36,546 nt of DNA from a bacterium (lineage in GTDB: Bacteria; Cyanobacteriota; Vampirovibrionia; Gastranaerophilales; Gastranaerophilaceae), in contig JAKSUR010000008.1 in the NCBI GenBank assembly GCA_024408765.1, positions 1 to 36,546 on the forward strand, given 5' to 3'. The translations under genes and the position numbers were made by a program. Under the pieces are notes generated by a model. That model had not been told where the DNA came from, made no database searches, and worked only from the letters and a program-made list of their open reading frames with translations. Positions within the stretch are counted from its first letter, which is position 1; every line of letters begins with the position of its first letter. Positions 1-36,546 of this stretch are shown piece after piece.

Positions 1-87
1 TTGAGTTTACTACACTTTAGGCGTTAGTGTTGCGATTACTTCTTGAATGAAGACATCAGGAGGATGCGGAAAAAATCAAAAAAAGAC

Positions 88-332
88 TTGCGGAAGCAGG
101 CGTTGAGGATAAAATCCGAAACTCATTTCCGCAATTTTTTGAGATTACTTGGTTATCGGCAATAAATGCGTCTACGAGTTTTGCTTTCGCAAAACACTCC
201 GCACTCTGCCGATAATATGCCTTCAAATCCGACCTTAGGTGTGTGAACATAAAGTTGTGTGCGGGATAGCACACGACTTGCTTTGAAACCGTTCCCCGGA
301 GTTTGCAGGAAAAATTTCAATTTTTCCGCAAA
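88..332. repeat. Hairpin-rich non-coding element
   Basis: This stretch is visibly richer in G+C than its surroundings and holds four consecutive inverted repeats. TTGCGGAA (88-95) pairs with TTCCGCAA (127-134), with an inner GGAT/ATCC and six T after it. TTATCGGCA (153-161) pairs with TGCCGATAA (207-215) around an inner GTTTTGC/GCAAAAC hairpin (178-195). GTGTGC (257-262) pairs with GCACAC (269-274). TTTGC plus GGAAAAATT (302-316) pairs with AATTTTTCC plus GCAAA (319-332), with one bulged A. I see no convincing gene in it. It may be a terminator followed by a dispersed extragenic repeat or a structured RNA. Confidence 0.45.
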
Positions 333-341
333 TGCTTAATA

Positions 342-656
342 CTAATATTTAAAATATCTGTCAAAATCTACATCATCAAAGTTGCATAAAAGATGAAAAA
401 TATCGTCATCATCATCTAATCGTTGAAAATTGTAGTCATCAAAAAGCCAATATTTTGGATTGATTCCCTTTGATCTTACAATATTTTTTTCTTTTAGTAT
501 ATTTAATTTCTTTTTTACAATTTCAACAGAAAGTCCGATTCTTTTTGCAAGCTCAACGGCAGTAATTCCATCAGAACTACTGTATTTATCGGGGGTAAGG
601 AACATGAGCTCCAGTCCGACCGTTTTTAATGCTTTGTCTTCTGTTTCAGAACTCAT
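342..656 (-). CDS. Small winged-helix DNA-binding protein
   Basis: A 104-residue acidic protein, probably cytoplasmic. Residues about 30-72 read as a winged helix-turn-helix: ITAVELAKRIGLS is a typical first helix-turn, followed by a recognition helix (VEIVKKKLNILKEKNIV) and a wing ending PKYWLF. The C-terminal third is very acidic (five Asp in a row at 81-85) and matches nothing I know. No ligand-binding domain is present, so it is either a small transcription regulator or an adaptor of a larger complex; I cannot name a target. No Shine-Dalgarno sequence precedes the ATG. A TATAAT box ends six bases before it, which suggests a leaderless message. The gene stands alone, divergent from the HD-GYP gene at 836. 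Confidence 0.6.
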   Translation of the reverse strand: MSSETEDKALKTVGLELMFLTPDKYSSSDGITAVELAKRIGLSVEIVKKKLNILKEKNIVRSKGINPKYWLFDDYNFQRLDDDDDIFHLLCNFDDVDFDRYFKY

Positions 657-662
657 AGTATT

Positions 663-668
663 ATTATA
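663..668 (-). promoter_or_regulatory. Probable -10 box, leaderless start of the winged-helix gene
   Basis: On the minus strand TATAAT is followed by exactly six bases (AATACT) and the ATG at 656. Transcription would start at or next to the start codon. No purine-rich ribosome site lies in between. I see no good -35 box. Confidence 0.5.
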
Positions 669-835
669 ACTCTTTTTTGTGCGTTTTTATCATTTTAATG
701 CTGTAGATAAATTTTAAATTTTACATACCAAGTATAATTTATCTCTAACTTTAGTATAAGATTTGTAAAAATTATTAAAGTTTTAAAAATTTTTGTCGTT
801 AATATAATCAGAAAAATTTGTAGGAAGGATTATTA

Positions 836-2200
836 ATGACTGATAAAGAAGAAGAAATGGGCGCATCATTATTTTCAAGAACGCTGGATGTAATGGAAAA
901 TGATCCGCTTGCGGAAATATTTGCACTTAATATGGGCGATTTTGTGTCGGAATACTTAATCTCAGACGATTTAGCCACCAAAATCGGGAAAAGTGAAAAA
1001 AATAAAACAGACAGACTTAAATCACAATTAAAAGAGTTGATATCAATATATTCTCTTGATAATACGTTATGCGTTCTTGGCTTTGATTCAAAAGATGAAT
1101 ATGTTGTTTACAACTCAATTGCTAAAACATTAATGCAAATTCTTGATGTGGATGCTTGTCATATTTATCTTACAGAAGAATTTACAAAAGGTTTAACTTT
1201 TGATAATAAATTTCTAGGGCTTGTAGGTTCGTCAGTTGATTTTGATGAAGATATTTATTCAAAAAAACTCGGATATTCAGAAAGTGAAAATTCAATAGTT
1301 TTGGATGTATTCAAATCTCTTGAAAAAATACAAATTAAAGATGTTTCGGCAATAGGCAATTTTATTCCGAAGTCTGAGCTTAAAGAACAAGATGTAAAAT
1401 CTGTTGCCGTTGTTCCAATGCATAACAATGCTTATATTGTAGGTGTAATTGTTATAGAAAATTACAAAGAAAAAACGATAAAACGTGCTTATATGGATTT
1501 AACAGAAACAATCGGCAGATTATTCGGTACGTCTATGCATCTTCAAAAAACAATTGATCATGTCGAAGCTCTAATTCTTGAGGAAACGGTCTTTCCTGAA
1601 GAGTTGCAGCAAGCAATGGCAGAATTAACAGCACTTATTGGTGATTTAGGCACGCATCAGCAGGCATTTGTTGAAAAATTGGCAAAAGCAGTTGATGAAA
1701 AAGGTCAATATAAAGTCTCTCATTCACAAAATACAGCTGATTTATCAAAGAAGCTTTGTAAGCAACTTGGTCTGAATGAAAAAACAAGAGATTTGGTATA
1801 TTATGCAGGGCTTTTACAAAATATAGGCAAAATTACTCTACCAGAAGCTTTGTTTGCAAATAAAGGAAAATTATCAAAAGAGGATTGGGAAAAATTACAA
1901 AATCATCCTAATGTTGGTGTGAATTTGCTTATGAATATAAATTTCTTGTCCGAAGTAATTCCGTATATTCATTATCACAAAGAACGCTGGGATGGAAAAG
2001 GTGAACCGGAAGGATTAAAAGGAAATTCGATTCCGTTTGGTTCAAGAATAATTGCGGTTGCGGATGCATATACGGCTATGACATCAGATAGGTCGTACAG
2101 AAAAGCTATGTCAAAGGAAGAAGCTTTAAATATTATGAAAGACGAAGCCGGTTTAAAATGGGATCCGGATGTTGTAAACGTATTATTTGAAATTGTTTAA
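836..2200 (+). CDS. GAF plus degenerate HD-GYP domain protein
   Basis: A 454-residue cytoplasmic signalling protein. Residues about 85-235 look like a GAF sensor domain and 285-454 are an HD-GYP domain, the family that hydrolyses cyclic di-GMP. Conserved parts seen are His296 (VSHSQN), NHPNVG (356-361), HYHKERWDGKG (379-389), AVADAYTAMTSDR (407-419) and the C-terminal WDP. The metal-binding HD dyad, normally HDIGK, reads QNIGK (Gln328-Asn329), and the GYP signature reads GEP (389-391). Loss of both suggests it no longer cleaves c-di-GMP and acts as a sensor or binding partner; that is inference. The start is supported by AGGAAGG seven bases upstream. It is monocistronic, with a terminator right behind it. 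Confidence 0.85.
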   Translation: MTDKEEEMGASLFSRTLDVMENDPLAEIFALNMGDFVSEYLISDDLATKIGKSEKNKTDRLKSQLKELISIYSLDNTLCVLGFDSKDEYVVYNSIAKTLMQILDVDACHIYLTEEFTKGLTFDNKFLGLVGSSVDFDEDIYSKKLGYSESENSIVLDVFKSLEKIQIKDVSAIGNFIPKSELKEQDVKSVAVVPMHNNAYIVGVIVIENYKEKTIKRAYMDLTETIGRLFGTSMHLQKTIDHVEALILEETVFPEELQQAMAELTALIGDLGTHQQAFVEKLAKAVDEKGQYKVSHSQNTADLSKKLCKQLGLNEKTRDLVYYAGLLQNIGKITLPEALFANKGKLSKEDWEKLQNHPNVGVNLLMNINFLSEVIPYIHYHKERWDGKGEPEGLKGNSIPFGSRIIAVADAYTAMTSDRSYRKAMSKEEALNIMKDEAGLKWDPDVVNVLFEIV

Positions 2201-2225
2201 TCATATTTTAAATTTTGTATAAATG

Positions 2226-2260
2226 AGGGTGTCCAAAAAGTCATGGACACTCTTTTTTTT
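2226..2260 (+). terminator. Rho-independent terminator of the HD-GYP gene
   Basis: AGGGTGTCCA (2226-2235) pairs with TGGACACTCT (2244-2253) with one G-T wobble, followed by a run of eight T. It sits 25 bases after the stop codon. Confidence 0.8.
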
Positions 2261-2267
2261 AAGTTGA

Positions 2268-2465
2268 TATAATAAACATATTAAAACACATGTTAATATT
2301 GAATTAAGAGGTCAACGGTGTTGTGAAGTTGAAAGTGTCTTTGGTCAGATAAAGTGGAATGGTGGTTTTAAAAGATTTCTGTTAAGAGGATTAGATAAAG
2401 TGAAAACAGAATGGGGATTGATTTGTATTGCTCATAATCTTAACAAATTAAGTTTCGCTTGGTAA
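2268..2465 (+). pseudogene. C-terminal remnant of an IS1182-like transposase
   Basis: The frame 2268-2465 is open without a start codon and ends in TAA. Its 65 residues match the end of DDE transposases of the IS1182 group. RGQRCCEVESVFGQIKWNGG carries the final acidic residue of the DDE triad in the VESVFG context. FKRFLLRGLDKVKTEWGL and IAHNLNKL are the usual closing helices. Everything upstream, including the first two Asp of the triad, is missing, and a terminator hairpin lies where the rest should be. I see no clear inverted terminal repeat pair. It is a dead fragment left by an old insertion and deletion. Confidence 0.8.
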
Positions 2466-2535
2466 GTTAAACTTAATTTTTTGTTAATTATCTGATTTAT
2501 CTGATTTATTAAAATTTCAATTTAAAAATGCAAAT

Positions 2536-2573
2536 TAATAAAAAGAGGATAACTTTACTTTTTAGTCATCCTC
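2536..2573 (-). terminator. Terminator of the GH77-like gene
   Basis: Read on the minus strand, GAGGATGACT pairs with AGTTATCCTC (ten pairs, one G-T wobble, nine-base loop) and runs into TTTTTATT. It begins a few bases after the stop of the gene at 2579-4468. Confidence 0.75.
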
Positions 2574-2578
2574 CTACC

Positions 2579-4468
2579 CTACCCTACTTGCTTTGTTTTA
2601 TTACTATGTTTTTTCTTAAATAGTAAAACACCGGTTAAAATACTTAATGTTATTATTGCTGATACTATAATAAATATTGGTTTCTTACCAAAGGTTCTCT
2701 TTTGACTAACTCCTTCATTACCGTTTAAAATGTCACGATATTTGACGATTTTTTTGTATAAGTCAGGCTCGGTTTCATTCAAACCTTCTGCAACAAATGC
2801 TTTTTCAAGAGCATCCATAATATTTAAACCTTCGCCCTTTTCTAACGATTTAAAATACATTTCTTTATAATTAGATGGTATTTTGGTACAATATTCATCA
2901 GATTCATTTTTTAAACATTCTTTATAATTTCCGTCCAGATTTAAAACGTCCAGAAAGAAAAACATATTGTGAAAACTCCTGATTGGCTCAGCAAACTTTG
3001 CTTGCATAAACCCTGATATAGATTGTAATTTTTCCTCAGGAATTTTTAACAATTCAGATAGGGTTTTTATCTGCATATTTTTATCTTTTTTATTTTGAAA
3101 AAGAGTTTTTATCGAAACAGAATCGTGGTTTGTTGCGCCTAACATATACGTTCCATCTTTCCAACCGAGTTTATGAAAAGCGGATGAACTTCCCCAATTA
3201 TCACTCAGATGGTTGGATTTATATATTTTTACCCTATCTCTCGTTTCCTCTTTTAAAACCCAACCGTTAGCAATACTATAATCATTTCCATTTTCAAATT
3301 CATGCGTAATATTTTGCAAATCATAATCATTACCTTTAACCTTTTTGAACTCTTCGTCAATGATGTCTAATATTTTCCCGCCATATTCATAACATTTACC
3401 TGTTGTTTTTTGATGTGCATATAGCCAGCTTGCATCAACTCTTACGCCGTCATAACGATTGGCAAAATTCCTTACTTTTAGTTTAAAATATTCAATTCCT
3501 TCAGGTGTATCAAAATTAATTGCATTCAAACCCCATGGCAGAGATTCATTTTTTCTGAAAGCATTTGGATACATCCAGATTTCATCATTGGCCCCTCCGT
3601 TTACAAGCATATCTCCGCTTAGTTTAATGCCTTTTTGATTCAATTTATCTTTTGCTTTTTGCAAATTACTATCAGCTAAGAATTGGGTAAATTTATAAAA
3701 ATCACATTCTTTTTTATATTCAGGTTTTGCAATAAGCGAGTCAATAAAGATTTTTCTCTCTTCATTAATAACTAAATCAGGATTAAAAAGATTTTGTTCA
3801 ATGTAATTTTTCCAATTTTCAGGATTTTTTTCTTCATTTTTTAATACCAAAACTTTATATACAGATTTTCTTTCGAGCCAATCAGCATTTTTTGCACAAT
3901 AATTTTCAAAATCATCATGTAATTTATTTTTTTGCCGAGTATCATTTTTTAAAAATTCATCAAAGGCTTTTCTTAATGCTTTATCTGTAGAAGAATTATT
4001 TTGTATTACGTTATTATAATTAACTTTTATATCCTTATTTTCTAATTTGTTGGCATTAAATACATCTTTTAAATCATTTTTAGATAACAAATTTGCGTAC
4101 TCATACTCAGTAAGAGTTTCTAAATTAATCACCTGCTTTCCTAAATCCAAAGCAGAACCGGAATATGGTCTGACTTTATTTTTTCTGCCTGAAAAATCAC
4201 CCTCAGGTAATAATTGCACATAATTAATTCCCCAATATAATTTGGCAAAATCAAAAAAATCTTGTGATTCTTTGCTTAACATATTTCCGCAACCGGTGCT
4301 TCTGTTTAACGTATCAGGAAGAGAATTGGATGGAATTATAAGCGTTGAAAAACCCTTATTGCCGACTTTTTCCTTAGCTTGTTTTAAAACAATTTTATAT
4401 TCTTGTTCTTCATCGGCTTTAAGTTGTCTTTGAAAATTTATATTACGTTCTATATTACATATTTTCAT
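2579..4468 (-). CDS. Divergent GH77 4-alpha-glucanotransferase-like protein with C-terminal membrane anchor
   Basis: A 629-residue protein related to amylomaltase (MalQ), which moves alpha-1,4-glucan segments between acceptors. Family landmarks, in order: IIPSNSLPDT (44-53), YVQLLPEG (83-90), PYSGSALDLG (101-110), FYKFTQFLAD (257-266), GIKLSGDM (280-287). The three catalytic positions appear to be kept: nucleophile Asp345 in GVRVDASW, acid/base Glu390 in ITHEFEN, and Asp449 in TNHDS. Unusual is a hydrophobic segment at 597-616 followed by a Lys-rich tail, which would anchor the enzyme in the membrane with the catalytic part on the cytoplasmic side. No signal peptide is present. The N-terminus has INFQRQL, a short motif shared with other proteins here. 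No ribosome site precedes the ATG, only a TATTAT box seven bases away. Family call good; activity on glucans inferred. Confidence 0.75.
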   Translation of the reverse strand: MKICNIERNINFQRQLKADEEQEYKIVLKQAKEKVGNKGFSTLIIPSNSLPDTLNRSTGCGNMLSKESQDFFDFAKLYWGINYVQLLPEGDFSGRKNKVRPYSGSALDLGKQVINLETLTEYEYANLLSKNDLKDVFNANKLENKDIKVNYNNVIQNNSSTDKALRKAFDEFLKNDTRQKNKLHDDFENYCAKNADWLERKSVYKVLVLKNEEKNPENWKNYIEQNLFNPDLVINEERKIFIDSLIAKPEYKKECDFYKFTQFLADSNLQKAKDKLNQKGIKLSGDMLVNGGANDEIWMYPNAFRKNESLPWGLNAINFDTPEGIEYFKLKVRNFANRYDGVRVDASWLYAHQKTTGKCYEYGGKILDIIDEEFKKVKGNDYDLQNITHEFENGNDYSIANGWVLKEETRDRVKIYKSNHLSDNWGSSSAFHKLGWKDGTYMLGATNHDSVSIKTLFQNKKDKNMQIKTLSELLKIPEEKLQSISGFMQAKFAEPIRSFHNMFFFLDVLNLDGNYKECLKNESDEYCTKIPSNYKEMYFKSLEKGEGLNIMDALEKAFVAEGLNETEPDLYKKIVKYRDILNGNEGVSQKRTFGKKPIFIIVSAIITLSILTGVLLFKKKHSNKTKQVG

Positions 4469-4475
4469 TGTAATG

Positions 4476-4481
4476 ATAATA
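4476..4481 (-). promoter_or_regulatory. Probable -10 box, leaderless start of the GH77-like gene
   Basis: Minus-strand TATTAT is followed by seven bases (CATTACA) and the ATG at 4468. No Shine-Dalgarno sequence is visible upstream of this start. Confidence 0.4.
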
Positions 4482-4569
4482 AAAATTAAAAAAAAAAATT
4501 TGCCAATATTCCATATTTAATATAACATAAGAACTAGGGAACATATAAAATTTATAAGGAGGACTATTA

Positions 4570-5706
4570 ATGTTTAAGAAAATAGCAAAAGGATTGATAA
4601 CACTGGTTGTTTTAGCAATAATCAGCAATCCTGCACATGCATTTTATACGGATATGGATCAAAATCATTGGGCATATCAATCCATTAAATTTTTAACGGA
4701 AATAGGTGTTGTAGTTGGTTTCCCGGATGGAACTTATAAACCTGAAATTCCTGTTACAAGAGCAGAATTTGCATCAATGGCTATAAAAGCTTTGGGGCAA
4801 GAAAATGCAAATGTTACGCAAAATATCCATTTTGCAGATATTACCTCTGATTTTTGGGCATATAACATTATTGAAAAAGCTGTATACTTTAATCTTATGT
4901 CTGATTCAAAAGGTGAGGCATACAGACCGTTTGACCCTGTTACAAGAGCAGAAGCCATAGGCTTGGCTGTTAACGCAATAGCTTCAAGTCCAATCAGCGA
5001 ACAAAGAGCAACTGATGTTTGCAACAAAGCATATAAAGATGTTACACAAATGCCTGCATGGTTTTTAATGTCAGCTGCAAAAGCACATTTATTAAATCTT
5101 GATGTTCAAATTCCCGAACATGAAGGCACAATAGAATCTCAAAGACCAATGAACAGAGCTGAGGTTGCTATGTTACTTTATAGAATGATGCAAGAAGCAA
5201 AACTTAATCCTAATGAAAAATTGGCAGAAGTTATGCAGAAGAAAACAGCAGACGGTTTTATAGTGGACAATGTTAAAGTTCAAGGTTCTATTGGTATAAT
5301 TCCTGCCGGAACAATCTTTCCGATTAAGCTTGAAACCGTTGTCGGTTCAAAAATATCAAATGTGGGTGATACATACACTGCTAAAACACCAAAAAATTAT
5401 GTAACAAAAGAGAAATATCTTTTGATATCCGAAAACAGTGATTTGAAAGGTCAGGTTAAGTATGTTCAAAGAGGTAGATTATTTAAACAACACGGTGAAG
5501 TTATACTTAAAAACGAGCTTCTTGTAACACCTAACGATCAAGCTATCATGGTATATTGCGTAGGAACTCTTGATCCTCAAAAAATAGGGTTTTGGAGAAG
5601 AATATTTAAGGGAAAACAAGTTATAACCAAATCTGGTGAGATTGTTAACCTCAGACTTTTAGCACCTATCAAAATTGATCTTACAAATGGTTATATTTAC
5701 GAATAG
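4570..5706 (+). CDS. Secreted protein with three SLH domains
   Basis: A 378-residue exported protein. Residues 1-24 form a signal peptide (KKIAKG, hydrophobic core, cleavage after AHA). Three S-layer homology domains follow at about 26-75, 88-137 and 154-208. The first two carry the usual FPDGTYKPEIPVTRAEFA and YRPFDPVTRAEA signatures; the third is looser (QRPMNRAEVA). SLH domains bind pyruvylated or similar cell-wall polymers and, in cyanobacteria, tie the outer membrane to peptidoglycan. Residues 220-378 are a beta-rich domain of unknown role containing IPAGTIFPIKLE, a phrase resembling the beta-barrel of VirB10/TrbI-type proteins. There is no long porin barrel, so this is not a cyanobacterial SLH porin. 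The start is fixed by AAGGAGG eight bases upstream. It lies just before PBP1A with its own terminator, consistent with an envelope role. Confidence 0.85.
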   Translation: MFKKIAKGLITLVVLAIISNPAHAFYTDMDQNHWAYQSIKFLTEIGVVVGFPDGTYKPEIPVTRAEFASMAIKALGQENANVTQNIHFADITSDFWAYNIIEKAVYFNLMSDSKGEAYRPFDPVTRAEAIGLAVNAIASSPISEQRATDVCNKAYKDVTQMPAWFLMSAAKAHLLNLDVQIPEHEGTIESQRPMNRAEVAMLLYRMMQEAKLNPNEKLAEVMQKKTADGFIVDNVKVQGSIGIIPAGTIFPIKLETVVGSKISNVGDTYTAKTPKNYVTKEKYLLISENSDLKGQVKYVQRGRLFKQHGEVILKNELLVTPNDQAIMVYCVGTLDPQKIGFWRRIFKGKQVITKSGEIVNLRLLAPIKIDLTNGYIYE

Positions 5707-5725
5707 TAAAATTTATAAAACAGAT

Positions 5726-5757
5726 AAAAAGCCTGCTTAAAACATAGCAGGCTTTTT
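5726..5757 (+). terminator. Terminator of the SLH gene
   Basis: AAAAAGCCTGCT (5726-5737) pairs with AGCAGGCTTTTT (5746-5757), twelve pairs with an eight-base loop and a T tail. Twenty bases after the stop codon. Confidence 0.9.
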
Positions 5758-5852
5758 ATTTACAAATCTTAATGATAATAAATATTTGCTTTTTTAAGAA
5801 GTTTTATTTGCTAAAATATTTAATGTATTAACATTTGATGAAGGGATGAGAA

Positions 5853-8045
5853 ATGAAATCTTATAATATACCCAAAAGACGCGGTTATGGTAAGTCGGGG
5901 AAAGTGTCTTATGATAATCCGTTTTTAAAAATAATAACTTATATTGCAGTTTTAGGCATAGGCGTTGTTTTAGCCGGAATGATTGCATTGAAATTATATT
6001 TAGTATCTCTACCGCCGATTAAAAACCTCAATTCACTAAAACCTAATATTGTAACAACATTTTGTGCAAGCGGCGGAGAGGTTATAAAAACATTTGCAGC
6101 ATATACATATTCAAATGTTGAATTGAAAGAAGTTCCCGAACAACTTATATTAGCGTTAATTGCAACAGAAGATAAAAATTTTTATAAGCATAAAGGCTAT
6201 GATATGCTTGGACTTGCTCGTTCAATGGTTGCAAATGTTTTGGCAGGGCATGTCGTTCAAGGAGCAAGTACAATAACTCAACAACTATCCAGAATTCTTT
6301 TTCTCTCAAATGAAAAAACATTTACAAGAAAAATTAAAGAATTACAAGTTTCCGCTCAAATAGAAAAAACAATTTCAAAAGATAAAATTTTAGAAATGTA
6401 CTTAAATAATGTATACTTAGGTTCAGGTGCGTATGGTGTAAAAGGTGCAGCAAGAATTTATTTCAACAAAGACTTAAAACAATTAACACTTCCGGAAATG
6501 GCATTAATCGCCGGTTTACCGCAAGCACCTTCGGTTTATTCGCCTTATCACAGTGTTGATCTGGCTAAAAAAAGAAGAAATCAAGTTTTACTCAGAATGT
6601 ATAAAATGAAATACATTGATAAAGTAACTTATCAAAAGGCAAAAGAAGAACCGATAAAACTTTCTACAATGCCTATTATGTATGCAACAAACAAAGCTCC
6701 TTATTTTTGTGATTATGTAATGAAAGATTTGTACAAACTTGGATTTACTGAAGATCAAATTGTAAATGGCGGATTAAAGGTTATAACTACATTAAATTAT
6801 AATGCACAATTGAAAGCTAATGAAGCTATTCTTTCTAATTTGAACTCTTGGGGATTAAAAAGTGATAAAAACCAAGCTGCTGTATTTTCTTTTAGTCCAA
6901 CTGATGGAAGAATTTTAGTATATGCAGGCGGTAAAGATTACTCAAAAAGCCAATATGATAGGGTTACACAATCATCAAGGCCGTCAGGCTCAGCATTTAA
7001 ACCTTTTATATACACAGCGGCAATTGAAAAAGGTTATTCTCCGAATGATATGATTGATGACTTGCCTGTTAAAATCGGAAATTGGACTCCAAAAAATTAT
7101 GGCAATAAATACAGAGGCTCAATACCTTTGTATACTGCATTAATGATATCTTCAAATGTTTGTACGGCAAGATTGATGGATGCGATAGGTGTAAGACCAG
7201 TAATACAACTTGCAAGGGTTATGGGTATTACAACTCCAATACCTTACGATTATACGATTTCATTGGGTTCAAACAGCGTAAAACTTTTTGAAATGACAAG
7301 AGCTTATGGGGTTTTTGCAAACGGTGGGTTTAAAGTTGAACCTTATGCAATAGAAAGGGTTGAGTCATCAAGAGGTACAATTTTATATGAAGCAAGAAAA
7401 GCAAGAACAAGTAAAGTTTTAAATATTAATACGGCCGCAACTATGACTGCAATCATGAAAACGGTTATTACAAATGGTACGGGAAGAGCTGCCGGTATAG
7501 GGAAACCTGCTGCCGGCAAGACAGGAACAACTGATGATTGCAAAGATGCATATTTTATAGGTTTTACACCTGATGTTGTAACCGGTGTATGGGTAGGTAA
7601 CGATGATAACTCAAAGATGGGTGAGTTAACGGGAGGAACAGTTCCTGCAAAGATATGGCATGATATTATGTTGGTTGCTACAGAACCTTATGGTAATTCA
7701 GATTTTGAATATCCGGAAATTATTCTTAATTCATTTAAAGCTTCTAATGTTTCGGTTATTACGCAAAGTGAAGCAAGAAAAGCTTTTGAAGAAAAATCAG
7801 CTAAGGAAAATGAAGCTATAAATGAAAACAATTCTTCTGTAGTAAATCCCGCCATGATAAAACCGGATACAATTAAACCATTAGATTTACTGAAAAAGAA
7901 AGAACCCCCGAAACCTACTGCAGTAAAACCTGTTGAACAAACAAAGCCCGAAAGAATGATACCACCGATGGAACAGTTTGCACCAATACCAATTGCACCC
8001 GTTCCTATGAATTTATCTAATAAAGGAAATGAAAATGAAAATTAA
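5853..8045 (+). CDS. mrcA: Class A penicillin-binding protein 1A
   Basis: A 730-residue bifunctional peptidoglycan synthase. A short cytoplasmic tail is followed by one membrane segment (about 27-50). The GT51 glycosyltransferase domain spans about 75-250, with the catalytic Glu106 in ATEDKNFYKH, the QGASTITQQL signature (136-145) and Glu181 in EMYLNNVYLG. The transpeptidase domain spans about 310-615 with SxxK (Ser380-Lys383 in PSGSAFKPF), SSN (433-435) and KTGT (556-559). The C-terminal 110 residues are Pro/Lys/Glu-rich and probably disordered. It polymerises lipid II glycan and cross-links stem peptides at the outer face of the inner membrane. GAAGGGATGA precedes the ATG. The next gene overlaps its end, so the two are co-transcribed. 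Confidence 0.95.
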   Translation: MKSYNIPKRRGYGKSGKVSYDNPFLKIITYIAVLGIGVVLAGMIALKLYLVSLPPIKNLNSLKPNIVTTFCASGGEVIKTFAAYTYSNVELKEVPEQLILALIATEDKNFYKHKGYDMLGLARSMVANVLAGHVVQGASTITQQLSRILFLSNEKTFTRKIKELQVSAQIEKTISKDKILEMYLNNVYLGSGAYGVKGAARIYFNKDLKQLTLPEMALIAGLPQAPSVYSPYHSVDLAKKRRNQVLLRMYKMKYIDKVTYQKAKEEPIKLSTMPIMYATNKAPYFCDYVMKDLYKLGFTEDQIVNGGLKVITTLNYNAQLKANEAILSNLNSWGLKSDKNQAAVFSFSPTDGRILVYAGGKDYSKSQYDRVTQSSRPSGSAFKPFIYTAAIEKGYSPNDMIDDLPVKIGNWTPKNYGNKYRGSIPLYTALMISSNVCTARLMDAIGVRPVIQLARVMGITTPIPYDYTISLGSNSVKLFEMTRAYGVFANGGFKVEPYAIERVESSRGTILYEARKARTSKVLNINTAATMTAIMKTVITNGTGRAAGIGKPAAGKTGTTDDCKDAYFIGFTPDVVTGVWVGNDDNSKMGELTGGTVPAKIWHDIMLVATEPYGNSDFEYPEIILNSFKASNVSVITQSEARKAFEEKSAKENEAINENNSSVVNPAMIKPDTIKPLDLLKKKEPPKPTAVKPVEQTKPERMIPPMEQFAPIPIAPVPMNLSNKGNENEN

Positions 8046-8922
8046 TGAATTAAATATTGAATATGGTGAAAATTCTTATCAATCTGCAAAAATAGAAGTT
8101 AATGATTCGATTATAGATTATGAAATGAGTGGAGCCTTAACTTTTAACGAACTAAAAGCTCTTTCCAAAGGGTTGGATTTGATAAGTGAATTTTATGACG
8201 TAAAAGCCGCTTGCTCACTTAAAGGAAATGGCATTTGTGCTGTTGCACTCGGACAGAATTTAGCGGATGCAATTGCTAAAATTATGGACGTAAATCCTAT
8301 CGATTTTATGTATTCAATAATTGTTGTTTCGTCAGAAGTTGACAGTGAAACAGCAAAATTTTTGAAAGAATCAAACATAATTGTGGCACCTAAATTTACA
8401 CAGAATGCCACTGAAATCCTTGATTCTCATAACATTCGTTATGTTACAATAAATACACCATTAAAAGATTATAAAAATTATGTACCTGAAAACATCAAAG
8501 CTACTGCGTTAGGCACATTCGTTCAAAGCCCAAATTTAAGCGAACTTGATAAAGATACTTTTAAAGTGATTTCTAAACAAAAACCTACGGTAGAACAAAT
8601 CGAAGATGCGGTTTTTGCGTGGAAAGTAGCTAAATACATAAATTCACAAGCAATGGTTATTGCTAAAGACCTTAAAACAACTGCTATAGCACAAGGACTT
8701 CAATCTGCTTCAATAGAATTTGCTATTGATTACTCTTGCGATATGTCAAAAGAGGCAATACTTGCCTCCGATATGCCAATAACCGTACACGATATTGATG
8801 TTGCTGCACAAGGAAGAATCGCACTCATAATTGTTCCGAGCGCTGATAAAGACATTATAGAAAGAGCTGACAAATATTCAATGGCTTTAATTGAAACAGG
8901 AATTACAAATATTTTGTTTTAA
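8035..8922 (+). CDS. Stand-alone AICAR transformylase-like protein, probably inactive
   Basis: About 295 residues resembling only the C-terminal formyltransferase half of PurH; the N-terminal IMP cyclohydrolase half is absent. Alignable landmarks are NIEYGENSYQ (family LRYGENPHQ), LSKGLDLISEFY, VDSETAKFLKES, FAWKVAKYINS and the closing IERADKYSMALIETGITNI. Catalytic points differ: the VKHANPCG Lys-His pair reads LKGNGICA (Lys63-Gly64), the Asn of KSNA reads NSQA, and the GAGQxSR loop is replaced. So formyl transfer is doubtful and a ligand-binding or regulatory role is more likely (inference). Two ATGs are in frame: 8029 and 8035. AAAGGA at 8022-8027 is correctly spaced only for 8035, so I chose that one. 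It overlaps the PBP1A stop by eleven bases. Confidence 0.75.
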   Translation: MKINELNIEYGENSYQSAKIEVNDSIIDYEMSGALTFNELKALSKGLDLISEFYDVKAACSLKGNGICAVALGQNLADAIAKIMDVNPIDFMYSIIVVSSEVDSETAKFLKESNIIVAPKFTQNATEILDSHNIRYVTINTPLKDYKNYVPENIKATALGTFVQSPNLSELDKDTFKVISKQKPTVEQIEDAVFAWKVAKYINSQAMVIAKDLKTTAIAQGLQSASIEFAIDYSCDMSKEAILASDMPITVHDIDVAAQGRIALIIVPSADKDIIERADKYSMALIETGITNILF

Positions 8923-8941
8923 AAAATTATACAATAAAAGC

Positions 8942-8967
8942 AAAAAAGCCTCTTTTGAGGCTTTTTT
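8942..8967. terminator. Bidirectional terminator
   Basis: AAAAAAGCCTC, a TTTT loop, then GAGGCTTTTTT: eleven pairs, symmetrical A and T tails. It serves both the AICAR-transformylase-like gene from the left and the HlyD operon from the right. Confidence 0.9.
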
Positions 8968-8987
8968 AGTCTGTGCTATTGCTTTAT

Positions 8988-10037
8988 TTATTGAACTTTA
9001 ATGCTTTCATCCAAGTATTTTATTAACGGATATATAAAGAATTCAATAATTCTGCGTTTTCCGATTTTAATTTCGTTAGTTGTTGTCATACCGACTTTGA
9101 TACTTTGTTCTTTACCTTCAACCATAAGCGTTGAATTTAAAGGTTTTACATACACTTCGTATACTTCACCCAAGCGTTCATCTTTAATACTGTTTGAACC
9201 CACAACCGTAACTTTACCGTTTAAAATTCCATATTTTTGGAAGTTATATGTATCAACTTTTATAGAAACAGGCATGTCCGTTTCAACAAAACCGATATCT
9301 TGATTCATAACAGTGGCTTTAATTTTAATAGGTGTATCATCAGGAATAATTGTCATAAGTTGTTCGGCGGGAGTAACAACGCCTCCAATCGTATGAATCA
9401 TTATTTTATTAACAGTTCCGTTCACAGGGGCTTTAATTATTTGAGTTTGCTTATCAATTTGTTTCATTCTGTTTGATATTTCTGATAAAGAAGCTCTTGC
9501 TTTTGCAATATCATGCGACAGATTGGAAGTTTCGGTTAAAGCTTCATCGTATCTTGACTTTGGAATCAAATCCATCACTTCATTTAATCTTTTCTTTTTA
9601 TCTTGCGCAATAGCTAAGTCATATTGTTTGGATTTTATTGTTTCATTCAAAATTCTTTGTTCTTCCCTTAAATTATTCATTTCCAACTTTGGCTCATCTT
9701 CAGACGGGATAATGACCGCTAAGACTTGCCCTTTTTGAACGTAATCACCTTCAAGCACATTTATTGTTTGAATAACACCTTTATCCAAAGATTGAACGAC
9801 TTTTTCTTCGCCATCAGGAATAATCGTCCCTCTTGCAGTTATAACAATATCTACTTTGCCAAAATACATCCATAATGCCGCAAGCACCAGAAATGACACA
9901 ACCAACCAAAAAATAGTATTCCCAAGAGGGTTCATAGGTCTGTCCTCTATCTCTGCAAGAATTGGTTGGAATTCATGAGCATCATTTTCTTTATACAAAA
10001 TAAAATCTTTAATCTTAGTAATCAGATTTTTAAACAT
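8988..10037 (-). CDS. HlyD-family membrane fusion protein of type I secretion
   Basis: A 349-residue periplasmic adaptor linking the ABC exporter to TolC. The cytoplasmic N-terminus is followed by one membrane helix (about 42-60), then a first half-lipoyl segment (KGVIQTINVLEGDYVQKGQVL, 86-106). Next come a short coiled coil (about 117-196), a second lipoyl half (IKAPVNGTVNKIMIHTIGGVV) and a beta-barrel ending in GMTTTNEIKIGKRRI, the usual HlyD closing signature. At 349 residues it is much shorter than E. coli HlyD (478), mostly because the coiled coil is short. That implies a shorter periplasmic tunnel or a longer TolC partner. Start: AGGAG seven to eight bases upstream, embedded in the stop of the ABC gene. 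Last gene of the operon, with the terminator at 8942-8967 behind it. Confidence 0.9.
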   Translation of the reverse strand: MFKNLITKIKDFILYKENDAHEFQPILAEIEDRPMNPLGNTIFWLVVSFLVLAALWMYFGKVDIVITARGTIIPDGEEKVVQSLDKGVIQTINVLEGDYVQKGQVLAVIIPSEDEPKLEMNNLREEQRILNETIKSKQYDLAIAQDKKKRLNEVMDLIPKSRYDEALTETSNLSHDIAKARASLSEISNRMKQIDKQTQIIKAPVNGTVNKIMIHTIGGVVTPAEQLMTIIPDDTPIKIKATVMNQDIGFVETDMPVSIKVDTYNFQKYGILNGKVTVVGSNSIKDERLGEVYEVYVKPLNSTLMVEGKEQSIKVGMTTTNEIKIGKRRIIEFFIYPLIKYLDESIKVQ

Positions 10038-10047
10038 TCGTCATCTC

Positions 10048-12219
10048 CTAACCCATTTGTGCATTATACAGCGTACGATAGTAACCGTTTTTACTTAATA
10101 ATTCTTCGTGAGAACCGACTTCAACAATTTGTCCGTTGTCAAAACAAACAATTGTATCACAGTCTTTTATTGTTGATAATCTGTGAGCAATAATAATTGT
10201 TGTCCTATCCTTAGAAATCATTCCCAAATTATCTTTAATAATTTTTTCGGATTCATAATCCAATGCAGAGGTAGCTTCATCAAAGATTAAGATTTCAGGG
10301 TTAGAAATCAAAGCTCTTGCAATAGCGACTCTTTGTTTTTGACCGCCTGATAAACTTGAACCTCGTTCTCCGACCTCTGTATCATAGCCTTTAGGAAGTT
10401 TAGAAATAAATTCATGAGCACCTGCAATTTGTGCAACTTGAACTATTGATTCCATTGGCATATTAGGTCTTGGAAGTGCAATATTTTCCTTAATTGTACC
10501 TGAGAACAAGTAGTTTTCTTGTAAAACGATACCAATATGAGTTCTTAACCAGACGGGGTTGATGTTTCTAATATCAATTCCGTCTATAAATATTGTACCT
10601 TCAGTTGCATAATACAAGCGCTGAATAAGCTTTGTAAGAGTTGACTTTCCGCTGCCGCTTCGTCCTACAAAACCTATTTTTTGACCTGCTTTGATATCAA
10701 GATTAATTCTATTGAGAACCATTGGTGCTTCTACGTTGTATCTGAATGAAAGGTTTTCAATTTTTATATCACCTCTGACATTTGACAATGTAATTGCGTT
10801 ATTTGACTGAATTTCAATCGGGTTATTTAAAATATCACCAATTCTGTCAACTGACAACAGTGCTTGTTGAAATTCATTCCACAAATTAACAAGCCTGAGT
10901 GTCGGCCCGCTAAATTGTCCGGTAAACATTTGAAATGCTATTAATTGACCTATTGTAAGTTGATTGTCGATAACCAAACAAACTCCGACATATAAAATAC
11001 AGATTGTCATTAACTTTTGAAGAAGTCCGCAAGTAGCACCGGTAAAATTCCCCATAATTGCAAGATTAAAGCTGGATTTTAAGTATTTACCGAGTTTTTC
11101 TTCCCATTTTCTAAACATAGAACCTTCAATAGCAAGGGATTTGACAGTTTGAATACCTGTAACGGATTCAACCAAATAAGAGTTTTGAATAGCACCCATT
11201 TGAAATTTATCTTCTAATCTTTTGCGAAGTTCAGGTGTAATAAGAAGGTAAATAACAGCAATTATACCTACAAATGTAATTGCAATCATTGTAAGCTTTA
11301 CGCTGTATGCAAGCATGATTCCGATAAACACAAAAGAAAAGAATGTATCAATCAAAACAGAAACAGCTTTATCAGTAATAAATTCTCTGATTCTGTCAAG
11401 TTCTCTGACTCTTGCAATAATGTTACCAACTTGTCTGTTTTCAAAATATACATAGAATAATCTGAATAAATGTTTAAAAAGTTTCGTGCCAAGTTTTGCA
11501 TCAATTTTATTGGTTGTATGAATAAATATATAATTTCTTGATAAGTTTAATAAAAATTCAAACAACGCAACTACAATAAATGCAAAAGCTAATACATTCA
11601 GAGTTGAAATCGTTCTGTGAACAAGAACTTTATCTAAAATAACCTGTGTAAACAAAGGTGTTACAAGTCCAAACAACTGAACAACGAACGAACCCAACAT
11701 AACTTGTCCGACAATTTTTTTGTATTTAAGAATTTCATTAAAAAACCAAATAAATCCGAACTTTGCATCGTCTTCAATAAATTTGTGCTTCATTATAAGC
11801 ATTTTATCTTCGATTTTCTCTTGAAATTCAGATATTTTGTGTAAAACAGGTTGACCTGCCAAAGGCGTTAAAACCAAAACTTTATCTTCCTCAGGCTTAA
11901 TTGCCAAAATAACCTTATAAGTGCCGTCATCTTTCATTTTTACAATCGCAGGCAAAGGATATTTAGGCAAAATATCTTTTATTTTTATATTCTTTATTTT
12001 GATTTTAAATCCTTGACCTCTTGCAATACGCACAAGTTCCTCTTGAGATGTATCGGCTGTTTCAATACCATACTCACGAACAACAGATTGCATATTTATA
12101 TCAACCTGATTCATTCTTGCCGCAATTTCAAGAGAAATTAAACCTGTATTTACATTTGGTTTAACTTTTTCAATGTCTTGTTCTTGTTTTGTTTGTTCTT
12201 TTCTTTCTTCGTTATCCAT
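10048..12219 (-). CDS. Type I secretion ABC exporter with C39-like domain (HlyB type)
   Basis: A 723-residue exporter with fused membrane and ATPase domains. Residues about 22-140 are a C39 peptidase-like domain. Where active peptidases have Cys, the text reads TGLISLEIAAR, so it is a non-cleaving docking domain as in HlyB of RTX systems. The six-helix membrane domain spans about 165-450. The ATPase has Walker A GRSGSGKST (519-527), Q-loop LQENYLF, signature LSGGQ (623-627), Walker B ILIFDEATSALD (643-654) and H-loop His679. It drives one-step export of an unfolded substrate across both membranes. AGGATATATT precedes the ATG. It follows the TolC gene by eight bases and is followed by HlyD ten bases on. 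The likely substrate is the RTX protein upstream. Confidence 0.95.
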   Translation of the reverse strand: MDNEERKEQTKQEQDIEKVKPNVNTGLISLEIAARMNQVDINMQSVVREYGIETADTSQEELVRIARGQGFKIKIKNIKIKDILPKYPLPAIVKMKDDGTYKVILAIKPEEDKVLVLTPLAGQPVLHKISEFQEKIEDKMLIMKHKFIEDDAKFGFIWFFNEILKYKKIVGQVMLGSFVVQLFGLVTPLFTQVILDKVLVHRTISTLNVLAFAFIVVALFEFLLNLSRNYIFIHTTNKIDAKLGTKLFKHLFRLFYVYFENRQVGNIIARVRELDRIREFITDKAVSVLIDTFFSFVFIGIMLAYSVKLTMIAITFVGIIAVIYLLITPELRKRLEDKFQMGAIQNSYLVESVTGIQTVKSLAIEGSMFRKWEEKLGKYLKSSFNLAIMGNFTGATCGLLQKLMTICILYVGVCLVIDNQLTIGQLIAFQMFTGQFSGPTLRLVNLWNEFQQALLSVDRIGDILNNPIEIQSNNAITLSNVRGDIKIENLSFRYNVEAPMVLNRINLDIKAGQKIGFVGRSGSGKSTLTKLIQRLYYATEGTIFIDGIDIRNINPVWLRTHIGIVLQENYLFSGTIKENIALPRPNMPMESIVQVAQIAGAHEFISKLPKGYDTEVGERGSSLSGGQKQRVAIARALISNPEILIFDEATSALDYESEKIIKDNLGMISKDRTTIIIAHRLSTIKDCDTIVCFDNGQIVEVGSHEELLSKNGYYRTLYNAQMG

Positions 12220-12227
12220 AATATATC

Positions 12228-13625
12228 CTAATAAGTTTTTGTAAGCACTTGTAAACTTCGTGCTATTGCAACCGCTGTTGTTTTAAGTTTAAGATTATCT
12301 ATTTTTTCTTCCAAAAGAGCAACTTTTGAATCTTGTAAATCTATTGGAGAAATTATTTTATTTTTAAGCAACTTTGTCATGGAAATTTCTTTTGTCGTTA
12401 ATTCTTTAACCATTGAATTACTTGCCTCTAATTGAGAGTTATTAGTTTTATAATTTGACTTTAAAGTATCTATTTTTTTTGTTAATTCTGCAATAGCTTT
12501 TGCTTTTTCAACTTTAACTTTTTTAACCTCTATTTCTGTTTGCTTAACTTTTGAACGAACTTTTCCGCCATCAAAAGGTGTCATGCTAACAGAAGCTCCT
12601 ATCGCCCAGTTAGAAGGCGAAAAATCGTTAAATCCTTCTGCATATTTTTTAGGATCAGAACCATACATATAATATTTTGAATATAAATTTACCTTCGGAT
12701 AATTTGTTCTTTTTATGGCAAGAAGCTCCAATTGCTTTTTCTTAAGCACATGCTCGTGTATATGATTTGTTACCGATTTTGAATAATCGAATTCATCATT
12801 AATATTGATATTCGGAATTTGTACATCTGCAACTTTCAAATTTTTAATATCATAATCTTCATTTGTAAAAAATGTCATACTAATTAAATTTTCTTCAAGT
12901 AAGCCTTCTAAAACAGCAATTTCTTTTTTAACTCTTGCAACCTTCGCAGTTTGGTCATTCAATTCTATTTTGGAAGCTTCGCCTGCTTTATACAAACGAT
13001 TTTTCATTGTAAGTGTTTTTTGTTCCAAAGCTAATATTTCTTTTTTTAGCTTAATTTGCTCATTTACAATTAATATTCTTGCATAAAGGTCAATAACCGT
13101 AAGCGATAAATCCTGATTTTGCTCTAATTGCAGATAATTTTTTAACTTAACATCTTCTTTTGCCATATCAAGATAACTTTTGCGAACACCAAAATCGTAT
13201 AAATTGTACGTCAGAGTAGCTCCTGCAATGGTTTGAAATCTTGTATACGGATTAACAAATACATCGCCTACTGTAATTGTGGTAAGAGAATCCTTAAAAT
13301 TTTTGTTGTACTCATTACCTGCATATATACCAAATTTAGGTAAATATTCCGCTTTTGCTTCATTAATACCGTATTTTGCAATTACCACATCAAAATCAGC
13401 CAACTTCAAATCGTAAGAATTTGCAATAGCTTTCTCTAATATATTATCCAAGTCTATATTTTTTACTATTTTTTTGTCCTTATTTGTATGTTTTATAATC
13501 ACTTCTTCCGTTTTTACAGACTTATTTTCTTTGTCTATAATTGCTAAAATTGGCAAACAATAATAAGCTTGCAAAAATATTAAACACAAACAAGACAGAA
13601 AAACCTTCTTATCTAAAACATTCAT
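12228..13625 (-). CDS. TolC-family outer membrane channel
   Basis: A 465-residue outer-membrane efflux protein. A hydrophobic N-terminus (8-28) is the likely signal peptide. Residues about 58-260 and 290-465 form the two TolC half-repeats, each with long alternating helices. KAEYLPKFGIYAGNEYN and the later RTNYPKVNLYSKYYMYG are the paired strand-entry motifs. KYGINEAKAEYL and the Lys/Glu-rich heptads before the C-terminus belong to the coiled-coil tunnel. It forms the outer-membrane exit duct of the type I secretion complex. No Shine-Dalgarno sequence is evident before the ATG; a TATATA box lies seven bases upstream with TTGACA further out. First gene of the TolC-ABC-HlyD operon, separated from the RTX gene by a strong terminator. 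Confidence 0.9.
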   Translation of the reverse strand: MNVLDKKVFLSCLCLIFLQAYYCLPILAIIDKENKSVKTEEVIIKHTNKDKKIVKNIDLDNILEKAIANSYDLKLADFDVVIAKYGINEAKAEYLPKFGIYAGNEYNKNFKDSLTTITVGDVFVNPYTRFQTIAGATLTYNLYDFGVRKSYLDMAKEDVKLKNYLQLEQNQDLSLTVIDLYARILIVNEQIKLKKEILALEQKTLTMKNRLYKAGEASKIELNDQTAKVARVKKEIAVLEGLLEENLISMTFFTNEDYDIKNLKVADVQIPNININDEFDYSKSVTNHIHEHVLKKKQLELLAIKRTNYPKVNLYSKYYMYGSDPKKYAEGFNDFSPSNWAIGASVSMTPFDGGKVRSKVKQTEIEVKKVKVEKAKAIAELTKKIDTLKSNYKTNNSQLEASNSMVKELTTKEISMTKLLKNKIISPIDLQDSKVALLEEKIDNLKLKTTAVAIARSLQVLTKTY

Positions 13626-13632
13626 TATAACT

Positions 13633-13664
13633 TATATACTGTCACGAGTACAACCCAATGTCAA
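13633..13664 (-). promoter_or_regulatory. Possible promoter of the secretion operon
   Basis: On the minus strand a perfect TTGACA (13664-13659) and a TATATA box (13638-13633) precede the TolC ATG. The 20-base spacer is longer than usual, which lowers confidence. The position just after the RTX terminator makes biological sense. Confidence 0.3.
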
Positions 13665-13702
13665 ATTTTTATACCCAAACGGCTAGGTAACAAATGAACT
13701 AT

Positions 13703-13738
13703 AAAAAGAGGTTCGGAATAAAATCCGAACCTCTTTTT
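13703..13738 (-). terminator. Strong terminator between RTX gene and secretion operon
   Basis: AAAAAGAGGTTCGGA (13703-13717) and TCCGAACCTCTTTTT (13724-13738) form a perfect 15-pair stem with a six-base loop and a T tail on either strand. It lies 17 bases after the RTX stop codon. It would end RTX transcription or let through only a fraction into the tolC-like gene. Confidence 0.9.
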
Positions 13739-13754
13739 GTATTCAAGTTAGCAA

Positions 13755-16700
13755 CTACGAAACTGTAATCGGTTGGGTTAAATCAAATGAATATGCTTGC
13801 ATCATGCTTGCAATATCGTTTTTATTACCTAAAGCAAGTACATCTATTGAAGAATCATAATTACCGTTATTTTCTAACCAAGCAACCACATTCGATCTAA
13901 TCATATCAATCTTAGCATCTAAATCTTCAACGGCAGTTCCGCCAAAAGAAATACTATCGTCATAGACATTAAAACGCTCGTACGCAACAATACCTTTTAG
14001 TGATTCTAACGTCTTAGGCAGATTAATCTTTTTAGCATTTTGTGCAATATCATTATGTACAAAATAAAATTCATTATACATCTCATTAGCCAAACTTACA
14101 TTAAAGTATAATGTCATTTCTTCATTTGCACCTGCTTCAAAATTTAATACATTATTTCCGTCCCTATCACTGATTATCAGCGAAGTATTCTTATCAAATT
14201 TATTTATATTGTATGTATCACTACCATCACCGCCATAATAGATATCCGCTCCGCCTTTTTCGTAATTAAACACATTATCCTTATCATTAACACCATATAC
14301 AATATCATTCTTTTTGGAGTCCGTTATTATTTGTGCATTTTCACCTTCTAAGAATGCGATATGGTTTGATTTGTTATTTAATTCTATATTATTGACAGAA
14401 CCTCTGTATGCAGTAACGTCATATTTTTGTCTGTTTGTATCTGTTATGGTAAATTTGGACAAATCATTTGTACGAATTGCTAACTCATCAGCAGCCAGAT
14501 TAACATAATTTCTGTTCTGAATAGTAAAATAATTTGTAGTATTTGTTTGATCTTCAAAGTAGAAATTGCGGATTTCATCATCTAAATTAACATTTATTGA
14601 CTTTGAAGTAACCACACCTTCTGCCAAAGAACCATAAGCTTCATCATAACCTTTGGTCATAGTAAGATTTACAGCTTTATCACCCATTAAATAGATTTTA
14701 TCATCACCTTTTGTTCCGACTACTTTACCGCCTTTTTCAGCATACACTTCAACTCTGTCAAAGATATCATTACCTTGAACGGTTACATTTGCCAAGTCAT
14801 TATTTTTACCTAAACCTTTCAGAATATAAGTTCCGTAAGCATTATTAACATTACCAACTTGATGACGTATAACTTGAATATCAGCACCATTACCGGTTTT
14901 CACCACTCGATATTCTGATGTACCAAGGTCATTTAGATTCAAATTAGTACCTTTTGTTAAATTAACGGTATCAGTGCCGTATGAAATATAACCGTCAGCA
15001 TTTGTATTGGCAACAATCTCATTATTACCTAATCCGATAGTTATTTTATCATTATATCTTGAACCGATTACCGTATCATTACCTGTGCCGGTTGAGATTG
15101 AAACAGCTTTTTGCGCACTTCTTGCATCAATAAGTTCATTCAACTTAGTACCTTTATAACCTTTTTGTGCATCTACATAGTATTCAAAATCGTTTAAACT
15201 AATAGGAGTGCTTGTTGTTGCAATAAACGCAGTTGCATTAGTATTATTAGAAGCAAAATTTTTAAGTGTAAGTGTTCCGCCATCTGTATCACCATAATCA
15301 TTGGCTCTGTGTAAAATTACATCATTGCCTTTTAGTTCGACAAGGTATTTACCCTTTAGTCCTTCACCCTGACCTATGCCTATGTTTAAATCGTATGAAC
15401 CTTCCGTTACATAATTTTTATCATAGAAATCTGAAATAGTAAGTTGTTCACCTTTTGTAAACTTAACCGTATCATCACCTACATTTGCCAGCCTTCCTAA
15501 AGCCTCAACGTGATCTTTATCAAAACTGTAACCACTGCTTGGTTCATAATTTGTATAATTTGCTTCGTTATATCTGATTTCATTAATACCTGCGCCTAAT
15601 TGATAAGTATCATTACCGTTTGAAGCATAAGATATATCATTTCCGGAACCGGCTTTAACATTGTCTTTAAAATCAGGATTAACCCATTCCCACTTAGATT
15701 CACTTTCATTATAATAACGACCTTGATTTGTTATAATTGTGTTATTACCTTCTCCTGCATTAACCGTTACGCCTTTTGAAGAATAATTGCCGTCAACAAC
15801 TTCATTTAAAGCACTTCCTGTATATCTTCCCGATTTGTAGAGATTTTCATCTTGTTTATAATTTTCAAAATAAACATCTTTGAGCTTTACACTACCTCTT
15901 TCACCTAGTGAATAATCATAGTATTCATACATAACATCATCATTAGGTTTCTTGGCAAAATTAGCGATATTAAGTTCACCTGTTGCTTCACTGCTACTAT
16001 TATATTTAGCATAATAAAGATTGTCGTGTTCAGGAGTTGAACCGGAAGCTTGGCTTGATGAAGCATACAAAAATTTTGCATCAGATGCTTTGCCGTTATA
16101 TGCGTGGACAGCAGAATCAATCTTTCTCTCGCCGTTTTCATAATATACATAGCCCAAATTATATCTTGATACTAAGGAACCTTTAGCAATGTATGTATAA
16201 CCGCCGTAAGCATTACCAATATATATATTGTCTAATTTATTCATTTCCGTAGCAGTATCATCAATTGTTGAATTTTCAGGGCTATCTGTGAATAAATAAC
16301 CAATTAATGCATTACGATCGGTTTCTGAAACAAGATTAAAATTATTACCGACCTTTTTGTATAGCAAACTTAATGAACCCACAGTACCCGTATATGGTGC
16401 ATCTGCTCCGTTATTTAATTTGTAGAAATAGTTTTGACCTGCTGTACCTGCCAGATGCCAAGCATCACTTCCCACATATTTAACATAAAGCGTTTTGCCG
16501 TTATTAGCCATTGTTACATCCAGAGCGCTTCCTGTAATTTCTATATAGTCAGTATCATAATAGGCAAAATTCGTGATATCGCCATAAAGACTATAATCAC
16601 CGGTTGAAGCATTCAATGTATAAACATTACCGGCATCTAAAATTTGTCGCATAGTAATATCGCTTGCGGCAGTAAAACTGTAATAATCAGTAGATGCTGC

Positions 16701-17789
16701 TAAAAAATTAATATTACGACTTGGAGTCATACTATATCTATCAGTACCAATACCAACTTCATTTGCCGTATTCAATGTCAACTGATAGTACGGAGGAATA
16801 GTTCCTGCCACATCAGAAATAGCACCTGTATCACTATTTATTGATTTGCCGGATTCTGAAACTTTTTTTTCTGTTTCGGGAATTTCAACTATATAATAAG
16901 TTGTACCTCTATCTGAGTAATCAAATGTATCGGTTTCATTATTATAATAACCGCCGGTTGTGCTATTTACATCTAATTCTGCACCTTTTGTTTCGTGCCA
17001 AGTTTCAACAAAAGCATTTTTACCGTCAGTATAAAATTCTTCATAAGAATGTTTTGGCCCTGAAATGTTTTTAATGGTTAAGTATTCACCATTTGTAAGT
17101 TTGTATGTGTCAGAACCGTATAATTCATTATTTTTGTTAATTAATAAAAGGTTTTCGCCTTGACCTCCCGTAATTGTATCATCAGCAACAGATCCAAGAA
17201 TATTATCGTTACCAATACCTGCATTAATAGTAGTTTTTTTTACTACCTTTCCTTTTGTATCAACTAATGAACCATTCACTAATTCAAATTCTGATAAATC
17301 AATATTATCATTTACATTTGTGCCATTAATTTTGGTGGTAGTAATATCTGCTTTTGTATGATAAGTGGAAAGATTATAAGCATTGATTTCACTTCTGTTA
17401 TACACAAGTCCGTCATTATAAATATCTTTTGAAACAAAGAGTTCCAAATCATCCATGCCTGAGCCTAAATATCTAAACTTGCTTGTACCGCTTTGTTTTA
17501 CAAAATCTTTAACATAAACTTTATTATCCGAGCCTTTCAAATTAATAACCAAATCATAACCTTGAACGTCATAAGGATAACTTGGATCTGTCGAAACAAA
17601 ACTTGTATCAATAATGTCACCGTATGAAGCACCTGCAATACCTTCACAACCCCTAACAGTAATTTGTTCTCCCAATGAATTTGTATACGTTGCATTTCCC
17701 TTTGAATCAACATACACATCAGAATTAATGTCATAAAAATCAATCATAGTCTTTGGATTCACTTTTTTTTCTAATAAATCATCCATCAT
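13755..17789 (-). CDS. Large RTX-like calcium-repeat protein, probable type I secretion substrate
   Basis: A 1344-residue acidic, Asn/Asp/Gly/Tyr-rich protein with almost no Cys and no N-terminal signal peptide, as expected for type I secretion. Hemolysin-type nonapeptide repeats (GGxGxDxxx-like) occur in separated patches, not one block. They lie near 188-216 (AGIGNDNILG, ADDTITGGQG), 680 (AGEGNNTII), 715-730 (AGSGNDISYA), 900-925 (GTGNDTVIG, YNDKITIG), 1025 (GTKGDDKIY) and 1185 (GGDGSDTYNI). Between them are beta-rich stretches resembling repeats such as FTKGEQLTISDF. The repeats bind calcium outside the cell and drive folding. The last residues (DLTQPITVS) may belong to the C-terminal export signal. 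I see no lipase, protease or adenylate cyclase domain, so it may be an adhesin or surface-layer protein. GAAAGGGA precedes the paired ATGs. The exporter genes follow directly. Confidence 0.85.
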   Translation of the reverse strand: MMDDLLEKKVNPKTMIDFYDINSDVYVDSKGNATYTNSLGEQITVRGCEGIAGASYGDIIDTSFVSTDPSYPYDVQGYDLVINLKGSDNKVYVKDFVKQSGTSKFRYLGSGMDDLELFVSKDIYNDGLVYNRSEINAYNLSTYHTKADITTTKINGTNVNDNIDLSEFELVNGSLVDTKGKVVKKTTINAGIGNDNILGSVADDTITGGQGENLLLINKNNELYGSDTYKLTNGEYLTIKNISGPKHSYEEFYTDGKNAFVETWHETKGAELDVNSTTGGYYNNETDTFDYSDRGTTYYIVEIPETEKKVSESGKSINSDTGAISDVAGTIPPYYQLTLNTANEVGIGTDRYSMTPSRNINFLAASTDYYSFTAASDITMRQILDAGNVYTLNASTGDYSLYGDITNFAYYDTDYIEITGSALDVTMANNGKTLYVKYVGSDAWHLAGTAGQNYFYKLNNGADAPYTGTVGSLSLLYKKVGNNFNLVSETDRNALIGYLFTDSPENSTIDDTATEMNKLDNIYIGNAYGGYTYIAKGSLVSRYNLGYVYYENGERKIDSAVHAYNGKASDAKFLYASSSQASGSTPEHDNLYYAKYNSSSEATGELNIANFAKKPNDDVMYEYYDYSLGERGSVKLKDVYFENYKQDENLYKSGRYTGSALNEVVDGNYSSKGVTVNAGEGNNTIITNQGRYYNESESKWEWVNPDFKDNVKAGSGNDISYASNGNDTYQLGAGINEIRYNEANYTNYEPSSGYSFDKDHVEALGRLANVGDDTVKFTKGEQLTISDFYDKNYVTEGSYDLNIGIGQGEGLKGKYLVELKGNDVILHRANDYGDTDGGTLTLKNFASNNTNATAFIATTSTPISLNDFEYYVDAQKGYKGTKLNELIDARSAQKAVSISTGTGNDTVIGSRYNDKITIGLGNNEIVANTNADGYISYGTDTVNLTKGTNLNLNDLGTSEYRVVKTGNGADIQVIRHQVGNVNNAYGTYILKGLGKNNDLANVTVQGNDIFDRVEVYAEKGGKVVGTKGDDKIYLMGDKAVNLTMTKGYDEAYGSLAEGVVTSKSINVNLDDEIRNFYFEDQTNTTNYFTIQNRNYVNLAADELAIRTNDLSKFTITDTNRQKYDVTAYRGSVNNIELNNKSNHIAFLEGENAQIITDSKKNDIVYGVNDKDNVFNYEKGGADIYYGGDGSDTYNINKFDKNTSLIISDRDGNNVLNFEAGANEEMTLYFNVSLANEMYNEFYFVHNDIAQNAKKINLPKTLESLKGIVAYERFNVYDDSISFGGTAVEDLDAKIDMIRSNVVAWLENNGNYDSSIDVLALGNKNDIASMMQAYSFDLTQPITVS

Positions 17790-17819
17790 TTTTCCCTTTC
17801 TTTTTTCAACGAAAAATAG

Positions 17820-17840
17820 ACCTACACTTAATGTGTAAGT
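17820..17840. promoter_or_regulatory. Imperfect palindrome upstream of the RTX gene
   Basis: ACCTACAC-TTAAT-GTGTAAGT: seven of eight arm bases pair. It lies about 30 bases before the RTX start, within its probable leader or promoter, and could be an operator or a leader hairpin. No regulator gene adjoins it. Confidence 0.35.
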
Positions 17841-17997
17841 TGTATTAATCGCTCTCTAGTAACATTTTTCTCTGAGTGGATTCTTTTACAAAACCCATTT
17901 TTCCATACATTAGTAAAAAAAGGTAAACCTGTCAATTATCATAATGTTCTATTAAAATTTTTTAAAATTTTTAGTGCAATATATATTATGACTTATT

Positions 17998-18056
17998 TTT
18001 AGCCATTTTACGGTTTATAATATAAACTAACATTTAAAAAAATTTAGCCATGTTAC
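17998..18056. repeat. Direct repeat flanking a TATAAT box in the divergent intergenic region
   Basis: TTTAGCCATTTTAC (17998-18011) recurs as TTTAGCCATGTTAC (18043-18056), one mismatch, 45 bases apart. A TATAAT (18016-18021) lies between them. The surrounding 17790-18169 gap, between the RTX gene and the symporter, is otherwise very AT-rich with no open frame I would call. Confidence 0.35.
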
Positions 18057-18163
18057 TTAGTAAACTTTTCTATAATTTGAATAAAAAATTAACAAAAGCA
18101 CATGCTCATTATATTTTTTTACATTATTAAAGAAATAATCAAGAAAAACCATTTTGTTTGTAG

Positions 18164-18169
18164 TAAAAT
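18164..18169 (+). promoter_or_regulatory. Possible -10 box, leaderless start of the symporter gene
   Basis: TAAAAT followed by six bases (ATGCTT) and the ATG at 18176. No Shine-Dalgarno sequence precedes either ATG (18170 or 18176). The box matches the spacing seen at other starts in this window. Confidence 0.35.
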
Positions 18170-18175
18170 ATGCTT

Positions 18176-19651
18176 ATGAATATAGATGCCGTAATAGATA
18201 GCACTCTTGCACCAATAGCAGATAAGGTTTCAGGGGTTATTTTTTCTTCAATTACAATAAACGGAGTAAAAATAGAACTTTTAGTCGCTCTGCTTATATT
18301 TTCTGCCTTATTTTTTACTATACGGCTTGGATTTATCGGTTTATGGGGATTCAGGCACTCAATCAGACTCATTACGAACAACTTTGAACATAAAAATTCT
18401 AACGGATATCAAAGAAAGAAAAAAGGCGAATTATCATCTTTTCAAGCACTTAGTGCAACGATTTCCGCATCGGCAGGCATAGGAAATGTTGCAGGATCAG
18501 CCGCTGCCGTTTCGATAGGCGGTCCCGGAGTAATTTTTTGGATGATTGTAGCCGGATTGTTTTCTATGGCATTAAAATTTTCCGAAGTTCTTTTAGGTGT
18601 AAAGTTTCGGCATGCCAACTCAGACGGTACGGTATCAGGAGGCCCGATGTACTATATTCCGATAGCATTTAAAGGGAATCGGTACAAAGAAAAAATCGGT
18701 AGAATTTTATCCAAAACTTATGCTGTATGTTGTTTATTTGCAATGATAGGCGGTTGGAATTTGTTTCAAATAAATGCTATGACGGCACAATTTACGGAAG
18801 TAACCGGCGGTGAAACGAGTATATTTGCAAATAACGGCTGGTTATTAGGAACGATTGTAGCTTTAATAACTTGGTTTACGATTATTGGCGGAATTAAAGC
18901 TATCGGAAAATTTACTTCAAAAGTTACTCCTGTTATGTGCTTTTTATATGTTGCCAGCGCTTTTATCGTATGTCTTTTGAATATCAATCACTTACCACAA
19001 ACCGTAGTTATGATTGTAAAAGAAGCATTCTCTCCAAAGGCAATGACCGGTGGAGCCTTTGCTTGTATGTTATGGGGATTCAGACGTGCAATGTTTGCGA
19101 ACGAATCAGGACTTGGAACTGCGCCGATTGCTTTCTCGGCAGTTAATACCAATAAACCTGTAGCCCAAGCATTCATATCAATGCTTCAACCTTTCGTTGA
19201 TACTTGTATTGTAGGTGTATCAACCGCATTTGTCATTGTTGTAACGAATGCATATCTTACAGTTGACGGAATAGCCGGCATAGAACTGACATCTAAGGCT
19301 TTTGGCACAATATGTCCTTTTTTCCCTATTCTCTTAACTGTTATGGCAAGTTGTTTTGTATTATCAACCATGCTTTGTGGTTCATATTACGGCTTGAAAG
19401 CTTGGAATTTCCTGTTTGGTAATTCAAACTTAATAACAAGAAGTTTTCAAGTTACATATTGTGCATTTATAATAATCGGTTCTGCAATGAATTTTCAATC
19501 AATTATAAACCTTTCAGATGCGGTAACTTTGTTTTTAGCCGTTCCGAATTTAATTGCAGTATATACACTATCCGGAGTTGTTATTAAGGAATTGAAACGC
19601 TATTGCGAACGATATGAAATTGGTGGTAGAATAGTAAATAAGCTAATATAA
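18176..19651 (+). CDS. Sodium/alanine (glycine) symporter, AGCS family
   Basis: An integral inner-membrane protein of about 490 residues with roughly eleven hydrophobic segments. The AGCS signature is clear: FQALSATISASAGIGNVAGS, then GGPGVIFWMIVAGLFSMALKF, GGPMYYIP, and FANESGLGTAPIAFSA. Members import alanine or glycine with Na+. The length is typical of the family. Two nearby ATGs are possible; I prefer 18176 because a TAAAAT box sits exactly six bases before it and no ribosome site serves 18170. Hydrophobic segments alternate with positively charged loops in the usual inside-positive pattern. The next gene begins 17 bases after its stop, so read-through into it is likely. Substrate preference cannot be read from sequence. 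Confidence 0.9.
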   Translation: MNIDAVIDSTLAPIADKVSGVIFSSITINGVKIELLVALLIFSALFFTIRLGFIGLWGFRHSIRLITNNFEHKNSNGYQRKKKGELSSFQALSATISASAGIGNVAGSAAAVSIGGPGVIFWMIVAGLFSMALKFSEVLLGVKFRHANSDGTVSGGPMYYIPIAFKGNRYKEKIGRILSKTYAVCCLFAMIGGWNLFQINAMTAQFTEVTGGETSIFANNGWLLGTIVALITWFTIIGGIKAIGKFTSKVTPVMCFLYVASAFIVCLLNINHLPQTVVMIVKEAFSPKAMTGGAFACMLWGFRRAMFANESGLGTAPIAFSAVNTNKPVAQAFISMLQPFVDTCIVGVSTAFVIVVTNAYLTVDGIAGIELTSKAFGTICPFFPILLTVMASCFVLSTMLCGSYYGLKAWNFLFGNSNLITRSFQVTYCAFIIIGSAMNFQSIINLSDAVTLFLAVPNLIAVYTLSGVVIKELKRYCERYEIGGRIVNKLI

Positions 19652-19668
19652 CATTGAGGGACATGTGT

Positions 19669-20202
19669 ATGAAAGTTAATAGCATAACAACATCACCAAG
19701 CTTTGGTAAAGTTTTAAAAACGAACAAAAAGTTTACTGATGAGCAAATGGCTATTGCACGAGATATAAAAAACAAAATGAATACGGTTTACACAGGACAT
19801 TTTAAAGAGAAAACTCCAAACGACTGGTTGGAAAACAAAGGATGCGATACATTGGTTGATTTGGGTAGCTCAGATAAATCTGTAACGCTTATTGTCACTT
19901 CAAGAGCAAATGAAGATCCTGCATTACGTCCTGTAGTAAAACAGTATTACATTGTTGGAGAATATTCAGAAAAAAATCCATTTTATGTAAATGATATTAA
20001 AGAGAAAAATAAACAACAATATTTGCTTACAGGATTATTTATTACAATCACTGTTTCAATTCTGGCAATGATTGGATCAGTGGTGACTAATGTTGATAAG
20101 AAAATAGCCAAAGAAAAAATAATACAAGAAAAAGAAGTTATTGTTGATTCGTTGAAAAATGTTATTAAAAATGATTCAATTGCACCTTTCAAAGTTAAGT
20201 AA
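19669..20202 (+). CDS. Lineage-type small membrane protein of unknown function
   Basis: A 177-residue protein that I do not recognise. It begins MKVNSITTSPSFGKVLKT, with the short S-P-S-F-G motif also hinted at in other proteins of this window. A soluble part (about 20-115) is followed by one membrane helix (about 118-139, LLTGLFITITVSILAMIGSVV) and a Lys/Glu-rich tail that could be a coiled coil. Three starts are in frame: TTG 19654, ATG 19663 and ATG 19669. GAGGGA at 19656-19661 is properly spaced only for 19669. It lies between a symporter and a homocitrate-synthase-like gene, each within 20 bases, so it is probably in the same transcript, with no shared function evident. Confidence 0.6.
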   Translation: MKVNSITTSPSFGKVLKTNKKFTDEQMAIARDIKNKMNTVYTGHFKEKTPNDWLENKGCDTLVDLGSSDKSVTLIVTSRANEDPALRPVVKQYYIVGEYSEKNPFYVNDIKEKNKQQYLLTGLFITITVSILAMIGSVVTNVDKKIAKEKIIQEKEVIVDSLKNVIKNDSIAPFKVK

Positions 20203-20216
20203 TAGAGGAATAACAA

Positions 20217-21521
20217 ATGCCAAAAATATATTTTGTAGATGTAACAAACAGAGATGGAGTTCAAACCTCAAGGTTAGGTCTTGCTAAGCTTCAAAAAACA
20301 ATTATAAATTTGATGCTTGATGATATGGGAATTACGCAATCAGAGTTCGGATTTCCTACAACAATGCACGAATTGAATTATTTGAATGCCAATTTGGATT
20401 TGGTAAGACGAGGTGTTATTAGAAAAACACGGCTTTCGGGTTGGATGAGAGCTATTACATCTGATGTAGAAACTGCTTTTTGCAATTGTCCACTTTTAGA
20501 ACATTGCAATTTATCTCAATCAACTTCAGAACAAATGATTATTGGAAAATATTTGGGCAAAAAAACATATGATGATATCTTAAAAATGACCTGTGAAGCT
20601 GTTGAATGTGCAGTTTCAAAAGGTGCAAAAACGGTCGGAGTTAATGCGGAAGATGCTTCCAGAAGCGATTTGGATTTTTTGATAAAAATAGCCAAAGAAG
20701 TTAAAAAATGTGGCGCAGACAGATTTAGATATTGTGATACTTTAGGTTATGAGGATCCGCATACGACTTATAACAGAATTTACAGACTTGCAAAAGAAGT
20801 TCAAATGCCAATTGAACTTCATTTTCACAACGACTTAGGTATGGCTGTCGCCTGTTCGGTTGAAGGTGCAATGGCAGCAATTGACGCAGGTGTTGACGCA
20901 TACATAAACACTGCAGTTAACGGAATGGGTGAAAGAGCAGGGAATGCAGATTTGGTTTCTTGTTTGTTAGCGTGTTTGAAGTCGGCAGGTTTCAAAGGGA
21001 AATATGTTGTTGACGAAAAAATTGATTTATCAAAAGCATGGAAACTTGCTAAATATACAGCTTATGCTTTCGGACTTCCGATTCCGATAAATCAACCTGC
21101 TGTCGGAGACAACGCTTTTGCACATGAGTCAGGTATTCACGCTGATGGAGCATTAAAAGACAGAAGAAATTATGAATTATATGATTTTGAAGAACTCGGA
21201 AGAGGCGAACCTGAAATAATTGAAACAGGTCGTATGATTACAACAGGTGAATACGGCGGAATTAAAGGGTTTAGAAATGTATATGATAAACTCGAAATTG
21301 AATTTAAAGATGAAAACGAAGCAAGAAATATTTTAGAGCTGGCAAGATATGCAAATGTACATACACAAAAACCCCTGACAGAAAGTGAATTAAAATTTAT
21401 TTATCATTATCCGGATATCGCAGCCAGAATAATGACAGTCGAACCGTATTACCGTCCGGAAGGAGAATTGGAAAAACGTCTCCAAAAAGGAAGTGTGACT
21501 ATGCCTGAGCATATAATTTAA
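20217..21521 (+). CDS. Homocitrate/isopropylmalate synthase family enzyme
   Basis: A 434-residue HMGL-type TIM-barrel enzyme that condenses acetyl-CoA with a 2-oxo acid. Seen are the N-terminal DVTNRDGVQTSR with the catalytic Arg-Asp (12-13), RYCDTLGYEDP (171-181), the metal-binding HFHND (202-206) and the signature VNGMGERAGNADL (about 234-246). The C-terminal part has FAHESGIHADGAL, typical of homocitrate and isopropylmalate synthases. At 434 residues it lacks the long LeuA-type regulatory domain, favouring a homocitrate, NifV-like or Re-citrate-synthase-like role over leucine synthesis. No leuB/leuC-type or nif genes are nearby to decide. A three-Cys patch at 89-97 (FCNCPLLEHC) is unusual. 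AGAGGAA precedes the ATG. Fourteen bases after the small membrane protein. Confidence 0.8.
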   Translation: MPKIYFVDVTNRDGVQTSRLGLAKLQKTIINLMLDDMGITQSEFGFPTTMHELNYLNANLDLVRRGVIRKTRLSGWMRAITSDVETAFCNCPLLEHCNLSQSTSEQMIIGKYLGKKTYDDILKMTCEAVECAVSKGAKTVGVNAEDASRSDLDFLIKIAKEVKKCGADRFRYCDTLGYEDPHTTYNRIYRLAKEVQMPIELHFHNDLGMAVACSVEGAMAAIDAGVDAYINTAVNGMGERAGNADLVSCLLACLKSAGFKGKYVVDEKIDLSKAWKLAKYTAYAFGLPIPINQPAVGDNAFAHESGIHADGALKDRRNYELYDFEELGRGEPEIIETGRMITTGEYGGIKGFRNVYDKLEIEFKDENEARNILELARYANVHTQKPLTESELKFIYHYPDIAARIMTVEPYYRPEGELEKRLQKGSVTMPEHII

Positions 21522-21594
21522 GACGCAATAAATTAAGCCAATTATAATTAAACATTATGTTATGTACATATAATGGAAAGAAGTTTTAAGTAAG

Positions 21595-21619
21595 AATCAT
21601 CTATTCTTATGATTTTTTT
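21595..21619 (+). terminator. Weak AT-rich terminator
   Basis: AATCAT (21595-21600) pairs with ATGATT (21609-21614), eight-base loop, then TTTTT. It lies 70 bases after the synthase stop. The stem is short and AT-rich. Confidence 0.45.
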
Positions 21620-21677
21620 ATTTTAAACCTATATTATTCTTTATATGTTGATATGAAATTTATCGGAAAGGAATATT

Positions 21678-22322
21678 ATGGCGAAAATTATTAAAGTAGC
21701 GTCGACTACAAATACCCCTCGTATCGCAAATCAGTTTAAAACATCGAGAAAATCGACAACTAATCCATTTAAATATCAAAATTTTGAAGGCAACACTCTG
21801 GATATTTCTGCTTTTGCAGACGTATTTGAGAGTTCTGCTAAAGAAACAAATAAAATGAAGTTAATAGCATCTTCTGTCGCAAGAATCAAAAAAAAAAGAA
21901 AAAGTAACATTGCAGAGCCTATTATTAATTTTGTTAATAGAGTTTGCAGTGGTGTATCTTCTGCTTGGAATTATGCTAAAAATACAAATATATCATTCTC
22001 CGGTGCGATAAAAGGCATAAGTGATGCAATGAACACTAAAATCGAAATTCCCGGATTGAAAACCGTAGATGAATTTATACATAAGCCCATAGATTTTGGC
22101 GGACTAAAATCAATAGACAATTCTGTTGACGGAATCAAGGCAAATATTGGTGCTTTTGGTGAAAATGTTATTGATTTTGGTAAAGACATAAATTCACGTT
22201 GGATTGCATTGATTTCAAAAATAAATAAACCAAGCAAAATTTCTTCTGATATGTCTGTAGCTGAGTTGGAAGAAATGTGGAAAGCTGAAATAGTGGCATC
22301 GTCAGCTAAGGAGGTTGCATAA
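21678..22322 (+). CDS. Lineage-type hypothetical protein with NPFxxxNFEGN motif
   Basis: A 214-residue basic protein with no domain I recognise. Residues 29-50 read NPFKYQNFEGN, then TLDISAFADVFE, which looks like a conserved N-terminal signature and not random linker. Basic residues follow (IKKKRK at about 73-78). The middle (100-185) has repeated VDEFIHKPIDFGGLKSID-like phrases separated by Ile/Gly, perhaps short amphipathic segments. No signal peptide or clear membrane helix is seen. GGAAAGGAA precedes the ATG. The next gene begins three bases after its stop, so the two form a pair that probably works together. Function unknown. Confidence 0.6.
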   Translation: MAKIIKVASTTNTPRIANQFKTSRKSTTNPFKYQNFEGNTLDISAFADVFESSAKETNKMKLIASSVARIKKKRKSNIAEPIINFVNRVCSGVSSAWNYAKNTNISFSGAIKGISDAMNTKIEIPGLKTVDEFIHKPIDFGGLKSIDNSVDGIKANIGAFGENVIDFGKDINSRWIALISKINKPSKISSDMSVAELEEMWKAEIVASSAKEVA

Positions 22323-22325
22323 ATT

Positions 22326-22682
22326 ATGAATAAAAATGTAATAGAAATTATAGATGCATTAGCTGTTCATCAAAATTCTGATTCAATTAGAGTTTTAGAA
22401 GATTTGGGAACAAATTCTCCTGATAATGAAGTTAGAGAATATACTTCTCGTGCTTTGGTAAGAAAAAATGTACATGATTCGTTAAAAGTTGTAATAATTA
22501 ATCAAGGAAAAGGAATAAATGATTTATCTCCTGCTGTTGCAATGAGCACAATAAACGAAATCCTTTCGCTTAAAGATAAATCAGAAGTTATAAAGATTTT
22601 AGATGACACAATTAATATGCATTCTGATGAATCTGTTAAAGAAAATGCACGTTCAGTAAAATCGCTTTTATCGTTAAGCTAA
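22326..22682 (+). CDS. Small all-helical HEAT-like protein
   Basis: A 118-residue protein predicted to be entirely helical. Phrases such as DSIRVLEDLGTNSPDNEVREYTSRALVRK and KSEVIKILDDTINMHSDESVKENARSVKSLL repeat with a spacing of about 75 residues and look like HEAT-type helical pairs, which serve as protein-binding scaffolds. No catalytic motif is present. The ribosome site AAGGAGG (22308-22314) lies inside the end of the preceding gene, so translation is coupled. A terminator follows 27 bases after the stop. The likely role is a partner of the upstream protein; this is inference. Confidence 0.6.
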   Translation: MNKNVIEIIDALAVHQNSDSIRVLEDLGTNSPDNEVREYTSRALVRKNVHDSLKVVIINQGKGINDLSPAVAMSTINEILSLKDKSEVIKILDDTINMHSDESVKENARSVKSLLSLS

Positions 22683-22709
22683 AATTACCCACATATAAGT
22701 AAAGAGAAA

Positions 22710-22745
22710 GAGGTGTTCAAAAGTTATAAACACCTCTTTTTTTTT
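22710..22745. terminator. Bidirectional terminator
   Basis: GAGGTGTT (22710-22717) pairs with AACACCTC (22729-22736), eleven-base loop, and a run of nine T follows. It ends the small-protein pair and probably also the trigger factor transcript from the other side. Confidence 0.85.
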
Positions 22746-22763
22746 ATAAACTTTATTTATTAA

Positions 22764-24056
22764 CTATTTAATATTAACCGTATTATTTTCAAATAGGAAT
22801 TGAGTAACTTTTTCGTTTAACGCCTGTTGACTAAGTGCATTAAATACTCCCGGAGTTTGAGATAGTTGCTTAATTAAAGTTGCAGGATCCATTCCGTAAG
22901 CTTGTCCCAATTCGGACAGTTTTGCACCAAAATCCGCTTGTGAAACAGTTATTTTTTCTTCTTTTGCAATTTTATCAATTACGAGAGAATTTTTAACTCT
23001 TACGGCAGCATCTTGTTTAAGCTCGCTTACGATAGAATCATAACCTTGTGTTTCAAGAGCTTGTTCCCAAGTAAAACCTTGCATTTCGAGCTTTTGTTTG
23101 TATTCTGCTACTAATTCATCAGTTTCTCTGTCTATCATTGATTGTTGAATATCAACTTTAACATTTGAAACAACCTTTTCAAAAACAGCTTTTTCAGAGT
23201 TCGTTCTGTCTATATCTTCTTTTTGTTTATCCAAATATGATTGAATATCAGCTTTTAATTCTTCAACATTTTTAAAAGGCCCTACTTTTTGAGCAAACTC
23301 ATCATTTAATTCCGGTAAAACTTTTTCTTTAATTTCATTGATTTTGCATTTAAATACAGCAGGTTGTCCTGCTAATTTCTTCTCGTGATACTCTTTCGGG
23401 AATTCTACATTAATATCAAATTCTTCACCTAAAGGTTTGTCAACCAATTGTTCTGCAAACCCCGGAATAAAGCTTGAATGCGCTAAATCCAATGTATAAT
23501 TTTTAGCATCACCGTGTTCAATCTTTTCACCATTTACATAACCGTCGAAATCAAAAATTATTATGTCATTATTTTTTGTATTTCTGTCTTTAACAGAAAC
23601 TTGCGTTGCTTGCTGTTCCAAAAGTCCATCCAATGATTTTTGAAAAGCGTCATCAGGTGTTTTGTAACCTTCAACATCAATAGTTAATCCTTTGTATTCT
23701 CCCAATGTTAATTCAGGTCTAAGTTCTATTTTTGCAGTTATTTTCATATTTTGACCAATTTGATAATCGTAAGATTCCACATAAGGTTGAGCAACAATAT
23801 CAAATTTGTTTTCTTTAATAACATCAGAGAATATTTTTGGTAAAGCTGCTTCTAGTGCTTCGTGCTTTATTCTTTCTTCACCAATATTTTGTTCAAGGAT
23901 GTTTCTCGGTGCTTTACCTTTTCTAAACCCCGGTATATTAACATATTGTGCCAATTTTTTAGCCGCATTATTATAATAAGCAACCGCATCTTTTGCCGGA
24001 ATTTCAATTTCTACTTTTACAACATTTTCAGGTAATTTTTCTATTTTTGTTTCCAT
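22764..24056 (-). CDS. tig: Trigger factor, ribosome-bound chaperone and prolyl isomerase
   Basis: A 430-residue protein with the full three-domain order. The N-terminal ribosome-binding domain has the GFRKGKAP signature (43-50) that docks at the exit tunnel. The FKBP-type isomerase domain spans about 155-240 (IIFDFDGYVNGEKIE to LPELNDEFAQKVG). The helical chaperone domain fills the rest. It shields nascent chains leaving the ribosome and assists proline isomerisation. The length is typical. AAAGGGGA lies about eight bases before the ATG. In many bacteria tig precedes clpP and clpX; here the downstream side is a convergent terminator, so that link is absent. It appears to be transcribed alone. 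Confidence 0.95.
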   Translation of the reverse strand: METKIEKLPENVVKVEIEIPAKDAVAYYNNAAKKLAQYVNIPGFRKGKAPRNILEQNIGEERIKHEALEAALPKIFSDVIKENKFDIVAQPYVESYDYQIGQNMKITAKIELRPELTLGEYKGLTIDVEGYKTPDDAFQKSLDGLLEQQATQVSVKDRNTKNNDIIIFDFDGYVNGEKIEHGDAKNYTLDLAHSSFIPGFAEQLVDKPLGEEFDINVEFPKEYHEKKLAGQPAVFKCKINEIKEKVLPELNDEFAQKVGPFKNVEELKADIQSYLDKQKEDIDRTNSEKAVFEKVVSNVKVDIQQSMIDRETDELVAEYKQKLEMQGFTWEQALETQGYDSIVSELKQDAAVRVKNSLVIDKIAKEEKITVSQADFGAKLSELGQAYGMDPATLIKQLSQTPGVFNALSQQALNEKVTQFLFENNTVNIK

Positions 24057-24139
24057 CTTATAATCCCCTTTATAACTATACTATTCTCACTATATATGAA
24101 GGTACAATAAACATAGGTATTTTGCAATGATAATATTTT

Positions 24140-24697
24140 TTAATCATCCCAAAGCTCAAAATATTCAGCTTTATTAAAAGTTCTTTCATTTCGATAATAG
24201 CTGTTGTAATATTTAGCTTTCTTTATTATGTTGTACCATTCTTCATAGTTATCTTTAAAATTTTCTCTATCACGGTCAATATAATGTACTGTCACAATTC
24301 CTTTGTGAGCATTTGTTACTCTGTAAAACTCACATTGTGCTTTTATGTTCTTATAATTTTCAGTGCATCTTGTAGCAATCGCATCATTCTCGGTTAATTT
24401 TAAATACCTGTAATTACCGGTCGGATTATTCTTTTTCATTTTTAGAATCTCGTTAGCCGTAAAAATTTTAACAGGATATCCTGATTCAAAGTAAGAATGA
24501 ATAATTATAGCTCTTTTCCAATCAGGATTATGTTCACCTTTAGGTAAATATTGTAAAATAGATTCAGTTCCTATTTTTTTATAATATGCTTTTTCCCAAA
24601 GTTCACCTGACGGATATTTGATAATGATTGTTTCATAAGCCATTACAACAGGAATTAATAATAAAAATAAAAAACTAAATAAAAGGACTTTTTTCAT
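24140..24697 (-). CDS. Small exported protein of unknown function
   Basis: About 185 residues. The N-terminus MKKVLLFSFLFLLLIPVVMAYE is a clear signal peptide with probable cleavage after VMA, so the protein goes to the periplasm or outside. The mature part is rich in Tyr, Lys and Asn and begins with a strand-like IIIKYPSGELWEKAYYKK, which recalls toxin-antitoxin MORN-type phrases (YPSGELWE) but without clear repetition. Two Cys (about 110 and 123) could form a disulphide. The frame extends back to a GTG at 24721, but AAGGAAGG fits the ATG at 24697, which also begins the signal peptide. It overlaps the end of the Nif3-like gene by 23 bases. Confidence 0.65.
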   Translation of the reverse strand: MKKVLLFSFLFLLLIPVVMAYETIIIKYPSGELWEKAYYKKIGTESILQYLPKGEHNPDWKRAIIIHSYFESGYPVKIFTANEILKMKKNNPTGNYRYLKLTENDAIATRCTENYKNIKAQCEFYRVTNAHKGIVTVHYIDRDRENFKDNYEEWYNIIKKAKYYNSYYRNERTFNKAEYFELWDD

Positions 24698-25349
24698 TTG
24701 CAATAAATCCTTCCTTATCACTTAACGCAGATATTTTTCTCAAATGTTTGACTGCAAAAATTTCACTTTCAAAATGACCTATGTCAAAAACAACTTTGTC
24801 AGTTTCAATTGCTGTATGGAACTTCAAATCTCCTGTAACAAATGCATCGCAAGGAGTTTCTGATATAAATTCCGAGCCTGAACCTGCACAAAAACCTATC
24901 GTTTTAATAAATTTTATTCCATTGTTATTGATATATCTTAATTTTGGCGAAATGTGAAGTAATTTTAGTTTTAAAAATTCAACACTCATTTCTTTTTCAA
25001 GCACAACTGTTCTTACAAATTCATTATACGGTTTTCCTTCAAATTGAAGTGCTTCAAGCAATAAATCTGTCGTTCCTCCAATTGCCTTGTCAAAGTTTGT
25101 ATGCGCACAATATATATTGATATTTCTGTATCCTAAAGGCACAAAAAACAAAGGGTGATGAGAAATTATCAAGTCACATCCCAAATTTTCAGCTTGCACA
25201 TAAACATCTTTTGTAACAGTAAGTGCAAATAATACTTTGTTAATTTCAACATTCTCAGTTTCGACAATCCAACCGCTCGAATCCCATTTTTCTTGGGTTT
25301 CTAATGGTGCAAACATTTCAATTCTTTTAACAATGTCATATTTATTCAA
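24675..25349 (-). CDS. Nif3-like dinuclear metal centre protein
   Basis: A 224-residue protein of the Nif3/YbgI family, shorter than most members (about 250-370). The metal ligands are in place: ISHHPLFF (His64-His65), AHTNFDKAIGGTTD (His83, Asp87), VTGDLKFH, and FDIGHFESE (His192, Glu196). EKWDSSGW replaces the usual EKWDNVGL. Members form hexameric rings with two metal ions per subunit; some act as GTP cyclohydrolase-like enzymes, but the cellular role is unsettled. The start overlaps the coaBC end by eight bases. The gene is therefore in the coaBC operon, a frequent neighbour of conserved housekeeping genes, which gives no direct functional clue. Confidence 0.85.
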   Translation of the reverse strand: MNKYDIVKRIEMFAPLETQEKWDSSGWIVETENVEINKVLFALTVTKDVYVQAENLGCDLIISHHPLFFVPLGYRNINIYCAHTNFDKAIGGTTDLLLEALQFEGKPYNEFVRTVVLEKEMSVEFLKLKLLHISPKLRYINNNGIKFIKTIGFCAGSGSEFISETPCDAFVTGDLKFHTAIETDKVVFDIGHFESEIFAVKHLRKISALSDKEGFIANEKSPFI

Positions 25350-26517
25350 AAATTTTCTCCAAAATTTTCTTAGCTATGTTTGTTTTTGTATCTCTTTCAA
25401 TATGACTTATATTTTCATTTTTATCAAGTATGTAAACTTCATTATAATCAGCAGAAAATCCTATATCTTTTCTTGAAATATCATTCGCTACAAGATAGTC
25501 GCAACCTTTGTTTTTTATTTTAATTTTGGCATTGTTTATTAAATCTTCGCTTTCAGCACAGAAGCCTACAATTTTTGCATTAGAGTTTAAATTGCTGATT
25601 TCTTTCAATATATCGGGATTTTGTGTAAAAGTAAGTGTGAGTTCACTACTATCTGTTTTTTTTAATTTTTGTTCGGAATAATTTTTAATTCTGTAATCTG
25701 CCACTGCAGCTGTCATAATTATACAATCTTGGTCTTTAAGTCTTGATTTGACTTCTTTTTCCATTTCTAATGCAGTTTCAGTCAAAATTGTTTGATAAGG
25801 TTTGTCAATTTTAAAGGTGGATACCAGAATAACATCTGCGCCCATTTCATAAGCTGAATCGGCAAGTGAAATCCCCATTTTCCCTGAAGAACTATTTGTA
25901 ATATACCTTACGGGATCTATTTTTTCTTTAGTTCCGCCTGCTGTAATTAATATTTTTTTACCGCATAGAATTTTCTTGTTATTTAAAATATCAGTAACCG
26001 TTTTTAAGATAGTTTCAGGCTCTGCCATTCTGCCTTTACCTTCTGTTCCGCAAGCCAAAAACCCTGATTCCGGTTCAATAAATTTATAACCTGCCGATTT
26101 TAAAGTTTTAATATTATTTTGTACAAATTGATTTTCCCACATGCCGGTATTCATTGCAGGCACAAAAACTATTTGCTTTTTATATGCACATACTATTGAG
26201 GTTAACAAATTATCACAAATCCCGTTTGATATTTTGGAAATAGTATTTGCACTCGCAGGTGCTATAACAAAAATATCTGCCCAATCGCATAAAGATATAT
26301 GTTCGGGTTTATAATCTTCAATTTTAAAATTATCTATATAAACTTCATTATTTGAAACGGTTTTAAGAGTCAATTCCGTAACAAAATTTGTAGCAGAAGG
26401 TGTCATTACAACCTTAACATCTGCCCCATTTTTTTTGAATAAACGCACGAGTGACGGAATCTTATATGCCGAAATTCCGCCGGTTATACCTATTAATATT
26501 TTCTTACCTGTTAGCAT
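25342..26517 (-). CDS. coaBC: Bifunctional phosphopantothenoylcysteine synthetase/decarboxylase
   Basis: About 391 residues. The N-terminal flavoprotein decarboxylase (CoaC, 1-180) shows GITGGISAYKIPSLVR, the catalytic His73 (PEHISLCDWAD), IAPASANT, PAMNTGMW and the substrate-clamp ACGTEGKGRMAEP. The C-terminal synthetase (CoaB) begins KKILITAGGTKEKIDPVRYITN with SSSGKMG, then AAVADYR and KIVGFCAESED. It joins cysteine to 4'-phosphopantothenate using CTP and decarboxylates the product, steps two and three of CoA synthesis. The frame extends to a TTG at 26535; I chose the ATG at 26517 because the flavodoxin-like fold starts there and a TATAAT box sits six bases before it. It leads the operon coaBC, nif3-like, secreted protein. 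coaE lies across the divergent gap. Confidence 0.93.
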   Translation of the reverse strand: MLTGKKILIGITGGISAYKIPSLVRLFKKNGADVKVVMTPSATNFVTELTLKTVSNNEVYIDNFKIEDYKPEHISLCDWADIFVIAPASANTISKISNGICDNLLTSIVCAYKKQIVFVPAMNTGMWENQFVQNNIKTLKSAGYKFIEPESGFLACGTEGKGRMAEPETILKTVTDILNNKKILCGKKILITAGGTKEKIDPVRYITNSSSGKMGISLADSAYEMGADVILVSTFKIDKPYQTILTETALEMEKEVKSRLKDQDCIIMTAAVADYRIKNYSEQKLKKTDSSELTLTFTQNPDILKEISNLNSNAKIVGFCAESEDLINNAKIKIKNKGCDYLVANDISRKDIGFSADYNEVYILDKNENISHIERDTKTNIAKKILEKIFE

Positions 26518-26523
26518 AAAATC

Positions 26524-26529
26524 ATTATA
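26524..26529 (-). promoter_or_regulatory. Probable -10 box, leaderless start of coaBC
   Basis: Minus-strand TATAAT followed by GATTTT (six bases) and the ATG at 26517. A TTGATT lies 19 bases further upstream as a possible -35. GAGG overlaps the box region but is 12 bases from the ATG, far for a ribosome site. Confidence 0.5.
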
Positions 26530-26604
26530 CCTCAAAAGAGAGATTTTTAATCAATAAACCTTTTCCAAACGATTCAAATCAAGACTAAAATACTTTTATT
26601 ATGT

Positions 26605-26610
26605 TATAAT
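26605..26610 (+). promoter_or_regulatory. Probable -10 box, leaderless start of the YbgC-like operon
   Basis: TATAAT followed by CACAAT (six bases) and the ATG at 26617. No Shine-Dalgarno sequence. It is back to back with the coaBC box 76 bases away, so the gap holds two divergent leaderless promoters. Confidence 0.55.
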
Positions 26611-26616
26611 CACAAT

Positions 26617-27033
26617 ATGAAACACGAATTTAAACAAAGAGTGTATTATGCTGATACAGATGCCTATGGAGTTGTATGGCACGGTTCATATTTAAGGTTT
26701 ATGGAATCTGCCAGAGTAGAATTTTGCTCTGAATTGGGAATAAATTTAGTAAAATTAAAAAAAAAAGATATAGTAATACCTGTAACAAATATAAATATTC
26801 GTTACAAATCTTCGGCAGTTCTTGATGAAAATATTGTTGTTGAAACAGTTTTATCAAAACTGACTCCGATAATCGCATTGTTTACGCAAATTATAAAAAA
26901 TGAAGAAACACAACAAGTTCATACAACAGCAGAAGTTGAAGTGGTTGCTGTTCATAATAACGGGAAAATATACCGCAGATTACCTGATGAATTAAAATTG
27001 AAACTGGAAGGAGCATTAGAATGCAAAGACTGA
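26617..27033 (+). CDS. YbgC/FcbC-type acyl-CoA thioesterase
   Basis: A 138-residue single hot-dog domain protein. YYADTDAYGVVWHGSYLRFME (10-30) is the diagnostic helix entry, with the catalytic Asp15 equivalent to Asp18 of E. coli YbgC and His22 following. VTNINIRYKSSAVLDENIVVET and the late TTAEVEVVAVHNNGK complete the fold. Members hydrolyse acyl-CoA thioesters in the cytoplasm. In proteobacteria YbgC sits with tol-pal; here it leads an operon with an RNA modification gene and coaE, so a CoA-recycling link is possible (inference). The start is the ATG six bases after a TATAAT box. It overlaps the next gene by 13 bases. Confidence 0.88.
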   Translation: MKHEFKQRVYYADTDAYGVVWHGSYLRFMESARVEFCSELGINLVKLKKKDIVIPVTNINIRYKSSAVLDENIVVETVLSKLTPIIALFTQIIKNEETQQVHTTAEVEVVAVHNNGKIYRRLPDELKLKLEGALECKD

Positions 27034-27767
27034 ATAAATATATAGCATCATCAGGATTGTGTTCGAGAAGAAAAGCTGATGAATTAATCGAGCAAGGGAA
27101 AGTCTTTGTTAACGATAAAGTTGTTAACGAACTTGGTTTTCAAGTTAGTGTAAAAGACAAAGTTGTTGTAGAAGGCAAATTAATTAAACCGGCAAAGCTT
27201 GAATATTACAGATTTTATAAACCAGCAGGGTACATAACAACAGCTGAAGATGAAAAAAGCAGAAAAACAATATATGATATAATACCACCTGAACTTAAAC
27301 ATCTGAAACCAATAGGGAGATTGGATAAAGATTCAACAGGTTTGATTATTATGACAAATGACGGAGATTTAATAAATGAGCTTTCTCATCCGTCAATAAA
27401 AATTCCTAAAATTTATACCGTTTCAATAAACGGAAAAATTACTCCGCAAGATGGTGAAAAAATGTACAATGGAATTGATATTGAAACCGATTCTGGCGAA
27501 ATTAAAACAGCTTATGCGGAAATATTTCCAATTGAAATTGATAATAAAACCTCAACAATCAGGGTTACTCTTTATCAGGGAATGAACAGACAAATCCGTA
27601 AAATGTTTGCTGTATTGGGATATGAAGTTATTTCTCTAAAACGTATTCAACACGCAACTATCACGATTGAAGGCTTGAAAAGAGGACAGATAAAACAAAT
27701 GAAACCTAAGCAGGTAAATGAATTGAAAGCATTTATAAACAAAATAAAGAGGTCTCAAAATGCTTAA
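27021..27767 (+). CDS. RsuA/RluB-family pseudouridine synthase
   Basis: A 248-residue RNA-modifying enzyme. Residues 1-55 are an S4 RNA-binding domain (RLNKYIASSGLCSRRKADELI). The catalytic domain follows with YKPAGYITTAEDEK (66-79), the active-site Asp102 in GRLDKDSTGLIIMTNDG and the closing YQGMNRQIRKMFAVLGY. It isomerises a specific uridine in ribosomal RNA; whether it acts on 23S (RluB-like) or 16S (RsuA-like) cannot be decided, though the R-R-K S4 start is common in RluB. GGAAGGAG lies eight to nine bases before the ATG, inside the thioesterase gene, so translation is coupled. It overlaps coaE by eight bases. Confidence 0.92.
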   Translation: MQRLNKYIASSGLCSRRKADELIEQGKVFVNDKVVNELGFQVSVKDKVVVEGKLIKPAKLEYYRFYKPAGYITTAEDEKSRKTIYDIIPPELKHLKPIGRLDKDSTGLIIMTNDGDLINELSHPSIKIPKIYTVSINGKITPQDGEKMYNGIDIETDSGEIKTAYAEIFPIEIDNKTSTIRVTLYQGMNRQIRKMFAVLGYEVISLKRIQHATITIEGLKRGQIKQMKPKQVNELKAFINKIKRSQNA

Positions 27768-28338
27768 GGTTGCCATTTCAGGAAATATTGCTTCAGGAAA
27801 GTCAACAGTTGAAAATATCCTTAAAAATATAGGGTATTCTGTTTATGACACTGATGAAATTGCCCATAATATACTCGTAAACTCAGATACTGTAAAAAAT
27901 AAATTTAAAGACTATGACATTATATCAAACGGTCAAATTGACAGAAAAAAGCTTGCAAAGGTTGTTTTTTCGGATTCTGAGAAATTGAAATTGTTGGAAA
28001 ATATTATTCACCCTCTTGTTAAGGACGAAATTATTAAAATTTTTAATTTACCAAAAGAGATTGTTTTTATATCAGTTCCGCAACTTTTTGAAGCAGGATT
28101 TGAGAAGTTATTTGATAAGGTGATTTTTGTAACGGCTGACAAAGATATTCGCATAAAAAGGTTGATAAAAAGAAATGATTATACCGAAAGCGAAGCCTTG
28201 ATTCGTATAAATGCTCAAAGTGATGAAGATGAAAAAATATTAAAGTCTGATTATGTTATTCAAAATAATGCAACAGAAAAAGAACTTTTAATCCAAGTTA
28301 AGCAAATTTTAGTTAAATTAAGACAAGAAAAATCGTAA
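27760..28338 (+). CDS. coaE: Dephospho-CoA kinase
   Basis: A 192-residue P-loop kinase that phosphorylates the 3'-hydroxyl of dephospho-CoA, the last step of CoA synthesis. Walker A is GNIASGKST (8-16), followed by YDTDEIAHNIL, the substrate-binding DTD motif of the family. HPLVKDEI, VFISVPQLFEAGFEK (family usually VPLLFE) and the LID with KRLIKRNDYTESEALIRINAQ follow. The length is typical. It overlaps the pseudouridine synthase by eight bases and ends the operon at a strong terminator 19 bases on. coaBC, the enzyme for earlier steps, is divergently placed about 1.2 kb away, so CoA genes cluster here. Confidence 0.95.
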   Translation: MLKVAISGNIASGKSTVENILKNIGYSVYDTDEIAHNILVNSDTVKNKFKDYDIISNGQIDRKKLAKVVFSDSEKLKLLENIIHPLVKDEIIKIFNLPKEIVFISVPQLFEAGFEKLFDKVIFVTADKDIRIKRLIKRNDYTESEALIRINAQSDEDEKILKSDYVIQNNATEKELLIQVKQILVKLRQEKS

Positions 28339-28356
28339 AATTTTAATATTAAATAG

Positions 28357-28395
28357 TAAAAGAGCCGTCATTATACAAAAATAACGGCTCTTTTA
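28357..28395. terminator. Bidirectional terminator
   Basis: TAAAAGAGCCGT (28357-28368) pairs with ACGGCTCTTTTA (28384-28395), twelve pairs. It closes coaE on one strand and the phosphofructokinase gene on the other. Confidence 0.9.
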
Positions 28396-28411
28396 TACTA
28401 GTTGTAATACC

Positions 28412-30091
28412 TTATACCTTTGCGAGCTTCGCACTATTTTCCAATTGTAATGTAACGGTTGTTATATCACAAACTGATGATGGCCCAAAATATTGAATTG
28501 CTCCGGGGAATAAGTATCTGTCATTCATTGCCCAATCTTCTCTGTTTGCCTCCAGCTTCTTAAATACAGCTCCATCCAATTCAACAAGTGCTTTTTTAAT
28601 AACAGGTTTCATTTCACCATGACGTCTTTCCATATTCATCATCATAGTTAACGGCACACCGCCTGCAATCCAATTATTTGCAGATTCAGTTAAATTTCTG
28701 ACAGATGATAAATATCCTGTTAAACCAAAGTTTATCAATGCAAAAGCATTAAAGCCTAATGAATAGCAATAATCAGCATCAAAGTTGGACGGGAATGCAC
28801 ATCTTCCTTCGTATCCGAAGAAATGTGATTGTGTCGAAAATTTGCCGGAATATTTGCCTTCTTTTTTTAGTTTTGCGAGTTTTTCTTCAACCATAGAAAT
28901 TAAAAGTTTTTCCGTTTCTATTTTTGAAACCTGAACATTTCCGTGAGGATCTCTGTCCATCAAAAGTTGAGATTTTATTAATGCAGGCAAAGATTTAAAT
29001 ACAGGTGCATTTTCACTTGATAGAGTATTTTCAATTATTGAAATTTTCTCAGTATCTGAACCGTTTATATATTTCTCATCTTTTTCGAGTGATGACATTA
29101 TATCATTAAGATTTGATATCATTGATTTCAATTCAGGTATAAATTCAATCAAGCCTTCCGGAATAACTGCTATACCAAAATTTTTACCGATTTCTGAACG
29201 CTTAACTACAATATTTGAAATATAATCAATAATTGATGAAAGTGACATTTTCTTTTGTTCAACTTCTTCAGAAATAAGTGTAATATTTGGTTGAGTTTGC
29301 AAAGCTGCTTCCAATGCAACATGAGATGCACTTCTGCCCATAATTTTAACAAAGTGCCAATATTTTTTTGCCGAGTTTGCATCTCTTTCAATATTACCTA
29401 TAAGTTCTGCATAAGTTTTTGTAGCTGTATCAAATCCGAAAGATATTTCAATTTGTTCGTTTTTAAGGTCGCCATCAATAGTTTTCGGACAACCTATTAC
29501 CTGAATACCTGCATTGTGAGCAACAAACCATTCGGCAAGAAGCGCAGCGTTTGTATTTGAATCATCGCCACCGATTATAACAACTGCTGATATGTTTAAT
29601 TTTTTACATACTTCCCAAGCAGATTGGAATTGTTCTTCTGTTTCCAACTTCGTTCTTCCTGAACCAATAATATCAAAACCGCCTGTATTTCTGTAATCAT
29701 TAATAAATTCATCATTAAATTCTACATATTTACCTTCAATTATACCGCTTGGGCCACCCAAAAATCCGTATAAAGTACTTGACGGGTTAGCTTGCTTTAA
29801 AGCATCATACAAACCTGCTATAACATTATGTCCGCCCGGCGCCTGACCGCCTGATAATATAACACCTACATTTATTTTTGAACAAGTACAAGAGCTTGTT
29901 GATGTTTGAAAACTTACAGTCGGTTTTCCATAAGTATTTTTAAATAAATTTTTAATTTCATCTTTATTTGCAACCGCTTCTGTCGCAGAGCCTTCAATAC
30001 AGGTAAGGTGAGCGATTCCGCCTGCCAAAGACGACGGTAATTTTGGCTGATATTTCAGTCTTTCAATTTGTAATGGTGATAAATTTGTCAT
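28412..30091 (-). CDS. pfp: Pyrophosphate-dependent 6-phosphofructokinase, long type
   Basis: A 559-residue enzyme that reversibly phosphorylates fructose 6-phosphate with pyrophosphate. The PFK core begins [16 protein letters not shown] (75-90). GGDDS (174-178) has the second Asp that excludes ATP, and PKTIDGDL (202-209) has the Lys typical of PPi use. [15 protein letters not shown] and the late [13 protein letters not shown] bind the sugar phosphate. The length and helical insertions match the long form found in plants, spirochaetes and some anaerobes, not the 320-residue ATP enzyme. It allows glycolysis and gluconeogenesis at low ATP cost. AAAGGGG lies seven bases before the ATG. It is transcribed alone. 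Confidence 0.95.
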
Positions 30092-30174
30092 AAAAGTTCC
30101 CCTTTCATTAATTAATTGATTTTATTATATCACATACATTACCTTATAACAGCAAATTATTTTTTTACGAATTA

Positions 30175-30180
30175 TATTAT
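30175..30180 (+). promoter_or_regulatory. Probable -10 box, leaderless start of the threefold membrane protein
   Basis: TATTAT followed by ACTCGT (six bases) and the ATG at 30187. No Shine-Dalgarno sequence between box and start. Confidence 0.45.
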
Positions 30181-30186
30181 ACTCGT

Positions 30187-31842
30187 ATGGAAATTTTTAA
30201 CAATTACTCCGAATTTAAAACTCAAAAAAAATTTTACGACAATTGGAAATCAGCAAGAAATCTTGCCGAGGCGAAACGTGTTGCTTATATTAAAAATGTC
30301 GGAGTTTCAAATGAGCAGAAAAAATCAGATTTAAGAAGAGCCGAAGCCATTTTGAACAGCATAGATATTATGGATGATTTTTCACAAGCAAGAGCCGAAG
30401 ATATGGAAGTCATTACGGATCAAGTTAAAAATTTAATAACGGAAGTGGGACTATTTGCCACGATGGGTGTTGGTTTACTTTTTTCACTTTCAAAATCTAC
30501 ACACAAAGTTATAAACGAAGTTTTCAAAGAAAAAAAATATTTAAATGCCACAAAATTAATTATTCCGGCAATTGTAACTGCAATACCTATGTTGGGAAGC
30601 ATTGTTGGTGCCAGTGCATTGGGTGCAGGTTTAGAAACAAAAGCTTCAAGACTCGGCAGAGCAGAAGCTATTAATACGACACTTTATTCTCCAAAGCAAT
30701 TCGCAGAACTTACTGATGAACAGGAAAAAGAAATTGAAGAAATTTCAAAATCCATATACATTCCTCCTAAAAAAGCTAAAAATTTTCAAAATAAAACAAG
30801 AGATTTTGGAATTTTCAGATCTATCAAAACACTCTTTGCACCTAATAAAAGGGAACAACAAACAATTGATTATATAAATTACAGAACAGAAGCCGATAAA
30901 CAATATTTTGACAATGTAAAACTTTCAGATAAAGAAGTTCTTGAAGCTAAAAAAGATAAACAACTTATTCAAAATATTGTAGAAAAAGTTGATATCGCTT
31001 CACAAGAATATTCGGAAAATGTTGAATTGGCAACCGGATTGGTCACAACTACGGCACTTGCTGGTGGTGTTTTGACAGGTTTTATAACTAATAAAATTTT
31101 AAATAAATTCCCTAAATTAGCCTCTTATAATGCATTAATTTCATTTGGCGTAACATTAATTGTACCTCTGGCAATGGCAATTTTTGGCACAAAACTGCAA
31201 AAGCAAGCATCAAGAGTCGGAAGATTCAAAGTAAAACAAGAGTTTATGAATAATCCGGAACAATTAATATATGTTGATGATGAAAAAACAAAAGAAATGG
31301 ACGGAAATGCTTATATAAATGATAAAAAACGTCCGGGATTTTTCAAATTTTTAATTCAAGCCGCAAAGGATAATAAAGAATATAATAAATACTTAAAGAC
31401 AGAGTATTTGGAGTCAAAAAAGCGTTCTATGGCAAGAGAACAGATTAATTTAACACCCGAGCAAGAAGCTCGTGCAACTCAGCTCCAAACAAATACATTC
31501 AAAATGTTTAATACTCTTGATGATAAGTCGCAAAAACTATCAGAAAGCACTGAAGCAATCGGAGAAATAATTTCAGTGGGATTAACGAGTCTCATAAGCT
31601 TAATTGGTACAGCAATAAGTGGTATATATATGGTTAAAAATCATAAAAAATCAAGTGATACAAAAACAATAATTACTGCTTTTGTACCCGCTGTTGTATC
31701 AATTTTAGTTGCTAATGTTATAAATATATTTGTTACAAAAGCACAAAAGAAAGCATCAAAAGTAGCTAATATGTTGGCAATTAACGAAATGGATGATTAC
31801 AGAAATTTTGCAGACTATACCTCAAAAACACAGCAAAATTAA
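30187..31842 (+). CDS. Membrane protein with three copies of a two-helix module
   Basis: A 551-residue protein I do not recognise. Six hydrophobic segments come in pairs at about 86-102/122-148, 281-301/314-334 and 459-482/494-516. Each pair ends in a similar basic phrase: ETKASRLGRAEA (150-161), GTKLQKQASRVGRFKVKQE (334-352) and VTKAQKKASKVANMLAINE (516-534). Copies are about 183 residues apart, so the protein arose by internal triplication. The soluble linkers (160-270 and 350-450) are Lys/Glu-rich and probably helical. No catalytic motif or known transporter signature is seen, and no signal peptide. The gene is solitary, between phosphofructokinase and a ZIP transporter. It may be a scaffold or shape-determining membrane protein; function unknown. 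Confidence 0.7.
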   Translation: MEIFNNYSEFKTQKKFYDNWKSARNLAEAKRVAYIKNVGVSNEQKKSDLRRAEAILNSIDIMDDFSQARAEDMEVITDQVKNLITEVGLFATMGVGLLFSLSKSTHKVINEVFKEKKYLNATKLIIPAIVTAIPMLGSIVGASALGAGLETKASRLGRAEAINTTLYSPKQFAELTDEQEKEIEEISKSIYIPPKKAKNFQNKTRDFGIFRSIKTLFAPNKREQQTIDYINYRTEADKQYFDNVKLSDKEVLEAKKDKQLIQNIVEKVDIASQEYSENVELATGLVTTTALAGGVLTGFITNKILNKFPKLASYNALISFGVTLIVPLAMAIFGTKLQKQASRVGRFKVKQEFMNNPEQLIYVDDEKTKEMDGNAYINDKKRPGFFKFLIQAAKDNKEYNKYLKTEYLESKKRSMAREQINLTPEQEARATQLQTNTFKMFNTLDDKSQKLSESTEAIGEIISVGLTSLISLIGTAISGIYMVKNHKKSSDTKTIITAFVPAVVSILVANVINIFVTKAQKKASKVANMLAINEMDDYRNFADYTSKTQQN

Positions 31843-31938
31843 TTGACATAATTTTAAAAAAATATAAAAACTCACTTTTCGGCATTACCGCAATTTAGAA
31901 ATATTATTGAAAATTCAGTCAAAATACCTTCATTAAAA

Positions 31939-32748
31939 TTAATATCCGTTTATCAACAATAAACTTGCCCAGATTACAATCATGCCGGACATAATCCCGC
32001 CTATTGCATAATGCCAATCTCCATATTCATGTGAAAGTGGCAATAGTGTGTCAAATGAAATGTATATCATAATTCCCACCACAGCTGACATTGCGAGTCC
32101 TACAAAGACCTGTGGAAGGAAAAATTGTAAAACAACAAGACCAATAACCGCTCCAATCGGTTCGGTCATACCTGTCCAAAATGAATACCACATTGCCATT
32201 CTTTTTTTTCCCGTAGCATGATAAATAGGAAGGGCAACGGCAATTCCTTCAGGAATATTATGAAGTGCTATTGCAAGCGCTACAGAAACACCAACCGCAA
32301 TATCTTGAGAAGATACAAGAAAAGTCCCCAACCCTTCGGGAAAATTGTGAACAGCAATTGCTATTGCTGTCAAAAGTCCTGCTCTTTTGATTCTATGTTG
32401 TCTTTTACAATGCAAATCATCAGGATCGCAATCGTCTTTAAAATCTTCTTCTTCAACGTGATCCGGTATAAATTCATCAATTAATTTAGAAATTATTACA
32501 CCGCAAATAAATCCTACAAATAACATCCAGTGATATTTAATCGGGTAGTATGTTTTTAATAAATTTTCAGCCGTAGATAATATTTCAGTAAGAGAAACAA
32601 AAATCATAACGCCTGCTGAAAATCCTAATCCAAGCGATAAAGCTTTTAAATTATTTTTTTTAACAAAAAAAGTTATAAATCCGCCCAAAAGAGTTGCGAG
32701 TCCAGCAATTGCAGTCATCAATAAAGGTATTTTCCAATTTTCAATCAC
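31939..32748 (-). CDS. zupT: ZIP-family metal transporter
   Basis: A 269-residue inner-membrane transporter with eight expected helices. The paired metal sites are complete: HNFPEG (134-139) in helix four and HNIPEG (163-168) in helix five, the binuclear ZIP centre. The loop between helices three and four (about 92-119) is rich in His, Asp, Glu and two Cys, as expected for metal capture. It imports zinc and perhaps iron or manganese into the cytoplasm. The start is a GTG with AAAAGGAG ten bases before it; no nearer ATG fits the first helix. It is monocistronic. No Zur-like or Fur-like box could be identified with confidence. Confidence 0.9.
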   Translation of the reverse strand: MIENWKIPLLMTAIAGLATLLGGFITFFVKKNNLKALSLGLGFSAGVMIFVSLTEILSTAENLLKTYYPIKYHWMLFVGFICGVIISKLIDEFIPDHVEEEDFKDDCDPDDLHCKRQHRIKRAGLLTAIAIAVHNFPEGLGTFLVSSQDIAVGVSVALAIALHNIPEGIAVALPIYHATGKKRMAMWYSFWTGMTEPIGAVIGLVVLQFFLPQVFVGLAMSAVVGIMIYISFDTLLPLSHEYGDWHYAIGGIMSGMIVIWASLLLINGY

Positions 32749-32791
32749 CTGTTGTTCTCCTTTTGGTTTTTATTGTACTACATTCGTTATA

Positions 32792-34309
32792 TTAAAACAG
32801 GTTTATAACATTTTGCTCTTCAAAATTCGGACATGTGTTCCAAATTAGTGTGGGAATAATATCCCCGGGAGTTCTGCCCTCAAAACCACAACTGCATGTA
32901 CCTTTTACCATATTGGTAGAACCATCCACCAAGTTTTGGAAATATTTACAATTTTGACAAGTCTTTAATGTTAATCCGTAATCCTTCAATTTTGTTGACA
33001 ATTCTCTTAATGCATCAATCATTCTTAAATGGTTATTTTTTGTAGTATATTTTTTCCCGTTTGGATTAATGAATGTGATTTTTGCCAGTCCGTCATCAGA
33101 AATTAAATCTATTCTTGCTTTGTAATCACGATTGCCATCAGTTATATAAACTTCTGTGGTCATTTTTTCTACCACATGCTTATGGGTAGTTTTATTAAAT
33201 ATATTTCTTATTCCTCTGCAAATCGGAATGTTATAAGCAATTCTTCCTATTGAAATAATAGGATAAGCAAATAAATATAAATATTCTTTCGGATAGAATT
33301 TCATTTTTAGTAAACCGGTAAAGAATGCAATTAAAAATAAAACAAAAGTTATCAAAACAGTTGAATAACTTATAGCCGCCGGGAAATTATGTGTATGAAT
33401 AAGCGGTATCATAAAGCCTATTAAAAACATAAGCCAATTTGGTGCTGCAAGCGAAAATAAAAATTCTCTTGAAATAATTGTTTGATGTTGCTTGGCAAAT
33501 TCTGAAAAGAAAAGTTCAAGTCTTTTGCTTAAAGATGGGATTCTATAATCAAACTTATCAATAGAATCATAAACATGCACATCTTCAACCGTTGCAACTT
33601 TTACGCCTTCTTTTGCCAATTTTAAAGTATATTCCATTTCAGACACAATATTTCTGAAATCAAAAACTGCAACCTTATTTAGCAAATTCCTTTTTATGAC
33701 AAATGAATCCGTATTCAAGATATTGGTCAATCCCAGCCGTGTTCGAGAGCAATAAATAAATTTGTATAAATATTTTGAAAAAACAGATTTTACATTTTGG
33801 AAAAAAGTTAAATCATTATCTTGCGGAAGATAAGTTACAATAGGATTAAAGACCTCATATTTTGTCAAATAATAATTAGCATTTTGTAAAAAATCGGAAT
33901 CAACATAATTTTTGGCGTCTAAAAAGACATATCCGTCAAGATTTTCAACAGAATAAAGTTTTTCTGCGATTATTGAATATGCCTGACTTTTGCCTATCGG
34001 TTCTAAATTATTTATGTTTATAACATTTACATTCAAATCGCTTTGTAAAGTCACTTCAGAAACATCTTCACACTTGTCTAAAATTGCGTAAATTGTATAG
34101 TTATTTTGCGGATAATTTTGACTTTTCAACTGTTTCAACAAGTTTTCAAGAGTTGGAACTTTGCCTGATGCATACACTACAACACATAAATTCGCATCTT
34201 TGGGCGTGTACTTATCTCTGACTTTTCGTGGTGTTGATGATACCAAAACTGCATAAACCAAAAAATATAAGGCAAACACAGTTGTATATATGTATAATAA
34301 TTCTGTCAT
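32792..34309 (-). CDS. Divergent GT2-like membrane glycosyltransferase with C-terminal Cys cluster
   Basis: About 505 residues. One N-terminal membrane helix (2-23) precedes a GT-A-like domain (about 38-250), and two or three hydrophobic segments follow (about 295-365). The fold resembles processive family 2 glycosyltransferases: NLCVVVYASGKVPTLENLLKQL, EPIGKSQAYSII, GYVFLDAKNYVDSDFL and EMEYTLKLAKEGVKVATVEDVHVYD. The metal-binding DAD reads DAK (131-133) and the QxxRW motif is missing (SKRLELF), so classical activity is uncertain. The C-terminus adds a Cys cluster: Cys451, 454, 472, 474 and 493 (TCQNCKYF, GTCSCG, WNTCPNF), a probable zinc or cluster site not part of the family. The frame extends to a TTG at 34327, but GGAG is spaced for the ATG at 34309. 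Function uncertain. Confidence 0.7.
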   Translation of the reverse strand: MTELLYIYTTVFALYFLVYAVLVSSTPRKVRDKYTPKDANLCVVVYASGKVPTLENLLKQLKSQNYPQNNYTIYAILDKCEDVSEVTLQSDLNVNVININNLEPIGKSQAYSIIAEKLYSVENLDGYVFLDAKNYVDSDFLQNANYYLTKYEVFNPIVTYLPQDNDLTFFQNVKSVFSKYLYKFIYCSRTRLGLTNILNTDSFVIKRNLLNKVAVFDFRNIVSEMEYTLKLAKEGVKVATVEDVHVYDSIDKFDYRIPSLSKRLELFFSEFAKQHQTIISREFLFSLAAPNWLMFLIGFMIPLIHTHNFPAAISYSTVLITFVLFLIAFFTGLLKMKFYPKEYLYLFAYPIISIGRIAYNIPICRGIRNIFNKTTHKHVVEKMTTEVYITDGNRDYKARIDLISDDGLAKITFINPNGKKYTTKNNHLRMIDALRELSTKLKDYGLTLKTCQNCKYFQNLVDGSTNMVKGTCSCGFEGRTPGDIIPTLIWNTCPNFEEQNVINLF

Positions 34310-34443
34310 AACATTCTCCAACAACAAGTGTACATTAAAAAAAAAAATTTAACAAACTAAACCCATTTTTACAAAGAAAAATCAAAACACTTGAAATAAA
34401 AATATATTTATGACAAAATTGAAAACGACATTAAGATTAATAT

Positions 34444-34517
34444 GGCTGAGTAGCTCAGTTGGTGAGAGCGTGCGGCTCATACCCGCAAGGTCGACGGTTC
34501 GAATCCATCCTCAGCTA
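34444..34517 (+). tRNA. tRNA-Met (CAT anticodon), elongator-like
   Basis: A 74-base cloverleaf. The acceptor is GGCTGAG with CTCAGCT (first pair G-T), D stem GCTC/GAGC, anticodon stem TGCGG/CCGCA around the loop CTCATAC with CAT at 34478-34480. T stem GACGG/CCATC has a C-A mismatch in the middle (34495 with 34507), T loop TTCGAAT, and A as discriminator. No CCA is encoded. The pair C11-G24 and the lack of three G-C pairs at the bottom of the anticodon stem speak against the initiator. It could be the tRNA-Ile whose CAT is modified to lysidine; Met is the default call. Confidence 0.9.
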
Positions 34518-34600
34518 TTTTTTGTGCTTTTGCGGGTTATTCGCCACACGCAGGTTTTACAAACCTCATTCGAGCTGTAATTTAACACCTCAGTTGCGTT

Positions 34601-34800
34601 TGTACGGTTAAAATGCGTATTCTGCCTGTGTTTACGACGTGTTTTGAGTTGTAGCTGTCGGAAGTATTCCTAAAAAAGCATTTCAAAAGTCCTCATAAGT
34701 CCTTGAAGTGTCCAAATTTGTCCAACTTTGGACATTTGGTTTTTCTGCCAATAATAGTAATCTTTTTAGATTGGTTTTTGTGTGTACGGATAAAATGCGT
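34601..34800 (+). repeat. 18-base direct repeat pair
   Basis: TGTACGGTTAAAATGCGT (34601-34618) recurs as TGTACGGATAAAATGCGT (34783-34800), one mismatch, 182 bases apart. Confidence 0.6.
34713..34740. repeat. Long palindrome between the direct repeats
   Basis: CCAAA-TT-TGTCCAA pairs with TTGGACA-TTTGG around a two-base centre: twelve pairs with a two-base bulge. It resembles a recombinase or regulator binding site, or a cruciform. There is no T tail, so it is not an obvious terminator. Confidence 0.5.
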
Positions 34801-34909
34801 TTTTTGGAATTTTTGAAGTCGGAAATTTTTAAAAAATGTCGAATTTTTTGTTACGATTTTGCACTATTTTTAATGTATAATATGATTATACCAATCAGGG
34901 ATATTATAC

Positions 34910-35959
34910 ATGAATTTATCAATAAATACATATTGTCCAATGTCAATATATAAAAAAAATTGTATGACTGATGCTATTACTTTTAAATCTGTCAATAAAA
35001 AAGTAATAAGCAAAATGAATGACAAAGTAAAATCTAAAAAAACAAGTGCTTTTATTTCAACAATTACAACGGGAATACTATCTTTTATCTATCTAAAGAC
35101 AAAAGAAAATTTTTGGAAACAATGTGAAGAAAGATTTAATGAAGACGAGATGGCTTGGCTTAAAGAAGCAGATAAGAAAATTATTGCAAACATTCAAAAA
35201 AGAGATTTATTAAATAAACGTGATGCCAATGGTAAGTTATTAAGTTGTATTGATATTAAACATATAGCACAATTAGATAAAAATGACTTTAGTAATATAG
35301 ATAAAAGAGATTTATGGAGTAAAACCAATATGTTTAAGGGCACCTCTATTGGTTATGCTATATCTACATATGCACGGTATAGTGATGAGCGGTATGCAAA
35401 TATTGAAAGAAGAGATTTGTGGCATAAAACAAAATCAGATGGACAGCCGCTTAATGCACATGAGATTGATATACTAATCCATTTAGCAGATGATGAAACT
35501 TTTGCAAATATTGAAAAAAGAGATTTGTGGCATAAGAATTTATGTGTGCAAAGCATGGTGACTTTAGGACGTTTGAATGATGAAGAATACGAGCGTCTAG
35601 ACACAAGAAAATTATGGGATTTTATTGAAGAAGAAGGAACCGGTACTGTAGCAATACTTGCAAACCAGGATGACAAAACGTACAATAAAATTATTGAATT
35701 AGACTTATTAAATAAGGAAGATGCTAATGGTATGACGTTTCCAACAGGGAATCTTGTAAAATTGGCAAAACTTGATGACAAAATTCATAATAACATTGAA
35801 AAAAGAAACTTGTGGATAAAACGTAACATTAGTAATAGTAGGTGTTTGACAATACTTGAGATTATATCTTATGCAAAATTAGATGATATGGAATATGAAG
35901 AAGCAAAAAAAAACTTATGTGAATTTAAAATAGATTTTTCTAAGAGTTTTATGTGCTAA
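34910..35959 (+). CDS. Tandem KRDLW-repeat protein with membrane anchor
   Basis: A 349-residue protein of unknown function. The N-terminal 44 residues contain AITFKS (22-27), a short motif like those at the N-termini of other proteins here. A membrane helix (about 45-63) follows. Residues about 80-345 are eight tandem units of 30-37 residues with the core LxxLDDxxYxNIEKRDLWxK. Good copies are SNIDKRDLWSK, ANIERRDLWHK, ANIEKRDLWHK and NNIEKRNLWIK; weaker ones are RLDTRKLWDF and KIIELDLLNK. The pattern suggests a helical solenoid for protein binding. No catalytic motif is present. AGGG lies ten bases before the ATG. The gene is solitary, between the tRNA-linked patch and a probable small RNA. 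Confidence 0.7.
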   Translation: MNLSINTYCPMSIYKKNCMTDAITFKSVNKKVISKMNDKVKSKKTSAFISTITTGILSFIYLKTKENFWKQCEERFNEDEMAWLKEADKKIIANIQKRDLLNKRDANGKLLSCIDIKHIAQLDKNDFSNIDKRDLWSKTNMFKGTSIGYAISTYARYSDERYANIERRDLWHKTKSDGQPLNAHEIDILIHLADDETFANIEKRDLWHKNLCVQSMVTLGRLNDEEYERLDTRKLWDFIEEEGTGTVAILANQDDKTYNKIIELDLLNKEDANGMTFPTGNLVKLAKLDDKIHNNIEKRNLWIKRNISNSRCLTILEIISYAKLDDMEYEEAKKNLCEFKIDFSKSFMC

Positions 35960-36070
35960 TTTTTTTTCATACTAATTTGTTACAATTAAAAAATTTTTAG
36001 AAATGAATTTTTCCAAAATAATCATTTCAGCTGTGACAAATTCGCATTTCATGTGTTACGATACAATAAT

Positions 36071-36244
36071 CATAAGTCCTATTTGTTGTAGATTTACATA
36101 GATTTCTACAAGGTTGTTGTAACTAAGGTCTTAATTGATATGTAAGGGAATTCCGTTTCCCATACCTTTAACATTACATTTTAGTGTAACTTCCGAGAAG
36201 AGTTTTCATATACATCGGTGTAAATCCTTACACCGATTCTTTTT
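36071..36244 (+). ncRNA. Probable structured small RNA, unassigned
   Basis: A 170-base stretch without an open frame shows five successive hairpins: TTGTAGA/TCTACAA (36086-36111), GTAAGGGAA/TTTCCCATAC with one mismatch (36142-36165), TTACA/TGTAA (36174-36189), CTTC/GAAG (36190-36200) and a ten-pair terminator (36214-36237). GTGACA and TACGAT, 18 bases apart (about 36033-36062), could be its promoter. I do not recognise 6S RNA, tmRNA, RNase P or SRP RNA in it. A serial-hairpin RNA with a strong terminator also resembles a tracrRNA, but no CRISPR repeat or cas gene is visible in the window. The 5' end is estimated. Confidence 0.45.
36214..36244 (+). terminator. Strong terminator of the probable small RNA
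   Basis: ATCGGTGTAA (36214-36223) pairs perfectly with TTACACCGAT (36228-36237), four-base loop, then TCTTTTTT. It is 250 bases past the nearest upstream stop codon, so it probably ends a separate RNA. Confidence 0.85.
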
Positions 36245-36296
36245 TCAGAAACTGAAAACAAAATATCATATTTTAGTATAGAAATGTTTTACTTAA

Positions 36297-36546
36297 GAAC
36301 ATTTTAATATTATAACAATTAAATCTTTAAAGGGTTATCCAATATATTTAAATAATGAAAATGAACAATTTATTAATTTTAAAACTAAATATAAAAAATT
36401 ATTAAAAATAAAAGAAACTAATTATCCAAAAGATATTAATAATTTAATTGCAAATAATAAACAATTTATTTTACCTAACACGACTAAAAATAAATTTATA
36501 TGGTGTCGAAGTCTTACGGAAATGAGAGAAAAAATGATAAAAAATT
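36297..36546 (+). pseudogene. Open frame without start codon, running off the window
   Basis: The frame is open from 36297 (after a TAA) to the window end, 83 codons, very rich in Asn, Lys and Ile (IKSLKGYPIYLNN, FILPNTTKNKFIWCRS). No ATG, GTG or TTG occurs before residue 75, and no ribosome site is seen. It is therefore either the middle of a decayed gene, a gene starting with ATT, or chance in AT-rich DNA. The Trp-Cys-Arg stretch and the lack of stops make coding origin somewhat likely. Product unknown. Confidence 0.3.

What the first reader, a model, noticed from the sequence alone, without database searches (positions are those of the whole stretch)
35150..35945. New tandem repeat: LxxLDDxxYxNIEKRDLWxK
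Eight units of 30-37 residues form the body of a membrane-anchored protein. The core NIEKRDLWxK is strongly kept while linkers vary, and some units carry an inserted DANGKxL phrase. I know no repeat family with this signature. A solenoid displayed from a membrane anchor could be a binding surface or cell-contact protein.
Basis: partly seen in the sequence, partly recalled or inferred. Interest (0 to 1): 0.6.

Follow-up and report, generated by a model that had tools for sequence, protein, structure and literature searches.

The report
New helical repeat in gut bacteria
A protein of a gut bacterium (Candidatus Gastranaerophilales) is built from eight copies of a ~35-residue unit that no repeat library used here knows; the units are predicted to stack into a helical rod, and the same unit forms the middle of much larger enzyme-bearing proteins in related bacteria, so this one is probably a membrane-held scaffold for binding other proteins.

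Summary
The repeat is real. ORF 34910..35959 (+, 349 aa) holds eight units of about 30-36 aa. A profile built without the window's units scores it 36.2 bits; the best of 2000 shuffles scores 10.8. The units match no Pfam, NCBIfam or PDB sequence family. AlphaFold2 gives a confident two-helix solenoid (pLDDT 84.7). It is not a one-off: the same unit occurs in about 30 sampled proteins, all in one bacterial family (Candidatus Gastranaerophilales), mostly giant proteins (1300-5600 aa) where it precedes a shared HD-type domain (17 of 27), an undescribed 'GCC' domain (6) or a zinc-metallopeptidase-like domain (3). The window protein is a rare stand-alone form: basic N-terminus, one borderline membrane segment, eight units, no enzyme.

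Nearest solved structures are TAL-effector repeats (Foldseek E 1.2e-4 for a 14-unit relative, 0.38 for the window protein), but only local geometry matches (TM 0.2). Sequence, variable-residue pattern and charge do not match, so DNA binding is unlikely. Best reading: a new lineage-restricted alpha-solenoid family; this member is a membrane-tethered protein-binding scaffold (binding inferred, not shown). 'Inserted DANGKxL' is the normal inter-helix loop. Cell-contact function is untested.

The parts
34910..35959 (+). stand-alone repeat protein, 349 aa
   Evidence: ORF with ATG start; one copy in its genome
34976..34990 (+). N-terminal ITFKS motif (residues 23-27), a possible lineage-typical N-terminal tag
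   Evidence: pattern seen in 7 of 27 repeat carriers against 16 of 296 proteins of a relative's contig, Fisher p 0.0013; several carriers are homologous, so weak
34910..35044 (+). basic N-terminal region, residues 1-45, net charge +8
35045..35101 (+). probable single membrane segment SAFISTITTGILSFIYLKT (residues 46-64)
   Evidence: Kyte-Doolittle 1.17 over 19 residues, borderline; part of one long helix 43-75 in the model
35171..35269 (+). repeat unit 1
   Evidence: HMM 32.8 bits
35273..35374 (+). repeat unit 2
   Evidence: HMM 30.5 bits
35378..35479 (+). repeat unit 3
   Evidence: HMM 35.6 bits
35486..35572 (+). repeat unit 4, short inter-helix loop
   Evidence: HMM 20.3 bits on its first half; helices 195-203 and 213-220 in the model
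35573..35665 (+). repeat unit 5, short inter-helix loop
   Evidence: HMM 12.0 bits on its first half; helices in the model
35666..35767 (+). repeat unit 6
   Evidence: HMM 26.9 bits
35771..35875 (+). repeat unit 7
   Evidence: HMM 22.5 bits
35879..35950 (+). repeat unit 8, degenerate and cut short by the C-terminus
   Evidence: HMM 3.8 bits, marginal; helix 326-337 in the model
34443..34518 (+). tRNA-Met (CAT) upstream; the place beside the conserved glycosyltransferase gene is variable between species
   Evidence: comparison of relatives

Best explanation
The protein is a stand-alone member of a new, lineage-restricted alpha-solenoid repeat family of Candidatus Gastranaerophilales. Each unit, consensus LSDEEFENIKKRGLLNLKDIKNRQFSGYDISELAKL, gives a helix (SDEEFENIKKR), a short turn and loop that often carries a small hairpin (DANGK), and a second helix (GYDISELAK) (predicted). 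Eight units stack into a rod (predicted). A basic N-terminus and one hydrophobic segment probably tie the rod to the inner membrane with the repeats on the far side (inferred from the positive-inside rule). In related bacteria the same repeat sits in giant proteins before a conserved HD-type domain, a 'GCC' domain or a metallopeptidase-like domain (shown). The most economical common function is therefore a protein-binding or spacer arm; the window protein is a tethered scaffold that captures a protein partner (inferred; the partner is unknown).
For: Repeats beyond chance. Confident solenoid model of this protein, pLDDT 84.7 with most of the repeat tract above 90, replicated on an independent 14-unit tract, pLDDT 86.7. 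Family found in 29 of 383 family genomes, 23 of 386 phylum genomes and 17 of 289 class genomes, every hit in the window's own family. Carriers: 17 of 27 with a shared HD-type C-terminal domain, 6 with the GCC domain (one has both), 3 with only an HExxH domain. The C-terminal domain resembles the HD region of GlnD in NCBIfam and PF01966. Stand-alone forms exist in two more genomes: G010 with a membrane segment and G192 without one. The tract is acidic to neutral in all eight proteins measured.
Against: No partner, ligand or localisation is known; binding is inferred only from the solenoid fold. The hydrophobic segment of the window protein is below the usual cut-off. Only two of 65 genomes of the genus have a recognisable protein of this kind, so it is not a core function. 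The gene lies near the contig end (contig = window), so its 3' neighbours are unknown.
Confidence: 0.55

Rival explanations
1. It is a fragment or leftover of a giant repeat protein that has lost its enzyme part.
For: Most carriers are giant and end in an enzyme-like domain; the last unit is degenerate; the gene is in a variable place beside a tRNA.
Against: The ORF is intact, has its own start and N-terminus, and a similar short form with a membrane segment exists in G010 and a third, without one, in G192. No second piece was seen in the remaining 590 bases, and there is no other match in the genome.
Confidence: 0.17
2. It is an antagonist or decoy (immunity-like) partner of the giant HD-bearing repeat proteins of neighbours, binding them through repeat-repeat packing.
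For: Stand-alone copy of the very repeat found in enzyme-bearing giants of the same bacterial family, probably membrane-tethered, sporadic among species.
Against: No giant repeat protein is found in the window's own genome, no gene pairing was seen, and no binding data exist.
Confidence: 0.1
3. It is a nucleic-acid-binding solenoid that works like TAL-effector or mTERF repeats.
For: TAL-effector DNA-binding domains are the top structural matches of both models (Foldseek E 0.38 and 1.2e-4); the unit is 33-36 aa long; mTERF structures also appear.
Against: Only local geometry matches (TM about 0.2, rmsd over 10 A, Z 3-6). No sequence match. No pair of hypervariable residues on an otherwise constant unit; position 12 is on the contrary a well-kept Arg. 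Tracts are acidic or neutral. The window protein seems to be at the membrane.
Confidence: 0.07
4. It is a surface or adhesion protein used in cell contact.
For: Probable membrane anchor, elongated repeat tract.
Against: No known cell-wall, adhesin or outer-membrane domain matched; the orientation suggests the periplasm, not the cell surface; most relatives are enzyme-bearing.
Confidence: 0.11

Closest known systems
TAL-effector (TALE) and TALE-like (BurrH) repeats
   Same: Two helices per unit, 33-36 aa period, long regular solenoid; top Foldseek matches for both models.
   Different: No sequence similarity found; no repeat-variable di-residue pattern; acidic; the overall superhelix does not match (TM about 0.2); different neighbours (HD, metallopeptidase, GCC domains).
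mTERF repeats
   Same: About 30-35 aa helical unit; appears lower in the structural lists.
   Different: No sequence match; weak Z (3-4); mTERF proteins are organellar nucleic-acid binders.
Designed alpha/alpha toroids and other designed helical repeats (e.g. 5byo, 8v2d)
   Same: Similar two-helix packing, best Z among repeat proteins (5.8 over 203 residues; 7.4 over 251 residues).
   Different: Man-made, no evolutionary relation.
Sel1, TPR, ankyrin, HEAT
   Same: General alpha-solenoid idea: stacked helix pairs that bind proteins.
   Different: No Pfam match at E<=10 and none among the listed structural rows.

Membership tests
TAL-effector repeats (PF03377) | sequence profile match | tested here: not met
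   No Pfam match at E<=10 for the window protein, G010, L037 or L042 tracts; no TALE chain in profile searches of PDB sequences at E<=10
TAL-effector repeats (PF03377) | near-identical 34-aa units that vary at two positions (12, 13) | tested here: not met
   Units vary at most positions; position 12 is a well-kept Arg (78 of 84 units with a residue there)
TAL-effector repeats (PF03377) | two-helix unit with matching local geometry | tested here: inconclusive
   Foldseek E 1.2e-4, probability 1.00, TM 0.20 for the L042 tract; E 0.38 for the window protein; Z 5.6 or less. Handedness could not be measured
TAL-effector repeats (PF03377) | sequence-specific DNA binding | not testable with these tools
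   Net charge negative or zero in all tracts argues against it
mTERF | sequence profile match | tested here: not met
   No Pfam match at E<=10
Ankyrin / Sel1 / HEAT / TPR repeats | sequence profile match | tested here: not met
   No Pfam match at E<=10
Ankyrin / Sel1 / HEAT / TPR repeats | fold | tested here: inconclusive
   Not among the listed structural matches, which does not exclude them
The Gastranaerophilales repeat family defined here | 33-36 aa unit LSDEEFENIKKRGLL...FSGYDISELAKL in tandem | tested here: met
   Profile without window units: 36.2 bits against a shuffle maximum of 10.8; eight units
Single-pass membrane proteins | hydrophobic segment of about 19 residues | tested here: inconclusive
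   Kyte-Doolittle 1.17, borderline; 1.83 in the G010 homologue

The most novel reading that the evidence does not exclude
A third natural lineage of TALE/mTERF-type two-helix solenoid, evolved inside one family of gut bacteria as the recognition arm of a large set of secreted enzyme-bearing proteins (HD, metallopeptidase, GCC domain), with stand-alone membrane-tethered versions acting as their receptors, scaffolds or antagonists.
Probability: 0.15. Interest if true: 0.7.

Novelty: new variant of a known kind. Interest (0 to 1): 0.45.

Why it matters
The giant proteins of Candidatus Gastranaerophilales found here are almost entirely without a Pfam match. A repeat profile that finds them, together with the two recurrent C-terminal domains, gives a handle on a large, lineage-specific set of modular proteins in common but poorly studied gut bacteria. 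If the local likeness to TAL-effector repeats is real, it adds a natural, acidic, probably protein-binding solenoid of that geometry, useful for protein design.

Tried and rejected
Scan of the named genome collection with the window protein found nothing, and with the L037 tract only its own record. Phage records, plasmids and viral contigs gave no relatives, so a mobile-element or phage origin has no support. Known repeat families were not matched. Viral structures gave only chance matches. Matches to ABC transporters and other long helices concern only residues 1-74 (the N-terminal helices) and were set aside. The idea of a strict N-terminal sorting motif was tested and is weak genome-wide: 16 of 296 N-termini against 46 of 1467 internal stretches. 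Literature searches for this repeat in Gastranaerophilales found nothing relevant.

Full report
What is there. The window is one whole contig (G000:C92) of a 1.58 Mb, 113-contig genome. ORF 34910..35959 (+) encodes 349 aa. Self-comparison shows strong similarity at offsets of 35-36 residues and multiples. An HMM iterated over relatives finds eight units; one built only from units of other proteins gives 36.2 bits, against 10.8 for the best of 2000 shuffles.

Who carries it. The genome has a single copy, and only one other of 65 genomes of the genus gives a match with the window protein as query, G010, with a 332-aa protein of five very regular units. Using that protein as query in 383 genomes of the same family gives 29 positives, mostly inside very large ORFs. 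Phylum-wide (386 genomes, 142 genera) and class-wide (289 genomes, 89 genera) searches give hits only in the same family. One carrier is in a named record, a Candidatus Gastranaerophilales MAG, which fixes the group. No relatives were found among phages, plasmids or viral contigs.

What it is joined to. Of 27 carrier ORFs, 17 have a shared C-terminal domain (190-710 aa aligned, 26-48% identity to the L037 copy) that contains an HD motif; 6 share another domain with a GNHxxCCTxVG core ('GCC'), one protein having both; three further ones end in an HExxH domain, for which one member gave a weak match to PF07737 (E 1.8e-4, below the curated cut-off). The HD region resembles the HD part of GlnD (E 6.6e-8). 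Several carriers begin with a module shared by L044, L046, L047, L048 and L049. Stand-alone forms are the window protein, G010 and a 347-aa ORF of G192, the last without a membrane segment. In G010 the segment behind the membrane stretch (MTQDVxFLLNNTLAGS) also occurs at the start of two other proteins that carry RHS-like repeats instead, so the parts appear to be shuffled.

Structure. AlphaFold2 on a nine-row alignment gives pLDDT 84.7, mostly above 90 from residue 71 to 300: two helices of 8-10 residues per unit, with a small strand pair around the DANG loop in the units that have it. An independent tract of 14 units from L042 gives 86.7. For both, Foldseek ranks TAL-effector repeat domains first: E 0.38 for the window protein and 1.2e-4 with probability 1.00 for L042. 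Global agreement is poor (TM 0.2; best Z for any repeat protein 5.8 and 7.4, both to designed repeats), so I read this as similar packing of neighbouring helices, not as the same superhelix. According to a review, TALE repeats are left-handed two-helix bundles of 34 residues forming a right-handed superhelix (PMC11514114); I could not measure handedness here.

Is it a TALE-like DNA binder? Sequence profiles do not match. TALE units are near-identical with two variable residues (PMC11514114); here most positions vary and the Arg at position 12 is among the best-kept residues. All eight tracts measured are acidic or neutral. Hence it may share geometry but is not shown to be a member, and DNA binding is unlikely.

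How it most likely works. Shown: tandem units, lineage restriction within the genomes searched, fusion to enzyme-like domains. Predicted: solenoid. Inferred: membrane tether (borderline hydrophobicity, +8 charge before it), periplasmic orientation (positive-inside rule, general knowledge), protein binding. A rod of helix pairs used again and again next to different enzymes, and also alone at the membrane, is best explained as a protein-binding or spacing arm. I put 0.55 on this reading; remnant of a giant protein 0.17; cell-contact 0.11; antagonist of the giants 0.10; nucleic-acid binding 0.07.

Setting of the gene. The neighbouring glycosyltransferase gene is conserved in 52 of 63 genomes of the genus, but what follows it differs from species to species, so the repeat gene sits in a variable place beside a tRNA-Met. 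The units of the window protein are old (no DNA-level tandem array), whereas L042 has 99-bp copies with 97% matches, so the family is still duplicating units elsewhere.

Novelty. A new repeat family within the known class of alpha-solenoids, without a match in the Pfam and NCBIfam versions held here; it is not a new kind of system.

Noticed in passing
window 8988-17789: A type I secretion locus: HlyD-like (8991-10037), C39-peptidase ABC transporter (10051-12219), outer-membrane efflux protein (12231-13625) and a 1344-aa protein with an RTX nonapeptide match, probably its cargo.
   Followed up: partly
L052:6264-14174 residues 2251-2637; also L050, L051, L054, L103, L104: A recurrent domain with core LFLGNHxxCCTxVG...AAP, 25-69% identical among giant proteins, without any Pfam match; possibly a cysteine enzyme.
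   Followed up: partly
L037:5419-9897 residues 852-1493 and 16 other carriers: A shared C-terminal domain with GlnD-like HD residues in giant Gastranaerophilales proteins.
   Followed up: partly
L098:1498-2499, L099:1840-2925, L004:5600-6598: A module MTQDVxFLLNNTLAGS shared by three proteins of one genome, joined either to RHS-like repeats or to the repeat described here.
   Followed up: partly
window 34976-34990; L040, L044, L046, L047, L055, L133 N-termini; L078:1303-2481: Many proteins near these loci have a short N-terminal motif such as ISFKG, ITFKS or PAFRG within 60 residues of the start; enriched in repeat carriers (7 of 27 against 16 of 296, p 0.0013) but weak genome-wide. Possible sorting tag.
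   Followed up: partly
L105:875-1807: An ADP-ribosyltransferase exoenzyme-like protein (PF03496, E 6.7e-15) two genes away from a repeat carrier.
   Followed up: no
L061:895-2814, L100, L101, L102: Proteins of about 650 aa in one genus with one to four of these repeat units and a C-terminal HExxH metallopeptidase-like domain (PF07737, below the cut-off).
   Followed up: partly
L042:6296-6639: 99-bp in-frame tandem copies, 97% matches over 2.5 copies, inside the repeat tract: recent unit duplication.
   Followed up: no
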